Source: Pleurocapsa sp. FMAR1 (GTDB taxonomy: Bacteria > Cyanobacteriota > Cyanobacteriia > Cyanobacteriales > Xenococcaceae). Taken from it: a DNA stretch of 64,000 bases. Both the position numbers and the translations under genes were made by a program. Location of the stretch: NCBI RefSeq assembly GCF_963665995.1, contig NZ_OY762512.1:1798001-1862000 (forward strand). Direction: 5' to 3'. The notes under the pieces are model-generated. The model saw only the letters and a list, made by a program, of their open reading frames with translations. It was not told where the DNA came from and made no database searches. This document shows, one piece after another, positions 1 through 64,000 of this stretch (its first letter is position 1; every line of letters starts with the position of its first letter).

Positions 1-768
1 CGTTTACAGGGAATTTTGACTACACCAGAGGCGCAAATTATTTTTGTTGATACTCCTGGTATACATAAGCCTCATCATGAACTAGGCAAAGTTTTGGTAC
101 AAAATGCCAAGACGGCTATTAAGTCCGTAGATTTAGTTTTATTTGTAGTAGATAGTTCTACTGATGCTGGTACAGGCGATCGCTTTATTTTAGATATTTT
201 AACCAGACTAAATACTCCAGTAATCTTAGGTTTAAATAAAGTTGATTTACAGCCAACTAACTATCAATTTATTGACGATACATACTCTAATTTAATTGCT
301 GATACTAATTGGTCAACGGTCAAGTTTTCCGCGACTACAGGAACAGGAACAGAACAACTCCAAAAAGCTTTGATCGATAAATTAGAATCTGGCCCTTATT
401 ATTATCCTCCAGATTTGGTCACAGATCAGCCTGAACGCTTTATCATGGCAGAGCTAATTAGAGAACAAATACTATTACATACTCGTCAGGAAATTCCCCA
501 CTCGGTAGCTATTACCATCGAAAAGATTGAAGAAACTCCCAAAATAACTAAAGTCAATGCAGCCATTAATATTGAGCGTAGTTCCCAAAAAGGAATTTTG
601 ATTGGCAAAAAAGGTAGTATGCTCAAAACTATCGGTACAGCAGCCAGAAAACAAATTCAAAAGCTAATTTCGGGAAACGTTCATTTAGAGCTATTTGTTA
701 AAGTTGAACCAAAATGGCGACAGTCTCGTTTGCGTTTGGCTGAATTTGGTTATCAGGTTGAAGAGTAG
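1..768 (+). CDS. era: GTPase Era, 5' end cut by window edge
   Basis: The frame is open from base 1, so the N-terminus lies outside the window; 255 residues are visible. Era is a GTPase that binds 16S rRNA through a C-terminal KH domain and helps 30S subunit maturation. The G3 motif DTPG is at visible residues 17-20, followed by IHKP as in bacterial Era. G4 NKVD is at 79-82. The KH-domain loop with GKKG is near 202-205. The P-loop (G1) must be upstream of base 1. The length from G3 to the stop fits normal Era, so the gene looks intact apart from the edge. A short palindromic repeat separates it from moaD. Confidence 0.97.
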   Translation, partial: RLQGILTTPEAQIIFVDTPGIHKPHHELGKVLVQNAKTAIKSVDLVLFVVDSSTDAGTGDRFILDILTRLNTPVILGLNKVDLQPTNYQFIDDTYSNLIADTNWSTVKFSATTGTGTEQLQKALIDKLESGPYYYPPDLVTDQPERFIMAELIREQILLHTRQEIPHSVAITIEKIEETPKITKVNAAINIERSSQKGILIGKKGSMLKTIGTAARKQIQKLISGNVHLELFVKVEPKWRQSRLRLAEFGYQVEE

Positions 769-776
769 TAAGTTAG

Positions 777-796
777 GGGCGAATGGCCGTTCGCCC
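777..796. repeat. GGGCGAA/TTCGCCC palindromic repeat
   Basis: A 7-bp inverted repeat (GGGCGAA ... TTCGCCC) with a 6-base spacer lies in the 36-bp gap between era and moaD. A near-identical, longer version occurs at 35169-35196 inside the glucosidase gene, so this is a dispersed repeat family and not a gene-specific terminator. No T-run follows it. Confidence 0.7.
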
Positions 797-804
797 GTAC
801 AGAA

Positions 805-1065
805 ATGCCTAAAGCTAAGATCGAGGTTAAAGTTAAACTGTTTGCTGTCTATCAAGAGGTTTTTGATGCGTCTGAAATAGACTTGATGCTTCCTGCTTCG
901 GCTCAGGTAAGTGATGTTTTAGCTTCATTGATTGAGCAGAAGCCACAACTGGCAAAGTGGCAAAAAGTAACTCGTTTTGGAGTTAATTTGAAATTTGTGC
1001 AAGCCGACACCTTTTTGCAAGAAGGAGATGAGGTTGTTTTAATTCCTCCTGTAAGCGGTGGCTGA
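805..1065 (+). CDS. moaD: MoaD/ThiS-family sulfur carrier protein
   Basis: An 86-residue ubiquitin-fold protein ending in SGG, the C-terminal diglycine that becomes a thiocarboxylate in molybdopterin synthase small subunit (MoaD) and ThiS. The segment before the end (VVLIPPVSGG) is the usual MoaD pattern (EVAxxPPVSGG), which favours MoaD over ThiS. It would donate sulfur during molybdenum cofactor synthesis together with MoaE, which is not next to it here. The ATG at 805 follows the palindromic repeat and has no strong ribosome-binding site in view. Family assignment is firm; the exact pathway role is inferred from the C-terminal motif. Confidence 0.85.
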   Translation: MPKAKIEVKVKLFAVYQEVFDASEIDLMLPASAQVSDVLASLIEQKPQLAKWQKVTRFGVNLKFVQADTFLQEGDEVVLIPPVSGG

Positions 1066-1155
1066 AGATAAATTGGTAGTCCTGTAGAAGTAATGATTTA
1101 GAATAAGAACTGATATTTTAAAACTTTACTATAATGCTTCATTACCTCTTTAACA

Positions 1156-1911
1156 CTACCCTTGTTTCTTCTTGGGTGTGGAAAAGTAGAGGACAACTGC
1201 CAGCAAAATTAGGGCAATGATCGAAGCATAGCCCCTTGGCAGTGATAAACCACCTTTTGCCACTGGTTTAGTTAGAAAGTCGCCAAAAGTAGCTCCAAAC
1301 GGGCGGGTAAAAATGAATGCGAACCAGAATAGTAAAGCATCGTTCAGCTTGGTTACGTAGTGAAGGGCGATGACAATACCAATGACGGTAGCCGTTACCA
1401 ATGCACCCTGGATATAGCTTAGTCCCATGTTGTCTGTCAGAAAGTCACCAAAAGCTGTTCCCAAACTATTAGAAAATACCACCGCTAGCCAATAGGTAGT
1501 CTCGGCATCTTTCTTGATAATAGGGTAAACACTCAAATCGCGATCGCGATAGTACCAGACGGCGAGAGTGGTCAAAAGACAGGCTACTAAAATAAGCGAT
1601 CCTACTGCGTAGCCCAGACCAAGAGAGCGATCCATGAGGTCTGAAACTTCTGTTCCTGCTGTGGTTGTGGCGATGATGGCTGCCCAAAAAAGGACGGGAC
1701 GATATCTGTCGGCTTGAATTTGAAAAAAGAGGATAATTGCCAGGATCGCAACGGTTATGGCGAAGCCTACATAATACCCAAGCCCCAGAGACATGGAGAT
1801 AAAGTCACCTGCGGTTTCCCCCAGGGTTGTAGCAATAATCTTCATGATCCAGAAGAAAATCGTGACTTGGGCAACCTTGTTGGCAACTCTATTCGTTTCA
1901 ACTTTGTTCAT
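1156..1911 (-). CDS. COG4705-like integral membrane protein with four internal repeats
   Basis: 251 residues, almost entirely hydrophobic helices, function unknown. The sequence is a fourfold repeat of a unit that starts with a T/S-rich helix, then G(E/T/A)xxGDF(L/I), then a GLGY/GLSY turn: GETAGDFISMSLGLGY (about residues 31-46), GTEVSDLMDRSLGLGY, GTAFGDFLTDNMGLSY and GATFGDFLTKP followed by GGLSL. Each unit has an acidic residue in a membrane-adjacent GDF motif, which would suit a cation-handling or transport role, but that is inference. It resembles the membrane-anchored proteins of COG4705. It is divergent from the XRE gene across a 277-bp gap. The ATG at 1911 begins MNKVETNR. Confidence 0.75.
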   Translation of the reverse strand: MNKVETNRVANKVAQVTIFFWIMKIIATTLGETAGDFISMSLGLGYYVGFAITVAILAIILFFQIQADRYRPVLFWAAIIATTTAGTEVSDLMDRSLGLGYAVGSLILVACLLTTLAVWYYRDRDLSVYPIIKKDAETTYWLAVVFSNSLGTAFGDFLTDNMGLSYIQGALVTATVIGIVIALHYVTKLNDALLFWFAFIFTRPFGATFGDFLTKPVAKGGLSLPRGYASIIALILLAVVLYFSTPKKKQG

Positions 1912-2035
1912 TGATTTTCCCTTAAAAATTTAAATTTTTACACCCAAACTTTAGAAAATAAGTGTCAGAAACTTTGCAAGATTTTGAATAACTTCTTGTA
2001 CAAATCATTACGCCGTGTGCCAATACTTATCGTTT

Positions 2036-2067
2036 AGGGAGATAGGGATGTAGGGATATGGGGAGAT
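2036..2067. repeat. Degenerate GGGAGAT/GGGATAT short tandem repeat
   Basis: A run of AGGGA-type units 6-8 bases apart lies in the 277-bp gap between the COG4705-like gene and the XRE regulator. It looks like a decayed cyanobacterial short tandem repeat. The rest of the gap is AT-rich and presumably carries both divergent promoters; no promoter could be assigned with confidence. Confidence 0.4.
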
Positions 2068-2188
2068 AAATCTAACTTTTGAACTAAACCCCATCTACTT
2101 TGAAAGCTGAGAAAATTTGCTATTTTGTTGATTGTTTATTCAAGCTAAACTATGATTGATAAATAGTTAGTTATTAGGAATAATAAAC

Positions 2189-2551
2189 GTGTCTAACGAT
2201 TTTGGTATATTAATTCGCCAAGCGCGAAAAGAAAAAAAGTATTCTCAAAGAGAATTGGCTAAACTATTGAAAATAGATTTTACTTATTTATCTAAACTAG
2301 AAAATAATCGTGCAGATTATGCCCCCAAGGAAGAAGTGATTCGCGGTTTGGCAAGACATTTAGATTTAGATCAAGAAGAACTAATTTTTCTGGCTGGAAG
2401 AATACCTCAACAGGAAGAAGATTTACTCAAGCAACATTATAAAGATATGCCTGCTTTATTTCGTCGAATGCGAGAAAATCCTGAATTTGCTCAAAGAGTA
2501 TTTCGCGAAGCTTCCACTACAAGGGCATCTCACTCAGGTCAGGACACTTGA
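2189..2551 (+). CDS. XRE-family helix-turn-helix regulator
   Basis: 120 residues. Residues 5-62 form a Cro/C1-type HTH: a LIRQARKEKKYSQRELAKLL helix-turn, then LSKLENNRADYAP, the usual recognition helix and following loop. The C-terminal half is charged and helical and lacks a known enzymatic motif. The start is GTG at 2189, with TAGGAA about 9 bases upstream. A gene for an ImmA/IrrE-type metallopeptidase follows 31 bp downstream, so the two are probably one operon. In such pairs the peptidase cleaves or de-represses the regulator; that role is known for the family and inferred here. Confidence 0.9.
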   Translation: MSNDFGILIRQARKEKKYSQRELAKLLKIDFTYLSKLENNRADYAPKEEVIRGLARHLDLDQEELIFLAGRIPQQEEDLLKQHYKDMPALFRRMRENPEFAQRVFREASTTRASHSGQDT

Positions 2552-2582
2552 ATCGACGTGTCTTTAGATAGCTAGGAGTTAA

Positions 2583-3212
2583 ATGTTTGTGAGTGTTTTT
2601 CGTCCCTTTAGATTTATTTCTAAAATTGATATTGAGGCTGCTGCTTTGGATGTTTGGCTACAAATGGAGAAGGCGAAAAACAAGCCCCAATTGCCAGTGG
2701 ATGCTAGCATTATTGCCGAGTTTCTAGACTTAGATTTAGTCTGGGATCAAATTGCTGATGACGAACAGGGGACAATAGCAGCCAGAATTTTACCTTTAGA
2801 AAAGCTAATTGAAATCAATGAAGATCTGCCACAGCTAAAGGGGGGTTTTGGCGAATCAACCATTGCCCATGAGATTGGACATTGGGTATTGCATATTGAT
2901 ACTGAAAAGATAGACAGCTACAGTCGGCTTAAACAAAAGGGTGTTGATGTAAAAGTGAAGCCTTTTATCTGTCGTAATGGCGATAGTTTGGCAAGGATTG
3001 AATGGCAAGCGCAATACTTTGCGGGATGCTTGCTGATGCCACAACACATATTAACAGAATTGAAACAGAGTAAAGATTTAACTAAATGGCAGCATCTTTA
3101 TCGAATGGCGGAACAGTTGGGCGTAACTATCTCTAATTTAACAACTCGTCTACAAGATTTAGGCTGGATTTCTCTTGATGCAGATACCCGCAAAATTCAG
3201 TTGACCAGATAA
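2583..3212 (+). CDS. ImmA/IrrE-family metallo-endopeptidase
   Basis: 209 residues. The zinc site HEIGH is at residues 96-100 and the conserved downstream block EWQAQYFAGCLLMP, with its glutamate near 144, matches the IrrE/ImmA fold. These peptidases act on a partner XRE repressor in mobile-element control, toxin-antitoxin-like modules or stress response. The ATG at 2583 has AGGAG at 2574-2578. The gene immediately follows an XRE gene, which supports an ImmA/ImmR-like pair. No phage or ICE structural genes are nearby, so the pair appears to stand alone. The C-terminal 35 residues look like a small winged-helix or helical tail. Confidence 0.92.
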   Translation: MFVSVFRPFRFISKIDIEAAALDVWLQMEKAKNKPQLPVDASIIAEFLDLDLVWDQIADDEQGTIAARILPLEKLIEINEDLPQLKGGFGESTIAHEIGHWVLHIDTEKIDSYSRLKQKGVDVKVKPFICRNGDSLARIEWQAQYFAGCLLMPQHILTELKQSKDLTKWQHLYRMAEQLGVTISNLTTRLQDLGWISLDADTRKIQLTR

Positions 3213-3221
3213 TTTGTCAAT

Positions 3222-4580
3222 TTATCTAATGTCTAAATGATCTTTTATTTCTTGGGCTAGCCAAGCTGCTTCTTCTTCTTTTAATGCGCCACCAAGATTA
3301 TAAATGCGATCGCTTCCTCGCAATGCAACCTGAAAAATAGAGCCTGTGCGCTGCACAAAAACGTTATTTATTTTTTCACTAGCTAAAGTACTTTTATCAT
3401 ATTTCAAACCAAAAGCTTTACTGTAAATTACGGTCATATTGTTATTGATAAATATGTCTGTTTTTGATATAAATAGCAAGAAAAGCTTGATTAATACCAT
3501 TAAAGGAAATATTAACAACATGGCGCGGAAAAACGTAATAAAAAACAAGGAAAAGCAAAACCAGGTGAATAAAGCTGCTACTCCACTACAGCCACTATTA
3601 AAAAGCTCATTTGCTCTATCAAAACCGCCTGCGGGTATCTTGATTTCCAATAGACCTTTTTCTTTTTTTAGTTTAACTAGCGTAAGTAGAGCAATACTGT
3701 TAACTTTGTATTTATTTGTTGCTCGTCTGGTAAAAACTTTAGACTGATTAGCAGAATTATAAGTAAACATCTTAGAAAGCAAAGTTTCCTTAGCCTCAAC
3801 GGCATTTTGAAAGCGTTTTTCTACCGTTAATTCTGTTATTTTCTCTAACCAGTCAATCAAGTCTGGTTTAATGTTAACGCGATCGCGAAATTGAATTCGA
3901 GAATCTTTATGAGGCAAATCCGCCGGGGATTTCCCCGTTAATAAATGAATTAAAGTTCCCCCCAAAGCATATAAATCGGAAGCCTCAACTGCCCTACCCC
4001 AAAACTGTTCTAAAGGCGCATAACCAACTGTGCCGACAACTGTAAAAGTAACTCCCGTAACGGCTGCTTGAGCCTGTACTGCGCCAAAATCGATTAAATA
4101 AATGCGATCATCTTCTCCCAAAATTATATTACTAGGCTTGATATCTCGATGCAGCACCGAGGGATTTAATTGATGTAGATAAATTAGAATATCCAAAGTT
4201 TCTTGGGCGATACCACGAATCTTGTCCTCAGTAAAACGCCGACTTTGTTCTAATGATTCTTGTAAAGACAAACCAGGAATATATTGCTGTACTAGAGCAA
4301 ACCAAGGAACACCTTCGCCAACTTCCTTGTCTAAATCAAAGTAATCATAATATTTAGGAATGCAGGGATGATCGAGTGTTTTTAGCGTCTGGGCTTCTCT
4401 TTCAAACAGCTTTAATTCTTCCCAGCGCATTTGCGGATTGAACGCCAACAACTTGATCGCGACAAATTCGGTACTTACCCGATCGCTCGCCAGCCAAGTT
4501 TGATGCCCTGCTGCGGTACGCCCTAAACGTCTTTGCAGTTGATATCGAGAATTTAAGACTTGATGTTCTTTAAATACCAT
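3222..4580 (-). CDS. Membrane-anchored Ser/Thr protein kinase
   Basis: 452 residues. Residues 13-270 are a eukaryotic-type kinase domain. Catalytic lysine is in AIKLL (K43), the catalytic loop is HRDIKPSN (144-151) and the metal-binding motif is DFG (164-166), so it should be active. After the kinase domain come two or more hydrophobic segments (about 335-385, FFITFF and LMVLIKLFLLF) and a C-terminal soluble region of about 70 residues that resembles a PH-like/bacterial signalling tail. It is convergent with the ImmA/IrrE gene, with only 9 bp between stop codons. Substrates are unknown. The start ATG at 4580 is the only good one. Confidence 0.9.
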   Translation of the reverse strand: MVFKEHQVLNSRYQLQRRLGRTAAGHQTWLASDRVSTEFVAIKLLAFNPQMRWEELKLFEREAQTLKTLDHPCIPKYYDYFDLDKEVGEGVPWFALVQQYIPGLSLQESLEQSRRFTEDKIRGIAQETLDILIYLHQLNPSVLHRDIKPSNIILGEDDRIYLIDFGAVQAQAAVTGVTFTVVGTVGYAPLEQFWGRAVEASDLYALGGTLIHLLTGKSPADLPHKDSRIQFRDRVNIKPDLIDWLEKITELTVEKRFQNAVEAKETLLSKMFTYNSANQSKVFTRRATNKYKVNSIALLTLVKLKKEKGLLEIKIPAGGFDRANELFNSGCSGVAALFTWFCFSLFFITFFRAMLLIFPLMVLIKLFLLFISKTDIFINNNMTVIYSKAFGLKYDKSTLASEKINNVFVQRTGSIFQVALRGSDRIYNLGGALKEEEAAWLAQEIKDHLDIR

Positions 4581-4975
4581 GCGATCGCCTTGATAAAATC
4601 AGTAAGATACATAATTACTATTGAAAATTAATCAAAACCAAGATTCTTGAAAATATTTAAATTGAATGGAAAACCGTATATTCATTTAGTCTGAACGTTT
4701 TTGCCCTGGATTGACAACTATTTAGCAAAATTTTAAATATTTCTTATGCGATCGCTTCAGTTCTCTCAGAACAGACAAGTTATTGAGCAAAGGCAGCAAG
4801 GTGTACCCACCGCAGCTAGGCAGAAGGCAGAAGCCAAGAGGTTTACCTTTGAATTGTTCTTTGCAAATGACCCAAGGCTATCTTTAAATAACTCAGCTTA
4901 GAAAGGTAGTTAACAATAATTTATGCAAGAAGTCTAATATACTTAAAGGATATTTTAAACGCTATTTTTTTGTTT
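4581..4975. other. Intergenic gap between kinase and the DndD-like operon
   Basis: 395 bp without a gene. It contains HIP1-type octamers, a promoter-like sequence (4711-4739), a remnant GGCAGAA-type heptamer repeat near 4820-4835, and at 4923-4936 a single copy of the TGCAAGAAGTCTA sequence that forms one end of the MITE-like element at 11269-11418. No partner end was found here, so it may be a solo remnant. Confidence 0.6.
4711..4739 (+). promoter_or_regulatory. Possible sigma-70-type promoter
   Basis: TTGACA at 4711-4716, a 17-base spacer and TAAATA at 4734-4739. It reads toward the small gene and DndD-like operon but lies about 240 bases before the ATG, so the 5' leader would be long. Confidence 0.35.
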
Positions 4976-5164
4976 ATGAATCAACCATCTAAAATTAATA
5001 ATCCTAATTTAGCTTCTATACAAGAACCAATAATTAGTGCTGCGCCAGAGGTAAAACAAATTATTGAGGAAGTCTTAAAACTAGAAAAAGATAAGCTGTA
5101 TTTAAAAACTCCTCGCAATATTAATGAAGATATTTTAAATATAATCAAAAAAATTGTGTCATGA
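4976..5164 (+). CDS. Small protein coupled to the DndD-like ATPase
   Basis: 62 residues from the ATG at 4976 (an in-frame TTG at 4970 is a weaker start). No recognised family. The N-terminal third is polar with an IQEPIISAAPEVKQIIEEVL segment; the C-terminal part is lysine-rich and helical. The last four bases overlap the ATG of the next gene (ATGA at 5161-5164), the classic arrangement of translational coupling, so this is very likely a true gene and a partner of the ATPase. It might be an adaptor or a regulator. The upstream leader is AT-rich with AAAGGA at 4945-4950. Confidence 0.7.
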   Translation: MNQPSKINNPNLASIQEPIISAAPEVKQIIEEVLKLEKDKLYLKTPRNINEDILNIIKKIVS

Positions 5165-7224
5165 AGTTAATTAATCTGCAACTATGCAACTTTAGACAAT
5201 TTTATGGCAAAACGATCCAAATTAAATTTGCTAGTGGAGAAAAAAATACGACGGTTATTTATGGTAATAATGGTGCAGGAAAAACATCGATTCTTAATGC
5301 TTTTACCTGGGTGCTATACGAAAAATTTACTGCTGCTTTTGCCTTTCCCGAATCATTAGTTAATCAACGTGCTGTTACAGAGGCGCAAGTAGATGGGGCG
5401 GTAGAATGTTGGGTAGAGTTGCAGTTTGAGCGCGATCGCAAGTCCTATCAGATCAAGCGTAAGTGTTACGCAAGCAAGAATGCAGCCAATCAGATTCAAT
5501 ACAGCAAAACTAAGCTGTTTATGCTGGTTGCGGGGGATGATGGACGTTGGTATCCACCCCTTGAGTCTTCAGAAGATGTTATTGATAGGATTTTACCCGC
5601 AAGCTTACATCAATATTTTTTCTTTGATGGAGAAAGGATTGATAGTTTTTTTCGCCATAATCAGAATCATAATATTGCTGAAGACACTAAAGAATTATTA
5701 GGGGTAAAGGTTTTAGATCGGGCGATCGAACATTTAAAAAAAGCCAAGCGAACTTTACAAGAAGAATTACAAGAGTTAGGAGATAGTAAAACCAAGCAGT
5801 TAGTACAACAGCAAATTAAATTAGAGCAAGCTCGCGATAATTTGGCACAGCGCAAAAAAGAAATAATTGCCAAAGTTACACAGCTTGAGCAACGTAAATC
5901 TAATTTATCTAATCAGCTTTTGGAAGTTAGCGGTGCAGATAAAATACAAGAATTAAAAAATAAATTAGTTAAACAGGAAGCAGCCGTTAAAAAAGATATT
6001 ATTCAAAGTAAAGATAAGCTCAAAAAAAGCATTTCTCAAGATAGCTATCTAGTCTTTTTACCCAATCTAAATAATAAGTTTGTAAAATTGCTTGAGCAGT
6101 TACGCGATCGCGGTCAATTATCAAGCGGTATCAAACAAGAGTTTATTCAACAATTGTTGCAGCAGCAAAGCTGTATCTGTGGTGCAGAATTAAAACCAGA
6201 TACAGATGCCTATCAAAAGGTAAAATCTTGGCTAAAAAAAGTAGAAATAAAAAATGTGGAAGAGTCGGCTATTCGTTTAGAAACCCAAATAAGCAAAATT
6301 GAATCTCGCTCAGATATATTTTGGCAACAATTAGACCAACAGCAAGCAGCAATAAAGCATCAATATTTAGAAATAAATCGCCTAGAAGCAGAAATAGCCA
6401 AAGCCAATAAACAACTACAAAGCTATCCTAATCGAGATATTCAACAGCTACAAAAGAAAATAGAGCAGATCGAATCACAGCTTAAAAAGCTTATTTTAGA
6501 ACAAGGAATAAATCAACAGCAGCAGAGCGATCGCGCCTCGCAATTAAGCAAGCTAACTCAAACAATATCCCAACATCAGCTAACCGAAAATAAGCAGAAA
6601 TTGGCACAAAAGCGCATCGTTCTAACCCAAGAATCAATTGTTAGATTAAACGAAGTAAGAACTCGTTTAGAACAGCAATTTAGATTAACTTTAGAGCAAA
6701 AGGTTCAAGAAATATTTAGCTTTATTTCTTTTACTCCCTATATACCCAAACTAAGCCCTAATTACGAACTAACTTTAGTCGAAAACACATCGGGAGTAGA
6801 AGTGCCTGTAGCAGCTTCTACTGGAGAAAATCAAATCCTTAGCCTCTCGTTTATTGGCGGTATCATCGATCGCGTTAGACAATGGAGTCAGCGAAATACC
6901 TTAGTCGGTTATGACAGCAGCACCTTTCCCATCGTCATGGACTCTCCTTTTGGCAGTTTAGATCAGGTTTATCGACGACAGGTAGCCAAAGCTATTCCCG
7001 AACTCGCTAATCAATTAGTAATTTTGGTAACTAAAACCCAGTGGCTAGGGGAAGTAGCAACACAAACACGCTCACGAATTGCCCAAGAATATGTCTTAAC
7101 CTACTATTCACCCAAGACAAACTGTGAACCAGACTATATTAATCTTCAGCAGCAAGATTACCCTTTAGTTCAACCTAGTGGTAATAATTTTGAGTATACC
7201 AAAATTATGGCAATTAAAGATTAA
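5161..7224 (+). CDS. DndD-like SMC/Rad50-type ATPase
   Basis: 687 residues. Walker A is GNNGAGKT (35-42), an FFFDGER motif typical of DndD-like defence ATPases is at 153-159, a long coiled coil runs from about 185 to 290 and 360 to 530, and a Cys-x-Cys hook (CICG, C338 and C340) sits between the coils, resembling the Rad50 zinc hook. The ABC signature region (STGENQILSLSF) and Walker B (PIVMDSPFGSLD) are near 580 and 615. DndD belongs to the DNA phosphorothioation machinery, but no dndB, C, E or restriction genes are nearby, so a stand-alone defence or repair ATPase is equally possible. It overlaps the preceding small gene by 4 bp. Confidence 0.8.
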   Translation: MKLINLQLCNFRQFYGKTIQIKFASGEKNTTVIYGNNGAGKTSILNAFTWVLYEKFTAAFAFPESLVNQRAVTEAQVDGAVECWVELQFERDRKSYQIKRKCYASKNAANQIQYSKTKLFMLVAGDDGRWYPPLESSEDVIDRILPASLHQYFFFDGERIDSFFRHNQNHNIAEDTKELLGVKVLDRAIEHLKKAKRTLQEELQELGDSKTKQLVQQQIKLEQARDNLAQRKKEIIAKVTQLEQRKSNLSNQLLEVSGADKIQELKNKLVKQEAAVKKDIIQSKDKLKKSISQDSYLVFLPNLNNKFVKLLEQLRDRGQLSSGIKQEFIQQLLQQQSCICGAELKPDTDAYQKVKSWLKKVEIKNVEESAIRLETQISKIESRSDIFWQQLDQQQAAIKHQYLEINRLEAEIAKANKQLQSYPNRDIQQLQKKIEQIESQLKKLILEQGINQQQQSDRASQLSKLTQTISQHQLTENKQKLAQKRIVLTQESIVRLNEVRTRLEQQFRLTLEQKVQEIFSFISFTPYIPKLSPNYELTLVENTSGVEVPVAASTGENQILSLSFIGGIIDRVRQWSQRNTLVGYDSSTFPIVMDSPFGSLDQVYRRQVAKAIPELANQLVILVTKTQWLGEVATQTRSRIAQEYVLTYYSPKTNCEPDYINLQQQDYPLVQPSGNNFEYTKIMAIKD

Positions 7225-7311
7225 TATAGATAAATTTTTCAACAATTAAGTTATAACAGTATCGGTTGCTATATCAATCAGCTACGGGAGAAGAATAGGA
7301 GAAAAACGAGA

Positions 7312-7947
7312 ATGCTTTTCTTAGATTATACACAAGTCAAATACTGCAGGTTAAAAAATAACGATCGAGCCATAAAAGGACTTATCTATAATGGTAATGT
7401 CTTTACAAGAGCCAAAGCTTTTCCCAAAGAAGAATTAGAAGCAGCTATTAAAGAATGTCGAGAAGAATACTTAGATCACGAAGAACGTTCGAAAATTGCT
7501 ACTTTGCTAGTCAAAGATAAAAATTCTGTAGGAATTTGGATGCAAAGCGATCGCTTTAAAGCATCTGATGCTATAGCCTCTAGTGAGGAAAAGCAATCAC
7601 CTAATGCAAAATTGCCTTCAGCTAGCTCTGACCAGCCAAAAACAGACCTGAGCAAAGTCAGTATTCGGCAAATAGCACTGGAAATGCGTTCAGAAACAGG
7701 CGTAGAAATTAAAACCCGTCGTTACAAGCTGAAGCTATATCAGCGTTGTTTTTTAGGCAATGAGGCTGTAGACTGGATTGCTAAACGAGTGAACATTTCT
7801 CGTACTGATGCGGTTAGATTAGGTCAAAAAATGCTGGACAAAAACATTTTTGACCATGTGACAAATGAACATCAATTCAAAGATGAAGAGTTGTTTTACC
7901 GTTTTCGGGATGATGAAGGTAAAAGTTTGTGGAATAGCAAAATTTAA
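7312..7947 (+). CDS. DEP-domain protein
   Basis: 211 residues. Residues 117-200 form a DEP domain: IALEMRSETGVEIKTRRYKL, then CFLGNEAVDWI and a winged-helix-like end with HQFKDEELFYRF. DEP domains mediate membrane or protein targeting in signalling. The N-terminal 75 residues (MLFLDYTQVK...) form a compact charged domain that I do not recognise; a polar linker rich in S, P and K joins them. The gene follows the ATPase by 87 bp on the same strand, but has its own AGGAG-like site (7299-7304), so common transcription is possible rather than certain. It is convergent with the DUF1501 gene. Confidence 0.8.
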   Translation: MLFLDYTQVKYCRLKNNDRAIKGLIYNGNVFTRAKAFPKEELEAAIKECREEYLDHEERSKIATLLVKDKNSVGIWMQSDRFKASDAIASSEEKQSPNAKLPSASSDQPKTDLSKVSIRQIALEMRSETGVEIKTRRYKLKLYQRCFLGNEAVDWIAKRVNISRTDAVRLGQKMLDKNIFDHVTNEHQFKDEELFYRFRDDEGKSLWNSKI

Positions 7948-7957
7948 TTGCATCTCC

Positions 7958-9178
7958 CTAACTTAAAAAATCGATCTTATTACTAGGCTTAAAGTTTGGG
8001 AAAACTTGACTCAAGCGATTATCAGCAACAGACAAATGATTTTGTAAAACGTGAGCAATTATTTCTCTATAATCTGTAGTTACAGCTAAATCTCGATCCT
8101 GATCGAGCTCAGGGTCATCTAAGCCTTTCCATTCTCCATACACTTTTCCCCCACGAACTCTTCCTCCTAAAAGCATCATTACATTACCATATCCATGATC
8201 TGTTCCTTTAGTACCGTTCTCTTTAAGAGTACGACCAAATTCTGATAAAACAACAATTACCGTATCGGCATAGATTGGCTCTAATCCTTTGACCAGAGTT
8301 GCTAGACCTTCGCCAAAAGAAGGCAATAATCGATCGAGGATTGCACTTTCATTAACATGAGAATCCCAGCCACCTATGTCCATAAATGCCAATTGAGTTT
8401 TAGTGCTGCCCACCATTAATTTGGCTACTTCGTCTGCATCATCGACAAAAGCGTTGACGTTCTTGGCTTGGCGAGAAGAGGACTTCATTTCTTGATTTAA
8501 TGCTGCTAAAACTTTCTCTCTGACCTTACGTCCCTCTTGATAAGCTTTACTCAAGTCATCAGTTCCACCATACAATTCATCAAAAGCTTTGCTAATGACT
8601 GGATGATCGGTAGGAATAGCTCCTGTTGAGTTTTTGCCAGGTCTTAAGCTGGCAATATTCATTTTTCCCTTAAGTATGTAAGGGGTAGTAACACCAACGT
8701 TGAGAGCTTGAGTTGCTTCTTCTTGAGGTAGTTGTGCCAAAAGCCGATTCATCCAACCATCAGGAGTGTTTTTAAAGCCTGGAGTTCCATTTTCAATATA
8801 GTCTTGGGCTTGAAAATGAGAACGCTCAACTATTGGTAAACCGCTAGCATGAACAAAAGCCAAACTTTTCTGTTGCCAAAGAGGCATCAAATCTTTTAGG
8901 TGAGGATGTAAACCAAAAAAGCTGTCAAGATCCAGTACACCGTTTTTTTCCTGGGGATAAGGGATGGCAATAGTTGGTCTTGCTGAATAATAATTGGTTT
9001 CCTGATGAGGAACAACCAGATTCAAACCATCAACTCCCCCCCGTAATAACACTACTACCAAACGTTGAGGGTTAGCTGACTGGCTAAGTCCCTGAGCAGC
9101 CCAGCTATTTAAACCGATGGGAACTAAAATTCCTGTAGTTGCCAAACTGGCTGCGGTCAAAAATTTTCTTCTTTTCAT
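7958..9178 (-). CDS. DUF1501-family protein with Tat signal
   Basis: 406 residues. The start MKRRKFL followed by a hydrophobic stretch and an AQG site is a twin-arginine export signal, so the protein is probably exported folded. The body has the DUF1501 pattern (VVLLRGGVDGLNLVVPH, later GGWDSHV, VVLSEFGRTLKENGTKGTDHG), an alkaline-phosphatase/sulfatase-like fold of unknown substrate. It is downstream of a DUF1800 gene with a 45-bp gap; these two families are commonly adjacent and were probably co-transcribed here. No metal-site motif outside the family consensus was checked. Confidence 0.93.
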   Translation of the reverse strand: MKRRKFLTAASLATTGILVPIGLNSWAAQGLSQSANPQRLVVVLLRGGVDGLNLVVPHQETNYYSARPTIAIPYPQEKNGVLDLDSFFGLHPHLKDLMPLWQQKSLAFVHASGLPIVERSHFQAQDYIENGTPGFKNTPDGWMNRLLAQLPQEEATQALNVGVTTPYILKGKMNIASLRPGKNSTGAIPTDHPVISKAFDELYGGTDDLSKAYQEGRKVREKVLAALNQEMKSSSRQAKNVNAFVDDADEVAKLMVGSTKTQLAFMDIGGWDSHVNESAILDRLLPSFGEGLATLVKGLEPIYADTVIVVLSEFGRTLKENGTKGTDHGYGNVMMLLGGRVRGGKVYGEWKGLDDPELDQDRDLAVTTDYREIIAHVLQNHLSVADNRLSQVFPNFKPSNKIDFLS

Positions 9179-9223
9179 GACTATTTTTAGCTGAACTACA
9201 AATTAAATTATATTGAGTAAAAC

Positions 9224-10735
9224 TTATCTATACATTGCTTCAGGGCTGCCTAAAATGAGGGCTGGACGAAGCTTCCCAGGGCTTTTGGCAATTACCTTTT
9301 TGGTGTGTGCAGAAAGCTTTCCTAAGTTTGTTTCTATTTTTTGATATTCAACAGGATCTTGCTTATTTAAAGAGGCATTAGCGATCGCTGATGCAAAGCC
9401 TATCCTTTGTAACATTGCCTGGGAATTCAACCAAACATCTTGAGTATTTTTGTAGCCAGTGGGAGGAATGCAGCTATATATAGGCATTGACAAGCTGCTT
9501 ATCATACCTCTAATGCGATCGTAGTCTGGCTGCTCGATCTCGCTAATTCTTACTAAGGAAACTATATACTGGTAAGGGGTTTTGAACTTTTGTTGATAGT
9601 ACTTGGGGTCATTAAATTCTGAAGCGTGAATCAAGGTATCCATAACAACTTTAATATTGCCATCACTTTTCATAAATTTTTGAGCTAGTTTATCTACCAA
9701 GCTAGATGGTGGTCGATCCGCAACAAAGTACTGTGCCAATTTATAGCTGATAAATTGTGCGGTGGCAGGATGAGTTGCCAAGATGTCTAAAGCTTGCTGC
9801 CCTTCTGTAATGCCATTCGGCTCAATTTTATGACCTAAAAATACTTTTTCACCGCGATCGTGACGTTTTTCGTCAAAGAAAAAGCCCTTTTTATTTCCTC
9901 TTTCGCCAAGATAATCTACTCTCCAGCCTGTAAATATTTTGGCTAAAGTTATTACATCTTCTTGAGTGTAACCACCATCAATACCCAATGTCTGTAGCTC
10001 CATCAATTCACGGGCATAATTTTCATTTAAAGTCTCGCTATTGCGCTTTTTATTAGAGTTACTAAACGCAAAGTTTTTAAAGTTATCTAAATAAATCAAC
10101 ATAGCTGGATGAGTGGCAGTTACTTCTAATAAGTCACGAAAACTGCCTAGAGCATTAGCCCGAATTTCATTCTCATAGTCGTTGACCCATAAGCTGATTG
10201 TTCCCTTTCCTGCCATAACATTGAAGTGATTAAACCAAAAATCTACCATCACTTCTTGCAGTTGCCTAGGAGAATTTATTGCCCGCGCTAAATGAGCATC
10301 CATAGCCTCTAACCGAGCCTGTTTTTTTAAATCATAGTTTTTCTTTTGTAGCTTTATTTTTTGTTCGGTAGATATTGCAATATCCTCTAGTTTTTGTTTG
10401 TTAATATACTGCTCTGTTTGCAATTTAATTGGCTGTTGATTAATAAGCTTTAGTCCAGCTAAATAATTATTTAAGCTAGAAGATTCTGAAATTGATTCAG
10501 GATTAAGCTGAGACTGAATATAAGCTTCAATACCTCTTTTTTTTATATCTTTAAGTTGGGCTGTATTTATCCCAAAGCTCAATCTTTCTAAAACTTGGCT
10601 TTGGTTAGGGAGAGATAATTCACTTTTTCCTACGGTAACGTTAATCAAGCCAAGACATAGAAGCGAGCTACAAATTATAGTTAAGATGCCATACCATAGT
10701 TTATGTCTCATAGTCTGTTGCAAAACGAGCAGCAA
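9224..10735 (-). CDS. DUF1800-family exported protein
   Basis: 503 residues. DUF1800 signatures are present: RLSFGINTAQ near the N-terminus, MVDFWFNHFNV, NYARELMELQTLGIDGGYTQEDV, ALARIFTGW-like (TLAKIFTGWRV) and GHKIEPNG. The N-terminus has a hydrophobic signal segment (LWYGILTIICSSLLCLGLINV). The true start may be the second methionine (MRHKLW, 10711), since the first eight residues are atypical. It heads an operon with the Tat-exported DUF1501 protein. The pair is widespread in cyanobacteria and planctomycetes but has no established function. Confidence 0.93.
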   Translation of the reverse strand: MLLVLQQTMRHKLWYGILTIICSSLLCLGLINVTVGKSELSLPNQSQVLERLSFGINTAQLKDIKKRGIEAYIQSQLNPESISESSSLNNYLAGLKLINQQPIKLQTEQYINKQKLEDIAISTEQKIKLQKKNYDLKKQARLEAMDAHLARAINSPRQLQEVMVDFWFNHFNVMAGKGTISLWVNDYENEIRANALGSFRDLLEVTATHPAMLIYLDNFKNFAFSNSNKKRNSETLNENYARELMELQTLGIDGGYTQEDVITLAKIFTGWRVDYLGERGNKKGFFFDEKRHDRGEKVFLGHKIEPNGITEGQQALDILATHPATAQFISYKLAQYFVADRPPSSLVDKLAQKFMKSDGNIKVVMDTLIHASEFNDPKYYQQKFKTPYQYIVSLVRISEIEQPDYDRIRGMISSLSMPIYSCIPPTGYKNTQDVWLNSQAMLQRIGFASAIANASLNKQDPVEYQKIETNLGKLSAHTKKVIAKSPGKLRPALILGSPEAMYR

Positions 10736-10860
10736 TTTACAATTATTGTTTGTTCTTGAAGATTTTCACTTTAACCTCAGAATTATTGATTGACAAATAT
10801 ACCGATACTCTTTTAACAGAGTTACAGTTCTCGCTGGCTGACGACATATTTCTGTGAAAC

Positions 10861-11195
10861 TATAGTCATTCCAAATAGAAACCATACGAAAAAAGAAAAC
10901 TGTGATAAGTGTCTCAAACTCTCCTGACCTCAAACTCTCCTGACCTCTGACCTCTGACCTCAAACTCTCCTGACCTCAAACTCTCCTGACCTCTGACCTC
11001 TGACCTCTGAAACCTCTGACCTCTGACCTCTGACCTCTGACCTCTGACCTCTGACCTCTGACCTCTGACCTCTGACCTCAAACTCTCCTGACCTCAAACT
11101 CTCCTGACCTCTGACCTCTGACCTCTGACCTCAAACTCTCCTGACCTCTGACTTAAAACCAGTCAATCACGAGAAAATTAATTGGAATGACTATA
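10861..11195. repeat. Inverted-repeat-bounded element containing heptamer array
   Basis: The 14-bp sequence TATAGTCATTCCAA at 10861-10874 is matched exactly, inverted, by TTGGAATGACTATA at 11182-11195. The outer bases are TA on both sides, as for Tc1/mariner/IS630-type insertions, and about 310 bp lie between. The contents are mostly the tandem repeat described below and encode no credible protein. This suggests a non-autonomous miniature transposable element that has captured or expanded a simple repeat. Confidence 0.65.
10914..11152 (+). repeat. Tandem heptamer array (CTCTGAC / TCTCCTGAC)
   Basis: About 240 bp made of CTCTGAC units in runs broken by CTCAAACTCTCCTGAC longer units. The longest run of pure CTCTGAC/CTCTGAA units spans roughly 10992-11080. 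It is a short tandemly repeated repetitive (STRR) array of the kind common in cyanobacteria. Copy number is likely to vary between strains by slippage. Confidence 0.9.
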
Positions 11196-11268
11196 ATACC
11201 AAAATAGCTGTGAGGGCGACCCAACACGCTGCATCGCTTTTTTAAAAGCAAAGCAGGGTTTTAGTTAA

Positions 11269-11418
11269 TAGACCTCTTGCATGAATAAAAGATTAATTAT
11301 TCTTGCTCCGTCCCTATGCTTGAGGAGACCTCAAGCGGTGCGGTGCGCTTTTTCCCTTTAACCCTTACCCTTTTACCTCTCAATCAAGTAGTTCATAATG
11401 ATTCGTGCAAGAAGTCTA
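11269..11418. mobile_element. MITE-like element with 18-bp imperfect terminal inverted repeats
   Basis: TAGACCTCTTGCATGAAT at 11269-11286 pairs with ATTCGTGCAAGAAGTCTA at 11401-11418 with two mismatches. TA borders both ends. The 150-bp interior has no open frame and includes a GC-rich GAGGAGACCTC-type hairpin at about 11322-11333. Size, terminal repeats and lack of coding capacity fit a miniature inverted-repeat element. A solo copy of one end is near 4923. Confidence 0.6.
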
Positions 11419-11429
11419 ATGATTAGTGA

Positions 11430-12092
11430 TTATTGTTTAAAAGCTAAGGTTAAGCCATCAGCGATCGCCAGCATACTAAGGTCTACTCTTTTGTCTTGAT
11501 GTAGTTTTTGATTGAACTCCCGCAGAGCGACCGTCCTGTTATCTGTATCTTCAGGGTCCGCAACCCTTCCAGACCACAATACATTGTCGATCGCAATTAT
11601 TCCCCCAGGACGCAAAAGCGTTAAAGCTCGTTCATAATAGTTCAGATAATTGCTTTTATCAGCATCTATGAAGGCAAAGTCAAAGCTCTGAGTTTCCCCT
11701 TCAGCTATTAACTGGTCGAGAGTATCTAAAGCTGGTGCTAGACGAAAATCAATTTTGTGTTCGACTCCTGCTGCTTGCCAATAGCGACGAGCGATCGCCG
11801 TAGCTTCAGGATCGCGATCGCAAGCCACTACTTTTCCGTCTTCTGGCAATGCCAACGCCACTACCAAAGAGCTGTAGCCAGTAAAAACGCCAATATCAAG
11901 GGTTTTCTTAGCTTTTAATAATTTAACGAGCAATGCCATAAACTGTCCCTGGTCGGCAGAAATTTGCATCACGCTGGCAGGGTGGCGATCTGTTTCTTCT
12001 CTTAGCTTGCTTAAAATTTCAGGCTCTCGTAACGATACTGAAAGCAAGTATTTGTATACGCGATCGTCCAATTCCAAACTTTGCTTACTCAT
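11430..12092 (-). CDS. Class I SAM-dependent O-methyltransferase (caffeoyl-CoA OMT family)
   Basis: 220 residues. SAM-binding motif I DIGVFTGYSSLVVA is near 75-90, followed by the acidic VVACDRDPEA loop and the FDFAFIDADKSNYLNYYE block that binds a catalytic divalent metal in the caffeoyl-CoA/catechol O-methyltransferase family. GGIIAIDNVLWSGRV is the family's C-terminal marker. The natural acceptor is unknown; cyanobacterial members act on small catechols or hydroxycinnamates. It lies 27 bp downstream of the PEP-utilising gene on the same strand and may be its operon partner. Confidence 0.93.
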   Translation of the reverse strand: MSKQSLELDDRVYKYLLSVSLREPEILSKLREETDRHPASVMQISADQGQFMALLVKLLKAKKTLDIGVFTGYSSLVVALALPEDGKVVACDRDPEATAIARRYWQAAGVEHKIDFRLAPALDTLDQLIAEGETQSFDFAFIDADKSNYLNYYERALTLLRPGGIIAIDNVLWSGRVADPEDTDNRTVALREFNQKLHQDKRVDLSMLAIADGLTLAFKQ

Positions 12093-12119
12093 AATCCTCT
12101 AAATACTTCACGGTTTAAC

Positions 12120-13797
12120 TTATTCAGGCTGCTCGTTTCTAACTTTTTGCAAAAGCATCTGTTTTTCCGCACGGGCGATCGCTTTATAGGTTCGCTTTAC
12201 CGCCTCTGGTTCAACGGAAATGGCATCGATTCCCCAGTCTATGAGTTTGGCAACTAAATTAGGGTATTCTACTGGTGCTTGACCACATATACAGCATTCT
12301 ATGTTGTTAGCTTTGGCGGTAGCAATTAACTCAGAAATTGCCCTGTGCATAGCTGGATGATTGGCGTTTAAACCGCGATCGCTAAATTCAGTCTGCTCGC
12401 GATCTACTCCTAATAGTAATTGAGTTAGATCGTTAGTACCAACTGCAATTCCTTGGACACCTGCCCGAACGTATTCAGGTAACAATAAAATTACTGAAGG
12501 CACTTCTGCCATGATCCAAACTTTAAATGACTTTCTGCTGATTAAACCAATATTTTTTAGGCGACGGTAACAAAACTCAAACTCTTCTACGCTGCGAACA
12601 AAAGGTAAGATTAAATTGAGATTGCTATAGCCTTCGGCTGTGATAGTTGCTAATGCCTCTAGCTCTAGATCGAATAAGGCTGGATCGCAAATATAACTGT
12701 ATGTACCTCGATTACCCAAAATCGGATTAGAATCTTGGGCATACCAATCAATAGAGCGATAAAATACAGGACGAGGCGCAAAAGCACTGACAAACTGACG
12801 TAAAGAACTAGTTAAAGTGTTCAAAAAATTGAGGCGATACAATTCTGTTTGTCGTCGCTCAAAAAACTGGGGAGTCAATAACTCTGACAGCATTAATTCA
12901 GAGCGCAATAACCCAACTCCATCTATAGGTAAATTGCGAACTTGGTTAATACTTTCTGGTTGAGAAAGATTAACCATTAATTTAGTGGCAATGGGATGGC
13001 TAGAGTCAAGTAAATAGTTATTAGGCAAATGAGGGTAGGATAAATGCCTAGCTGCTGCGGGATAAACTTTGCCATCATTTCCGTTTAATAAAACCTCAAT
13101 TCCATTCTGAAGGATTTTAGTGGCATCAACAGCGTTGACTATAGCAGGAATATTCAATTCTCTAGCTACAATTGCTCCATGACTAGTTGTTCGTCCAGTT
13201 TCGGTAATAATTCCGCCAACTTGTTTAATCAGGGCTATATGGTGAGGTTCAATAGCGTTAGTTACCAAGATGCAGCCTGGAAAAATCGGCATAGAATGGC
13301 TATCAGAGTGAGTCTCAAAATCTTCAATGATTACAGTCTTGGCTATAACAGTACCTGGAGAAGCAGCAACACCATTTAACAGAGATGATACAGATGATGA
13401 GGGTAATAATTGAGCTAACTGATTTGCTAACAAAGTAGAAACAGCAGTTTGGCGATCGCTCAATTGAGTAAAGTAAAACTGTGGTAGAGACTGATATTCT
13501 TCTGGTGCAGTCCAAACTAAATATTTAATTTGCGGTTGTTTATCTAGAATAACCTGAGTTAACTGGAGAAGTTTGGCGATCGCTGTCTGAAAACGAAGGA
13601 GAATTTGGCAAATGACCAACCAATAATTCTCCATGCTCTAAATCAGCTAAAAATTGCTTTGATAAACTGTGACCTAAAACAAATCCAGGTAAAATTGGAC
13701 ATTCGTGTTGAAGTAATTGGCTGAGAATAAATAAATTATTCCCAACCAAATGTTGTTCTGAATGTTGAATTTGTGAAAGCCAATAAATATAGCTCAC
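12120..13797 (-). pseudogene. PEP-utilising enzyme, split by a one-base frameshift
   Basis: Two overlapping frames make one gene. From a GTG at 13797 the first gives the N-terminal start of a PEP synthase-like protein (VGNNLFILSQLLQ ... PILPGFVLG). Its natural continuation is in the second frame, which carries the phosphohistidine swivel motif TGRTTSHGAIVARELNIP and the PEP/pyruvate-binding TIM barrel (GNRGTYSY, TNDLTQLLLGVDRE). Removing one A from the A4 run at 13590-13593 joins them into about 558 residues. The ATP-grasp domain is much shorter than in full PpsA. It is broken as read; a sequencing error is the alternative. Confidence 0.75.
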
Positions 13798-13843
13798 TGT
13801 TTTAACTAACCAAGTGAGTAGCTATAAGCTTAGATTAGAGGTT

Positions 13844-14758
13844 TTAATTTGCAGCTACTAGCTCTTGCTCTTTAACTAAAGCTTTTGCCAAAAATTCCTC
13901 GGTTAGTTTGACAAACGCTTTTGAACCTCCAGAGTTTGGCATAGCTACCGAGACTGGGGTAAATAAATCTACTGCCTTGGCAACATTAACATCCATCGGA
14001 ATTGACTGTTCAAATAGCTGCTCTGGATAAAAGTCATCGCGGACTCTTTTCATCACCTGTTTATAATATCTGCCCATCAATCCACCAGCAGAGAGAATAA
14101 AGACGATTCCTAAAAGATTGACATCTAGTGGTTGAGTATGTTTATGACTTTCTTTTAGCTTGGCAATTCTTCTTTCCAAAAGCTGGATTCCCACTAAAGA
14201 CAAAGGTTCAGGACGAGCAGGCAATAGATAAAAATCACTTGCAGCAATACCGCTACGAGTTAGCAAGTTATATCCAGGAGCGCAGTCGAGGATAATAAAG
14301 TCATAATTATTGGCTATTGGCTCAATAATCTCTTGAATTAAAATTCTCTCAAAATTATCCCAAACTTTTTGGAACTCTTCTTCTTTACACTCAACTGCTT
14401 GTTGATGCAGCATTTCTGAGACTTGATACTCATCATAAAGCTCAATATCTCCTGGAAGTAATTCCAAACCATCTATGCCACAAATATTGGTGACGATAAT
14501 ATCTTGAATGTCTAATTTACTCCAAGGATTAGGATTAATTACATTATCAAGCAGATAGCTAAGAGTATGTTTTTTCTTACGTAACTTCGCAAAATCGTGG
14601 GGTGAAAGTAAACTTAAGGTAGCACTAATTTGAGAATCTAAGTCTAAAACCAATACACGCTTGTTGTGTTTCTGAGCCAAACAGGTTGCAAGATTAACGG
14701 TTAAAGTAGTTTTGCCTACTCCTCCCTTCATGTTGACGGTGCTTATAATAGTTCCCAT
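13844..14758 (-). CDS. ParA-family ATPase, no ParB partner
   Basis: 304 residues. Deviant Walker A KGGVGKTT is at residues 11-18, Walker A' is LVLDLDSQ (about 36-43) and the switch II region is FIILDCAPG (near 150). The protein resembles chromosomal or plasmid ParA/Soj proteins that position cargo on the nucleoid. No ParB is adjacent, so it is an orphan ParA; its cargo cannot be told from the sequence. A 46-bp gap separates it from the PEP gene upstream of the other strand reading, and the start ATG is at 14758. Confidence 0.92.
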   Translation of the reverse strand: MGTIISTVNMKGGVGKTTLTVNLATCLAQKHNKRVLVLDLDSQISATLSLLSPHDFAKLRKKKHTLSYLLDNVINPNPWSKLDIQDIIVTNICGIDGLELLPGDIELYDEYQVSEMLHQQAVECKEEEFQKVWDNFERILIQEIIEPIANNYDFIILDCAPGYNLLTRSGIAASDFYLLPARPEPLSLVGIQLLERRIAKLKESHKHTQPLDVNLLGIVFILSAGGLMGRYYKQVMKRVRDDFYPEQLFEQSIPMDVNVAKAVDLFTPVSVAMPNSGGSKAFVKLTEEFLAKALVKEQELVAAN

Positions 14759-14988
14759 GTTTGAAATTCCTAACAGTCCTTGTTAACGTTAGTGTGCCAG
14801 AATATATTGTGGCAACAATAAATCATAATATTTCCTAAAGTTTTTTTGGTCGATGCTGATTTATTTATGGGTTCGTAAGTAAGATTGTTCGTAGCTGTTA
14901 GCCTTTACGAAATTGTATTTCATGCTTTAATTTGGGAACACTAGCTTATATGTAGCTTAATTAAGCTAGTCGATCTGAGGTATTAAGC

Positions 14989-15351
14989 ATGGCTTACTAT
15001 AAATTTAATCTTAGGAATCATATCTGTTCACTGGTTTGGACGGTGTTTCTCTTGATTACCGTTACCAAAGAAACTAAGTTTATCAACGGTATTACCTGTG
15101 CAGCTTTATTTGGCTTGCCTACCATGGTGGCAGGAATTAATCTACAGGAAAAAGCCGAACGCAACAAGCGCATCCAAATTATTAAAATGATTACAGAAAA
15201 GCAAATGCTCACTGCTAGTCAAACGGCAAACATCTTAGATATTCCTGCTAGTGAGGCTCAGACATTACTCAGTCAACTCTATCGAGAATCAAGAATCAAC
15301 GTCAGTAATCGCAGTGAAGACATGGCTGTTGTTTATATTCCCATGAATTAA
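14989..15351 (+). CDS. Small membrane-anchored winged-helix-like protein, unknown
   Basis: 120 residues. Two hydrophobic segments at about 11-26 and 33-48 (ICSLVWTVFLLIT and ITCAALFGLPTMVAGI) are followed by a charged helix and a C-terminal domain with a winged-helix look (MLTASQTANILDIPASEAQTLL, then LYRESRINVSN and a final strand pair). That suggests a membrane-tethered DNA- or protein-binding protein, but this is inference. The stop is 2 bases before folK, so the two are probably one operon. The ATG at 14989 is the only plausible start. Confidence 0.75.
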   Translation: MAYYKFNLRNHICSLVWTVFLLITVTKETKFINGITCAALFGLPTMVAGINLQEKAERNKRIQIIKMITEKQMLTASQTANILDIPASEAQTLLSQLYRESRINVSNRSEDMAVVYIPMN

Positions 15352-15353
15352 TT

Positions 15354-15845
15354 ATGGTAGATTGCGCGATCGCTTTGGGCAGTAATCAAGGTAATTCTCT
15401 AGATATCTTGGAAAGTTCACTTAACGTTCTTAATCAGATTCCTGGCATTACCCTCAAAACAACTTCTAGCTGGTATCAAACCAAACCTGTTGGTACACCA
15501 GAACCTCAAGCAGACTATCTTAATGGCTGTGCGTTGTTATCAGCAGCACAAACCCCTGAAGAGTTGTTGGCTATCATGCAGGCTACTGAGATGCAGTTTG
15601 GCAGAGTAGGGAAGGGTACACTACAACCCAGAACCTTAGATCTAGACTTACTGCTATACGGAGATATGGTTTTAAACACTCCTAATTTAACTATTCCCCA
15701 TCCCCGCATGAGTGAACGTGCTTTTGTCTTAGTTCCTTTAGCCGAAATTGCCCCTGACTGGATTGAGCCAGTATCAGGAAAGAAAATAGCTAAGTTACTC
15801 CGCAAGGTAAATACTTCGGGAGTTAAACCTTTTGTTACAGCCTAG
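15354..15845 (+). CDS. folK: HPPK, dihydropterin pyrophosphokinase
   Basis: 163 residues. FolK transfers pyrophosphate from ATP to 6-hydroxymethyl-7,8-dihydropterin in folate synthesis. Diagnostic blocks are ALGSNQGNS at the N-terminus, SSWYQTKPVGTPEPQADYLNG, and RTLDLDLLLYGD with the two metal-binding aspartates, followed by IPHPRMSERAFVLVPLAEIAP. The ATG at 15354 is 2 bases after the preceding stop, so translation may be coupled to the small membrane protein. Confidence 0.97.
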   Translation: MVDCAIALGSNQGNSLDILESSLNVLNQIPGITLKTTSSWYQTKPVGTPEPQADYLNGCALLSAAQTPEELLAIMQATEMQFGRVGKGTLQPRTLDLDLLLYGDMVLNTPNLTIPHPRMSERAFVLVPLAEIAPDWIEPVSGKKIAKLLRKVNTSGVKPFVTA

Positions 15846-15927
15846 TAATTCCATCTCTAGTACGACAAATTTGATTAGAACATAAATCACAATGTAATTG
15901 AGTTCACAATATTTTGCTTAAATCATT

Positions 15928-16113
15928 ATGTCTGATAATAAAAATGCCACTGGTAAAAGCGGTACTGCTAAACCAAATACCAATGCTAATGGTCAAATGG
16001 ATTTAGCCTCTAATCCAGCAATCGATCCTGAATCTATTACTGGAGAAGCACCCGCAGCAAAAAGAGCAGAGTCTGCACCAGAAAACGAAGCTGCTACCAA
16101 AAGAGAAGCATAA
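15928..16113 (+). CDS. Small acidic disordered protein
   Basis: 61 residues, almost free of hydrophobic residues and rich in A, N, E, K, T and P; predicted to be disordered. There is no recognised domain. A clean rho-independent terminator follows at 16141-16169, which supports real expression. It may be a small conserved cyanobacterial protein, but I cannot name one. Confidence 0.6.
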   Translation: MSDNKNATGKSGTAKPNTNANGQMDLASNPAIDPESITGEAPAAKRAESAPENEAATKREA

Positions 16114-16140
16114 CCAAAGTCGAGTTTTAAGATAACTATC

Positions 16141-16169
16141 AAAAAGGACATAAAACTATGTCCTTTTTG
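16141..16169 (+). terminator. Rho-independent terminator after the 61-residue gene
   Basis: AAAAAGGACATA, a short loop, then TATGTCCTTTTT: a strong hairpin with a T-run, 28 bases after the preceding stop. Confidence 0.9.
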
Positions 16170-16281
16170 CGGACTTGGGAATGCTAGCAAAGCAGATGAT
16201 TGTTTTGAGAAATGCTTGAAGCCATATTATGATAATATTTTTATTATATTTTAAGAAAATTTCTGGAAGGTATATAGATAT

Positions 16282-16419
16282 ATGGAAGCTGCAATAATCT
16301 TGGCAGATCTACCTGAAGCTTATGCTATGTTTAAGCCCTTGGTAGACGTTTTGCCTCTCATTCCCGTGTTCTTTCTTCTTTTAGCTTTTGTTTGGCAAGC
16401 AGCAGTAGGATTTAAGTAA
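16282..16419 (+). CDS. psbK: Photosystem II small subunit PsbK
   Basis: 45 residues. The translation holds [20 protein letters not shown] near the middle and ends [14 protein letters not shown], the signature of PsbK, a single-helix subunit of photosystem II that is processed at its N-terminus. GGAAGG at 16265-16270 lies 11 bases before the ATG at 16282. A terminator hairpin follows at 16445-16475, so it is a monocistronic gene. It is too short for length-based gene finders and is easily missed. The mature protein begins near the KP or LPEAY segment. Confidence 0.97.
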
Positions 16420-16444
16420 ACTAACTCTACTAGCATTAATTATC

Positions 16445-16475
16445 AAGCATCCACAATTAGCTGGGTGCTTTTTTG
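16445..16475 (+). terminator. Rho-independent terminator after psbK
   Basis: AAGCATCCA, 8-base loop, TGGGTGCTT followed by TTTT; one G-T pair. It starts 25 bases after the psbK stop. Confidence 0.85.
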
Positions 16476-16579
16476 TATTTTGTTTAGTGTAATTTCTACT
16501 TCTTAAAATACTGAACAAACGATAGTATTTAATTGTCTTAAAAAAAGTTTCAGCATCACAGATGCTATTAGGGGTAAAA

Positions 16580-16933
16580 ATGCAAGCAGAATCTAATTTC
16601 GATAAACAAAAATTGCTTTCTGCCATGGCTCATGGCTCAGTATTTATTAGTGCCTTAGTAGTCTCTATAGGTATACCAATTGCAATTTTAGTAGTGTCTG
16701 AGGATGTTTTAGTTAAGGAAAACGCCAAAGAAGCAATTAACTTTCATCTAAATGTGTGGCTTGTTGGAGGCATTATTGCTATCCTTTCCTTTTTCACCCT
16801 TGGTTTATTAGGTTTTATTTTAGGACCTATATGGCTCTTAGTTCATTGGGGTTTTTCAATTTGGGCAGTCGTTCAATGTTTACAAACCCCAGAAAAAGCT
16901 TTTCGCTATCCATTTATCTTTCGATTAGTTTAA
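16580..16933 (+). CDS. DUF4870-family small membrane protein
   Basis: 117 residues from the ATG at 16580, chosen because GGGG at 16571-16574 is a suitable ribosome-binding site; an upstream ATG at 16562 adds six residues. The sequence starts QAESNFDKQKLLSAMAHGSVF and has three hydrophobic helices with NAKEAINFHLNVWL between the first and second, the DUF4870 pattern. Its function is unknown. It is convergent with psbA. Confidence 0.87.
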   Translation: MQAESNFDKQKLLSAMAHGSVFISALVVSIGIPIAILVVSEDVLVKENAKEAINFHLNVWLVGGIIAILSFFTLGLLGFILGPIWLLVHWGFSIWAVVQCLQTPEKAFRYPFIFRLV

Positions 16934-17040
16934 ATTACCCAGTAAACATAAGCTATAGCGTTACTGTCTTTAGGTTATGTTCTTAAGTCTGTGTAAGTAC
17001 AATTCATATTGTCCGACGAGCAAATATAAAATATAAGCAA

Positions 17041-17070
17041 AAAAAAAGCCCTCCATCGCTGGAGGGCTTT
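17041..17070 (-). terminator. psbA rho-independent terminator
   Basis: AGCCCTCCA, loop, TGGAGGGCT with the T-run on the minus strand (A7 on the plus strand). It lies 39 bases after the psbA stop and is a textbook terminator. Confidence 0.93.
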
Positions 17071-17108
17071 TCCTTTAATCAATTACAATGCTTGTAATTC
17101 AAGTTTAC

Positions 17109-18191
17109 TTAACCGTTGATAGCAGGAGCAGTTAATGCTACAGGAGCAATATCGCCACTAGCAAGATCAAGCGGGAAGTTGTGAGCGTTACGTTCGTGCA
17201 TTACTTCAAAACCTAGGTTGGCTCGGTTTAAGATGTCTGCCCAAGTGTTGACTACACGCCCTTGTGAATCCATTACCGACTGGTTGAAGTTGAATCCATT
17301 TAGGTTGAACGCCATGGTGGATATTCCCATTGCTGTTAACCAGATTCCAATCACTGGCCATGCTCCTAAGAAGAAGTGCAAAGCTCTGGAGTTGTTAAAG
17401 GACGCATATTGGAAGATTAGACGACCGAAGTAGCCGTGGGCTGCGACGATGTTGTATGTTTCTTCTTCTTGTCCGAATTTGTATCCGTAGTTTTGTGATT
17501 CGGTTTCGGTTGTTTCACGTACTAAGGACGATGTTACTAGTGAACCGTGCATGGCAGAGAATAATGCTCCACCGAATACTCCTGCTACTCCTAACATATG
17601 GAAGGGGTGCATCAGAATATTGTGTTCTGCTTGGAATACCAACATGAAGTTGAATGTTCCAGAGATACCCAGAGGCATTCCATCACTGAAGCTTCCTTGT
17701 CCTAGTGGATAGATTAGAAATACTGCTGTGGCTGCTGATACTGGTGCTGAGTAGGCTACACATATCCAAGGACGCATTCCTAAACGGAATGATAGTTCCC
17801 ACTGACGACCGAGGTATGAGAATACGCCGATTAGGAAGTGAAAGACAATCAGTTGGTATGGTCCACCGTTATACAGCCACTCGTCAAGTGAGGCTGCTTC
17901 CCAAATTGGGTAGAAGTGAAGTCCAATGGCGTTAGAACTAGGTACTACTGCACCAGAAATTATGTTGTTTCCGTAAAGCAAGGAACCTGCTACAGGCTCT
18001 CTGATACCATCGATGTCTACTGGTGGTGCTGCGACGAAGGCGATTAGGAAACAGGTTGTTGCTGCAAGTAGTGTAGGAATCATCAAGACGCCGAACCAAC
18101 CGACATAGATACGGTTGTTGGTGCTGGTGATCCACTGACAGAACCTTTCCCAGCTATTCTGGGTTTGGGTTTGTTGTAGAGTGGTTGTCAT
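17109..18191 (-). CDS. psbA: Photosystem II reaction-centre protein D1
   Basis: 360 residues from the ATG at 18191 (MTTTLQQ). A longer frame would add sixteen residues that do not belong to D1. Five transmembrane helices carry the P680, pheophytin and QB ligands. Residue 130 is Gln (GRQWELS), as in the D1:1 low-light form of cyanobacteria rather than Glu130 of high-light D1:2. The 16-residue C-terminal extension after Ala344 ([16 protein letters not shown]) is removed by CtpA. A terminator follows. Confidence 0.99.
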
Positions 18192-18256
18192 GTGTTTTAT
18201 GATTGCTTTATTTGCTTGTCGAGGTTCCGTTAAGAACAAGACTTTAGAAACGAGAT

Positions 18257-18286
18257 AATATAATGTGTTTCTTTTGTCTATGTAAA
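18257..18286 (-). promoter_or_regulatory. psbA promoter candidate
   Basis: On the minus strand TTTACA is followed after 18 bases by TATATT. It lies 66-95 bases upstream of the D1 start. No strong Shine-Dalgarno sequence precedes the ATG, so translation may rely on the AU-rich leader. Confidence 0.5.
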
Positions 18287-18482
18287 TAGATTAGCAAAAT
18301 GTTTAAGAAATATCAAGGAATATTACATTGTTATTAATGATTACATATATAAGCTTTGTTTATCAATAATTTCTAGATAGCGATTAGATAATAGCAATCT
18401 TTATTGCCTGTTCATCATGTTTCAAAAAACTATTCTATTGATAAGCTTAAATTAAATAAAATAGGGAAGAGTAGATAGAGCT

Positions 18483-18827
18483 ATGTCTAGACCAAAATCA
18501 ACAGGAGTATTTATTGGTGGAATAATTGTTGGTAGCGCAGTGGGGACGGCATTAGGATTGTTAATTGCTCCTCGTACAGGAAAAGATACTCGAAAAGTAA
18601 TCAAAAAGTCTGCTGATGCATTACCAGAGCTAACCGAAGATTTAGCCACTAGTCTTCAAATGCAGGCAGATCGCTTGTCTGCAAGTACTTTAGAGAATTG
18701 GGAAGGTACATTAAGTAGATTGCGTAGAGCGATCGCTGCTGGTATTGAAACTAGTCGAGAAACTAATCGTGCTGCTCAATCGAATCCTCAAAAAGATTTA
18801 AATTCTTCTATTACCGATCGCTTCTAA
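18483..18827 (+). CDS. YtxH-domain membrane protein
   Basis: 114 residues. One N-terminal transmembrane helix (GVFIGGIIVGSAVGTALGLL) is followed by IAPRTGKDTRKVIKKSA, the YtxH-like signature, and then a long charged helix (SADALPELTEDL, SASTLENWEGTLSRLRRAI). Such proteins are stress-linked in firmicutes and of unknown role in cyanobacteria. It is followed by another one-helix protein and is likely co-transcribed with it (34-bp gap). Confidence 0.85.
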   Translation: MSRPKSTGVFIGGIIVGSAVGTALGLLIAPRTGKDTRKVIKKSADALPELTEDLATSLQMQADRLSASTLENWEGTLSRLRRAIAAGIETSRETNRAAQSNPQKDLNSSITDRF

Positions 18828-18861
18828 AATTATAAGGTGCGAAAAAAACGCTTATTTTTTT

Positions 18862-19290
18862 ATGATAGACCCGTTATTTTGGCTAGGACTATCTCTATTT
18901 TTAGTCTCTTTTAGTTTGTTTGCTGTCTTGCTTGTGACCATTCCGACTCTGCAAGAAGTAGCAAAAGCTGCTCGCACTGCCGAAAAATTGTTTGATACTC
19001 TCAATCGTGAATTTCCGCCAACTCTTGAAGCTATTCGCTTGACAGGAAGAGAAGTAGGAGAATTAACTGACGAAATAAATCAAGGAGTCAACAGTGCCAC
19101 AGGAGTGGTCAAACAAGTAGACCAAAGTTTAGTTAACGCCAAGCAACAGGTTCAGCAGGTTCAGAAAAATAGTCGCGGTTTAGTAGCAGGGGTCAAAACT
19201 GCCTGGAAAGTATGGCAAAATCCCAGTAATAATAATACTCCGTCAAATTCTGTTAAAAACTCTAAACGATGGCGAGAACCTAAATCTTAA
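18862..19290 (+). CDS. DUF948-like single-helix membrane protein
   Basis: 142 residues. An N-terminal transmembrane helix (LFWLGLSLFLVSFSLFAVLL) is followed by a coiled-coil helical tail (VAKAARTAEKLFDTLNR, then VNSATGVVKQVDQSLVNAKQQVQQVQ). This resembles the DUF948/YtxG proteins encoded next to YtxH in other bacteria, which fits the arrangement here. Function unknown; a role in membrane scaffolding is an inference. Confidence 0.8.
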   Translation: MIDPLFWLGLSLFLVSFSLFAVLLVTIPTLQEVAKAARTAEKLFDTLNREFPPTLEAIRLTGREVGELTDEINQGVNSATGVVKQVDQSLVNAKQQVQQVQKNSRGLVAGVKTAWKVWQNPSNNNTPSNSVKNSKRWREPKS

Positions 19291-19445
19291 ATGCCAGAAT
19301 AATATTTGCTGTTTTTCTAGAAGAGAAAGTTTTCAGTGCTAGTAATTACTGATAATCTTAAGTTAAAGTAAAGAAATGTAACAAAAACAAGTACGATTTT
19401 AATAAATCAAGGTTATATACATAAAAATTTTTAAATAAAAAGACT

Positions 19446-20252
19446 ATGGTAAATAAATTTATACAGCGTTTCCTAATTACCGTTGGGGCTTGCTTATTGA
19501 TTTTAACTATTTGCTTTACTCCTTCTGCCTTGGCGGTCAACAATCCAGAACTACTACCCGATATAGAAACCCCTGTAGTTGATTTAGCCAACTTCTTACC
19601 TAAGCTGCAAGAAGAATCTTTGATTAAAAACCTAGAGGATTTTGAAGCAGAGACAGGCTGGAAGATGAGAGTATTGACTCAATACGATCGCTCTCCTGGT
19701 CGTGCGGTTAAGAAATTCTGGGGTCTAGATGATAAAAGCATTTTACTGGTAGCAGACGGCAGAGGTGGAAATCTGCTGGCCTTTAGTATTGGTGATGATG
19801 TTTATGAATTATTGCCCCGTAATTTCTGGATCGAACTGCAAACTCGCTTTGGCAATATGTACTATACTCGCGAACACGGCGAAAACAATGCCATAGTCGA
19901 AGCCCTAGAATCTGTAAAAGGTTGTTTAATTAAGCAAGGCTGCAATAGTGTACCTGGACTATCTCAAGAACTATGGATCTTGACCTTAATTAGCTCGATT
20001 GTTGGAGGAGTAATTCTGGGAGTTGCTGTCATACCTCGCACAGAAAAACAGGTTATTGCTTGGCAGTGGGGTCTTATAATGTCGCCTCTGTGGGGAATTC
20101 TCTTTATCGCCTTTGGCATGGGTCCTATTATTACTCGTACACCTGAATTTCTACCTTTGTTCCGCAACATAATTGGTTTTGCCTTGGGGGCAGTTGTCGC
20201 ATTTCTCTCGCCTTCATTTATTCAGCCTCCTACTTCAGATTCGGAAACTTAA
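19446..20252 (+). CDS. psb32: TPM-domain protein, Psb32/TLP18.3-like
   Basis: 268 residues. A signal/anchor segment (LITVGACLLILTICFTPSALA) precedes a TPM domain at about 40-160 (VVDLANFLPKLQEESLIKNL, TGWKMRVLTQYDRSPGRAVKKFW, ILLVADGRGGNLLAFSIG). The C-terminal third has two or three transmembrane helices (178-200, 206-232, 242-260). The homologue in chloroplasts (TLP18.3) and in Synechocystis (Psb32) helps photosystem II repair. Nearby psbA and psbK support that link, though they are not in one operon. Confidence 0.85.
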   Translation: MVNKFIQRFLITVGACLLILTICFTPSALAVNNPELLPDIETPVVDLANFLPKLQEESLIKNLEDFEAETGWKMRVLTQYDRSPGRAVKKFWGLDDKSILLVADGRGGNLLAFSIGDDVYELLPRNFWIELQTRFGNMYYTREHGENNAIVEALESVKGCLIKQGCNSVPGLSQELWILTLISSIVGGVILGVAVIPRTEKQVIAWQWGLIMSPLWGILFIAFGMGPIITRTPEFLPLFRNIIGFALGAVVAFLSPSFIQPPTSDSET

Positions 20253-20287
20253 ATCAATGAGCAATGAACAATTAAAGCATTGTGAGG

Positions 20288-20959
20288 ATGATGACAGAAA
20301 TAGACAAAAGCAAAGTTCAGAAGCTCGTAGAACAGTCTTACGCTCGTAATGATCCAACAGGATGGTTTGAAGAACTATACAATACTGCTCAAGGAGATGA
20401 ATCAGCTATTCCTTGGGCAGATTTGACGGTTAACCCTAATTTAGCCAACTGGCTTAAACAACAGAACCTCCAAGGACAAGGAAAAACTGCTTTGGTGGTT
20501 GGCTGTGGTTTAGGAGATGATGCAGAAGCTTTAGCAAATATAGGTTTTAAAGTTTTAGGATTTGATATTTCACCAACTGCGATCGCCTGGTGTCAAAAGC
20601 GTTTTGCCGATTCGCAAGTTAACTACGCGATCGATGATCTATTAAATCCTACCGTAATCAACAGTCGCCACTTTGATTTCATTTTAGAATCTTATACCCT
20701 TCAGGCTTTACCTGCTAATGTAAGACATCAGGGAATTGAATCGATTAGCAAACTTCTTGCTCCTCAAGGGAGGTTGTTAATCATCTGTCGTGGAAGAGAT
20801 GTAAATGAGCCAGCCACTAGTTTACCTTTTCCGCTTACGAAAGAAGAATTGGCTTATTTTGAGCAATTAGGCTTGGAACAAATTAGATTTGAAGATTATC
20901 TAGATCAGGGATCTAAACCAGTCAGACGCTTTCGCATCGAATACAAATTGTTCAAATAA
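20288..20959 (+). CDS. Class I SAM-dependent methyltransferase
   Basis: 223 residues. Motif I is ALVVGCGLGDDAEALA, then VLGFDISPTAIAWCQKRF and a motif-II-like FDFILESYTLQALP. The N-terminus has a GWFEELYNTAQGDESAIPW block seen in thiopurine-methyltransferase-like enzymes, but the acceptor is unknown. The start could be ATG 20288 or 20291; a GTG at 20282 is weaker. AGG at 20285 lies close to the start, so initiation sites need care. Confidence 0.88.
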   Translation: MMTEIDKSKVQKLVEQSYARNDPTGWFEELYNTAQGDESAIPWADLTVNPNLANWLKQQNLQGQGKTALVVGCGLGDDAEALANIGFKVLGFDISPTAIAWCQKRFADSQVNYAIDDLLNPTVINSRHFDFILESYTLQALPANVRHQGIESISKLLAPQGRLLIICRGRDVNEPATSLPFPLTKEELAYFEQLGLEQIRFEDYLDQGSKPVRRFRIEYKLFK

Positions 20960-21292
20960 ACCAAGCTTTAGGGGTATTAACCATCGTTGCCTCAGAGGGA
21001 CTCGATCCTGGCAATAGAGACTAAATTAGAAAATTACTAGCAGTGTAGATCATTCAAATTGGTATTACAAAAATAAAAAGTATTATACTTACAATGTCTC
21101 AATTTAACTCAAATTGAGTCTGTAATTACTGAAGAAATAGCATCAACCGATACAAACCTCTGTAAAGACCCCATAATCTCTGACCAACGGTCAATTTGTG
21201 AGAATTGCGGGAGTGATGTTCATAGACTCTAGTAATAACAAAAATGAAATCTAATAAAAATAACTAGTAATTCAACAAAAACGCAGATTGCT
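20960..21292. other. Intergenic gap with a short palindrome
   Basis: 333 bp with no gene. It holds a near-palindrome CTCAATTT-AACTC-AAATTGAG (21098-21118), which might be a regulator site or terminator. The remaining sequence is AT-rich and gives no credible frame; no RNA gene was recognised. Confidence 0.6.
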
Positions 21293-22336
21293 ATGTCTAC
21301 TTGTCAGGAAAAAATTCAAAAATCAGATGTTTTTCAAGATCGGTCGGTAATTGTTTCGGTCATTATCCCATCCTACAATACAGCTAAATACATATATAAG
21401 GCAATCAAATCTGCTCTCGATCAAACCTTACAAGAAATTGAGGTTATTGTCGTTGACGATGTTTCTCAGGACAATAGTGTAGAAATTATTCGGCAAATTA
21501 ACGACGCTCGTTTGAAATTGTTTATCAATCAAAAAAATCTCGGTGTTGGGGGGACGCGCAACCGAGCTTTAAGTGAAGCTCAAGGTAAGTGGATAGCTGT
21601 TCTAGATGCCGATGATTGGTATGACCCCAATAGACTAGAGAGATTAGTTAAAGTAGCCACCGAGAAAAATGCTGATTTAATTGCTGATGATCTGTATTTG
21701 ATTGATGATGGGACAACTGTTCCCTGGGGGACTTTGATAGGTAAACATCAAGAATCAATAAATTCAATTCAGAAAATAGACGCAGCAGATTTTGTTAACT
21801 CTGACATCCCAGGCAAAAAAGGTTTATATCTTGGATTTACTAAACCTCTATTTAACAGGGATTTTCTGGTAAATCATCACATTCAATATGATGAAACCCT
21901 CAAAGTTACTCAAGATTTTTGGTTGGATATGGAATGTTTTGCCCATGGAGCTAACTATTATCTAGTTCCTGAGCCTTACTATTATTATCTCTCTCGGCAA
22001 AATTCTGGTATTTATACTAATAAAATACGACGTTTAGAAGATGAATGTCGAGCGATCGCTAACTTCTTTCTTTATCAAGATTATCTGCAAAATAATCCAG
22101 ATGTTTTAGCTGCCATTCAGGAAAAAGACCGACAAACGCGCCGATGGTTAAAATATTATCGTTTTGTTGAACCCCTTAAAAAAGGTGACTTGAGAAACTG
22201 TTTAACAGCAATTGATTTTGACTGGGAATTTTGGACATTTATGATCTCGAAAATTTCTGAGAGTATTCCACGTCGCTTGGCATCTATCTTTTCTGAGCAA
22301 GAACAAAATCACCTAAAATTTCTGTTTAAAAATTGA
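21293..22336 (+). CDS. Glycosyltransferase family 2
   Basis: 347 residues. The GT-A fold starts at VSVIIPSYNTAKYIYKAI, with VIVVDDVSQDNS as the donor-nucleotide site and VLDADDWYDPNRL (about 104-116) as the DxD region. Middle and C-terminal parts are divergent with several aromatic residues (YYYYLSRQNSGIY) and likely bind the acceptor. It would transfer a sugar from a nucleotide donor to a polysaccharide or glycoconjugate; the acceptor is unknown. It is solitary with no neighbouring polysaccharide cluster. Confidence 0.92.
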   Translation: MSTCQEKIQKSDVFQDRSVIVSVIIPSYNTAKYIYKAIKSALDQTLQEIEVIVVDDVSQDNSVEIIRQINDARLKLFINQKNLGVGGTRNRALSEAQGKWIAVLDADDWYDPNRLERLVKVATEKNADLIADDLYLIDDGTTVPWGTLIGKHQESINSIQKIDAADFVNSDIPGKKGLYLGFTKPLFNRDFLVNHHIQYDETLKVTQDFWLDMECFAHGANYYLVPEPYYYYLSRQNSGIYTNKIRRLEDECRAIANFFLYQDYLQNNPDVLAAIQEKDRQTRRWLKYYRFVEPLKKGDLRNCLTAIDFDWEFWTFMISKISESIPRRLASIFSEQEQNHLKFLFKN

Positions 22337-22419
22337 GGGCATTGGTGAATATAGGAATTCACGTTAAATACTTTCTAAGTATAGGTTGGCGATCGCATCT
22401 TTAAAAAATCTTACCTCAA

Positions 22420-22454
22420 TTTACTATGCTCAAAATAATTTTGAGTATAGTAAA
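22420..22454. promoter_or_regulatory. Long AT-rich palindrome upstream of the GntR gene
   Basis: TTTACTATGCTCAAAAT pairs with ATTTTGAGTATAGTAAA (one G-T pair) around a single base. It is 130 bases before the GntR start and about 84 bases after the glycosyltransferase stop. It could be an operator for a dimeric GntR-type regulator or a weak transcription terminator; there is no T-run. Confidence 0.55.
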
Positions 22455-22583
22455 TGCTGCCATTTAAATGGGGACTGGGAATTCATTAATGACGACAACA
22501 ATCATAAATTATTAATTATTTAACGAAAAAAGCCAATTTTACGCCTACAATAGCGCACATAGATACTGTTCGCTTTTTTTCTA

Positions 22584-23570
22584 ATGCTGAACTTTCAAAT
22601 CCAATCCGATAGTGATACACCAGCTTCCAAACAATTATTTGCTCAAATCCAATTTGCGATCGCTTCTGGACAATATCCTCCAGGACATCGCTTACCTAGC
22701 ACTAGACAACTAGCTATGATTACGGGACTGCACCGCAACACAATCAGCAAAGTCTACCAACAGCTAGAAGAAAATGGATTAGTAGCATCAATAGCTGGTT
22801 CGGGAATCTATGTCAAAATTCATGAACGAGAAAATATTAATCATTCAGATTCTCCTATAGTTAATTCGGTTAATGCCATCAAAGATAGTCTGGATCGGAT
22901 TTTAGAATTGGGCTGTAGCGTTGAGCAAATTAAAGAATTATTCCTAGAAGAAATAGACTGGCGCATTAGCTGTTGCGATCGCGTAATTGTTACCGTTCCT
23001 AAAAGAGACATCAGCGCTGGGGAAATTATGCAGCAAGAATTATGTAATTCTTTCTCGATGGAGATTGAATTGATTGAGTTAGAAAAATTATCCCAAATCT
23101 TAGAAAAAATTAATTTTGGGACACTGGTGACAAATCGATATTTTATTCAAGAGGTTTTAGCCATTGTTCCTCCTAACTCTTTTCGCGTAATTCCTGTTGA
23201 TATTTATGATTACAAAAAAGAACTAGAAATGATTAAGGCTCTTCCTTCTCAAGCTTGTTTGGGCATTGTTAGCCTTAGTGAAGGTACCCTCAATATTGCC
23301 TCAAGTATCGTCAATAGTCAGCGAGGAGATGATTTACTAGTATTGACTGCTTCGGTTGGCGATCGCGATCGCTTAAAGGCGGTTATTCGTGCTGCTCATA
23401 CGGTGATAGCTGGCTACACTAGCTATGATGCAGTCAAAGCAGAAATTATCGCCATGCGAGAGGATCTAATTCGGATGCCCGAAGTTATTCGTACTGATAG
23501 CTACATTAGCGAGAAGTCAATTAATTTATTAAAGCGAGAATTGGGACTAGGTAATAGACAATTTATCTAA
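22584..23570 (+). CDS. GntR-family transcriptional regulator
   Basis: 328 residues. Residues 13-75 form a GntR winged helix-turn-helix (SKQLFAQIQFAIASGQYPPG, then RLPSTRQLAMITGLHRNTISKVYQQLEENG). The C-terminal 250 residues do not resemble the aminotransferase domain of MocR or an obvious FCD domain; they contain several beta-rich blocks (RVIVTVPKRD, FRVIPVDIYDYKKEL), perhaps a ligand-binding fold. The end overlaps the following minus-strand gene by 8 bp. A palindrome upstream may be its site. Confidence 0.85.
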   Translation: MLNFQIQSDSDTPASKQLFAQIQFAIASGQYPPGHRLPSTRQLAMITGLHRNTISKVYQQLEENGLVASIAGSGIYVKIHERENINHSDSPIVNSVNAIKDSLDRILELGCSVEQIKELFLEEIDWRISCCDRVIVTVPKRDISAGEIMQQELCNSFSMEIELIELEKLSQILEKINFGTLVTNRYFIQEVLAIVPPNSFRVIPVDIYDYKKELEMIKALPSQACLGIVSLSEGTLNIASSIVNSQRGDDLLVLTASVGDRDRLKAVIRAAHTVIAGYTSYDAVKAEIIAMREDLIRMPEVIRTDSYISEKSINLLKRELGLGNRQFI

Positions 23571-24123
23571 CTGTTCCTGCACGACAATCTCTTAACCAAA
23601 GTTGAACTCCTTGACCAATAATGCCATTGGTAGTTTCTTTAGGAGGTGCTGGAGGAGTGTTTTCTTGAGAATTGCCAAAACGAGAAAACATCATCACCAT
23701 ACGCCAACCATCATTAGCTTTAATCAAAAATAGCCAATGATAAGTTTGAATAGTAGTAATTTTATTATTGTTATATTGCTTTTCGGCAACTGTAAAAAAG
23801 ACTTGTTTAGGTTCGTTATCTTTAAGAGGATTATATTGAATACGAGGTAATTTTAGAGGTTCAAACTCAACTCGACCCGCGGTAATAATATAGTTTCTAA
23901 TTCCTGCTTCTCTATCTAGGCGTTGAGTTAGTTGGATTACTCGATTGCTGTAGCTTGGTAAATCTTTGAGTAATAAAGACGTTAACTGATTAAGATCATC
24001 AGGACAGCTAAAATTATCCTCTGAAGAACCAGCATTTTGGCTATGAGCTAACCTAATCGGCACAATCAATATAATTATCGCCAAGATACTTAACTGCCAA
24101 AATCTCAAAAAATTCACCTTCAC
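23563..24123 (-). CDS. Exported protein of unknown function
   Basis: 186 residues. The first 28 residues form a signal peptide (LSILAIIILIVPIRLAHSQNAG). The mature part includes CPDDLNQLTSLLLKDLPSYSNRVIQL and a central strand-rich region with ITAGRVEFEPL, then WLFLIKANDGWRMVMMFSRFG. I do not recognise the family. It is adjacent to tyrS (13-bp gap) on the same strand and may be co-transcribed with it. Its stop overlaps the end of the GntR gene. Confidence 0.7.
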   Translation of the reverse strand: MKVNFLRFWQLSILAIIILIVPIRLAHSQNAGSSEDNFSCPDDLNQLTSLLLKDLPSYSNRVIQLTQRLDREAGIRNYIITAGRVEFEPLKLPRIQYNPLKDNEPKQVFFTVAEKQYNNNKITTIQTYHWLFLIKANDGWRMVMMFSRFGNSQENTPPAPPKETTNGIIGQGVQLWLRDCRAGTVR

Positions 24124-24136
24124 GCTTGATTGTTGC

Positions 24137-25360
24137 TTAGGAAACTAAGCGAATAAACTTTTTTTTGCCTACTTGTAACACTTTTCCTGCCAAATCATCA
24201 GCGGTTTCAAAGGTAAGATTGATATCAGAAAGGCGATCGCCTTCTAAACGAACAGCACCACCCTGTATCTGTCTTCTTCCTTCTCCACTACTTTTGCATA
24301 AGCCACTAGCACCTAAAACATAAAACAATTTGGCAGGAAACTCTACTTTAGACAAAGAATATTCAGGAATATCCCCACCTGCGGTATTTCCCTGAAGTAC
24401 AATCTGTTCTGCGGTTTGCTTGGCTTGTAGGGCAGCGTCTTGTCCATGAAATTGCGCGGTAACGGCGATCGCCAATTGCTTTTGAGCCTCCCTGGGGTTA
24501 TCAGGTAATTCTGCCAAATCAATATCGGTTAAGAGTTCAAAATAATCTTTGAGCAGATCATCAGGAGTTTTTTCTAGCTTAGAATACATTGACAGGGCAT
24601 CTTCTTGCAGTCCTACATAGTTACCCAGAGATTTTGACATTTTTTGTACCCCGTCTGTGCCTAAGAGTATAGGCAGCAGCAAACCAAACTGAGTTTTTTT
24701 ACCAAAATGTCTTTGTAAATCCCGTCCCACCGCAATATTAAACTTTTGGTCTGTTCCACCTAACTCCACATCAGCTTCTACGGCTACAGAATCATAACCC
24801 TGCATCAAGGGATATAAAAACTCATGGAGAAAAATAGGTTTTTCTTGACTGTAGCGTTCTGCAAAACCTTCTTTGGCTAGCATTTGTCCCACGGTCATAG
24901 TTGCCAATAAATCTTGAATCTGAGCCAAATCTAGTTTACTAAGCCATTCGGAATTGTAGCGAATTTCTAATCGTCCTGGGGTATCAAAATCTAAAATAGG
25001 ACGTAGCTGATCTAAATAACTTTGAGCGTTGGCTTTTACCTGTTCTGGAGTTAGCTGACGGCGTACATCAGACTTGCCCGTAGGATCGCCAATCTGGGCG
25101 GTAAAGTCGCCAATAATAACCACTGCCGTATGTCCTGCATCTTGAAAAGCCCGCAGCTTACGGTAAGGAATACTATGACCTAAATGAATATCCGTGCCTG
25201 TAGGATCGATACCTAGCTTAACCCTTAATGGCTGAGAACTCTGGGCAAGGCATTGGCTTAAATTTTCAGATTGATCGTCCGAGTCTTGACGATCTGGAAA
25301 GATTTCGCTTGTACCTCTAAATAGCCAATCTAAGTTTTTGCTTGAATCCGAAGAAGACAT
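24137..25360 (-). CDS. tyrS: Tyrosyl-tRNA synthetase
   Basis: 407 residues. The class I HIGH motif appears as HLGH (59-62), KMSKS is exact at 240-244, and the [26 protein letters not shown] block binds tyrosine. The C-terminus has an S4-type RNA-binding domain ([20 protein letters not shown]). It charges tRNA-Tyr. The N-terminus is a few residues longer than in typical TyrS, with a polar lead ([21 protein letters not shown]). Confidence 0.98.
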
Positions 25361-25562
25361 GACCGATTACCCGTCTGACAGTGTTTAGTTTGAGTTTGCA
25401 GTAAGATTAGATTACTAACCTTATCAAACTATCTGTCCTAAAATCTAGAAACCAGCCCTTTCAAGATGTCTGTTTTTAACTCTTATTTTGGGATAGAATT
25501 TTAGCAGTAAAAAGAAAGGTGAGGCTTCTTTTTAATGTCAAACTCACTTTAATAACTGCTTC

Positions 25563-26039
25563 ATGAAGACTCTGCCTACTAAACATATTTCACGGGTCAA
25601 TAAACTGCGTCGTCTTAGCAAGGTGATGGATAATGCGCTCGCCATACCTGGAACAAAAATTCGTTTTGGTTTAGATCCGATTCTGGGCTTGCTACCTGGG
25701 GGCGGAGACACCATAACTGGAGGGCTATCAGCCTATATTGTGGTAGAGGCGGCGAGGATGGGTTTACCTCCAGAAGTTTTATATAAGATGGTGGGTAATA
25801 TTCTCCTGGATTCTTTTGCAGGAACTATTCCCGTCTTAGGAGATATATTCGATGTTGGCTGGAAATCCAATGTAAAGAATATTGAGCTTTTAGAAAAACA
25901 TTTAGAAATTGCTGAAGATAGTAAAAGCAATACTTTATTTATTATCGGTTTAATTATTTTACTGACAGTAATCATTCTGGGATTTGCAGCTATTACCGTC
26001 TTTACAGTCGGTTGGCTGTGGAATTTGATTAACAATTAA
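25563..26039 (+). CDS. DUF4112-family membrane protein
   Basis: 158 residues. The DUF4112 pattern is clear: LSKVMDNALAIPGTKIRFGLDPILGLLPGGGDTI and then NILLDSFAGTIPVLGDIFDVGWKSNVKNIELLEKHL. A C-terminal hydrophobic helix (FIIGLIILLTVIILGFAAITVF) follows. The function is unknown. It precedes the iron-permease gene by 56 bp on the same strand. Confidence 0.9.
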   Translation: MKTLPTKHISRVNKLRRLSKVMDNALAIPGTKIRFGLDPILGLLPGGGDTITGGLSAYIVVEAARMGLPPEVLYKMVGNILLDSFAGTIPVLGDIFDVGWKSNVKNIELLEKHLEIAEDSKSNTLFIIGLIILLTVIILGFAAITVFTVGWLWNLINN

Positions 26040-26095
26040 TCTTAAATATTGAACGATAATTAAAGATCGATACTTACTTGCTAATTATCTAAATC

Positions 26096-27016
26096 ATGGA
26101 TATTACTGCTGCATTACCTACTTTTATTGTCACTCTGCGAGAAGGGTTTGAGGCTGCGCTGGTTGTCGGTATTGTGATGGCTTGTCTAAAAAAGGCAGAG
26201 CAAACGCAACTTTATCGCTGGGTTTATTTGGGTATTCTGGGCGGGATTATTGCTAGTGTTGCCCTTGGCTTTTTGTTAGTAGGATTGATATCTGGTGTTG
26301 AGACAGTAGATGGCATATACGCACCCGTTGTCAAGGAACTATTAGAGGCAATATTTGGAGTAGTGGCGATCGCTATGCTCAGTTGGATGCTAATCTGGAT
26401 GACTAAACAGGCAAAATCTCTCAAGGGGGAAGTAGAAGGAGCAATTAGTAATGCTCTAAGCAACAATGGTGCAAAAAAAGCCGTATTTCTCTTGATTTTT
26501 ATTGCTGTAGTGCGCGAAGGCTTTGAAACAGTTTTGTTTATCCTGGCAAAATTTCAGCAAGATTGGACTCTTCCTGCCCTTGGTGCGATCGCAGGTTTGA
26601 CTTTAGCTACTATTATGGGTATAGGACTATTTTCTCTGGGCGTGCGGATAAATATTCGCCTTTTCTTTCAAGTAATGGGAATATTTCTACTGCTAATTGT
26701 GGGTGGTTTAGTTATGGGTGTGCTTAAGCATTTTGATGCTGCACTGGCTCTATTTTCGCAACTGTCTGCTGATAACTGGTGTATATGGGGTAATGACTCT
26801 TGTATCTTAGGCAATCAGGTATGGGATGGTTCAAGCTTATTACCAGACAAAGAGTTTCCAGGAATTGTTTTTAAGGCTCTATTTGGCTATCGACAAACGC
26901 TGTATCTTGGACAGCTTATTGCTTACGTTTCTTTCCTGGCAATTATTGGTACAGCCTATTTTCAAAGTCTAGGTATTAAATTACCTCTAAAAAAACAACT
27001 AACTACTGACAACTAA
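26096..27016 (+). CDS. FTR1-family high-affinity iron permease
   Basis: 306 residues with seven likely transmembrane helices. Two REGFE motifs, at residues 15-19 and 140-144, are the iron-binding REXXE signatures of Ftr1/EfeU. It would move ferric iron or a related cation across the cytoplasmic membrane. A gene for a PQQ-type dehydrogenase lipoprotein begins 9 bp after the stop, so the two are likely one operon. No EfeO or EfeB is nearby. Confidence 0.95.
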   Translation: MDITAALPTFIVTLREGFEAALVVGIVMACLKKAEQTQLYRWVYLGILGGIIASVALGFLLVGLISGVETVDGIYAPVVKELLEAIFGVVAIAMLSWMLIWMTKQAKSLKGEVEGAISNALSNNGAKKAVFLLIFIAVVREGFETVLFILAKFQQDWTLPALGAIAGLTLATIMGIGLFSLGVRINIRLFFQVMGIFLLLIVGGLVMGVLKHFDAALALFSQLSADNWCIWGNDSCILGNQVWDGSSLLPDKEFPGIVFKALFGYRQTLYLGQLIAYVSFLAIIGTAYFQSLGIKLPLKKQLTTDN

Positions 27017-27024
27017 ACTGCTAA

Positions 27025-28335
27025 ATGTTTACTATCCCTTGGAAAAGCATAAGTTATCTGGGACTAATTGCTATCTTAACTGGCTGTAACTCTCTGCCTG
27101 TCTCTGTTGCCGATTCTGCTACCGAACAAACACAGCCAAAAACAATCTCCACTGAATCTTTTACTCCAACTCCAATTAAAATTACGCTAGCTGATTTACC
27201 TCAGCCTTACGCCACCAATTCAGCTAGTAATTCTCCTAACGTCATTCCTGTACCAGATAATCCTGTGCTGCAAGTTCCTCCAGGATTTGCTGTTAATGTG
27301 TTTGCCGACAACTTAAAAGACGTGCGCTGGATGACTTTAACTCCTGAAGGAGATGTATTAGCGGTGCAGTCTCGACAGAATAAAATTACTCTATTGCAGG
27401 ATAAAAATAAAGATGGCGTAGCCGAAGTTAATCAAGTATTTGCCGATCAAGGTAACGGTTTAGATCAACCTTTGGGAATGAGTTTTGCCAAAGATTCCTT
27501 TTATGTTGCTAATACAGGAGAAGTCTTACGCTTTGACTATCAACCCAGACAGCTAAAATTAGACGGTACAGGCACAGAAATTACTAAATTGACCCCAGGT
27601 GGCTACAATCAACACTGGACTCGCAATATAGTTACATCTCCTGATGGCAATAAGCTCTATATTTCAGTGGGTTCGGCAACTAATGTTGAGCCTGAAGAGT
27701 TACCCCGTGCTTCAGTGCAGGTAATGAATTTGGATGGTTCAGAACGTTCTACCTACGCTTATGGTTTACGTAATCCCGTTGGCTTAGATTTTCATCCAGT
27801 TACAGGCAAGCTTTATGCAGCCGTCAACGAGCGAGATTTATTGGGGGATGACTTGGTTCCAGACTATTTTACTCAAGTTAAACAAGGTGGCTTTTATGGC
27901 TGGCCTTATGCCTATCTAAGTCCCGACTTACTCGATCCTCGCCGTATGCAGGGAAATAAAAGTGAAAAACCAGATTTAGCAGCCAAAACTATTACCCCCG
28001 ATGTTTTATTTCAGGCGCATTCTGCTGCTTTAGGAGTGCAGTTTTATGACCAACAAAAATTTCCCTCTAAATATCATAATGGAGCTTTTGTAGCCTTTCG
28101 TGGCTCATGGAATCGCGATCGCGGTACAGGATATAAAATTGTTTTTGTCCCCTTTGACAAAGACAATCAACCACTTGGTTACTATGAAGACTTTTTAACT
28201 GGTTTTTTAGTTGATGCCGATGCTCCTGATACCTTTGCTCGTCCCGTTGGTTTATTGGTTATGCCTGATGGCAGCTTACTTTTAGCAGAAGACGGCAATG
28301 GTCGTATTTATCGGATTAGCTATGTTGGTAAGTAA
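27025..28335 (+). CDS. Lipoprotein with PQQ-type sugar dehydrogenase (sorbosone dehydrogenase-like) fold
   Basis: 436 residues. The N-terminus is a lipoprotein signal with LTGC lipobox (cysteine at residue 21), and a proline- and threonine-rich spacer follows. The beta-propeller body has GFAVNVFADNLKDVRWM, NPVGLDFHPVTGKLYAAVNERD and FVAFRGSWNRDRGTGYKIVFVPF, typical of L-sorbosone dehydrogenases that carry PQQ. It is coupled to the FTR1 permease. In other bacteria such proteins act at the outer cell surface, so it may oxidise a substrate that helps iron or reductant supply; that is inference. Confidence 0.9.
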   Translation: MFTIPWKSISYLGLIAILTGCNSLPVSVADSATEQTQPKTISTESFTPTPIKITLADLPQPYATNSASNSPNVIPVPDNPVLQVPPGFAVNVFADNLKDVRWMTLTPEGDVLAVQSRQNKITLLQDKNKDGVAEVNQVFADQGNGLDQPLGMSFAKDSFYVANTGEVLRFDYQPRQLKLDGTGTEITKLTPGGYNQHWTRNIVTSPDGNKLYISVGSATNVEPEELPRASVQVMNLDGSERSTYAYGLRNPVGLDFHPVTGKLYAAVNERDLLGDDLVPDYFTQVKQGGFYGWPYAYLSPDLLDPRRMQGNKSEKPDLAAKTITPDVLFQAHSAALGVQFYDQQKFPSKYHNGAFVAFRGSWNRDRGTGYKIVFVPFDKDNQPLGYYEDFLTGFLVDADAPDTFARPVGLLVMPDGSLLLAEDGNGRIYRISYVGK

Positions 28336-28596
28336 TCAATTATCAACCTCGATAGTTCTTAAGAAAGTGAGGTCATACAAAGGCTTTAGCCACACGCGCT
28401 GCAACGTAACTGTTTCGCAGTTATTAAGTTAGATCAAACAATGGTAAAGTTGTTGCCGAAGCAACCACTAGAGATGCAACTTCTGCCGACAATCAGACTG
28501 AGGTTGAACAGACTGTTACAGCTCTAGTAGTAACTCAAAATCAAGTTCTCGTTCTCGTACCAATTAGCAGAAAATAAAATATTTAGTTTTAAAAAG

Positions 28597-29415
28597 TTAA
28601 ATGCTGCTAGGAAAACGAGTCAGGTTAGAAGCAGAAGCAGGCAGCACTGTTATATCTGTATCCGTTTCAGACGAATTAACGCTATTGTCAATTAATTCAG
28701 GATTAAAACGATAGCCCACATTTCTTACAGTCTGAATAATATGCGGTTGCCGAGGATTAAACTCGATTTTTTTGCGTAGAGAAAGCACATGAGTGTCCAC
28801 TGTGCGAGGGTTATCAATTGCTTCTGGCCAAGCACGCTGTAGTAATTCCGAACGGCTCAAAGGATTTCCTTCTGCTTGAGCTAAGACATAGAGCAAACTA
28901 AATTCTTGAGGTGTCAGTTCAATAAAATTACCTCGAAGCTCTACCCGTCGTTGTGCCAAATCTATTTTTAGATCTTTACACTCCATCGACAAAGGAACAG
29001 CATTAGTTGTGCGCATTCTTCTTACCAAAGCTTCTACCCTTGCCAAGAATTCCTGCATTCCAAAAGGCTTGGTCAGATAGTCGTCAGCACCAGTTTTTAA
29101 TCCCCTAACAATATCTTGTTCAGTATTACGAGCCGATAGCAAAAGAATCAGAGATTTCTGCTGTTCATATAGCCAGTGTGATAGTTCTAGTCCATCTCCA
29201 TCGGGCAAATCAGAATCCACAATGACCAATGCTGGCTGATGTTTATAAAAAGCATCTCGACCCTGTTGCAGACTAGCCGACTGGCTGACAGTGTATCCTG
29301 ACTGCTGTAAATGCCAACCTAATAGCGATCGCAAGTGAGGATTGCTTTCAACTATCGATATATGTGCTGAAATCACTTTTGCCTCATTAAATTTAGGGAA
29401 AGTTGCTATACGCAT
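28597..29415 (-). CDS. OmpR-family response regulator
   Basis: 272 residues. The receiver domain (about 18-130) has the phosphoacceptor Asp67 in IVDSDLPDGDG and the conserved lysine in TKPFG. The C-terminal winged helix (about 145-245) has the ELTPQEFSLLYVLAQ start and TVDTHVLSLRKKIE, then RNVGYRF. A short unstructured tail follows. No histidine kinase is adjacent. It resembles cyanobacterial regulators of stress and light response, but I cannot name the orthologue. Confidence 0.95.
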   Translation of the reverse strand: MRIATFPKFNEAKVISAHISIVESNPHLRSLLGWHLQQSGYTVSQSASLQQGRDAFYKHQPALVIVDSDLPDGDGLELSHWLYEQQKSLILLLSARNTEQDIVRGLKTGADDYLTKPFGMQEFLARVEALVRRMRTTNAVPLSMECKDLKIDLAQRRVELRGNFIELTPQEFSLLYVLAQAEGNPLSRSELLQRAWPEAIDNPRTVDTHVLSLRKKIEFNPRQPHIIQTVRNVGYRFNPELIDNSVNSSETDTDITVLPASASNLTRFPSSI

Positions 29416-29754
29416 AAGGCTAGCAGAGGCATTGAGAAGATTTTGTAGCGATGGTTACGAGGAAACCTGACTATCACCGCCTCGACAGTCCCGTCAAGCT
29501 CCCATTCGAGGATAAACCGGATGCCTACGGCATAGCTTATAAAACACAACCAATAATAATCGAAAATAATCGAGAAAGCGATATGCTATCCGTCAAGAAT
29601 TAAGCGATCGCACATCTTGAATTAAGAAAGTCAGTGAATGGTAAAGATGGTCTAGTAAGAATTTTGTTTGAACTTATGAGGATGCTTTTTTATGAATTAA
29701 CCAATGAGATTTGCAACAATAGATATTAAAGAGAAACTTTAAGAGCCAGGATGT
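29416..29754. other. Gap upstream of the response regulator, no intact gene
   Basis: 339 bp. It starts with a GC-richer block near 29460-29540 with a TGCCTACGGCA palindrome, then AT-rich sequence with a HIP1 site. No credible frame was found. The regulator's promoter must lie in the first part on the minus strand. Confidence 0.6.
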
Positions 29755-29988
29755 ATGAAACGGATTGTCTTGATTACGGGATTTGAATCTTTTAACGCTA
29801 ACCTTTATCGTCAGGCTGCGAATATAGCTACAGCCAGGTGTGAAGAGTTAGAAGTTATAGTTTCTAGCGATCGCGAAATTACTACAGATCCTAATAAAGC
29901 ATAAACTGCCTTTATCGGTCTAGCTAAAATATTCTTGAGCGATAAACATTTGCTGACTAAAATCTTAATCGTGCTAAAAAGTAATTAG
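29755..29988 (+). pseudogene. N-terminal relic of a ChlH/BchH-type magnesium chelatase subunit
   Basis: The first 49 residues from ATG 29755 (MKRIVLITGFESFNANLYRQ, then ATARCEELEVIVSSDREITTDP) match the start of a ChlH/BchH-type protein, followed by TAA at 29902-29904 and a decayed tail in the same frame to 29988. The rest of this 1,200-residue family is missing. This is a truncated and degraded paralogue and not the main chlH. A damaged GUN4-like relic lies next to it on the other strand. Confidence 0.65.
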
Positions 29989-30287
29989 TCATTTTAGATC
30001 CACAGGGAGAATCCACCAAAGACCAGGAAGTCCTCCTTTTTTTGCATCCTGAAAATAGTTAGGATCGCTGCATTTCTCTAGCAACTGACTATTTTGTTGG
30101 ATAGTAGTTTGCTCGCTACCGCCTGAGTCTTGATATATTTGTACCTGAACACTAAAACCAAAACGATTATCGCTCTACAGTAAGCCATAAACGATCTATT
30201 ACCTGTAATTGGCTACAGTCAATGTGTTTTATTTCATCGGGACGTAAATTTTCTATTTTTGTTTGACCAGCAATCAAAAAGAAGGAT
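29989..30287 (-). pseudogene. GUN4-domain relic with a frameshift
   Basis: Two minus-strand frames together give a GUN4-like sequence. Upstream part: IENLRPDEIKHIDCSQLQVIDRLWLTVER, ending in a stop near 30168. Downstream part in another frame: SDNRFGFSVQVQIYQDSGGS, ending in a stop at 29989-29991. These match the GUN4 core (IDxLWxxxSxxRFGFSVQxxIY). A frameshift of one or two bases joins them. GUN4 binds porphyrins and activates Mg-chelatase. I see only the core, with no intact start. Confidence 0.6.
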
Positions 30288-30555
30288 AACTAAGCTTTTC
30301 TGATAAGTAGCTAACTCCATGCTTTCTAAACATAATGTAGCTATTGTTATACTTGAGACTCTATTTTGAGATGTTGGAATTGCTAAGAGCAAGAATTGAC
30401 AAGTCGCAACAAGTATATGGAAGACGGGAGCGGAATAAATTGATTAAGTTATATTTAATCTAAATTCATCATTTATGAAGATAAATCCTAGTTTATTCCA
30501 AATTTGGGCTGGCAGAAATCTGTAATATGGCTCTGACAATGGTATTTAAAACAAT

Positions 30556-32001
30556 ATGAGTCCAAAGAAAGCTATAGGTCAACATCATAATTCCAGCCAA
30601 AAATGGTTGGCAATGCTAGGTATGTGTTTGGGAACTTTAATGTTTGTTCTCGACACTAGCGCGGTTAATATTGCTGTGCCAACTTTAATCAAGGCTTTTA
30701 ATACTAGTTTTGCGATCGCCCAATTAGTCGTTGTCAGTTATCTATTAGCTATCACTTCCTTACTTTTAGGTGCAGCACGTTTGGGAGATATTTGGGGCAG
30801 AAAACAACTGTACCTAGTTGGATTGGCTATTTTTACTATTGGTTCGCTGCTATGCGGTCTTGCGCCATCTATTTACTTTTTAATCGGCTTCCGAGTATTG
30901 CAGGGACTGGGGGCAGTATTTATTTCAGCTTTAGGTCCTGCTATGGTTACCGAAATTTTTCCCAGTTCAGAAAGAGGTAAAGCATTAGGCATTTTTAGTA
31001 CTGTTGTTTCCGTTGGCATAGCATCAGGACCAACAATTGGTGGTTTTTTGATCGATATATCAAGCTGGCGCGCTATTTTCTTTGTCAATGTGCCAGTCGG
31101 TCTTTTAGCAGGATACGTTGTCACCCGTTTTGTGGCTAAATCAGCAACTACTAACAAAGGTCAGAAAAGTTTCGACGTGGCCGGAGCAGTCATTTTTATG
31201 CTAACTTTAGTTGCTTTTACTGTGGGTATGAATCAAGGGCAAGATCGAGGTTGGGATAGTCAGATTGTGTTTATTTGTGGCGCGATCGCAGTTTTAGGCG
31301 CGATCGGTTTTATCGTTATTGAAAGTCGTATCGCTCAACCAATATTTGACTTAGGGTTACTTCGCAATTCTCAGCTAGCGTTGGGACTGTCGACCAAGTT
31401 GCTCGTATTTATTGTACTTTCGGGCGCAGTATTTGTTTTGCCTTTCTTCATTGAAAAAGCGATGGGCTATTCTATCCAAAAAACAGGCTTGTTGATGGCA
31501 GCGTCCCCCCTTTTAGGAGCAGTTTTTTCTCCCATATCTGGAATTCTAGCGGATCGTTTTGGTTCGAGGATCATTAGTCTGTGTGGATTATGTCTCATAG
31601 CAATTGGTTGTTATTGTCTGAGTACCTTCGATGCCCAATTAACAGATTGGGGATACATTGCCCGCGTTGCTCCCTTCGGCATTGGGATAGGACTATTTCA
31701 ATCTCCTAATAACAGCACCATTTTGGGAGAAGCACCCCAAGACAAAATAGGAGTTGTTTCAGGACTGCTGGCACTGTCTCGTACTGTTGGGCAAACGATA
31801 GGAGTTCCAATTATGGCTAGTCTTTTAGTTGCTTTTACGGCTGGTATAGCTTCTGGTCAGGCTACGGCAATAATGTCAGCATCTAAGTTAGCATTGATAG
31901 GCGGCATCAAGGCAACTTTTTTAGTGGCTACCGTAATCATGAGCTTGGGCGTAGTTTTAGCAGTAGTTGAGCTTCAACAGTATTCTTTTAAGAAGAAGTA
32001 G
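30556..32001 (+). CDS. MFS transporter, DHA2 (14-helix drug:H+ antiporter) family
   Basis: 481 residues. The N-terminal half has LDTSAVNIAVPTLIKAF, motif A-like LGDIWGRKQLYLVG and motif C GPTIGGFLI; about fourteen hydrophobic helices are visible, as in QacA/EmrB-type exporters. The substrate cannot be inferred. It is followed by convergent genes. The ATG at 30556 is the only good start in the region. Confidence 0.93.
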   Translation: MSPKKAIGQHHNSSQKWLAMLGMCLGTLMFVLDTSAVNIAVPTLIKAFNTSFAIAQLVVVSYLLAITSLLLGAARLGDIWGRKQLYLVGLAIFTIGSLLCGLAPSIYFLIGFRVLQGLGAVFISALGPAMVTEIFPSSERGKALGIFSTVVSVGIASGPTIGGFLIDISSWRAIFFVNVPVGLLAGYVVTRFVAKSATTNKGQKSFDVAGAVIFMLTLVAFTVGMNQGQDRGWDSQIVFICGAIAVLGAIGFIVIESRIAQPIFDLGLLRNSQLALGLSTKLLVFIVLSGAVFVLPFFIEKAMGYSIQKTGLLMAASPLLGAVFSPISGILADRFGSRIISLCGLCLIAIGCYCLSTFDAQLTDWGYIARVAPFGIGIGLFQSPNNSTILGEAPQDKIGVVSGLLALSRTVGQTIGVPIMASLLVAFTAGIASGQATAIMSASKLALIGGIKATFLVATVIMSLGVVLAVVELQQYSFKKK

Positions 32002-32155
32002 GGAGTACATATAAGTTTAGATTTTAAAGTCAGATTATTCAAGAAACTGATACGGCGATCGCGGCTAGAATTAAGGTAGAGCGATTGCATTTTTCTTGTT
32101 CCTGAAAGATGATTCCAGTGCTGGTTTTAGGGTTATCGGCTGTAGCTTACCAACC

Positions 32156-32950
32156 TCAGCCTAGCGAACCGCTACCAGAACCTTGGAACATTAGCCAAGA
32201 GAGAAAGAAATTAGATATAAAAATTGAAATCAAGGCTATAACCACTGCCGACGTTGTAGATTCTCCTACCCCTTTTGCTCCCCCTGTAGTAGTAAGACCC
32301 CAGTTACAGCCTACTACGGCAATAATTGCGCCAAAAATTACTGATTTAATTAGCGCAGCAGTCAAGTCCCAAATTTGCATGAAATTCTGTACTGAATCGA
32401 GGAAAATTGAATGAGGAATTTCGTACAAACTTTCGGCGATAATCAATCCACTAATTATGCCGAATACAAAAGAAACCACCGTTAACATCGGCAACATTAA
32501 ACAGCAGGCAATGACACGAGGTACAACTAAATAATCAATCGGATCGGTTTTTAAAATATATAGAGCATCAATTTGTTCTGTAACTTTCATGGTTCCAAGT
32601 TCGGCTGCAAAAGCCGAACCGATTCTTCCTGCCACAACTACTGCTGTTAGTACGGGAGTCAGTTCTCTACTAAGTGCTATGGCTAAAACCCCGCCAATTA
32701 TTTGAGTTGTGCCAAAATTTTGAAATTCCCTCGTTACCTGAATGGTAAATACCATGCCAATCGCAATAGAGGTAATTAGAGCAATGGGCAACGAGGCAGG
32801 TCCTACAGATACCATCTGCTCTAATGTGTTGCGAAAGTTGATCCTCTGGTGGATAAGATGAATCACTACTTGTCCCATCAAAAAGACTGCGCTAATTGGA
32901 CGCTCTAACCAAGATGTGATTCTGCTGCCCAAGTTTACTATTAGACTCAT
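32156..32950 (-). CDS. MlaE-family ABC transporter permease
   Basis: 264 residues with about six membrane helices. The MlaE/YrbE signature is clear: SVGPASLPIALITSIAIGMVFTIQ, LSRELTPVLTAVVVAGRIGSAFAAELGTMKVTEQIDAL, and LPMLTVVSFVFGIISGL. It belongs to the lipid transport system that keeps outer-membrane asymmetry or moves lipids to the thylakoid. The ATPase (MlaF) and MCE protein (MlaD) are not in the window. Confidence 0.96.
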   Translation of the reverse strand: MSLIVNLGSRITSWLERPISAVFLMGQVVIHLIHQRINFRNTLEQMVSVGPASLPIALITSIAIGMVFTIQVTREFQNFGTTQIIGGVLAIALSRELTPVLTAVVVAGRIGSAFAAELGTMKVTEQIDALYILKTDPIDYLVVPRVIACCLMLPMLTVVSFVFGIISGLIIAESLYEIPHSIFLDSVQNFMQIWDLTAALIKSVIFGAIIAVVGCNWGLTTTGGAKGVGESTTSAVVIALISIFISNFFLSWLMFQGSGSGSLG

Positions 32951-32973
32951 CGTTTAAGGTAATTTATTAAAAA

Positions 32974-32996
32974 GTTTTTAGTTTTTAGTTTTTAGT
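32974..32996. repeat. GTTTTTA heptamer tandem repeat
   Basis: Three units of GTTTTTA plus a partial unit lie upstream of the MlaE gene. This is a short tandem repeat remnant of the type seen throughout this chromosome. Confidence 0.6.
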
Positions 32997-33037
32997 TCGT
33001 AATGTGAGTACCAAAAACGAGTTTGGGTATAAGACGA

Positions 33038-33074
33038 GGGGCTGTGGGCGTAATCGCATTGCGCCCACAGCCCC
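33038..33074. repeat. GC-rich hairpin in the MlaE/glucosidase gap
   Basis: GGGGCTGTGGGCG pairs exactly with CGCCCACAGCCCC over a loop of about 11 bases. It lies in a 296-bp gap of otherwise AT-rich DNA, and has no T-run. It is probably a dispersed palindromic repeat. Confidence 0.7.
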
Positions 33075-33246
33075 GCCCCACAGTCCTACTGTGTCCCCAT
33101 TCACGCAAGCGTTTGAGACTATATTTGAACGACTAGCAAGCGTGGTATCCCCCGCAGGGACTAACGACTAACAATTACGGCTACGCCGTTTATTAATCAA
33201 AAAATTTTCCCAGTCTTCCAGCCATGAAGATATAACGCCTAATTTT

Positions 33247-35937
33247 TTATTTAGCATGACTTTTCTCAGCCCACAATTGAATCATGTGTGCCACTACTCC
33301 CGTCCAGCCAGTTTGATGGGATGCACCCAAACCCGCACCATTATTTCCATGAAAATATTCGTGAAAATAAATATAATCACGCCAGTGAGGGTCGTTTTGA
33401 AATTTTTCTATGCTGCCAAACACGGGTCGTTTACCTGAGTCATCTCGCAAAAAGATACTGGTCATTCGTACAGCCAGTTCGACGATAATTTGGCTAAGAT
33501 TTTTTAACTCGCCTGAACCTGTGGGAAACTCGACTTCAAAGTCATCTCCCAAATACTCGTAAAAGTTTTGCAGAGCTTCTAATAGTAAGTAATTAATCGG
33601 AAACCAAATCGGTCCTCGCCAGTTGGAGTTACCGCCAAACATACCCGAAGTTGATTCGGCTGGTTCATAGTCTACCTGATACTTAGTACCGTTGACGTTC
33701 ATCACAAAAGGATGATCTTTGTGGTATTTAGAAACCGAACGAATCCCATAAGGACTCAAAAACTCAGCTTCATCAAACATATACGAGAGCAATCTTTGCA
33801 ACTTATTAGATTGGCCATCATCTCTGGGAGTAGCGTAACATAAAGCTAATAATCTTTTCGCACCTACGCCTTCTGTTTCCATACAGGCAACGTTCTTTTT
33901 AAGATCGAGACGATTATGAATAAACCACTCTAGACGTTTTTTAAATCCTGATAAATTTTTAATTGTTTCTGGTTTTGCTACGCTTACTCCTAACAAGGGA
34001 ATTAGACCAACAAGCGATCGCACTTTTAACAGCTTTCTTCCTCCATCGGGAAAGTTAATTGCATCGTAATAAAAACCATCCTCTTCATCCCACAGTGCCA
34101 CTCCATCACCAACCTGATTCATGGCATCGGCAATATAGAGAAAATGCTCAAAGAACTTGCTAGCAATATCTTCATAAGGTGGTCGATCCTGCGCCAACTC
34201 TAAAGCAATTTGGAGCATCTTAAGACTGTAGGTTGCCATCCAGCTTGTAGCATCTGCCTGCTCTAAATTACCGCCTGTTGGTAACTCTTGAGAGCGATCG
34301 AATATACCAATATTATCCAAACCTAAAAAGCCACCTTCAAAGACATTTTTACCTGCGGCATCTTCACGGTTGACCCACCAAGTAAAGTTAAGCAGTAGCT
34401 TTTGGAAGATACGCTCTAAAAAGTCTTTATCTTTGCTTCCCCAATACTTTTCTTCCAAGGTATAAACTTGCCATGCTGCCCAAGCCTGGACAGGAGGATT
34501 AACGTCGCTAAATGCCCATTCATAGGCTGGTATCTGTCCACTAGGGTGCATATACCATTCACGAGTCAACCTAGATAGCTGTAGTTTGGCATATTCGGGA
34601 TCGAGTATAGCTAAAGGTATTAGGTGAAAAGCTAAATCCCAGGATGCATACCAAGGGTATTCCCACTTATCGGGCATGGAAATAATATCGTCGTTAAATA
34701 AAGTCTTCCACTGTGAGTTTCTGCCATTTTTACGCGATTGAGGGGGCGGGGCTGTATTTGGATCGCCCTGTAACCAGTCTTCGACTACGTAATAGTAAAA
34801 CTGTTTGTTCCATAACATACCTGCAAACGCCTGTCGCTGAACGTTGCGCTGGTCTTCGGGTATATCTTGAGGGGTCAGACTATGGTAAAACTCATCGGCT
34901 TCCTGTTTTTGTCGCTCGAAGACATTATCTATATCTGTAAAGGGATTTTCTAAAGAGTTAGAGTCGCACAGTCTCAACTCAATAGTACGACTTTCTCCTG
35001 CTGGAATAGATAGTTGATAATGAGATGCAAATTTTGTGCCAATATTATCTGGATTAATAGCATTGCGATCGCCATTTACTACATAGTTATTGATGCCGTC
35101 TTTGACATAGGGTGAAGCGTTATCTGTATTAAACAATAATTGATTGTTGGTTTCGTTTTCCGTAAACAGTAAGGGCGAACGACCGTTCGCCCTTACATTA
35201 GAGCAGTACAGCCATCTTTCTCCCAAACTAGGATGTGATGCTTCAATTACACTGTACCCATCTTTTTGAGCATAGACTTTCAATTTAGGTTTTTTTGCAT
35301 CTTTGTACCAAGACCAAGTGTTGCGAAACCAAAGAGTCGGTAGTATATGCAATGGTTTCTCGACCTCACCGCGATTGTGCGCCGTGACTTTGATTAAAAT
35401 ATCTTCATCGCTAGCTTTGGCATATTCAATAAAAATATCAAAATATTTATCCTCATCGAATACACCCGTATCTAACAGTTCGTATTCAGAAGCATCTTTC
35501 CCACGCCTTTGATTTTCCTCTACCAGATCGGCATAAGGATATTCAGACTGGGGATACTTATATAAATACTTCATATAAGAATGCGTCGGCGTATTATCGA
35601 GATAAAAATAATACTCTTTAACATCTTCTCCATGATTGCCTTGATTACCAGTCAAGCCAAACATCTTCTCTTTAACAATAGGGTCTTGTTCATTCCAAAA
35701 AGCTAGAGCAAAACAAAGACGCTGATGATTATCACAGATACCTGCAATACCGTCTTCTCCCCAACGATATGCCCTAGATAAAGACTGGCTATGAGGAAAA
35801 TATTCCCAAGCAGTACCATTTTCGCTGTAGTCTTCTCTGACTGTTCCCCACTGCCTTTCGCTAACATAAGGACCCCAACGAGTCCAATAGGCTTTACGTT
35901 CTTTGTTTTCTAGTAGTCTTTGCTTTTCGGCGTTCAT
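33247..35937 (-). CDS. MGH1/GH63-like glucosidase
   Basis: 896 residues. The family is the alpha-toroidal MGH1-type glycosidases (GH63-related): WGPYVSERQWGTVREDYSENGTAWEYF at the N-terminus, DLAFHLIPLAILDPEYAKLQL and GFLGLDNIGIFDRS in the barrel, NWRGPIWFPINYLLLEAL near the C-terminus. The likely reaction is hydrolysis of a glucosyl linkage. A palindromic repeat inserted in frame contributes NVRANGRSPLLF between WLYCS and TENETN. It has no neighbours of clear function and starts at ATG 35937. Confidence 0.92.
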   Translation of the reverse strand: MNAEKQRLLENKERKAYWTRWGPYVSERQWGTVREDYSENGTAWEYFPHSQSLSRAYRWGEDGIAGICDNHQRLCFALAFWNEQDPIVKEKMFGLTGNQGNHGEDVKEYYFYLDNTPTHSYMKYLYKYPQSEYPYADLVEENQRRGKDASEYELLDTGVFDEDKYFDIFIEYAKASDEDILIKVTAHNRGEVEKPLHILPTLWFRNTWSWYKDAKKPKLKVYAQKDGYSVIEASHPSLGERWLYCSNVRANGRSPLLFTENETNNQLLFNTDNASPYVKDGINNYVVNGDRNAINPDNIGTKFASHYQLSIPAGESRTIELRLCDSNSLENPFTDIDNVFERQKQEADEFYHSLTPQDIPEDQRNVQRQAFAGMLWNKQFYYYVVEDWLQGDPNTAPPPQSRKNGRNSQWKTLFNDDIISMPDKWEYPWYASWDLAFHLIPLAILDPEYAKLQLSRLTREWYMHPSGQIPAYEWAFSDVNPPVQAWAAWQVYTLEEKYWGSKDKDFLERIFQKLLLNFTWWVNREDAAGKNVFEGGFLGLDNIGIFDRSQELPTGGNLEQADATSWMATYSLKMLQIALELAQDRPPYEDIASKFFEHFLYIADAMNQVGDGVALWDEEDGFYYDAINFPDGGRKLLKVRSLVGLIPLLGVSVAKPETIKNLSGFKKRLEWFIHNRLDLKKNVACMETEGVGAKRLLALCYATPRDDGQSNKLQRLLSYMFDEAEFLSPYGIRSVSKYHKDHPFVMNVNGTKYQVDYEPAESTSGMFGGNSNWRGPIWFPINYLLLEALQNFYEYLGDDFEVEFPTGSGELKNLSQIIVELAVRMTSIFLRDDSGKRPVFGSIEKFQNDPHWRDYIYFHEYFHGNNGAGLGASHQTGWTGVVAHMIQLWAEKSHAK
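35169..35196. repeat. GTAAGGGCGAAC/GTTCGCCCTTAC palindrome inside the glucosidase gene
   Basis: A 12-bp perfect arm, 4-base spacer and matching arm. The related palindrome at 777-796 sits between era and moaD. Because this copy lies in the reading frame it must have entered without breaking it, adding the residues RANGRSPL or similar to the protein. Confidence 0.8.
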
Positions 35938-35999
35938 TATTCTTGCTCTATTGTTTTTCTCTAGATACTACTACTCCCTTCTCGCGCCTTCCCTTGCTA

Positions 36000-36042
36000 G
36001 GTCAGCATTCCCTTGCGCCTTCGGACGACGCGGGGTCTGACC
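36000..36042. repeat. Mobile palindromic repeat with GGTCAGC/GGTCTGACC ends, copy A
   Basis: 43 bp beginning GGTCAGC and ending GGTCTGACC. The core CCTTGCGCC and the segment CGACGCGGGGTCTGACC are shared, in reverse orientation, with the copy at 62946-63006 that interrupts the IS630 transposase. No target duplication is visible. Confidence 0.7.
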
Positions 36043-36043
36043 T

Positions 36044-36180
36044 CTGACGGCGACGCGGTGAGACAGTTGCGTTGCGGTGAAGCAGTTCGTTGGCGGGGTT
36101 CCCCCGCTTAAAGAAACTGCTGAACCCGAAGGGGGGTTTCCCCCGTTGAGCAAACTGTTGAACCCTTTAGGGGGTCGCTC
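36044..36180. repeat. Block of nested GC-rich palindromes
   Basis: Several hairpins such as GGCGGGGTTCCCCCGC and GAACCCGAAGGGGGGTTTCCCCCG. It fills most of the gap between the glucosidase and the dehydrogenase. It is much more GC-rich than its surroundings. A 60-residue minus-strand frame (35971-36153) across it is composed only of repeat sequence and is not a gene. Confidence 0.75.
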
Positions 36181-36193
36181 GCCTATTCCCTAA

Positions 36194-37078
36194 TTACTCA
36201 ACTCCTGCTGCTTCAGAGACTTCAAGAGCGATCGCAGCCCAATCCATATCGCCCCTTCCCTTCGCCATTGCTGCTAGAAATTGGTCGTGAACTAAACTGG
36301 CTAAAGGCATTGGCATATTACAGGCTTGGGCAGTTTGCAAAGCTAAAGTAATGTCTTTTAGCCCCAGGGAGAGTTTGAAGCCTGGTTTATAGTCATGTTC
36401 GACGATCTGCTTGCCATATCCTTTATATACTGTACAAGAGAATAAGGTTTCGCCAAATAGTTCGGCTACTTTGGCAGGTTCGACACCATTTTTTTCAGCT
36501 AGGGTAAAAGCTTCCGCCATCGCTTCAATTGCTGCTACGATACTAAAATTAACCGACAATTTAACTACGTTGGCACTACCGATAGTATCACCAAAATCAT
36601 ATACTTTTTGCCCCATGACTTTTAACAGTGGCTGCACCCGCTCTTTAGCTGTAGAATTTCCCGATAGACAAATATTGAGTCTCGCTGCTTCGGCAGCATC
36701 GGGACGACCTAAAACGGGGGATGCTAAATAGTAAGAACCTACTTCTTGATGTGCCTGGGCTAATTTCTCTGCTGTACTAGGGGCAATAGTACTCATGGAT
36801 AGATGAATACCGTCTTTACCTAACTGCTTGAGAATGCCATCATCCTCTAAAACTACGCTTTCAACAGCATCGTCATTAGATAACATAGTAATAACAATGC
36901 CCCCTGGGGTAACTGCATCGGCGGGCGCGTCTGCTAATTCTGCACCTTTTTCAATTAGCGGTTGAGCTTTTTCGGCAGTACGATTATAAACTTTGAGCTT
37001 GTAGCCTGCATCGATTAAATTGTTTGCCATTTGCAGACCCATGTTACCTAGACCAATAAATCCAATTGGTTGTTTCAC
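36194..37078 (-). CDS. 3-hydroxyisobutyrate dehydrogenase-family NAD(P)-dependent reductase
   Basis: 294 residues. Dinucleotide site IGFIGLGNMGLQMA (about 5-18), substrate loop DAPVLGRP-like (ASPVLGRPDAAEAA) and the catalytic lysine region SANVVKLSVNFSIVA (about 165-180) fit the beta-hydroxyacid dehydrogenase family. It could act on succinic semialdehyde, glyoxylate or tartronate semialdehyde; the sequence does not decide. It lies on the same strand as the SDR gene, 164 bp downstream. Confidence 0.92.
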   Translation of the reverse strand: MKQPIGFIGLGNMGLQMANNLIDAGYKLKVYNRTAEKAQPLIEKGAELADAPADAVTPGGIVITMLSNDDAVESVVLEDDGILKQLGKDGIHLSMSTIAPSTAEKLAQAHQEVGSYYLASPVLGRPDAAEAARLNICLSGNSTAKERVQPLLKVMGQKVYDFGDTIGSANVVKLSVNFSIVAAIEAMAEAFTLAEKNGVEPAKVAELFGETLFSCTVYKGYGKQIVEHDYKPGFKLSLGLKDITLALQTAQACNMPMPLASLVHDQFLAAMAKGRGDMDWAAIALEVSEAAGVE

Positions 37079-37242
37079 TGTTTATCTTCTGTTTAAGTTT
37101 AATAAATTAATATGTGCAAGGGCATGGCTGAGTCTTCGACTTGCTTCGCAACCGCTACGCGCGACATCTAAGATAGATAAGGATAATAGGGAAGCGGTAT
37201 CCGTTCAGGGACTCCCTACTTTCTACAAAGAGCGAAGCGACA

Positions 37243-38100
37243 CTAGCCCACACTACTGGTTTGATCGTTCTCAAAAGAGGTGCTGAGAGTAACTTCTGAC
37301 CATTCTTTAAGTTCTTTCTCCAAGGATTCTATTTTCTGACGAACAATTTCTAACGCATCCTCTCCTAATACTAAACGCAGAGGAGGGTTATCCGACTCAA
37401 CTACTTTAATCATTGCTTGTGCAGCTTTGTCAGGATCTCCTGGTAGATTACTGCTGTCCGACATCATTTTAATAAGTTTATGGACAGTTTCTTCATAGTC
37501 ATCAATTTGACAATCGGGAGTTGTCATAGAACTTGGACCATTGGTTCTAAACCCTCCTGGCTCGACCAAAGTTAGCTTAATACCTAAAGGTGCAATCTCT
37601 TGTGCCAATGCTTCAGAATAACCTTCGATCGCAAACTTGCTAGCAGAATAAATGCCCATACCAGGAAAAGCCGTCAAACCAGCAGCCGAGGAGACATTAA
37701 GTATATGACCGCTTTTTCTTTGGCGAAAATAGGATAGCATTGCTTTGATTACATTTAAAGTGCCAAAGCAGTTAACCTCAAACTGATAACGTATCTGTTC
37801 GTCTGCGATTTCTTCTACTGCACCCATAGTAGCAAACCCTGCATTATTGACTAACACATCTATCTGACCAAAAGTAGAAAGTGCTGTGTCAATAGCTTGG
37901 CTGATTTCATCTATTTTTGTAATATCCAAATTTACCGCTTTTACAGTGTCGGGATATTGTTTGACCAAATCTTCGATCGCTTCGGGATGTCTAGTTGTTG
38001 CCACAACTTTATCTCCTTTGGCTAATACGGCTTCGGTCAAACAGCGACCAAAACCGCTATTGCTACCCGTAATAAACCAGACTTTATTATCAGTATTCAT
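37243..38100 (-). CDS. Short-chain dehydrogenase/reductase
   Basis: 285 residues. A Rossmann fold with VWFITGSNSGFGRCL (8-22), the NNAG motif at NNAGFA and the catalytic YSASK (about 153-157) preceded by SSAAGLT. The closest pattern is the family annotated as oxidoreductase/retinol-dehydrogenase-like enzymes. The substrate is unknown. It ends in a region with GC-rich repeat sequence at 37130-37260, which may have extended the C-terminus slightly. Confidence 0.94.
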   Translation of the reverse strand: MNTDNKVWFITGSNSGFGRCLTEAVLAKGDKVVATTRHPEAIEDLVKQYPDTVKAVNLDITKIDEISQAIDTALSTFGQIDVLVNNAGFATMGAVEEIADEQIRYQFEVNCFGTLNVIKAMLSYFRQRKSGHILNVSSAAGLTAFPGMGIYSASKFAIEGYSEALAQEIAPLGIKLTLVEPGGFRTNGPSSMTTPDCQIDDYEETVHKLIKMMSDSSNLPGDPDKAAQAMIKVVESDNPPLRLVLGEDALEIVRQKIESLEKELKEWSEVTLSTSFENDQTSSVG

Positions 38101-38291
38101 GGTGTTTACCTATTTAATTTAATTTTGTTTTTGCCTCACCTTCAAGCTAAATCATAGCTGCATATATTAGCTTCCACAATCTTGCCCATACTTGTCGATT
38201 ATTGCCTCTTATAGTTGTGCCAATTCTTTTTTGAGTACCAATGTTTAAAACCTTAACAAACTTAATTGTTTTAACCTGAACTTAACGTTAT

Positions 38292-39254
38292 TTATGACAT
38301 CTCCAACATTCTCTGAATAGGTTTTAAGGCTCTGGTGCGAATATCTTCAGGTAAAGTAATTTCTGGGGTTTTATTTTTCATCGCCAAGTAAAGCTTCTCT
38401 AATGTATTCAGGCGCATATAAGGACATTCATTACAGGCACAGTTATTCATGGCTGGGGCAGGGATAAAATGCTTATTAGGCGCAAATTTTTCCATTTGGT
38501 GAATTATTCCAGGTTCTGTAGCGACGATAAATTTATCACTACTACTTGTTTGACAATATTTTAATAAGGCCGTAGTTGAACCAATAAAGTCGGCATGACG
38601 TAAGACGGGAGGTTCACATTCAGGGTGAGCAATCATTTCGGCGCTGGGATGCTCAACCTTTAATTCAATAATTCTCTTTTCTGAGAAGGTTTCGTGAACA
38701 ATACAGCTACCTTCCCATAAAACTAAGTCTCTACCTGTTTGCTCACTAACGTAACGACCTAAATTTTTATCTGGCGCAAAAATAATTGGCTGCTCTTCTG
38801 GAATTTGCTTAACTATTTTTACCGCATTGGAACTAGTACAAATAATGTCACTTAGAGCTTTGATTTCGGCAGTACAGTTAATGTAAGAGATAACTATATG
38901 ATCGGGGTGAGCATCTTTGAAAGCCTTAAATTCTTTTGGTGGGCAACTATCAGCCAAAGAGCAGCCAGCTTCAAGATCGGGTAATAAAACCAACTTGTTA
39001 GGATTGAGTATTTTCGCGGTTTCTGCCATAAAATGCACTCCCGCGAAAACAATTACTTCTGCATCAGTATTAGCAGCCTGTTGCGATAAACCCAAGGAAT
39101 CGCCCAGATAATCGGCAATATCTTGAATATCTGCTTCCTGGTAATAGTGAGCTAGAATTACGGCGTTTAACTCTTGCTTTAGCTCGTTAATTGCGCCAAA
39201 TAAGTCATTAGGAATCTGGTAAGGATTTGCTTTAGGTTTAGCTGCTGTAAACAT
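38292..39254 (-). CDS. nadA: Quinolinate synthase
   Basis: 320 residues. NadA condenses iminoaspartate with DHAP to make quinolinate in NAD synthesis, using a [4Fe-4S] cluster. Cysteine ligands are in [17 protein letters not shown] and [12 protein letters not shown], all present. [24 protein letters not shown] and [14 protein letters not shown] are further markers. Isolated from other nad genes, as is common in cyanobacteria. Confidence 0.98.
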
Positions 39255-39442
39255 ATTATTTGGTGTTAGTTAGTCTAAAATTTAGTTTAGTTGGCATTTA
39301 TAGTAAAAATTACTATAAGTATAGTATAGTTTATTTAACCAATATTTGCAGAGTAAACACATAGCAGTTGAGCGTTGCTAAATACGTAATAATTTTAAGC
39401 CAGTCGCTTGCGAAAAATTTAGCTCTTGACTTTGATAAAAGA

Positions 39443-39451
39443 TGGTATAAT
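39443..39451 (+). promoter_or_regulatory. Extended -10 promoter-like element
   Basis: TGGTATAAT, with TTGACT a short distance upstream (14-base spacing, too short for a normal -35). It reads toward the flavoprotein relic, so it may be the old promoter of that gene. The rest of the 290-bp gap after nadA is AT-rich without a gene. Confidence 0.35.
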
Positions 39452-39544
39452 CTATGTCTGATAAGGGGTTAGACCCACCGATAAGAGCGGCAGTTTGTCT
39501 GGTTAATGATTTGATTCAACGATTACCATTATTTGCCAAAAAAC

Positions 39545-39712
39545 ATGAGTACTGCTGCAAAAAACGTTGCCATTATTGGTGCTGGACTTAAAGGGTTGGC
39601 TTGTGCGATCGCTTTAGAGAAACAAGGTATTAGACCACGAGAGGGCATAGACTACGCCTTCATAGTTTGGTGGCGGTTACGGGACCCACAAGCTATAAGG
39701 AGCGAAGCATAG
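39545..39712 (+). pseudogene. N-terminal relic of an FAD-dependent oxidoreductase
   Basis: A 55-residue frame starts MSTAAKNVAIIGAGLKGLACAIALEKQGI, a perfect FAD-binding N-terminus with the GxGxxG motif. It then leaves the family and runs into repeat-like sequence (RPREGIDYAFIVWWRL) to a stop. Only the first 30 residues of a roughly 400-residue protein remain. A GC-rich repeat insertion is the likely cause. Confidence 0.7.
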
Positions 39713-39809
39713 GAACGCAGGTAGTCAACTAAAAGGCTTAGAGCTTTTTGATAATAGAGTAGAACAGGATTAATCTAGGGGTTTTGATTGCTATATAAGT
39801 AGCCGCAAG

Positions 39810-40499
39810 TTAAGAGTATAGCCAGCTATCAATTATTCTCAACATAGTTTTATCACCCAATCCTCTAACATTTTCTAATACTTCGGTTGATGATTTAAAA
39901 GGTCTTGCTGCGATAATTTTGGGAGCTATATCGTTGGCTTTTTTGTCCGATCGCAGAACTAATTTTAATTTACTAACCAACTCTATTAAATTAGCTTCAT
40001 TGAAAGTTGTCAGTGGCTCTATTTTTTCAGGAAGTTTACTCTTTAGAGAGTCAATTTTTTGCTCTAATTCTTTGTTCTTTTGAGTGTATTCACTTTTTAA
40101 TTCGTTTAGTCGATTTTCTATTCTTGATTCTATATTAGTTAAGCGAGTTTCTAGATTATCTGTATTTAGTTGACGATCTTGTGGAGGTAGAGGTTGTCGA
40201 AATATGGCAACCTGATCTTTGATTATTGTTTCGTTTTTTTCTTCAACAATATATGCTGCGATCGCTTCTCCTATTTCTAGATTTAATTCTCTTGCTCTTG
40301 CTGCTGCATAATATTCAAAATGCCCATCTATTACCTGAAAAGAATTGATACCTGTTCGACTTACTATGATGGGATTAATTATGCCTTCTGCTGCCACAAT
40401 CAAATTAGCAGCCTGTTCTATTTTTTGTTGATCAAAATTAGAACGAGGGCGATTACAAGTTATTGTTCTAACTTCTACTAATGATGATGATAAAGTCAT
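39810..40499 (-). CDS. ParB-like protein with a C-terminal helix-hairpin-helix
   Basis: 229 residues. Residues 8-85 form a ParB/Srx-type domain (VRTITCNRPRSNFDQQKIEQAA, then INPIIVSRTGINSFQVIDGHFEYYAAARAREL); the VIDGHFEYYAA block takes the place of the GERRxxAA motif of ParB. A coiled coil spans about 112-155, and the end (IIAARPFKSSTEVLENVRGLGDKTML) looks like a ComEA-type helix-hairpin-helix DNA-binding segment. Its ATG overlaps the stop of the ParA-fusion gene by 4 bp, so the two are translationally coupled. No centromere-like repeat was seen close by. Confidence 0.82.
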   Translation of the reverse strand: MTLSSSLVEVRTITCNRPRSNFDQQKIEQAANLIVAAEGIINPIIVSRTGINSFQVIDGHFEYYAAARARELNLEIGEAIAAYIVEEKNETIIKDQVAIFRQPLPPQDRQLNTDNLETRLTNIESRIENRLNELKSEYTQKNKELEQKIDSLKSKLPEKIEPLTTFNEANLIELVSKLKLVLRSDKKANDIAPKIIAARPFKSSTEVLENVRGLGDKTMLRIIDSWLYS

Positions 40500-41887
40500 G
40501 CTACTCCTATTTTTTTCAATACTTCAGTTGCCAAGTTTTCAAATTCTTGGGAAGATTTAGAATTAGGGCTATAGTCTAATACAGATCTAGGATCGGGTAT
40601 TTCTATTTCACCGACAAGCTGAACAGCATCAGAGCATTTAGCCAAATCTTCACGTTGAAATATGGTGGTGCTTAATAACGGTAAACTATATTTATTGGTT
40701 ATTTTAGATAATTGCTTTGGCAATGTATGCTGAACAAATTTGGCATGAGTTGATATTTTACAGGGAAGAACACCAATTATTTCTAATGGTTTTTGATTAA
40801 TTACTTTTTTGGTAGCGTTAATATCTTTAATAAAGTTTTTGACGTTTACTAATCCTTGGTTAGCAAAAGGTTTCAAGTCCGAAGGAATTAGTAAATATTC
40901 TGCTGTAATTAAAGCAATCCTGGCATATAGATTTAGAGACGGAGGAGTATCAATTAAAACAATATCATATTGGTCTTTAACTTCTTTTAGCTTTTCTAGC
41001 AGAATAAAATTTATTGAAGCTAACTGATTTAATCTATTTTCTTTCTCCATTAAACTTATATGAGCAGGAATAATATCAACTGTTGGACTACAAAAATCAG
41101 ATGTTCTTTTAATATCTTTGATCGGATAGGACTCTGAAAATCCTATAATATGAGACACGTTTGCTTTTTCAATATAATCATCAAACTCATCATCAAATTT
41201 AACTAAACCTGTAGCAAAAGTTGTATTTGCCTGACTATCTAAATCTATAACTAATACTTTTTTACCTTTTTTACTCAGTGCTGCTGCTAAATTAACTACG
41301 GTGGTTGTTTTGCCTACGCCACCTTTATTATGATATACCGCTATAGTTTTCATGCTTTGCTTTGCTTGTGGTTTATTTATTGTGGAGGTATTGCTAGTAG
41401 CTACTTTACTAGTTTTTCTATTATTTTTTCTAAGACTATCTTTCCCAATTAAAGCTTTAATATTAGCAATATTATTGTCAATATCATTTCCACTACATCG
41501 GAATAACAGTTTTAATGAATTAGGAAATAAACCTCTAGATAATCCTGGCGAACTTACTCTTTGGTAAATTCTCAAGTCTTTACCATTGGTTAAAACTCCG
41601 TACTTGACTGAGATGCTATGCAAATATATATTAAACTTTCTAACATGATTGTCTAAATTTTCTTTTGGATGTTTTGTTTCTATAATTAGGCTACGAGTTA
41701 AATTTATCTTTGTTTGATTAGAAACAATTGGTTTGCTCAAGATCAAGAAGTCTAAACGAATATTGCGAATAGTTACTTCTTCATACCAACTATTAGGAGA
41801 ATAGCCTAATTTTGGCAACAAATAGTGAACTACTAGCTTGCTTCTTACTTCTGCTTCATTACGACAATAGTGATGATTAAAACTCAA
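40496..41887 (-). CDS. ParA ATPase fused to an N-terminal HsdR-type nuclease-like domain
   Basis: 463 residues. Residues 8-112 resemble the N-terminal nuclease domain of type I restriction HsdR subunits (EAEVRSKLVVHYLLPKLGY, then RLDFLIL with D46, LIIETKH with E70 and K72, and NGKDLRIYQ). The pattern D...ExK is the PD-(D/E)XK active site. Residues 180-460 are a ParA ATPase with deviant Walker A KGGVGKTT (188-195), VLVIDLDSQ and IVLIDTPPS. It is operonic with a ParB-like gene. The domain combination is unusual. It may be a partition, defence or mobile-element module; this is inference. Confidence 0.85.
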   Translation of the reverse strand: MSFNHHYCRNEAEVRSKLVVHYLLPKLGYSPNSWYEEVTIRNIRLDFLILSKPIVSNQTKINLTRSLIIETKHPKENLDNHVRKFNIYLHSISVKYGVLTNGKDLRIYQRVSSPGLSRGLFPNSLKLLFRCSGNDIDNNIANIKALIGKDSLRKNNRKTSKVATSNTSTINKPQAKQSMKTIAVYHNKGGVGKTTTVVNLAAALSKKGKKVLVIDLDSQANTTFATGLVKFDDEFDDYIEKANVSHIIGFSESYPIKDIKRTSDFCSPTVDIIPAHISLMEKENRLNQLASINFILLEKLKEVKDQYDIVLIDTPPSLNLYARIALITAEYLLIPSDLKPFANQGLVNVKNFIKDINATKKVINQKPLEIIGVLPCKISTHAKFVQHTLPKQLSKITNKYSLPLLSTTIFQREDLAKCSDAVQLVGEIEIPDPRSVLDYSPNSKSSQEFENLATEVLKKIGVA

Positions 41888-42151
41888 TGGAATACACTTA
41901 AATCTATAATTCGGTCAATAGTTGTATTTTACTAATAAGTAGGTAATTGTAATTAAATGTAAGATAGTTTGGTTTGGTTCGGGATTAGGAATAAAATTTC
42001 AAGATCGAGTCTTATAAATTATTTCGCCTACTTACTTATTCTAAATGCTTGATAGCGATCGCCATTTTCTAAATCCCTACACTAGATTAGAAATTAGTCG
42101 ATTGACGTTAGATTGAAGAAGAATTAGTTAGCAAGTAAACCAATAACTATA

Positions 42152-43480
42152 TTGAATCATAATCACTCTTCACAATCCGATCATCAAAGTCGTTTTTGGC
42201 GGTTGGCGATAGTTAATATTTTGTCTAACTTAATGGTGCCGTTGGCTAGCTTGGTTGATGTAGCATTTTTAGGACATTTGACAGAAATTCGTCATTTAGC
42301 AGGAGTGGCGATCGCCACTATCCTATTTAACTATATTTACTGGACTTTTGGTTTTCTACGGATGGGAACAACGGGTTTAACTGCTCAAGCAATGGGTAGA
42401 AACGAAGCAGACCAAGTTATTTTAACTTTATTACGTAATGGTGCGATCGCTCTGACTCTGGGCATAATTATTCTTATTTTGCAGCAACCCATAAGAGAAA
42501 TTGGCTTTAGGTTACTCAAAGCCGACTCAGGAGTAATTGAAGCGGGACGAACCTATTATAATGCTTTGATTTGGGGCGCGCCTGCCACGCTGCTAAACTT
42601 TGTTTTACTAGGTTGGTTTCTGGGCAAAGAACAAGGAAAAAAAGTATTTCTGTTCTCTCTAGTAAACAGTGGGGCGAATGTTTTTTTTGATTACCTATAT
42701 ATTGTCCAGTGGGGACAAAAGAGTGCTGGCGCAGGCACTGCCACGGCAATCAGTCAATACACAACTCTACTATTATGCTTAATTATGGTCGGGCGAGAAA
42801 TTCCTTGGTCTTCCTTACGGCATAACTTTAAAAACATAATTAATATTTCGGCATTTAAAGCTACTTTTTCTCTTAACAGAGATATTTTAATTCGCACTTT
42901 GGCTTTAATATCTACCTTTGCTATATTTACTAACCTCAGCGCAACCATGGGAACTATGGTTTTGACTGCCAACACCTTACTTTTGCAGGTAGTAACTTTA
43001 GCGGCCTACTTTATTGATGGTATTGCCTTTGCTACCGAAAGTATTGCTGGGAATTTACAGGGACAAGGACAAGATAAGCAGCTAATGCCTCTACTTAAAC
43101 TAGCTGGCGGTAGTAGCTTACTAGCTGGTTTGGGTTTTGCGATCGCCTTTGCTCTATTTACGCAGCCGTTATTTAGTCTTTTGACTAGTCACTCGGAAGT
43201 AGTTAAATTAGTCGGTAACTATGTATGGTGGCTATTGCCTATTCTGGGTTTTGGTTCAATGGCATATATGCTAGACGGCTATTTTTTAGGTTTGACCGCA
43301 GGCAAAATATTACGCCAGTCTACTCTTATTGCTACTTTATTCGGCTTTGCGCCTATGGCGATCGCAGCATGGTATACCCATAAATCGCATTTACTTTGGT
43401 TAGCACTGGCTTTATTTATGGCAGCTAGGAGTATAACCCTAGGTTTAGAAGTAAGAAGGCGATTCAGTCGCATTCACTAA
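42152..43480 (+). CDS. MATE-family efflux transporter
   Basis: 442 residues with about twelve helices. The N-terminus matches MATE/DinF proteins (RFWRLAIVNILSNLMVPLASLVDVAFLGHL) and the second half repeats it (FSLNRDILIRTLALISTFAIFTNL). Start is TTG at 42152, because the helix beginning RFWRLAIVN needs upstream residues and no ATG is available; it could also start slightly elsewhere. It would export organic cations or drugs using Na+ or H+. The stop codon is inside a long hairpin. Confidence 0.93.
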   Translation: MNHNHSSQSDHQSRFWRLAIVNILSNLMVPLASLVDVAFLGHLTEIRHLAGVAIATILFNYIYWTFGFLRMGTTGLTAQAMGRNEADQVILTLLRNGAIALTLGIIILILQQPIREIGFRLLKADSGVIEAGRTYYNALIWGAPATLLNFVLLGWFLGKEQGKKVFLFSLVNSGANVFFDYLYIVQWGQKSAGAGTATAISQYTTLLLCLIMVGREIPWSSLRHNFKNIINISAFKATFSLNRDILIRTLALISTFAIFTNLSATMGTMVLTANTLLLQVVTLAAYFIDGIAFATESIAGNLQGQGQDKQLMPLLKLAGGSSLLAGLGFAIAFALFTQPLFSLLTSHSEVVKLVGNYVWWLLPILGFGSMAYMLDGYFLGLTAGKILRQSTLIATLFGFAPMAIAAWYTHKSHLLWLALALFMAARSITLGLEVRRRFSRIH

Positions 43481-43512
43481 CGCCTATTTAAATTTAGGCG
43501 TTAGTGAATGCG
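43469..43512. terminator. 18-bp perfect hairpin between convergent genes
   Basis: CGCATTCACTAACGCCTA pairs exactly with its complement around an 8-base loop. The left arm covers the last codons and stop of the MATE gene. It can act for both convergent genes (MATE and the LysM/M23 peptidase) as a bidirectional terminator or an mRNA-end stabiliser. The T-run is weak. Confidence 0.65.
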
Positions 43513-43533
43513 TAATATTATAGAGCCTAATAA

Positions 43534-45006
43534 TCAGTACACATTCGCCAAAGACGTACGGTTTAAAAATGCCATAGGATCTACTGCACTTTGACCCTTA
43601 GGGTGAATTTCAAAATGTAAATGAGGACCAGTGCTATAGCCCGTGCTTCCCATTTCCGCTATCTGTTCCCCTTGATTGACTCTCTGACCAACGTTAACCA
43701 TGATTCTATTGTTGTGGGCGTAGAGAGTAACGCTACCGTCTAAATGCTGAAGCTCAATCATATTGCCATAGCCTCCACTATTCCAACCTGCCTCAATTAC
43801 TTCTCCTGATGCTGCTGCTACAACTGGAGTGCCAATAGGCGCAGCAATATCAACTCCTGCGTGGAGTCTACCCCAACGCCAGCCATAACCAGAAGACAAT
43901 ACTCCTTTAGCAGGCCAAGCATAACCGTTAAAGACCTTTGGTAGATATTCTTCTGAGGGAGGTAACGGGGGTAGTTGTAATGCAATAGCATCTTTATCTA
44001 ATAGATCTGGTTGTAAATCATGTTTAGCAGCAATAGAAGTCGCCGTATCATCCGTCTTAATAGATTGAACTTCAGAGTCATCTCCACCAACACTAGAAGC
44101 ACCAGCATCATTTAAAGTATTCTGTTGTTTTGATTGAGGCTGATGGCGATAATTACGCAACTGCTCAATTTCCGCTCTAAACTTGGTAATGTAAGGATCA
44201 TCCGTTGAATTTGCTGAGTCATGACTATTATTGTGCCGATTTAACCTCTCTCCATCGTCTTTTAAAACTTTAGCTGAAAGCTCGGTAGAGGCTAACTTCA
44301 CATTTCTTTGATTTGTATCAGCCTTATATAAAGCACTATCAATTGCTTTGGAAGGAATTTTTAACTCTCGATCAATCCGGATAATATTGGCGTTTTTCAG
44401 ACTGTTGAGCTTGACTAATTCTGCACTAGAAACCTGATATTTTCTAGCAATTTGTTCAACAGTATCGCCAGATTTTACCTTGTAAATTTTAAAATCTGAA
44501 CTAGCTGCTAAAGCAGGAGTGGAAGGTAAAGCTAAAGATTTATAGTCATTAGCGACCAAACTAGATATTGCCTGATGTTTAAGATATGAGGAGTCTAGAT
44601 TGTTATTTACTTGACCAACAAGAAAACTGTTTTGCTGATTAGGGGTTGCTTGAGCAAGATCTGCTAGATTTGTGGCTTTGTTTCTCAAAGGTGAAGTAAT
44701 CAAACTAAAGATACGTGGTAAAAAAGCAGAGCGTTTAGTTTGGCTGGTGTTGGAATTAGATGTTGGTGAAGTCGAAAATTGATTGCTAAAACTAGCCGTT
44801 TTGCCTGATTCTGAGTTTAAATTTTTGGCGGCAGCCACTGTACCATAGATCGGCAGACAAATTACTACTGCGATCGATGTAGCTAACCCCAATTTGATAG
44901 TTAAGCTGCTGTTGCGTCTGACGTTTTTGGCTGAGATTAAAGGAGATTGATTTAAAGAACTAATATTTGATTGCTCTTTGGGAGTGGAAGCTTTGTGAGA
45001 AGGCAT
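43534..45006 (-). CDS. LysM-M23 cell-wall endopeptidase (NlpD-like)
   Basis: 490 residues. A membrane-spanning segment (about 36-58, LGLATSIAVVICLPIYG) leads to a long low-complexity linker, a LysM domain at about 175-220 (YKVKSGDTVEQIARKYQVSSAELVKLN), and an M23 peptidase domain at 375-485. Zinc ligands are in HAGVDIAAP, and GPHLHFEI. M23 enzymes cleave peptidoglycan crosslinks; with LysM it would act in the periplasm. A c-di-AMP riboswitch was looked for upstream and not found. Confidence 0.95.
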   Translation of the reverse strand: MPSHKASTPKEQSNISSLNQSPLISAKNVRRNSSLTIKLGLATSIAVVICLPIYGTVAAAKNLNSESGKTASFSNQFSTSPTSNSNTSQTKRSAFLPRIFSLITSPLRNKATNLADLAQATPNQQNSFLVGQVNNNLDSSYLKHQAISSLVANDYKSLALPSTPALAASSDFKIYKVKSGDTVEQIARKYQVSSAELVKLNSLKNANIIRIDRELKIPSKAIDSALYKADTNQRNVKLASTELSAKVLKDDGERLNRHNNSHDSANSTDDPYITKFRAEIEQLRNYRHQPQSKQQNTLNDAGASSVGGDDSEVQSIKTDDTATSIAAKHDLQPDLLDKDAIALQLPPLPPSEEYLPKVFNGYAWPAKGVLSSGYGWRWGRLHAGVDIAAPIGTPVVAAASGEVIEAGWNSGGYGNMIELQHLDGSVTLYAHNNRIMVNVGQRVNQGEQIAEMGSTGYSTGPHLHFEIHPKGQSAVDPMAFLNRTSLANVY

Positions 45007-45416
45007 AATATTAGAGTCAGATGCTTAAATTCTATAGTGGTTGGTGATTTGCTCTGCCAAAAGGCTTAAATATGAGGGAAGTGTGACCGTTGGTCAAGTA
45101 ACTTAAAAATGTATTCAACAGAATTTACCACCAATAGGCGTAAAAGGTTATCTGCCAAAAAATAACTAGTTATTTCTATGGAAGGTTATCTTAAAACTGA
45201 GATTAAAACAAGAAGAGTATAGAAAAAAATAAGATCTAATTGAGTGAACTGTTGTTAGTACGTCTAAATGTGAATTAAAAAATCTTAAAATCTTTTAAAT
45301 ACGTTCTTTCTTATGAGATTTTTCTGCCTAGCTAGCTAAGAAACTTAAATTTCTGAGTTCTCTTAGAAGCTAAAAGCTAAGAGCTAAGAGCTAAAAACCA
45401 GTAAACTAGAACGAGG
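45007..45416. other. Gap between the M23 peptidase and trmL
   Basis: 410 bp. The peptidase promoter should be here. A tandem of GCTAAGA/GCTAAAA-type units occurs at about 45367-45400. No RNA gene or protein frame was recognised. Confidence 0.6.
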
Positions 45417-45887
45417 CTAATTTACATTAGGCGTATTGGTAGTCTGTCTAATCGCTTCAAATAGACCGATCGCCACACTGACAGAAAGATTTAAACTACG
45501 TACATTAGGTTCGGCAATATTGATCCTTACTTTCTCGTCACAAGCATCAATAACTGCTGCGGGTAAGCCTGCGGTTTCCTTGCCAAACAATAGCCAATCT
45601 GTGTCTTGATACTGACAGGCAAGATAGTTTTTGCTGCCACGTACGGTAAAACCGATTAGCCTACCGCCTCTTTGACTATGTTCTTGCCAAAAAGCAGCTA
45701 AATTCTCGTGATAATGTAAATCTACATAGGGCCAATAGTCCAATCCTGCTCGTTTTAGATAGCGATCGCTAATCTCAAATCCTAACGGTGCAACTAAATG
45801 TAGCTCTGTTTTAGTAGCAGCACAGGTACGGGCAATATTTCCCGTATTTGGCGGAATTTCAGGATAAACTAGAACAATTCGTACCAT
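45417..45887 (-). CDS. trmL: tRNA (cytidine/uridine-2'-O-)-methyltransferase TrmL
   Basis: 156 residues of the SPOUT family. VYPEIPPNTGNIARTCAAT at the N-terminus, LLFGKETAGLP in the middle and VRSLNLSVSVAIGLFEAIRQ near the end are the TrmL/YibK knot motifs. It methylates the wobble base of leucine tRNAs. It is 18 bp downstream of gshA and probably co-transcribed with it. Confidence 0.96.
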   Translation of the reverse strand: MVRIVLVYPEIPPNTGNIARTCAATKTELHLVAPLGFEISDRYLKRAGLDYWPYVDLHYHENLAAFWQEHSQRGGRLIGFTVRGSKNYLACQYQDTDWLLFGKETAGLPAAVIDACDEKVRINIAEPNVRSLNLSVSVAIGLFEAIRQTTNTPNVN

Positions 45888-45905
45888 TTAGGCAATTATC
45901 AATTA

Positions 45906-47063
45906 TCAGGCTATCAAAGCAGGTGGACATACGGCATAATTCAAATCTCGTTCTTGTTGAGCAATAGCTTGAATATCTTGCTGAATAATCTGAGGAATAG
46001 GCATTCCTTGGCGATGTAACTTTAACCATTGCTGGGCGGTATTTCCCGTGCGCAGAATTTTCTTAAGAGGGGATAAAAAACAGCTAAAGCCTTGTTTTTT
46101 GGCAAGGGGATACACCTCATCATAAATTTCTTTAATCCAATCCCTGGCGATGATTTTTCTGCCGTCTTGCCAGTGGCGTAGTTCTGCATCTAAACTGTGG
46201 CGCGCTGCTGCCATTTCGTTGGCATCAGCCAAGGCCATTAACTCTGACTGGAGATCGTTGGCTGACAAATTACTTTGCTGTAGAGGATCGAGGTTTAAAT
46301 TAGCCATCATTTGCATAATTCTTGCCTCTAACAAAGCAGTAATTGCCAAAAGAGCCAGGGGATCGACAACTAGGTCACAAATCCTTAATTCCAAACGATT
46401 AAGATTATAAGGACGGCGATCGCCATTTGGTCGAACCGCACTCCATAGATGACGCACATTACGCATTTTGCCTGCTGCTAGCTGTTCCTCTGTCCAGAGA
46501 ATAAAATGACCGTGACTTTCAAACAGGGGTACATTTTGAGGTGTTTTAGGAAACATTTGCCAACGGGATGAATGACTACCCGTTACCTTGCCGTCGATAA
46601 AGGGAGAAGACGCGCTCAAAGCTAAATATAAAGGAGCTTCTACCCGCACTAAACGACAGGCTTGCATCAGCAATTCAGGATCATCAATACCCACGTTGAT
46701 ATGAATGCTGGCGGTAACTACATCTGTGCCGTAGGTTTGCTCAATGTAGGTATGATAAGGATTATTGGGATCGGAGCGACAAAAGCGATCGCTTCCGCCT
46801 AATGACATGGTGCTACCAGGAATTATTGTGTAATTTCCTAAAGTCTGAATGTAGGATCTCATAGCTTGCCGAGGTTTTAGCAAGGCGCACAACAGGCGAT
46901 CGTAGGCACAAAAAGGGGCAGTGGTATACTCAACATTACGACTGTCTGGTTCGCGGACAAAACCATCTAAAGCCTGAACAATTTTATCTGACAAGCCCAC
47001 CGTCTCACCTTCTGGAGTGCCAGTATACATTTCTACTTCAAAGCCTTTGGACAGTAAACTCAT
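45906..47063 (-). CDS. gshA: Glutamate-cysteine ligase, cyanobacterial type
   Basis: 385 residues. This catalyses the first step of glutathione synthesis. It has the cyanobacterial family sequence (KGFEVEMYTGTPEGETVGLS, then NVEYTTAPFCAYDRLLCALLKPRQ and TASIHINVGIDDPELLMQACRLVRVEAPLYLALSASSPF). A C-terminal extension of helices is typical. Upstream of it is a 376-bp gap with two direct-repeat sites that may belong to the divergent gene. Confidence 0.97.
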   Translation of the reverse strand: MSLLSKGFEVEMYTGTPEGETVGLSDKIVQALDGFVREPDSRNVEYTTAPFCAYDRLLCALLKPRQAMRSYIQTLGNYTIIPGSTMSLGGSDRFCRSDPNNPYHTYIEQTYGTDVVTASIHINVGIDDPELLMQACRLVRVEAPLYLALSASSPFIDGKVTGSHSSRWQMFPKTPQNVPLFESHGHFILWTEEQLAAGKMRNVRHLWSAVRPNGDRRPYNLNRLELRICDLVVDPLALLAITALLEARIMQMMANLNLDPLQQSNLSANDLQSELMALADANEMAAARHSLDAELRHWQDGRKIIARDWIKEIYDEVYPLAKKQGFSCFLSPLKKILRTGNTAQQWLKLHRQGMPIPQIIQQDIQAIAQQERDLNYAVCPPALIA

Positions 47064-47439
47064 CTTTCAATTTTATTACTAGTTCAACTGTAAATATATT
47101 TGGACAAACTTAATTTTCTCTAAGAGAATATCTAAAAAATGCTCTTGGTTGGATTTTTGCTGTTTTCTGCTTTTTTGTTCTTACCCTAAGCTTAAAAAGC
47201 TTTAATCTAGCTAATTAAACTTGGGAGACAACCTTTAAAGAATATAAGAAACTTACTTAATTTAGGCTTTATATAAAAAATTCCAATGATCTTGCGGGTT
47301 TTATTGCAGTGTATACGATTAACAGTGTAAACGATCACAGTTAAGGAAAGATCAAAAGATTAAGATACACAAAATATGTTCTCTTTGGGTTAATATTTCT
47401 AATTGTTACGTTCCAACCCTATTTAACAATAATTTTTTT
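47064..47439. other. Divergent promoter gap between gshA and the 60-residue gene
   Basis: 376 bp, AT-rich. It contains the 13-bp direct repeat at 47307-47335. No protein or RNA gene was recognised. Confidence 0.6.
47307..47335 (+). promoter_or_regulatory. 13-bp direct repeat, candidate operator
   Basis: CAGTGTATACGAT at 47307-47319 and CAGTGTAAACGAT at 47323-47335 differ at one base and are 16 bp apart start to start. Direct repeats of this kind bind response regulators or other tandem-site factors. It sits about 105-130 bases upstream of the 60-residue gene. Confidence 0.55.
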
Positions 47440-47622
47440 ATGGCAACACTTTTATCTACTCATAGTGCTAAACACTACCAGACAGACCAACAGGTAAAGT
47501 ATTTACATCTAGAAGCAGAAGTAGATATACTGTTGCAAAAATTAACTGCTCTTCAAAAACAACAGCTTTTAAAGAAACTTTCTACTAAATCATCTGAGTC
47601 TAGCGAATTAAATGCAGGCTAG
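47440..47622 (+). CDS. Small cyanobacterial protein, unknown
   Basis: 60 residues, starting MATLLSTHSAKHYQTDQQVKYL. A helix from about 20 to 46 (LHLEAEVDILLQKLTALQKQ) is amphipathic. The family is not recognised with certainty but small proteins of this type are common in cyanobacteria. A small hairpin (GGCGTTT, AAACGCC, 47642-47658) separates it from the ycf23-like gene. Confidence 0.65.
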   Translation: MATLLSTHSAKHYQTDQQVKYLHLEAEVDILLQKLTALQKQQLLKKLSTKSSESSELNAG

Positions 47623-47684
47623 GTTTTAAGATAATTTAATTGGCGTTTTTTAAACGCCGACGACCGAATCTAAGGAAGTAAAGA

Positions 47685-48464
47685 ATGAAGATGCATCCTC
47701 AGCTAATCCTAGCCTTGGCTCAAAAAAATGCTCTCAAGGTAATTAGTGGCTTAAATAATTTCGACCAGGAACGAGTAGTGGCAGTAGTTAAAGCTGCCGA
47801 AGCAGGTGGTGCAACTTTTGTTGATATTGCTGCCAAAGCAAGTTTAATCGAGACAGTTCGCAGCATAACCAGCTTGCCCATCTGTGTCTCGGCAGTTGAA
47901 CCAAAACTGTTTGTCAGTGCGGTTAAGGCTGGTGCTGACTTAATTGAAATAGGTAATTTTGATAGCTTCTATAGCCAAGGACGGAAGTTTGAGGCAACAG
48001 AAGTATTAGAATTGACCCAGAAAACGCGATCGCTATTGCCTCAAGTGACTCTTTCGGTTACAGTGCCACACATTTTGGCTTTAGATGAACAAGTCCAGTT
48101 GGCTCAACAGCTAGTACAGGCGGGAGCGGATATAATTCAAACCGAAGGTGGAACTAGTATTGCCCCTGTTAACCCTGGTGTGAGAGGCTTAATTGAAAAA
48201 GCTGCCCCCACATTAGCTGCTGCCTATAGCATTTCCCATGCCGTAGATATTCCGGTACTTTGTGCTTCGGGCTTATCTAGCGTGACCGTACCAATGGCGA
48301 TCGCTGCTGGCGCTTCGGGAGTTGGTGTTGGTTCGGCAATTAATCAGCTAAACAGCGAAGTTGCTATGGTTGCTGCTGTACGGAGTCTAGTTGAAGCTTT
48401 AGCAAGTCGTCAATTCAGCGAACAGACAGGGGCAAACAGCCCTTCGGGTTCGGCAGTACATTAG
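47685..48464 (+). CDS. ycf23: Ycf23/DUF561-family protein
   Basis: 259 residues. A TIM-barrel-like protein conserved in plastids and cyanobacteria: ALKVISGLNNFDQERVVAVVKAAEAGGATFVDIA, then LPICVSAVEPKLFVSAVKAGADLIEIGNFDSFY, and a glycine-rich C-terminal block IPVLCASGLSSVTVPMAIAAGASGVGVGSAI. Function unknown. The last residues GANSPSGSAVH come from a repeat sequence, so the natural C-terminus has probably been changed. An ATG at 47691 is an alternative start. Confidence 0.88.
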   Translation: MKMHPQLILALAQKNALKVISGLNNFDQERVVAVVKAAEAGGATFVDIAAKASLIETVRSITSLPICVSAVEPKLFVSAVKAGADLIEIGNFDSFYSQGRKFEATEVLELTQKTRSLLPQVTLSVTVPHILALDEQVQLAQQLVQAGADIIQTEGGTSIAPVNPGVRGLIEKAAPTLAAAYSISHAVDIPVLCASGLSSVTVPMAIAAGASGVGVGSAINQLNSEVAMVAAVRSLVEALASRQFSEQTGANSPSGSAVH

Positions 48465-48470
48465 CTGTAG

Positions 48471-48527
48471 GGTGGGCAGGAAAAACAAGCGTGTTTTTAT
48501 CAGAACGTGCTGCTACTCATGCCCACC
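48471..48527. repeat. GGTGGGCA/TGCCCACC repeat with inner hairpin
   Basis: Outer arms of 8 bp at 48471-48478 and 48520-48527, inner arms AAAAACA and TGTTTTT at 48481-48498. It fills the short gap between convergent genes and may double as terminator. Confidence 0.6.
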
Positions 48528-48549
48528 AAAAATAATCATTTTATTATCT

Positions 48550-49686
48550 TTATATTTCTGATAAGGCATCTTTGAGAGCGTAAGCTACCTGCTCTTGTTC
48601 CTCTGGAGAAATACCAGGAAACATCGGTAAAGATAACACTTCTTGGGCAGCTTGCTCCACTATGGGCAACTGCCCTTTTTGATAGCCTAAATCGTCATAT
48701 ACAGGCTGCAAATGCAGCGGAATTGGATAATAGATCATAGAAATTATTCCCTGATGCTTTAAGTATTCTTGAACTAAATTCCGCTTTAGCTTCTTATTTA
48801 AGCTCTCTTGAGTCACACAAACTGTATATTGATTCCAGACGCTATCTCCTCCCGCTATAGCTTGGGGTAACTTGATTGACGTAACCGAGTGTAAAAGTTC
48901 TTGATAGTAGTTTGCAGCCTGTTGACGCTGTTGATTCCAGTAGTCAAGATAGCGCAGCTTAATGGTCAAGATAACGGCTTGAACCGCATCTATACGGGTG
49001 TTCAAGCCAATAAAATCATGACGATAGCGTTGAGGCGAACCATGTTCTTTAAGGATTCGCATTTGTTTGGCGATCGCACTATCGTTAGTTGTGACTGCAC
49101 CACCATCCCCACAGGCACCTAGATTTTTAGTCGGAAAAAAGCTAAAGCAACCCACATGACCAATGCTGCCTACTTTGCGTTCATTCCAGGCTGCACCCGT
49201 AGCCTGAGCGCAGTCTTCGATTACATATAAATTATGAGCTTTGGCGATCGCCATTAATTTCGTCATGTTTACAGGCTGTCCAAAGATATGCACAGGAATA
49301 ATAGCTTTTGTCTGAGGTGTTATCTTTTGCTCTACCTGAGTTAAATCAAAGTTAAATGTATCAAGCTCAATGTCTACAAAGACTGGCTTTGCGCCCACCC
49401 TGGTTATCACCTCGGCAGTGGCAAAAAAAGTAAAGGGACTAGTAATTACCTCGTCCCCTGCACCAATATTTAGAGCTTTTAAAGCCAAAAAGAGGGCATC
49501 TGTGCCTGAATTGCAGCCAACGCATTCAGTAACGCCTATGTAATTAGCAAACTTTTCTTCAAAAGTAGCAACGGCCTCTCCGCCGATATAACGACCAGAA
49601 TTAAGGATTTCGAGAACAGCAGAGTCTGTTTCTGCTTTAATTAGCTTATATTGTCTAGTTAAATCGACTGGGGGAATCTTCTTCAC
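48550..49686 (-). CDS. DegT/DnrJ/EryC1-family PLP aminotransferase
   Basis: 378 residues. PLP lysine is K187 in CFSFFPTKNLGACGDGGAV. GCNSGTDALFLALKALNIGAGDEVITSPFTFFATAEV and IPVHIFGQPVNM are family markers. These enzymes amine a keto-sugar nucleotide for lipopolysaccharide or glycan synthesis. There is no other sugar gene adjacent. Start ATG at 49686. Confidence 0.95.
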   Translation of the reverse strand: MKKIPPVDLTRQYKLIKAETDSAVLEILNSGRYIGGEAVATFEEKFANYIGVTECVGCNSGTDALFLALKALNIGAGDEVITSPFTFFATAEVITRVGAKPVFVDIELDTFNFDLTQVEQKITPQTKAIIPVHIFGQPVNMTKLMAIAKAHNLYVIEDCAQATGAAWNERKVGSIGHVGCFSFFPTKNLGACGDGGAVTTNDSAIAKQMRILKEHGSPQRYRHDFIGLNTRIDAVQAVILTIKLRYLDYWNQQRQQAANYYQELLHSVTSIKLPQAIAGGDSVWNQYTVCVTQESLNKKLKRNLVQEYLKHQGIISMIYYPIPLHLQPVYDDLGYQKGQLPIVEQAAQEVLSLPMFPGISPEEQEQVAYALKDALSEI

Positions 49687-49984
49687 TCGCTTAAATTAAG
49701 AGTTTGCTTTAGTTAAAATATTTTCAATAATGAATTGAGTATAGAGTAGCGTGAAAAAAAGATATTTAGTAGTAACTGATTAAAGTACGCCCGATCAAAT
49801 TCGCGGTGAGAAAAGACCAGTCCGCATCTGCCCCTAAAGGATTCCGACATCAAAAAGCATTCCCTTACGCCTAGCGTCGATCTAAATTCAAGTTGGAAGC
49901 AAAGTTAAAATTACATAGTCTAATTAGGTACAGTAAAATTGTCTTATATACTCCAGGTTTTTCCCGCAGGAGCATTTTGAGGTT
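49687..49984. other. Divergent gap, no gene seen
   Basis: 298 bp. It has a slightly GC-richer portion around 49790-49880 that looks like repeat-derived sequence. No RNA gene or small protein was recognised. Confidence 0.55.
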
Positions 49985-51130
49985 ATGAAATCATCAGAAA
50001 ATCGAGAACAGCAGATAAAAGCAAATCAACCAACTGAGAAATTTAGTAACTCTCCGCCTTTATCAAAAGTTGAAACCCTCAAGCTGCTAAACGAGAGTAT
50101 TGACAAACTTGAGCAGACAATTAAGGGAATCAGTGAAAGTTCAAACAATAATTTACCATCTTCTGCCTCGATCAATGATTTAGTGAATACTACCCAAGAA
50201 TTAGCTAATACTGTCGCTTTTGCAAATACTGAGCCTAGTCCTCAACCTATAGTTAAACAAGCCCCTGCCAAAAAGACTAATCTACCAATCGCCGATAAAA
50301 AAGTAGAGTCAATACCCTCAAGTCCGAATAAAATACCAGCCGTTAAAGCCAAAAAACAGGAAAAATTAGGTTTGATTGCTATTGGCGTTTTTGCGATCGC
50401 TATGGCAACTGTAGCCATATTTTGGCTATGGCTTCCCCAACGTCAGGCTCGTCTTGCTTCTCTTACTCAACCAGAACCTCAAGAAATTATTGCTGATGGT
50501 AACACCCTATCTGTTCCCGAAACAATCAATACACCTGAAGCCGAACCTATTGATATTGTTCCAGAAAACTCAACCCCACAGCCAGAGACAGTATCCAAAG
50601 CAGAATCTCTTACTGAAATAGCAATCCCCTCAGAGTTAACCTCTCCAGGAAGAGCTAAAAACCTCAAAATGGTGACTATTGAGCCAGAGTTGACTTTCAC
50701 CCCCGAACAAACTCTAGTTGCCGCTTTACAAAGCAAAATTGCTCAGGTAAGCGAGGGTGACTCTACAGATACAGATACTGTCGATTCTATTAAAGTTGAT
50801 TTGCCCCAAAGTAGTCTTCTGATAAAAGTCACTGACAATTGGTACGAATTAAACGAGTCTCGACAAAACAAATTAGCCAACGAAATTTTAGAACGCTCTC
50901 GTAAGCTCCAATTTAACAAACTAGAACTTCAAGATTCTACAGGTACACTAGTTGCACGCAACCCAGTCATTGGCAATCAAATAATTATTTTAAAAAGTGA
51001 TAAAAATAATGACGCTGCTGATGCTAGATATAATTTCGCCCCCAAGCCTGGGGGCTTGGGGGAAAAAGAGTTTGATAGTTCATTGTCCTTCATCCTTCAC
51101 CCCTTAGAATGTACAATGTCTCTGGAGTAA
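49985..51130 (+). CDS. Single-pass membrane protein of unknown function
   Basis: 381 residues. Cytoplasmic N-terminal 125 residues are polar; residues 128-150 form a transmembrane helix (LGLIAIGVFAIAMATVAIFWLWL); a proline/threonine-rich linker follows, then a periplasmic domain with LLIKVTDNWYELNESRQNKLANEILERSRKLQFNKLELQDSTGTL. The conserved end is likely near IILK; after that a palindromic repeat at 51039-51062 gives FAPKPGGLGEKEFDSS and the rest. So the C-terminal 35 residues are probably not native. Confidence 0.75.
   Translation: MKSSENREQQIKANQPTEKFSNSPPLSKVETLKLLNESIDKLEQTIKGISESSNNNLPSSASINDLVNTTQELANTVAFANTEPSPQPIVKQAPAKKTNLPIADKKVESIPSSPNKIPAVKAKKQEKLGLIAIGVFAIAMATVAIFWLWLPQRQARLASLTQPEPQEIIADGNTLSVPETINTPEAEPIDIVPENSTPQPETVSKAESLTEIAIPSELTSPGRAKNLKMVTIEPELTFTPEQTLVAALQSKIAQVSEGDSTDTDTVDSIKVDLPQSSLLIKVTDNWYELNESRQNKLANEILERSRKLQFNKLELQDSTGTLVARNPVIGNQIIILKSDKNNDAADARYNFAPKPGGLGEKEFDSSLSFILHPLECTMSLE
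51039..51062. repeat. CCCCCAAGCC/GGCTTGGGGG hairpin in a gene's 3' end
   Basis: Perfect 10-bp arms, 4-base loop, followed by A-rich sequence. It is inside the reading frame of the preceding membrane protein and appears to have supplied or altered its last residues. Confidence 0.75.
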
Positions 51131-51154
51131 TTTTTTAAAAGGATATAGTAACAG

Positions 51155-51697
51155 GTGGTCAAAAAATTGAGTAATGCAATCTTCATTAGTATTGCCGTAG
51201 TTTTTCTGTGTGGCTCGGTACTGATATTTTCTGTTTTGACTAATAATTCTAAGCAGCAAGCGATCGCCTCGCCAATGCAACAGCCTACGACTAATTCTCC
51301 CCAACTAATCGCTCAAAGTAATACCCCCCAAGAGGAAAATTCTATGGATTTAGACAACGCTCAAACTACAAATTCAGGCTTAAAGTATGTTGTTGTCAAG
51401 GAAGGTGACGGTGCGTCTCCCAAAAAGGGCGAAAACGTGACAGTTCACTATACAGGCACTCTAGAAGACGGTACCAAGTTTGATAGCTCTCGCGATCGCA
51501 ATCGTCCTTTTTCTTTTAAAATTGGCGTTGGTCAAGTAATTAAAGGTTGGGATGAAGGAGTAGCCGACATGAAAGTTGGTGAAAGACGTACTCTGATTAT
51601 TCCTCCAGAATTGGGTTACGGTGCCAAAGGTGCAGGTGGGGTAATTCCACCTAATGCCACTTTAGTTTTTGATGTGGAATTATTAAAAGTTGGTTAA
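51155..51697 (+). CDS. FKBP-type peptidyl-prolyl isomerase
   Basis: 180 residues. GTG start at 51155 with AAAAGGA 12 bases upstream. A signal-anchor ([18 protein letters not shown]) precedes a disordered stretch and an FKBP domain from about 75 ([16 protein letters not shown]) to the end, with [43 protein letters not shown] and [23 protein letters not shown], all active-site markers. It likely folds periplasmic or lumen proteins. A terminator follows. Confidence 0.97.
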
Positions 51698-51734
51698 TTG
51701 AATTAGTATTAAACAAAATCGATGACCAAGTTTG

Positions 51735-51768
51735 TAAGATGGGCAATTTTGTCCATCTTAATTTTTTA
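51735..51768 (+). terminator. Rho-independent terminator after the FKBP gene
   Basis: TAAGATGG, loop, TCCATCTTA followed by TTTTTT. It lies 38 bases after the stop. Confidence 0.85.
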
Positions 51769-51787
51769 TTAGATTACCTCGATCGTA

Positions 51788-52813
51788 ATGACCATGCAAA
51801 ACGTTAAACAGCTACCTATTCCTGATTTTTTTAGCAGTGAAAAAGTCAAAAATGTTTATCGTGTTCCTTATCAACAACGTGCAGCAGAAGCAGAACTTTG
51901 GGCAGAAAAACATGATATTCAGCCAGCAGCAACAGATCGAAAACGGGTTGGTTTATTGCTGATTGATGTCCAAAATACCTTTTGTATTCCTGACTTTGAA
52001 TTATTTGTCGGGGGTGCATCGGGAATGGGTGCAGTAGAAGACAACGCCAGGCTATGTGAGTTTATTTATCGTAATTTAGGTTCAATTACAGAAATTATCC
52101 CGACGATGGATAGCCATACGGCGATGCAGATCTTTCATCCTATTTTTTGGCTCGATGAAGCTGGAGAACATCCTAAACCTGCAACTATGATTAGCTTGAG
52201 CGAGGTTGAGCAAAACGTCTGGAAAGTCAACCCTGATGTTGCTGATAGTTTGACCAATGGTAATTTAAATCAGCTAGAACAGCACGCTTTACATTATGTG
52301 CAGCAACTGAGTAATGATGGTAAGTATCCCCTGACTATTTGGCCATATCATTCGATGCTGGGGGGAATTGGTCATGCTTTAGTATCAGCAGTAGAGGAAG
52401 CGGTATTTTTCCATAGTATTGCTAGAAAAAGTCAGACAAATTTTGAGCTAAAAGGCAGTAATCCTTTAACCGAAAACTATTCTGTACTAAGTCCCGAAGT
52501 TTTGGATAGTGTTGAGGGAAAATTTATTGCCCAAAAGAACGTAAATTTAATTCAAAAGCTGTTAGATTTTGATGCACTAATCATAGCAGGACAAGCTAAA
52601 AGTCATTGTGTGGCTTGGACAATTGATAATTTATTAACAGAAATAAAAAACATCGATCTCAGTTTGGCTAACAAGATTTATTTACTGGAAGACTGTATGT
52701 CTCCTGTGGTGATACCTGGAATCATAGATTTTACTTCCCAAGCTGAGGAAGCATTTGCACGTTTTGCTGAAGCGGGGATGAATCTTACAAAGTCTGTTGA
52801 TGACCTAGGGTAA
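51788..52813 (+). CDS. Isochorismatase-family cysteine hydrolase
   Basis: 341 residues. LLLIDVQNTFC (catalytic Asp60) and GQAKSHCVAWTIDNL (nucleophilic cysteine) mark the isochorismatase/nicotinamidase fold. It is longer than usual, with a 45-residue N-terminal part before the fold and a long insertion around 150-230. The substrate is unknown. The gene follows the FKBP terminator and has its own promoter region. Confidence 0.9.
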   Translation: MTMQNVKQLPIPDFFSSEKVKNVYRVPYQQRAAEAELWAEKHDIQPAATDRKRVGLLLIDVQNTFCIPDFELFVGGASGMGAVEDNARLCEFIYRNLGSITEIIPTMDSHTAMQIFHPIFWLDEAGEHPKPATMISLSEVEQNVWKVNPDVADSLTNGNLNQLEQHALHYVQQLSNDGKYPLTIWPYHSMLGGIGHALVSAVEEAVFFHSIARKSQTNFELKGSNPLTENYSVLSPEVLDSVEGKFIAQKNVNLIQKLLDFDALIIAGQAKSHCVAWTIDNLLTEIKNIDLSLANKIYLLEDCMSPVVIPGIIDFTSQAEEAFARFAEAGMNLTKSVDDLG

Positions 52814-52943
52814 TTTAGTTATGGTATCGATCTAAAGATATAGTTAATTTTATGTCAATATCTGTGCGAGTTTATAGATTCATTTACTTCAACTAACTAA
52901 ACTGTAATGTAGTTCTTTATTCTTATCCTGTCTTTATACCTTA

Positions 52944-54440
52944 ATGAAAGGTAAATTAATTCAAAATAAGTACTGTATTTTACGAACTTTAGGCAAGGAT
53001 CAGTTTAGCGAAACTTTTTTGGCTAAGGATCGAGGTAAATTTTCATTCCGCCACTATGTTATTAAAAAATTTCGGCCAATTTTAGGCAATCCTTATGCAG
53101 AAGAGATGAGGCTTTTGTTTAACCAAGAAGCCACTATTTTAAAACGTCTGAGTGGTGAAAATCCGCAAATTCCTCGGCTGTATGAATGTTTTATGGACGG
53201 AGAGGATTTTTATCTAGTTCGTGAATGGATTAACGGCATTACTTTAGAACAAAAAGTACAGTGCGAGGGAGTAATCTGTGAGACAGAAGCCAAACAAATC
53301 TTAGATAGTATTCTTCAAGTTCTTAAATATATTCACAGTTACGACATTGTTTATCATCAGCTAAAACCCAGCAGTATTTTACTCCGTAAACAAAATTGGC
53401 TGCACCAAGGCAAAAAGCAAGATTATCTGCCCGTGCCAATTTATTTTGGTGGTGTCAAAGAATTAGCCAAACAACCAGAAAAATTCTATCAAGAAAGTTT
53501 TGCACTTGCTAACTTAAAAGAATATATTTCTCCAGAACAAGAAAAAGGACAGTCAGTTTACGCTAGTGATCTCTATAGTTTAGGATTGACAATCATTTAT
53601 TTATTAACGGGAAAAACCCCCGCAGAGTTAAACCACAGTCCTTTTAGTAATAAACTGCTATGGCAGCATGAAGCGCCCGATCCAAAAACTAATTTAGCTA
53701 GAGTTATCGATCGGGCAATTTGTCCTAGAACTCAAGATCGCTTTACCTCAGCAGAAGAAATGTTACAGGCACTTCATTCTCAACCTGTACTTATCTCTAG
53801 ATCTTTTGATGAGCGACTAACTAAAAAATCTTCTTTGACTCCCGAAATCAAGCTGATCTCAATGTTCTTTTTTTTGAGCTTGGGAATTATCGGCATTATT
53901 TTTAGTTTATTAAACTTTGGTTTGCCCCAGCTATCTGCAAGAAGCAAACTAGATAATTCTTCTGCAACTACTGAGAGAACAAAAACTATGTCTCGCAGTT
54001 CTAATTCATCTCCTATCAAATCGATCGACGGTTTAGATATACCTATTTTTCCGGTAGGCACCAAACGGGAGAAAATATTTAGTTATTTAGGAAATCCCAG
54101 TATAGAAACTCAAGGCTATTGGGGAAATAGTAAAGCCTTTTCCTATTTTGATTTTGTTCCTAACCAGGTTGCTTTAGGCTATTTAGCTGATGAAAAAACA
54201 CAAAAAGTACGCCAAACAGAAATGACTTTTAATGATTCTGTTGATTTAGCGACAATTCAGCAGGCGGTACAAAAGTTGTTGTTAGAAAACTATTCACCAG
54301 ATGTAGAAAATAAAATCAATCAGGTATTTTTTAAGACAAGTGCGGAAAATCAATTTGAATCTAAAAACTTAGCAGGGGTAATTCAACGTGATGAGGATAA
54401 CGGTATTTATGTCGGTATCTGGGACAAGGATTTTCATTAA
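52944..54440 (+). CDS. Membrane-anchored protein with a degenerate kinase domain (pseudokinase)
   Basis: 498 residues. The N-terminal 285 residues have the fold of bacterial Ser/Thr kinases, with a VIKKF lysine (K41) and the later EYISPEQEKGQSVYASDLYSLGLTIIYLLTGKTP block. But the catalytic HRD is HQL (138-140), so the catalytic aspartate is lost, and the DFG position reads YFG (167-169). A transmembrane segment (about 305-322, MFFFLSLGIIGIIFSLL) leads to a C-terminal domain of about 150 residues found in cyanobacterial kinases. It is likely a signalling scaffold or regulator, not an enzyme. Confidence 0.88.
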   Translation: MKGKLIQNKYCILRTLGKDQFSETFLAKDRGKFSFRHYVIKKFRPILGNPYAEEMRLLFNQEATILKRLSGENPQIPRLYECFMDGEDFYLVREWINGITLEQKVQCEGVICETEAKQILDSILQVLKYIHSYDIVYHQLKPSSILLRKQNWLHQGKKQDYLPVPIYFGGVKELAKQPEKFYQESFALANLKEYISPEQEKGQSVYASDLYSLGLTIIYLLTGKTPAELNHSPFSNKLLWQHEAPDPKTNLARVIDRAICPRTQDRFTSAEEMLQALHSQPVLISRSFDERLTKKSSLTPEIKLISMFFFLSLGIIGIIFSLLNFGLPQLSARSKLDNSSATTERTKTMSRSSNSSPIKSIDGLDIPIFPVGTKREKIFSYLGNPSIETQGYWGNSKAFSYFDFVPNQVALGYLADEKTQKVRQTEMTFNDSVDLATIQQAVQKLLLENYSPDVENKINQVFFKTSAENQFESKNLAGVIQRDEDNGIYVGIWDKDFH

Positions 54441-54475
54441 CGGCAGAACCAAGGTTTAGAGCTTAACTTAAGTTT

Positions 54476-55381
54476 TTACTGATTAATTAGCGATCGCAAG
54501 TTACCTTTATTTTGATTTAATAGTGCTTCTCCCGCCTCGGCATCCAAGCCCGTCCAGTGCATTAATAAAGCTAATTTAACTTTCTTCTGGCTTTTTTCGA
54601 GTAAATCTTGTGCTTCAGTACGGTTAAGCTCCGTTAAATCGCTAATAATACGTAAGGCGCGATCGTTGAGCTTATCGTTAGTTACCGCCACATCAATCAT
54701 GCGATTTCCGTAAACCTTGCCATAGCGTACCATTGCCCCCGTAGAGATAATATTTAACGCCATTTTAGTAACTGTACCCGCCTTAAGTCTGGTTGAACCT
54801 GCTAATATTTCTGCACCTACCAATAAGCGAATATCAATATCAGCATCAATGGCTACTTGTTCGCTGCTGACGCAGCTTATTGCTACAGTTTTTGCTCCTT
54901 TAGCTTTGGCTGCCTGTAATGCACCATGGACAAAGGGAGTTGTGCCTCCTGCGGTGATGCCTATGACTACATCTAAATCAGTTATTTGATGCTCGGCGAT
55001 CGCTCTTGCCCCATCTTCAGGGCGATCTTCTAAAGCCTCAGAACTCTTAATCAAGGCTGCTGCACCTCCTGCTAAGATTCCCTGAACCAATTCTGGAGGA
55101 GTACAAAAGGTAGGAGGACATTCGGCTGCGTCTAATACTCCTAATCTGCCGCTAGTACCTGCACCAATATAAAACAGTCTGCCCCCTTGCTCAAATGCAG
55201 CAGCGATCACATCAATAGTTTTAGCCAGAGTCATACGAGCGTTTGCGATCGCCTCTATGGTTTTTGTATCTTCTTGATTAAATAAATCGACTATTTCTAA
55301 AGTGGATAAACTATCTAAATTTTGACTGTGAGGATTGATCTGTTCGGTTAACAAATGTCCCCGTGACTGTAACTTATCCAT
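54476..55381 (-). CDS. murQ: N-acetylmuramic acid 6-phosphate etherase
   Basis: 301 residues. MurQ releases lactate from MurNAc-6-P in cell-wall recycling. Markers are GGRLFYIGAGTSGRLGVLDAAECPPTF, GITAGGTTPFVHGAL and ILAGSTRLKAGTVTKMALNIIST, all SIS-domain phosphosugar-binding motifs. It is convergent with the pseudokinase gene (35-bp gap) and not adjacent to other recycling genes. Confidence 0.97.
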   Translation of the reverse strand: MDKLQSRGHLLTEQINPHSQNLDSLSTLEIVDLFNQEDTKTIEAIANARMTLAKTIDVIAAAFEQGGRLFYIGAGTSGRLGVLDAAECPPTFCTPPELVQGILAGGAAALIKSSEALEDRPEDGARAIAEHQITDLDVVIGITAGGTTPFVHGALQAAKAKGAKTVAISCVSSEQVAIDADIDIRLLVGAEILAGSTRLKAGTVTKMALNIISTGAMVRYGKVYGNRMIDVAVTNDKLNDRALRIISDLTELNRTEAQDLLEKSQKKVKLALLMHWTGLDAEAGEALLNQNKGNLRSLINQ

Positions 55382-55468
55382 CTTAATAATTTATTTGATT
55401 ACTTACTTTCTATAAACAGCGTCGGCTAATCAATTTACTACCGCTTCTCATACTTCAAACTTCATACT

Positions 55469-55861
55469 TCAAAGCAGTCCTTCTAGCTGACGACGAATGC
55501 GATCTAAGTCTTCATTAGCCATAGATTCTTCTTCTAAAGGCGTAATATCTGCATTTGTTGATTCTTTTGTTTCCCAGTTAAGCTCCTCTATGTTTTTTTC
55601 GGGAGGAAGTTCCCATTGTCCTGGCTCGACTATTTTCCAGTCATAGTCAGCCTGACGGCAAAACTGCTCTACTTCTTCAGAATCGATCGCCTCTACTGTA
55701 GCTTCAGGAAAATCTTGTGCCTCTAATAATCCTGCATAGCGTATTGCATCGTCTTCTTCGTTAAACATCAAAATCGTGTTGCGATCGCCTACTTGAACAG
55801 TATGAATTCCTTCATTATCAGTTCCAGCATTAAACAGCAAAATATGTACTAGCATAATCAA
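55469..55861 (-). CDS. DUF3110-family protein
   Basis: 130 residues. MLVHILLFNAGTDNEGIHTVQVGDRNTILMFNEEDDAIRYAGLLEAQDFPEATVEAIDSEEVEQFC is the DUF3110 signature of cyanobacteria and plastids. Function unknown. The real start may be the second methionine (55855), and the acidic end is probably disordered. Its stop is near a direct repeat of CATACTTCAAA type (55450-55470). Confidence 0.92.
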   Translation of the reverse strand: MIMLVHILLFNAGTDNEGIHTVQVGDRNTILMFNEEDDAIRYAGLLEAQDFPEATVEAIDSEEVEQFCRQADYDWKIVEPGQWELPPEKNIEELNWETKESTNADITPLEEESMANEDLDRIRRQLEGLL

Positions 55862-55967
55862 CTCACGCCAACTCTCTATTTATGCCAATTACAACATAAA
55901 ATTAGCTCAATAAGGCATTAAAATAAACAATAAATAAAATTTTTAATTCATCAATTAGTCTCGATAG

Positions 55968-56145
55968 TTATTCTATGCGAACAAATCCAGCTTCTTCAAC
56001 TATTTTTTGCCTTTCCTTGGATAGCAACAATTTGACGAAAGCGTTTCCTATTTTTTCTTGTCGCTCTCCATTATCTTTGACAATTACATAGGACTCACGC
56101 AGTAAGCGTAAATTTTGCTCCCTTAGCCGCCTCAAGTTAATATGG
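55968..56145 (-). pseudogene. C-terminal relic of a PstS-like phosphate-binding protein
   Basis: The minus strand reads LRLLRESYVIVKDNGERQEKIGNAFVKLLLSKERQKIVEEAGFVRIE then a stop at 55968. This matches the end of cyanobacterial PstS/PBP-type binding proteins (RPLYVIVK, LLL, GFVRI). A stop codon bounds the frame upstream near 56145, so only the last 55-60 residues remain. The 5' part of the gene is missing. Confidence 0.65.
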
Positions 56146-56422
56146 CTGTTTCATTCTCAATTGAAGAGTTGCGATCGAGAATAAGATACTTATCAACTTG
56201 ATTGATGGCAGAAAGATAATAATAATGGCAAATAGCTTTGTTGCATGAATAAACAAAAGGATAAATCAAACGAGATCAATCAAACTGAAATTTATGAAGT
56301 AGCAATATAACTTTCAGGTTGACAAATTTGAATCATGGGATTGAGAGCAACACAATTTAACCCGAACAGAGGTTCTCTAAGTACTAGAATTGAATCATGA
56401 TTATAAATTTTGGCAAATTGCC

Positions 56423-57892
56423 ATGTTATTAAAACAAAATAAACGAGTCATTAAAAATATTATATTTACTAGTCTATTAGCTTTACTGACTGGCTGTGGT
56501 AATAGTAACGCTCTTGAAAGTTTCGTTGGTGCCGATCCAGGATTGCTTAAAAATAATGGAAAACAACTATCTCAGCAAACAGCTAATCAAGGGAAACCAT
56601 CTACTGCCAACGATCATACTCAAAACAAACCAGCCGACAATCAAGCTAAGGTTTCGGAGTCTCAGGGAGAATCAACATCTCAGTCATCGGCATTACCGCA
56701 AAACTTCCCCAAATCATTTCCTTTATATCCTCAAGCTCAACTAAAAGAAGCGAAGAGAGAGAATGAAACATCAGGAAGATTGACTTGGGATAGCCCAGAT
56801 CGGCAAAAAGCGATCGCCGATTATTATGAAGCAAAGTTAGCTGCTAATGACTGGAAAATTATTAAGCCGTTTAACCTTAATCCTCAACTGGAAACAGCTA
56901 AAGCGATCGCTGTTAAAAACGATCTTCGAGTCGATCTTGCTTTAGTGCGATCGCCAAATAAAGCCAATAACAACGGCACGGAAATATCTGTAATCTATCA
57001 GCCTATTGAGGCAGATATAGGACGTGGTAACTCTCAAGGGATTAATTCCCAGGGTGAACTAAGCCAGACTCTACTTAAATCAAAGTCACAGCAGCAGACA
57101 AATTCCAGCAATCAAGAGCAAAAGTCTAAAACTCAATCCCCTAAACTCGCAGTCGGAGATCAACCTAGTAATACATCTGATACTAAGTCTTCTAACTCGT
57201 CTGGAGTTGATTTTCAAGATTTAGATCAGGCTCCTGAACAATTACGTCAGCCTTTAGAGTCGGTAGCAGCTTTGGATATTTTGACTCCCTATACTGGCGA
57301 CGGCAATGTTGAATTAAGCAAGTTTGCTCCTAACAAAATAATTACTAGAGGCGAATATGCTCGTTGGCTAATTACAGCTAATAATCGCTATTTTCAAGAT
57401 AGCTTGGATAAAAAGATTTATCTTGCTACTGCAACTAATGAACCTGCCTTTCAAGATGTGAAGCCAAATAATCCAGATTTTGAAGCTATCCAGAGTTTGG
57501 CTGAAACTGGGCTGATACCTTCTCGGCTAACGGAAGATAGTAATAATGTCTTGTTCAAACCTGATGCACCTTTAACCAGAGAAGATTTGCTTGCCTGGAA
57601 AGTTCCTTTAGATATGCGCCAATCTTTACCAAAAGCATCAATTGAAGCTATAAAGGAAAGCTGGGGATTTCAAGATGCGGGGAATATTGACTCTACGGCA
57701 ATTAGGGCTTTGTATGCCGATTTTCAAAATGGCGATCGCTCTAACGTACGGCGTATTTTTGGCTATACTACTCTTTTTCAGCCTAAAAAACCTGTAACTC
57801 GCGCTGAAGCTGCTGCTTCGTTATGGTATTTCGGATTTCAGGGAGATGGAGTTACAGCTAAAGAAATTTTAGAAACTAAATCTAATAGTTAA
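56423..57892 (+). CDS. SLH-domain lipoprotein
   Basis: 489 residues from the ATG at 56423; an upstream TTG gives eleven extra residues. A lipoprotein signal ends LLTGC (Cys near residue 24). A polar, Q/S/N-rich region follows with a central globular part (KSFPLYPQAQLKEAKRENE, LTWDSPDRQKAIADYYEAKL). The last 200 residues hold SLH-like repeats (LDILTPYTGDGNVELSKFAPNKIITRGEYARWL and FQDVKPNNPDFEAIQSLAETGLI), which anchor proteins to the cell wall. It likely ties the outer membrane to peptidoglycan. Confidence 0.9.
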   Translation: MLLKQNKRVIKNIIFTSLLALLTGCGNSNALESFVGADPGLLKNNGKQLSQQTANQGKPSTANDHTQNKPADNQAKVSESQGESTSQSSALPQNFPKSFPLYPQAQLKEAKRENETSGRLTWDSPDRQKAIADYYEAKLAANDWKIIKPFNLNPQLETAKAIAVKNDLRVDLALVRSPNKANNNGTEISVIYQPIEADIGRGNSQGINSQGELSQTLLKSKSQQQTNSSNQEQKSKTQSPKLAVGDQPSNTSDTKSSNSSGVDFQDLDQAPEQLRQPLESVAALDILTPYTGDGNVELSKFAPNKIITRGEYARWLITANNRYFQDSLDKKIYLATATNEPAFQDVKPNNPDFEAIQSLAETGLIPSRLTEDSNNVLFKPDAPLTREDLLAWKVPLDMRQSLPKASIEAIKESWGFQDAGNIDSTAIRALYADFQNGDRSNVRRIFGYTTLFQPKKPVTRAEAAASLWYFGFQGDGVTAKEILETKSNS

Positions 57893-57955
57893 ATTACTTG
57901 TTAATCTCAAAGTTGAAAATTTCTACTAAACTATGAACAAACCCGTGTACGACCT

Positions 57956-58321
57956 ATGTTTGATTTAGAACCGATATTTGAATTTTCTCGTCACAACTGT
58001 GTAGCAATTTGCTCGTTTTTAGTTCCAGCTAACTTAATCGCCACTATTACTACCATAACCTTAGTGGTCAAAAGCCATTCGTTATCAGCAATAAATAGAT
58101 CGGTGGGATTTGCTTCCATCTTTGCTATAGCCTTGTTTATGCACGTTTCAACTTGGTTTATGATCGGCGTAGTTACCCCCGTTACCTTTATTTTGTTTGG
58201 ACTGGGAACAAGTTGCTTATTGATTAACGTTTTGGCAATTATTTATCGCCGACAGATTGTCCAAGTCTTAACAGCAAGTCTGTCTGGTAGTAAAAATATA
58301 AACAATTTGGAAAGCTTCTAA
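57956..58321 (+). CDS. Small membrane protein, unknown
   Basis: 121 residues with three hydrophobic helices (ICSFLVPANLIATITTITLVV, VGFASIFAIALFMHVSTWFMIGVV, FILFGLGTSCLLINVLAIIY). The RYHNC/HNCVAIC start and the HVSTWF motif are polar spots in the membrane. No family was recognised. It is close to hfq on the opposite strand. Confidence 0.75.
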   Translation: MFDLEPIFEFSRHNCVAICSFLVPANLIATITTITLVVKSHSLSAINRSVGFASIFAIALFMHVSTWFMIGVVTPVTFILFGLGTSCLLINVLAIIYRRQIVQVLTASLSGSKNINNLESF

Positions 58322-58341
58322 GTCTCTTTTATAATTAGAAA

Positions 58342-58554
58342 TTAAGCTTTTGGTTTGAGAAAGACAAGAGCCTGTCGCCAAATAATTGTCTGCTGATTGT
58401 AATGATCTACTACACAAAGACAATCAGCGTCTTGCCAAATTATTTTGCCAACTACAAGGTCATCAGTGACTAATTTTAGTTCTACCTCCTGTTTGTCCTT
58501 AACATATTTTTGGACTTGAATTACTCCTGGCAAAGCGGTATCAAATTCAGACAT
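58342..58554 (-). CDS. hfq: RNA-binding protein Hfq, cyanobacterial type
   Basis: 70 residues from the ATG at 58554. A longer frame to 58608 would overlap the dapF start, but the conserved protein begins [66 protein letters not shown]. This is the cyanobacterial Hfq (Sm fold) that binds the type IV pilus ATPase in Synechocystis and lacks the classic RNA-binding face. It is divergent from dapF with a 34-bp gap. Confidence 0.88.
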
Positions 58555-58588
58555 ATCAATTTTCGTTAAATATAGAGGAAAGTCAAAG

Positions 58589-59428
58589 ATGGTAATCGAG
58601 TTTAGCAAATATCAGGGATTAGGCAATGATTTTATTTTGATTGATAATCGTCACGCCACCGAACCCATAGTCACTCCTGAACAAGCGGCTAAAATGTGCG
58701 ATCGCCATTTTGGTATTGGTGCAGATGGGGTTATTTTCGCCTTGCCTGGCAAAGAAGATACAGAATACATCATGAGAATTTATAATTCCGACGGTTCAGA
58801 AGCAGAGATGTGTGGCAATGGTATCCGCTGTCTAGCTAAGTTTATCGCCGATCTTGAGGGAAACGCAAGAATTAATAAATCTTACAGAATTAATACTCTT
58901 GCAGGGGTAATTGTACCTACACTTGAAAGCAATGGAGAAGTTACGGTTGACATGGGAAAACCCCAGTTAGCAGCAGCGAAAATTCCTACAACCTTGAATT
59001 CTCCTGACGACAAAGTTGTGGCTCAATCTTTAATAGTTGGCGATCGCTCTTGGTCAGTTACAGCGGTTAGTATGGGCAATCCTCACTGTATTATATTTGT
59101 TGAAGATAGCGAGTCCATAGATTTAGCCAAAATTGGACCTTTATTTGAACATCACTCTGTTTTTCCGCAGCGAACTAATACAGAGTTCGTTGAAATAGTG
59201 AGATCGGACTATTTGAAGATGAGAGTTTGGGAAAGAGGTGCTGGTATTACCTTAGCCTGTGGGACTGGTGCTTGTGCAACCGTAGTTGCGGGAGTATTAA
59301 ATGGGAAATGCGATCGCCACTGTACCGTAGAATTACCGGGAGGCTGCTTGCAAATAAACTGGTCTCAAGCTGATGACAAGGTGTATATGACTGGTTCGGC
59401 TACAGAAGTATTTAGGGGTAATTATTAA
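58589..59428 (+). CDS. dapF: Diaminopimelate epimerase
   Basis: 279 residues. The two catalytic cysteines are in EMCGNGIRC (near 75-83) and [11 protein letters not shown] (near 227-237). [15 protein letters not shown] is the N-terminal marker. It converts LL- to meso-diaminopimelate for lysine and peptidoglycan. ATG at 58589 with GAGG 10 bases upstream. Confidence 0.98.
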
Positions 59429-59458
59429 AAATATAGCGATATTTGATTTAAATCACTG

Positions 59459-60745
59459 TTACTGATTACCGATGATTGGCTTCAAGATCGTCACAGCATA
59501 GCGTTCGGGAGATAAATATCGGCTAAGGATTTGTCGTAGCCGCTCTGGCTGTTGTTGACTAATAATCTGAGGATACAGTGCTGAATCAGATGCTTTAGCG
59601 ACAATATTATAAAATCCGTAGATGCTAGCTAGCTGGCTAGGAGTCTCACTAGAAAAAATATAATCATTAATTAACTGCCGTTTGGCGCGGTTAATTTCTG
59701 CTGTAGGGATAAGCTCGTGATGTAGTTTTTGCAGGCGATCTCTGATGATATTTTCTACCATCTCCAAGTGTTCTACTGCTAACCAGGCACTAATTGAAAA
59801 CAAACTTGAGTCTTTTTGCAAAGATAAATTACAGTCAATATCCATCACTAACTGTCTTTCTTCTCTTAGTTCTCTAACTAAACCCGAACTGCGCCCTCCA
59901 GCAAAAATTAGAGCAATTAAATCCAAAGCGATCGCCTCTTCTAAAGACTCTGCACCAGGGCAAATCCAAGCCATTAGCAAGCGTGCCTGTTCGATTCTGG
60001 GCAAATGCAATTCTTGGCGACGAATAGCTACGGCTGGGGGTTCTGCCTTGATCGCGGTAGGCGGACATTCTGAACGTACGCTAAAATCACTAAAATTTTT
60101 ATCGATCAAAGTCAAGGCTTTTTCCTGTTCAATACCACCTACAATCACCACGGTCATGTTTTCTGGCTGGTAATGGGTGCGATGAAAACAACGCATCTGA
60201 TTAGGCGTATGTTTTAACAATAATTCTTTGTCTCCCAAAATTGAGCGTCGGTATGGATGATGTTGATAGATGTTTTGACACAAAGCCTGAAAGCCGACAA
60301 AATCGGGATTATCGTTGCTAGAATATATCTCTTCTAAAACTACTTCTCGCTCTCGAATAAATTCATCCTCAGCAATAGTTGCCCGTAATAAAATGTCCGC
60401 CAAACAGGGTAAGGTCTGCTCTAAATGTGGTGCTGTGGTGGTCAAATAAAAATGAGCATAATCATAGCTGGTAGCTGCATTAGCTATACCCCCCGTATTC
60501 TCAATCAGCGAGTCAAATTCTCCCACCATCACGTTGGGAGAACCCTTAAAAATCATGTGTTCTAAAAAATGTGCCATTCCCGACCATTCCCCAGGCTCGG
60601 CGATCGCTCCTGCCTTTACCCAGATATCTGCAACGACTACAGGAGTAGCAGGCAAATGCTGATGGATGATAGTCAATCCGTTACTCAGCTCAAATTTATT
60701 AGCGTTGAATTTTACTTGGTCAAGGGATGTGGATAGTTTGGACAT
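59459..60745 (-). CDS. M16-family zinc metalloprotease (insulinase type)
   Basis: 428 residues. The inverted zinc motif HFLEH is at residues 59-63 (MAHFLEHMIFKGSP) and the third ligand is E139 in REVVLEEI. RREL, and the second M16 domain from about 210 follow. It is a single chain of about 430 residues, as in bacterial PqqL-like or processing-peptidase-like proteins. Probably soluble. Convergent with dapF with 30 bp between stops. Confidence 0.95.
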   Translation of the reverse strand: MSKLSTSLDQVKFNANKFELSNGLTIIHQHLPATPVVVADIWVKAGAIAEPGEWSGMAHFLEHMIFKGSPNVMVGEFDSLIENTGGIANAATSYDYAHFYLTTTAPHLEQTLPCLADILLRATIAEDEFIREREVVLEEIYSSNDNPDFVGFQALCQNIYQHHPYRRSILGDKELLLKHTPNQMRCFHRTHYQPENMTVVIVGGIEQEKALTLIDKNFSDFSVRSECPPTAIKAEPPAVAIRRQELHLPRIEQARLLMAWICPGAESLEEAIALDLIALIFAGGRSSGLVRELREERQLVMDIDCNLSLQKDSSLFSISAWLAVEHLEMVENIIRDRLQKLHHELIPTAEINRAKRQLINDYIFSSETPSQLASIYGFYNIVAKASDSALYPQIISQQQPERLRQILSRYLSPERYAVTILKPIIGNQ

Positions 60746-61190
60746 TAAATAGCTAGATTGGCAAATAAATATTAAGCGATCATAACTCTTGAGGTCTTGT
60801 GTTTCCTGTTACATATTTAACAAAAGCTTTTTAAGAGCTTGGACTTTGGACAAAATAAAAGAGAAGAGCGATCGCAGTTTCCCTTGGCTAATTTCAATAG
60901 ACTCATATACTGTTGTCGAATTCAAAAATAGACCAATCAGGCGATCGCGAATTAGAAAGATTTAGCGATCGCCAACTGATGCACAAATTTTTGTAAACCT
61001 TTTGCGAGATTGCTTACAGCAAGTGGAAGCAAAGTAAATAGGCTTAATTGATAGGTTGTTTTTAGATCTTGAATGGGCAATATAAATATAGAATATAGTC
61101 AGCAGGAATTGCTATTGTCTGCAAAAAGTTCAGGACAATTATTAATACCAAAATAATGAAGGGTGAAATTCTCCACGAAACCTACCAAAT
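60746..61190. other. Gap with four or more HIP1 sites, no gene
   Basis: 445 bp. HIP1 octamers or near-matches occur around 60869, 60940 and 60964-60972. I see no protein, RNA or terminator that I can support. Confidence 0.6.
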
Positions 61191-62519
61191 TCAATCATTG
61201 TTTTTTGCTTCTAAAGGTTGGTTCATTTCATCGGCAAACTGTTCGAGCTTTTTAAAAGTAGAAGACAAATTAATATTGTTTACATCTTCGCTGTCTTCAA
61301 TAGCTTCTTCCAATAATCTGTTTAACCACATATCTCGCTTGAGTTCCAAATCTTTGTCAAAAGATTTTGCCACATCTTTTCTGCGGGCAAATTGAATAGT
61401 CATTAGAATGAAGGCTGTACTGGAGATTATAGACCACAGGAAAAAATAGAGAGATAATCCCAGGTTGAAAAAGTCTCCTGCTATTAATCTCCCAAAAAAG
61501 CTGTCCATAGAAATAGCAACAGCCGTGACTCCCGATATTATCTCATCATTATCTCCTTGGAAACTCTGATTATAAACGTCAGGTAATTTTTGCTTTAAAA
61601 ATACAAGATCGTTACCCATTTTGCTTCGTATAATCAATTTGCTGTCTAAATATTCTTTAGCTTGCTTGTATGCTTCAACGTTTTCTTGCTCCAAACGAGT
61701 TAATCTATGACAGATAGGCAACTTCTCAAAATTTACTGCCGACCAGTCTCTGTCCTTATCTTTATATTCACCTAAAATCCGAACGTAAAGAGTATGTCGG
61801 CGAGGGTCATTTGCAGGCAGTTCTAACAATTGTTGTCTTCCTTTTGTGCATTCTTGCATATAATCATCATAGCCAGGATGTTCGATCTTACTGTCTTTCA
61901 AAGAATCAACCTTGGCTTTTTGCTCTTCAATCAATTGACTGGCTAACATCTGTTTGAGGTTAGATTGATTATTAAACAACTCCATCCCTACTCCAGAAAC
62001 AAGAGATTGCAAAATATTTAGAGAAATTAAGCCAGCAGCAGCAGATCTCGACCAAGAACGACTATTTTTGTGACCTCTAGATACAGCAGCAGCCGTATAG
62101 TTACCAAACAGAAGTATAAAATAGTTGATTGAAGAGCTTACGACCAGACAAGGAATCAATCCAATATTGGTAAAAGCAAAAAACAGAACGGGAAAATTAC
62201 TGGCAAAGTCCGTGAGATTACTAACGCTGACTGCTCCTGCTGTTTGAACAGCACTAGCCTTTATATCATCAGTTACAAACGTTCTACCGTAGTACTCTTC
62301 AGGGTTGGCGAAAAATAAATAGAACAGTTTTTCTTTTATAGGAGTTTTAATAGTTTGGAACGGCTTTCCTTTTTTAGCCAAATCTACTATTTCTCTTATT
62401 TCAGGATCGGGATGATTTTCGAGTTGCTTGAACAGATACACATATTTTTTTACTGTGTCAGGCGATAGTTGACTTTCTTCTTGGTTGTTTTCAGTAGAAG
62501 CGTCATTTTTCTTGGACAT
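61191..62519 (-). CDS. Multi-spanning membrane protein with coiled-coil region, unknown
   Basis: 442 residues. A charged N-terminus (70 residues) is followed by two to four membrane helices at about 95-150 and 155-200, a long soluble helical section with YDDYMQECTKGRQQLLELPANDPRRH, and two further helices (about 325-345 and 355-385, FGRLIAGDFFNLGLSLYFFLWSIISSTAFILM). A charged C-terminus ends it. No family was recognised. It lies 23 bases from the dead IS630 element, which may have inserted near its promoter. Confidence 0.7.
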   Translation of the reverse strand: MSKKNDASTENNQEESQLSPDTVKKYVYLFKQLENHPDPEIREIVDLAKKGKPFQTIKTPIKEKLFYLFFANPEEYYGRTFVTDDIKASAVQTAGAVSVSNLTDFASNFPVLFFAFTNIGLIPCLVVSSSINYFILLFGNYTAAAVSRGHKNSRSWSRSAAAGLISLNILQSLVSGVGMELFNNQSNLKQMLASQLIEEQKAKVDSLKDSKIEHPGYDDYMQECTKGRQQLLELPANDPRRHTLYVRILGEYKDKDRDWSAVNFEKLPICHRLTRLEQENVEAYKQAKEYLDSKLIIRSKMGNDLVFLKQKLPDVYNQSFQGDNDEIISGVTAVAISMDSFFGRLIAGDFFNLGLSLYFFLWSIISSTAFILMTIQFARRKDVAKSFDKDLELKRDMWLNRLLEEAIEDSEDVNNINLSSTFKKLEQFADEMNQPLEAKNND

Positions 62520-62610
62520 AGTTTAATATTTGGCTTGCAGTTATAGCAATACGTGGCTAGGTTAGGACAAAATTAGCTAAAATCAAAGCGCTCGCCAAAA
62601 CCGAAAAATA

Positions 62611-63562
62611 ATGCCTGCTCCCTATAGCTACGATTTAAGAAAAAAAGCCGTAGATGCCTGTTCTAGAGGTGAAAAGAAGAGAACTATTTGTCGATTGATG
62701 AAAATAAGCCGTAACACCTTAGACCTATGGCTGAAAAGAGAACAAGAAACAGGAGACTTTAAAGCGGTCGCCGAGCGTCCCACCAGAGAAGAGCGAAAAA
62801 TTCAGGATTTAGAGAGATTCAAACAGTTTGTTAAACAACATAAAGATAAGACACAACAGCAAATGGCAGATTTGTGGGGAGAGAATCTTACCCAGCAAAA
62901 TATTAGTGATGGAATTAAAAAGTTAGGCATAACCAGAAAAAAAGCGGTCAGACCCCGCGTCGCCGACAGGCGCAAGACAAAGGGCTTGCCCGCATGTACG
63001 CTGACCAAGACAAACTTACGGGTATCAAGAAACAGATGAAGAGAAAAGAAAAGAATTTCAAGAGCAACTAAAACATCAACAGGCAAATAACCTAGTTTAT
63101 GTGGATGAAGCAGGATTCGATAACCGAGACGATTATCCCTATGGTTATAGCCCCAAAGGAGAAAGATGTTAGGCACTCAAATCTGGTAAAAGAAATGAGA
63201 GAGTAAGTTGGATTGCTGCATTCAAAGAAGGAAAAGTGTTTGCTCCGTTAACTTTTGAAGGGTCATGTAATCGAGATTTATTTGAGACATGGCTTAAAGA
63301 AAGTTTGATTCCTCAACTTCAACCTGGAAATATCATTATTATTGATAATGCTACTTTTCATAAAGGACAAAGTATTCAAGAAATAGTAGAAGAAGCAGGG
63401 TGCCAGATTTGGTATTTGCCCTCTTATTCTGCCGATCTAAACAAGATAGAGCGTTGGTGGTCGGTTCTCAAAACTTGGATGAAGCAGAGAGTTAAAGAAT
63501 TTGAGACTGTTAGAGAATGTGTTGATACAGCTTTCAAAAAATGTCCTAACGTATATGCGTAA
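62611..63562 (+). pseudogene. IS630 transposase, broken by a repeat and a nonsense codon
   Basis: N-terminal HTH (PYSYDLRKKAVDACSRGEKKRTICRLMKISRNTLDLWLKRE), and a C-terminal DDE core with VYVDEAGFDNR, IIIIDNATFHKG and LPSYSADLNKIERWWSVLK. The frame is broken by a 61-bp insertion at 62946-63006. Removal gives an exact in-frame join (RKKARQTYGYQE). Downstream, TAG at 63169-63171 replaces a TAT of CYALKSG. Both lesions make it non-functional. Confidence 0.9.
62946..63006. repeat. Mobile palindromic repeat with GGTCAG/CTGACC ends, copy B
   Basis: 61 bp starting GGTCAGACCCCGCGTCG and ending CATGTACGCTGACC. Deleting exactly these bases restores the reading frame of the IS630 transposase, so it arrived as an insertion. 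It shares its ends and core with the reversed copy at 36000-36042. There is no target-site duplication. Confidence 0.85.
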
Positions 63563-63761
63563 TGCTATACCTACTCATAATGCCCAAAATCATTAGTTTA
63601 TATTATGTGTCTAGGTCTAAATATATTTAATCAACCTGATTACGTACTGCCGAATATTTTCTTCGTATTTTCAAATACCTTGTATGAAATCACTGGCAGC
63701 TAAAGCAAAAAAGCATAAATTGATTTGTATCTGGCTGCCTGACACATTTATTTGAGGACAG

Positions 63762-64000
63762 TTAAACTCTTAAGCACTTTAATTCCGAAATTCTGATAAA
63801 CGAAATGGCATCATAGTATTTTCTTCTAGCCTTTGAAGATGCAAAACAGGGCAAAGTATTTTGAGAAAATAAAGGTGTAGGGTCAAACAAACTACGACCT
63901 TTATGTAAAACTTCTTTGAGCCATCTGATCCCAATTTTGAGATAACTTAAACCTCTCTCCCAATGCCGATCTACTTGACTTCTAAGTCCCTTCAATTGAA
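63762..64000 (-). CDS. C-terminus of an IS4-like transposase, cut by the window edge
   Basis: The minus-strand frame is open at the right edge; 78 residues or more are visible, ending near 63762. The pattern HWERGLSYLKIGIRWLKEVL, then KGRSLFDPTPLF and CFASSKARRKYYDAISFIRI is the end of a cyanobacterial IS4-type transposase. The start lies beyond 64000. The boundary of the IS cannot be seen. Confidence 0.65.
   Translation of the reverse strand, partial: QLKGLRSQVDRHWERGLSYLKIGIRWLKEVLHKGRSLFDPTPLFSQNTLPCFASSKARRKYYDAISFIRISELKCLRV

Follow-up and report, generated by a model that had tools for sequence, protein, structure and literature searches.

Within a 64,000-nucleotide stretch of the Pleurocapsa sp. 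FMAR1 genome (hereafter the window, numbered from its first letter), a ParA-type ATPase with an N-terminal HSDR_N-type nuclease domain is encoded next to a ParB-like partner. The architecture is conserved at its putative active site, stays linked to the partner across genomes and has relatives on plasmids, and its nuclease-type and ParA-ParB parts have been inherited separately. We tentatively read it, with a probability of roughly 0.4, as a module of plasmid-partition ancestry in which the nuclease stays constant and the ParA-ParB specificity part can be swapped, with a role in replicon conflict. Partition ATPases are usually regarded as movers of DNA. If the reading is true, a ParA with a conserved nuclease-type domain and cassette-like ParA-ParB exchange would connect plasmid incompatibility with DNA destruction, and the handling of foreign or rival replicons by polyploid cyanobacteria and giant sulfur bacteria would become testable. 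Table 1 gives the coordinates.

Table 1. Features of the two-gene locus, in positions of the window.
Feature	Position	Strand	Remark or basis
ParA fused to N-terminal HSDR_N-type PD-(D/E)XK domain	40496-41887	(-)	463 aa, TTG start
HSDR_N_2 (PD-(D/E)XK) domain, residues 11-112; putative active site E11, D46, E70, K72	41552-41857	(-)	Pfam, conservation, predicted topology
Residues 113-178: strand 124-132, predicted helices 137-147 and 149-159, low-confidence linker 159-173	41354-41551	(-)	AlphaFold2
ParA ATPase domain, residues 179-463, Walker A KGGVGKTT (188-195)	40499-41353	(-)	Pfam, conservation, Foldseek
ATGA overlap, four bases common to both frames	40496-40499	(-)	
ParB-like partner: ParB/Srx fold about 1-100, coiled coil 113-155, HhH-type tail 162-228	39810-40499	(-)	229 aa, ATG start

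The stop of the fusion overlaps the start of the partner in the ATGA, as the original prediction had said, and the two frames may be translationally coupled through it. The Pleurocapsa sp. FMAR1 genome (one contig, 5.43 Mb) contains one full match to the fusion, and five other places match part of the ParA region only. A HIP1-rich sequence, typical of cyanobacteria, and the relatives agree with a cyanobacterial host. Base composition sets the operon apart: the 2-kb block at 40001-42000 has 31% G+C against 36-44% in the other 2-kb blocks of the window, and at 69 of 70 loci the operon has less G+C than its flanks, the mean difference being 5.9 points.

The N-terminal domain matches HSDR_N_2 (PF13588) in Pfam at E 3.2e-6, with 27.6 bits against a cut-off of 25, and among 35 N-domains 34 match HSDR_N_2 and 32 match HSDR_N at E <= 0.01. 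An intact nuclease-type motif had been predicted, and D46, E70 and K72 are indeed where it had placed them and are conserved over relatives; E11 is as conserved as these three in the fusion alignments. All four residues are invariant in two alignments, of 31 and of 56 fusion proteins. Over 68 loci, E11, E70 and K72 are kept at 68/68 each and D46 at 67/68, the only exception at these four putative catalytic positions being a D46G allele (L120). They are invariant again, together with Y88, G97 and N101, when 12 diverged members, five of them from plasmids or a viral-collection contig, are aligned. The AlphaFold2 model of the fusion has a mean pLDDT of 90.3 over the whole chain, and the predicted elements of the N-domain (H11-26, E34-40, E43-50, E66-71, H78-92, E96-100, E104-111) agree with the alpha-beta3-alpha-beta order that we take to be that of the PD-(D/E)XK core. 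On sequence and predicted topology, this part can be classed as an HSDR_N-type PD-(D/E)XK domain with a putative E..D..ExK active site. The 50 Foldseek matches listed for the full fusion model include no solved restriction-endonuclease fold, all being ParA/MinD/NifH-type ATPases, and a profile built from the 35 N-domains gave no match to a PDB sequence at E <= 1. In eight pairs, dN/dS of the N-domain is 0.016-0.136; that of residues 113-178 is 0.28-0.49, above both the N-domain and ParA in each pair.

The ATPase to which this domain is fused is complete, again as predicted: AAA_31 matches residues 179-359 at E 1.5e-54, and with K188, K193, D217 and D313 each present at 68/68 loci, both the deviant Walker A motif and the catalytic aspartates are in place. 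The best solved matches of the fusion model in Foldseek are Soj/ParA, with McdA at ranks 17-19 and 25. A PADLOC candidate, PDC-M28B, matches residues 165-217 of the ParA region at E 5.5e-12.

In the window partner, Pfam places ParB_N at residues 16-69 (E 4.1e-7), and 49 of 54 partners match this family at E <= 0.01. Its AlphaFold2 model (mean pLDDT 92.9) combines a long helix that forms a coiled coil with an HhH-type tail, and no HTH is evident. The best solved matches are Noc and ParB, followed by SbnI, PadC and sulfiredoxin, Noc being the best match of the partner N-domain in sequence as well as in fold. The GERR signature had been reported missing, and its arginines are absent from the window protein; at the GERRxxAA CTP motif, the commonest residues of the partners are G-[HD]-[FL]-E-Y-Y-A-A, with one arginine of the two in 1 of 54 rows. 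The helix-hairpin-helix end that had also been proposed is recognised in some relatives, with HHH_6 matching 14 and HHH_3 9 of the 54 at E <= 0.01; taken by itself, the window protein gives only a weak match (HHH_3, E 0.061). The tail varies further among these 54, Rho_N (four) or SAP (one) replacing HhH.

Judged from sequence comparison, the fusion is spread across cyanobacteria and some sulfur bacteria and is not strain-specific. Among 388 genomes of the class, the ParA domain gave 90 matches in 88 genomes (E <= 1e-40), in frames of at least 430 aa (62), at most 325 aa (26) or between (2). An N-domain match stands at the same place in 61 of the 62 long frames, which disposes of a fusion unique to this strain, an alternative raised with the original prediction. 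The exception (G327) joins ParA to a nuclease-helicase part (MTES_1575-AAA_11, AAA_12) and has no N-domain match; two of the 62 frames (G099 and G306) contain an internal TAG. The N-domain match is missing at that place in 24 of the 26 short frames, and ParA-ParB therefore persists without the nuclease; in G318 and G005, a short ParA frame is accompanied by the N-domain in a separate frame. A common effector before the solo ParAs was considered and rejected, the four upstream genes being a Na/Ca exchanger, a PhoD-type phosphatase, an ATP-grasp protein and, at the fourth locus, a gene that Pfam does not recognise. The 159-residue N-terminal piece has matches in 109 of the 388 genomes at E <= 0.001, a count that includes a second fusion family. 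At genus level, the fusion is present in 2 of 13 species of the window's genus, and in the genus of G052 the N-domain is kept in 23 of 26 species, the 23 including one contig-end piece and one split.

A scan of named genomes supplied the best 80 loci of a longer list, or 81 with the window. The partner cluster is found at 78 of these 81, in line with the co-occurrence that the original prediction had proposed as a check, and no third gene recurs, such as an immunity gene or a methylase, other neighbour clusters reaching at most 16 of 81 loci. Ten of the best 80 carry non-cyanobacterial labels: Desulfonema magnum, Beggiatoa, Parabeggiatoa, Thioploca, Thiomargarita (two), Thiorhodospira, a Desulfobacteraceae, a Bacteroidales and a Deltaproteobacteria. 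Eight of these ten loci come from metagenome bins, which may be mislabelled.

The relation between the nuclease-type domain and the rest of the operon was followed through identities of locus pairs and, for pair counts, correlations and clade tests, at 68 fused loci (ParA >=430 aa, partner >=180 aa; shorter, broken and solo loci excluded). At six Nostoc loci (15 pairs), identity is 89-94% in upstream DNA and 95-100% in the N-domain, then 53-96% in ParA, 36-92% in the partner and 41-91% in the first 500 nt downstream. In the pair of L094 (Laspinema) and L114 (Phormidium), identity is 99% in the N-domain, 55% in ParA and 37% in the partner, between flanks that are 88% (upstream 500 nt) and 85% (downstream) identical. 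In 100-bp windows the drop of identity falls inside the fusion gene; for L094/L114, identity stays below 70% from +700 to +2200, and the first two 100-bp windows beyond the parB stop are at 71% and 91%. A return to about 90% or more beyond the parB stop is seen in L094/L114, L085/L116, L072/L082 and L070/L122, and is not seen in L079/L123. These mosaics are not accounted for by an N-domain that evolves more slowly as a protein, because synonymous differences diverge too (N-domain 0.17 and ParA 0.52 in L072/L082; 0.28 and 0.70 in L094/L114). Among pairs with N-domains at least 94% identical, ParA is below 65% in 20 of 40, although these pairs are non-independent and involve 14 of the 68 loci. 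The pattern is not general: at eight Oscillatoriales loci with the same neighbours (28 pairs), ParA exchange is absent (ParA 86-94%, N-domain 80-99%, ParB 60-86%), and in L101/L102 it is the N-domain that is more diverged than ParA.

Over all 2278 pairs of the 68 loci, Spearman correlations of identity are 0.71 for ParA with partner, 0.57 for N-domain with partner and 0.40 for ParA with N-domain. ParA type B, defined as the common-ancestor clade, in the ParA tree, of nine seed loci picked after the pairwise mosaics had been seen, comprises 24 of the 68 loci and forms one clade on ParA data (support 100, one change). The same grouping needs 16 changes on the N-domain tree, where the clade is rejected (AU p 3.7e-67), and three changes with ParB-N data, which do not reject it (AU p 0.575). 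Conversely, for ten Nostocales loci with similar N-domains, ParA data reject a clade (p 1.8e-65) and N-domain data do not (p 0.126), though the ten are not united in the free N-domain tree. The AU p-values are conditional on the post-hoc seed choice and come from quick trees. The identity correlations and clade tests therefore show that ParA and ParB largely move together, with a history apart from that of the nuclease. Separate inheritance of this kind is evidence of recombination and is silent on what selects for it.

A wider ParA tree used 105 of 127 ParA-domain sequences; the 22 rows dropped, from a hand list of 21 loci, comprised near-copies, truncated rows and, besides these, L116 and L120. 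In this tree solo ParAs are interspersed with fusions, and ten changes of the fusion label are required, at least four of them forced by starred branches. The sulfur-bacterial rows fall among cyanobacterial rows in a region where many forks are open, the fork that unites them with most cyanobacteria having a support of 89. The second fusion family groups with the window-type fusion at a support of 85, a placement that long branches make unsure.

Plasmid relatives that have the ParA-ParB architecture were reached only via L241, one of the 80 loci retained out of a longer list in a separate scan of viral contigs. This viral-collection contig encodes an HSDR_N-ParA followed by an overlapping ParB_N-like/Rho_N protein; its HSDR_N_2 match is 23.2 bits, below the cut-off of 25. 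A search with the L241 fusion found six PLSDB records that cover 80% or more of it, all of them cyanobacterial plasmids: two from Nostoc UHCC 0870, two from Leptolyngbya boryana and two from Pseudanabaena. The two Leptolyngbya boryana records are from two strains and have equal plasmid length. The Pseudanabaena plasmid ABRG53g (12.6 kb) has a CyRepA1 Rep, and among the 17 ORFs called a ParA-type Walker motif occurs in the L241-type gene alone. This gene adjoins a 134-aa protein with a sub-threshold ParB_N match and has no HSDR_N by Pfam at E <= 0.05, yet the four putative catalytic residues align. Two Nostoc plasmids with a relative also have ParM and other ParA-type genes, and one of them has ParB-type genes too. 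These plasmid relatives suggest a module of plasmid-partition ancestry. Carriage of the window-type N-domain as phage or plasmid cargo was rejected: no viral contig was confirmed to hold a relative of it, the phage collection gave no match, and its 10 plasmid matches are annotated as HsdR-type, N-6 methylase or DUF5655.

Mobile or defence surroundings, which the original prediction had proposed looking for, found no support. Nearby ORFs of the window look ordinary, and PADLOC families are not enriched near related operons (38 in 136 near proteins against 38 in 136 far, E <= 1e-15), so the idea of a defence island was dropped; the interpretation as a whole is partly supported. Near-operon PADLOC matches include one SspH-, one AbiLi- and one AriA-type. 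The neighbouring 'flavoprotein relic' amounts to at most a 59-aa ORF (39533-39712, plus strand) with a GAGLKGL stretch. A known anti-phage system was not recognised either, there being no full-length match to a PADLOC 2.0.0 model and no defence neighbourhood. An origin-proximal partition locus likewise found no support, the distance to dnaN, a proxy for the origin, being no different from uniform over 16 genomes (KS p 0.65; of 20 genomes, G144, G185, G005 and G333, with no exact chromosome length, were excluded). A search for parS candidates among 9-mers upstream, inside and downstream of up to 76 operons left only a recurrent motif of Nostocales, TATGSCATAAT at about -66, to be followed up; it looks like an extended -10 promoter. 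No inverted repeats were found upstream of the window operon.

The kept catalytic-type residues, the purifying selection and the linked ParA-ParB exchange together suggest that the cutter stays constant while the part that aims it can change. A two-gene module from plasmid partition would then have settled on chromosomes, its PD-(D/E)XK domain being constant and its ParA domain and ParB-like protein being swapped as a linked pair. With its HhH or SAP/Rho_N tail the partner would attach to DNA, and it would recruit an ATP-bound ParA dimer, which would bring two nuclease heads onto the bound DNA; ATP turnover would reset the complex. The variable pair would decide which nucleoprotein complex or replicon is engaged, and the likely role would be replicon conflict, in which plasmids or other DNA entering the cell are kept out by an incompatibility that has a cutter. 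Cutting, recruitment, target, selection and the conflict role are the parts of this scheme that we infer. That a constant cutter-type domain stands with differing motor-partner parts at some chromosomal sites hints at recognition or conflict rather than ordinary segregation, and we also count in its favor the low operon G+C and the nuclease-helicase before the same ParA in G327. A stronger version, which we find doubtful, is a methylation-free restriction-like system in which exchangeable ParA-ParB pairs aim the nuclease, cells or replicons of another partition type are recognised and cut, and ancient types are kept under balancing selection and swapped at fixed loci across cyanobacterial genera. 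We count against the conflict role the Oscillatoriales locus without ParA exchange, the more diverged N-domain of L101/L102, the lack of an excess of defence families, the nuclease-less pairs, the lack of a recurrent third gene and the housekeeping-like retention in 23 of 26 species of one genus.

The absence of a defence neighbourhood, the nuclease-less pairs, the near-universality in that genus and the quiet Oscillatoriales locus speak against an exclusively defensive role and leave room for positioning. The main rival is accordingly partition or positioning, a quite conceivable alternative that we do not favor: ParA and partner would distribute a replicon or the copies of a polyploid chromosome, the nuclease would process or resolve DNA, and the swaps would reflect recombination with plasmid-borne or allelic copies, with no part in conflict. 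Besides these last three observations, the six cyanobacterial plasmids matched by the L241 fusion agree with it, as does ABRG53g, where no other called ORF could supply a ParA-type Walker motif. It fits less well with a partner that has neither the GERR arginines nor an evident HTH in its model, with the uniform dnaN distances, with the presence in only 2 of 13 species of the window's genus, and with Nostoc plasmids that already have ParM and further ParA-type genes, in one case ParB-type genes too.

Type Ia plasmid ParA has an N-terminal HTH, and the N-domain occupies the equivalent position, so it could be a non-catalytic, DNA-binding or autoregulatory replacement; its dispensability in solo lineages and the natural D46G allele would suit such a role, which the retention of the putative catalytic residues at nearly all of the 68 loci and in 12/12 diverged members makes improbable. 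Least probable of all is a selfish, drive-like cassette that would favor its own allele among polyploid chromosome copies by cutting those with another ParA-ParB type. Such a cassette would leave unlike ParA-ParB types at a given locus with similar flanks, which is what is seen, but no cut site is known, biased inheritance is unsupported, and the N-domain is absent at 24 of the 90 ParA-family places.

The original prediction knew of no named system with this pairing, and we recognised none, nor any description of the fusion, in the listed open-access titles and abstract beginnings, a scope outside which most subscription papers and all bioRxiv preprints lie. In the passages listed by word search, HsdR was not found in PMC12839542, nor ParA as a whole word in PMC10853773, PMC10899382 and PMC9978351; HSDR_N is mentioned in PMC1913061, and ParB/Srx-fold nucleases of GmrSD are treated in PMC4619093, both without ParA.

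Among known systems, the operon resembles type I partition (ParA/ParB, Soj/Spo0J) in its complete ParA ATPase, its adjoining ParB-fold gene and its plasmid relatives. It differs in the nuclease-type domain on ParA, in the separate histories of nuclease and ParA-ParB, and in a partner that has neither the CTP arginines nor an evident HTH and carries an HhH-type or SAP/Rho_N part at its end; no centromere was identified. Noc, closest to the partner N-domain in sequence and fold, has a different DNA-binding part, whereas the partner lacks the GERR arginines and is paired with a nuclease-ParA. In McdA/McdB, a cyanobacterial ParA-type ATPase works with a small partner in carboxysome positioning; such a pairing is shared and McdA is among the Foldseek matches, but it ranks lower, and here there are a nuclease-type domain and a ParB-fold partner. 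The likeness to PDC-M28B is limited to 53 residues around Walker A, and no family assignment follows from it. With the N-terminal nuclease domain of HsdR (HSDR_N, HSDR_N_2), the fusion shares a Pfam match above cut-off and the E, D and ExK residues; unlike type I restriction-modification, it has a ParA motor instead of the HsdR translocase, and no HsdM or HsdS. The pattern of a constant nuclease with variable recognition nevertheless recalls, by analogy only, that of HsdR and HsdS.

At one locus (L147), the position of the HSDR_N domain is taken by another nuclease-motor, preceding the same ParA as that of the fusion; this nuclease-helicase is divided over two frames (AAA_11 / AAA_12). A separate family of HSDR_N-ParA fusions, of about 500 aa, was found at six loci (L148, L149, L150, L154, L155 and L156). 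The gene downstream of the second-family fusion was scanned in three of these, with ParB_N scoring above the cut-off in L148, below it in L156, and being absent from the L154 gene. Two further HSDR_N_2 matches lie on contig C1 of the window's genome, at 2263233-2263562 and 3675323-3675559.

Partner tails seem to have been exchanged independently as well, since between two loci, L072 and L082, the partner gene is 38-55% identical towards its 3′ end (~1700-2200 bp past the fusion start), a stretch lying between a ParA end of ~90% identity and DNA that is 88-96% identical from +2300 onward. A natural D46G substitution, at one of the putative catalytic residues, occurs in one allele (L120 8001-9476, Laspinema olomoucense D3b).

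Within the window, the second ParA-like ATPase looks like kin of the divergent ParA group NB, members of which are direct neighbours of the fusion at several loci from Nostocales and Symploca. The ‘flavoprotein relic’ that the original prediction named as nearest neighbour is probably the 59-aa ORF.

Coordinates of additional features in the window and related loci
Feature	Location	Strand or source
MTES_1575-type nuclease + SF1 helicase, upstream of window-type ParA	L147 1777-4974 (genome G327)	(-)
Second-family HSDR_N-ParA fusion	L148 2012-3487	
Second-family HSDR_N-ParA fusion	L149 2014-3516	
Second ParA-like ATPase, 304 aa	window 13847-14758	(-)
59-aa ORF with GAGLKGL-type stretch	window 39533-39712	(+)
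Nuclease-ParA + ParB-like/Rho_N pair	L241 5533-7553	viral-collection contig

Compared with the pairs carried by two Nostoc sp. UHCC 0870 plasmids, the L241 pair shows 55-62% identity.
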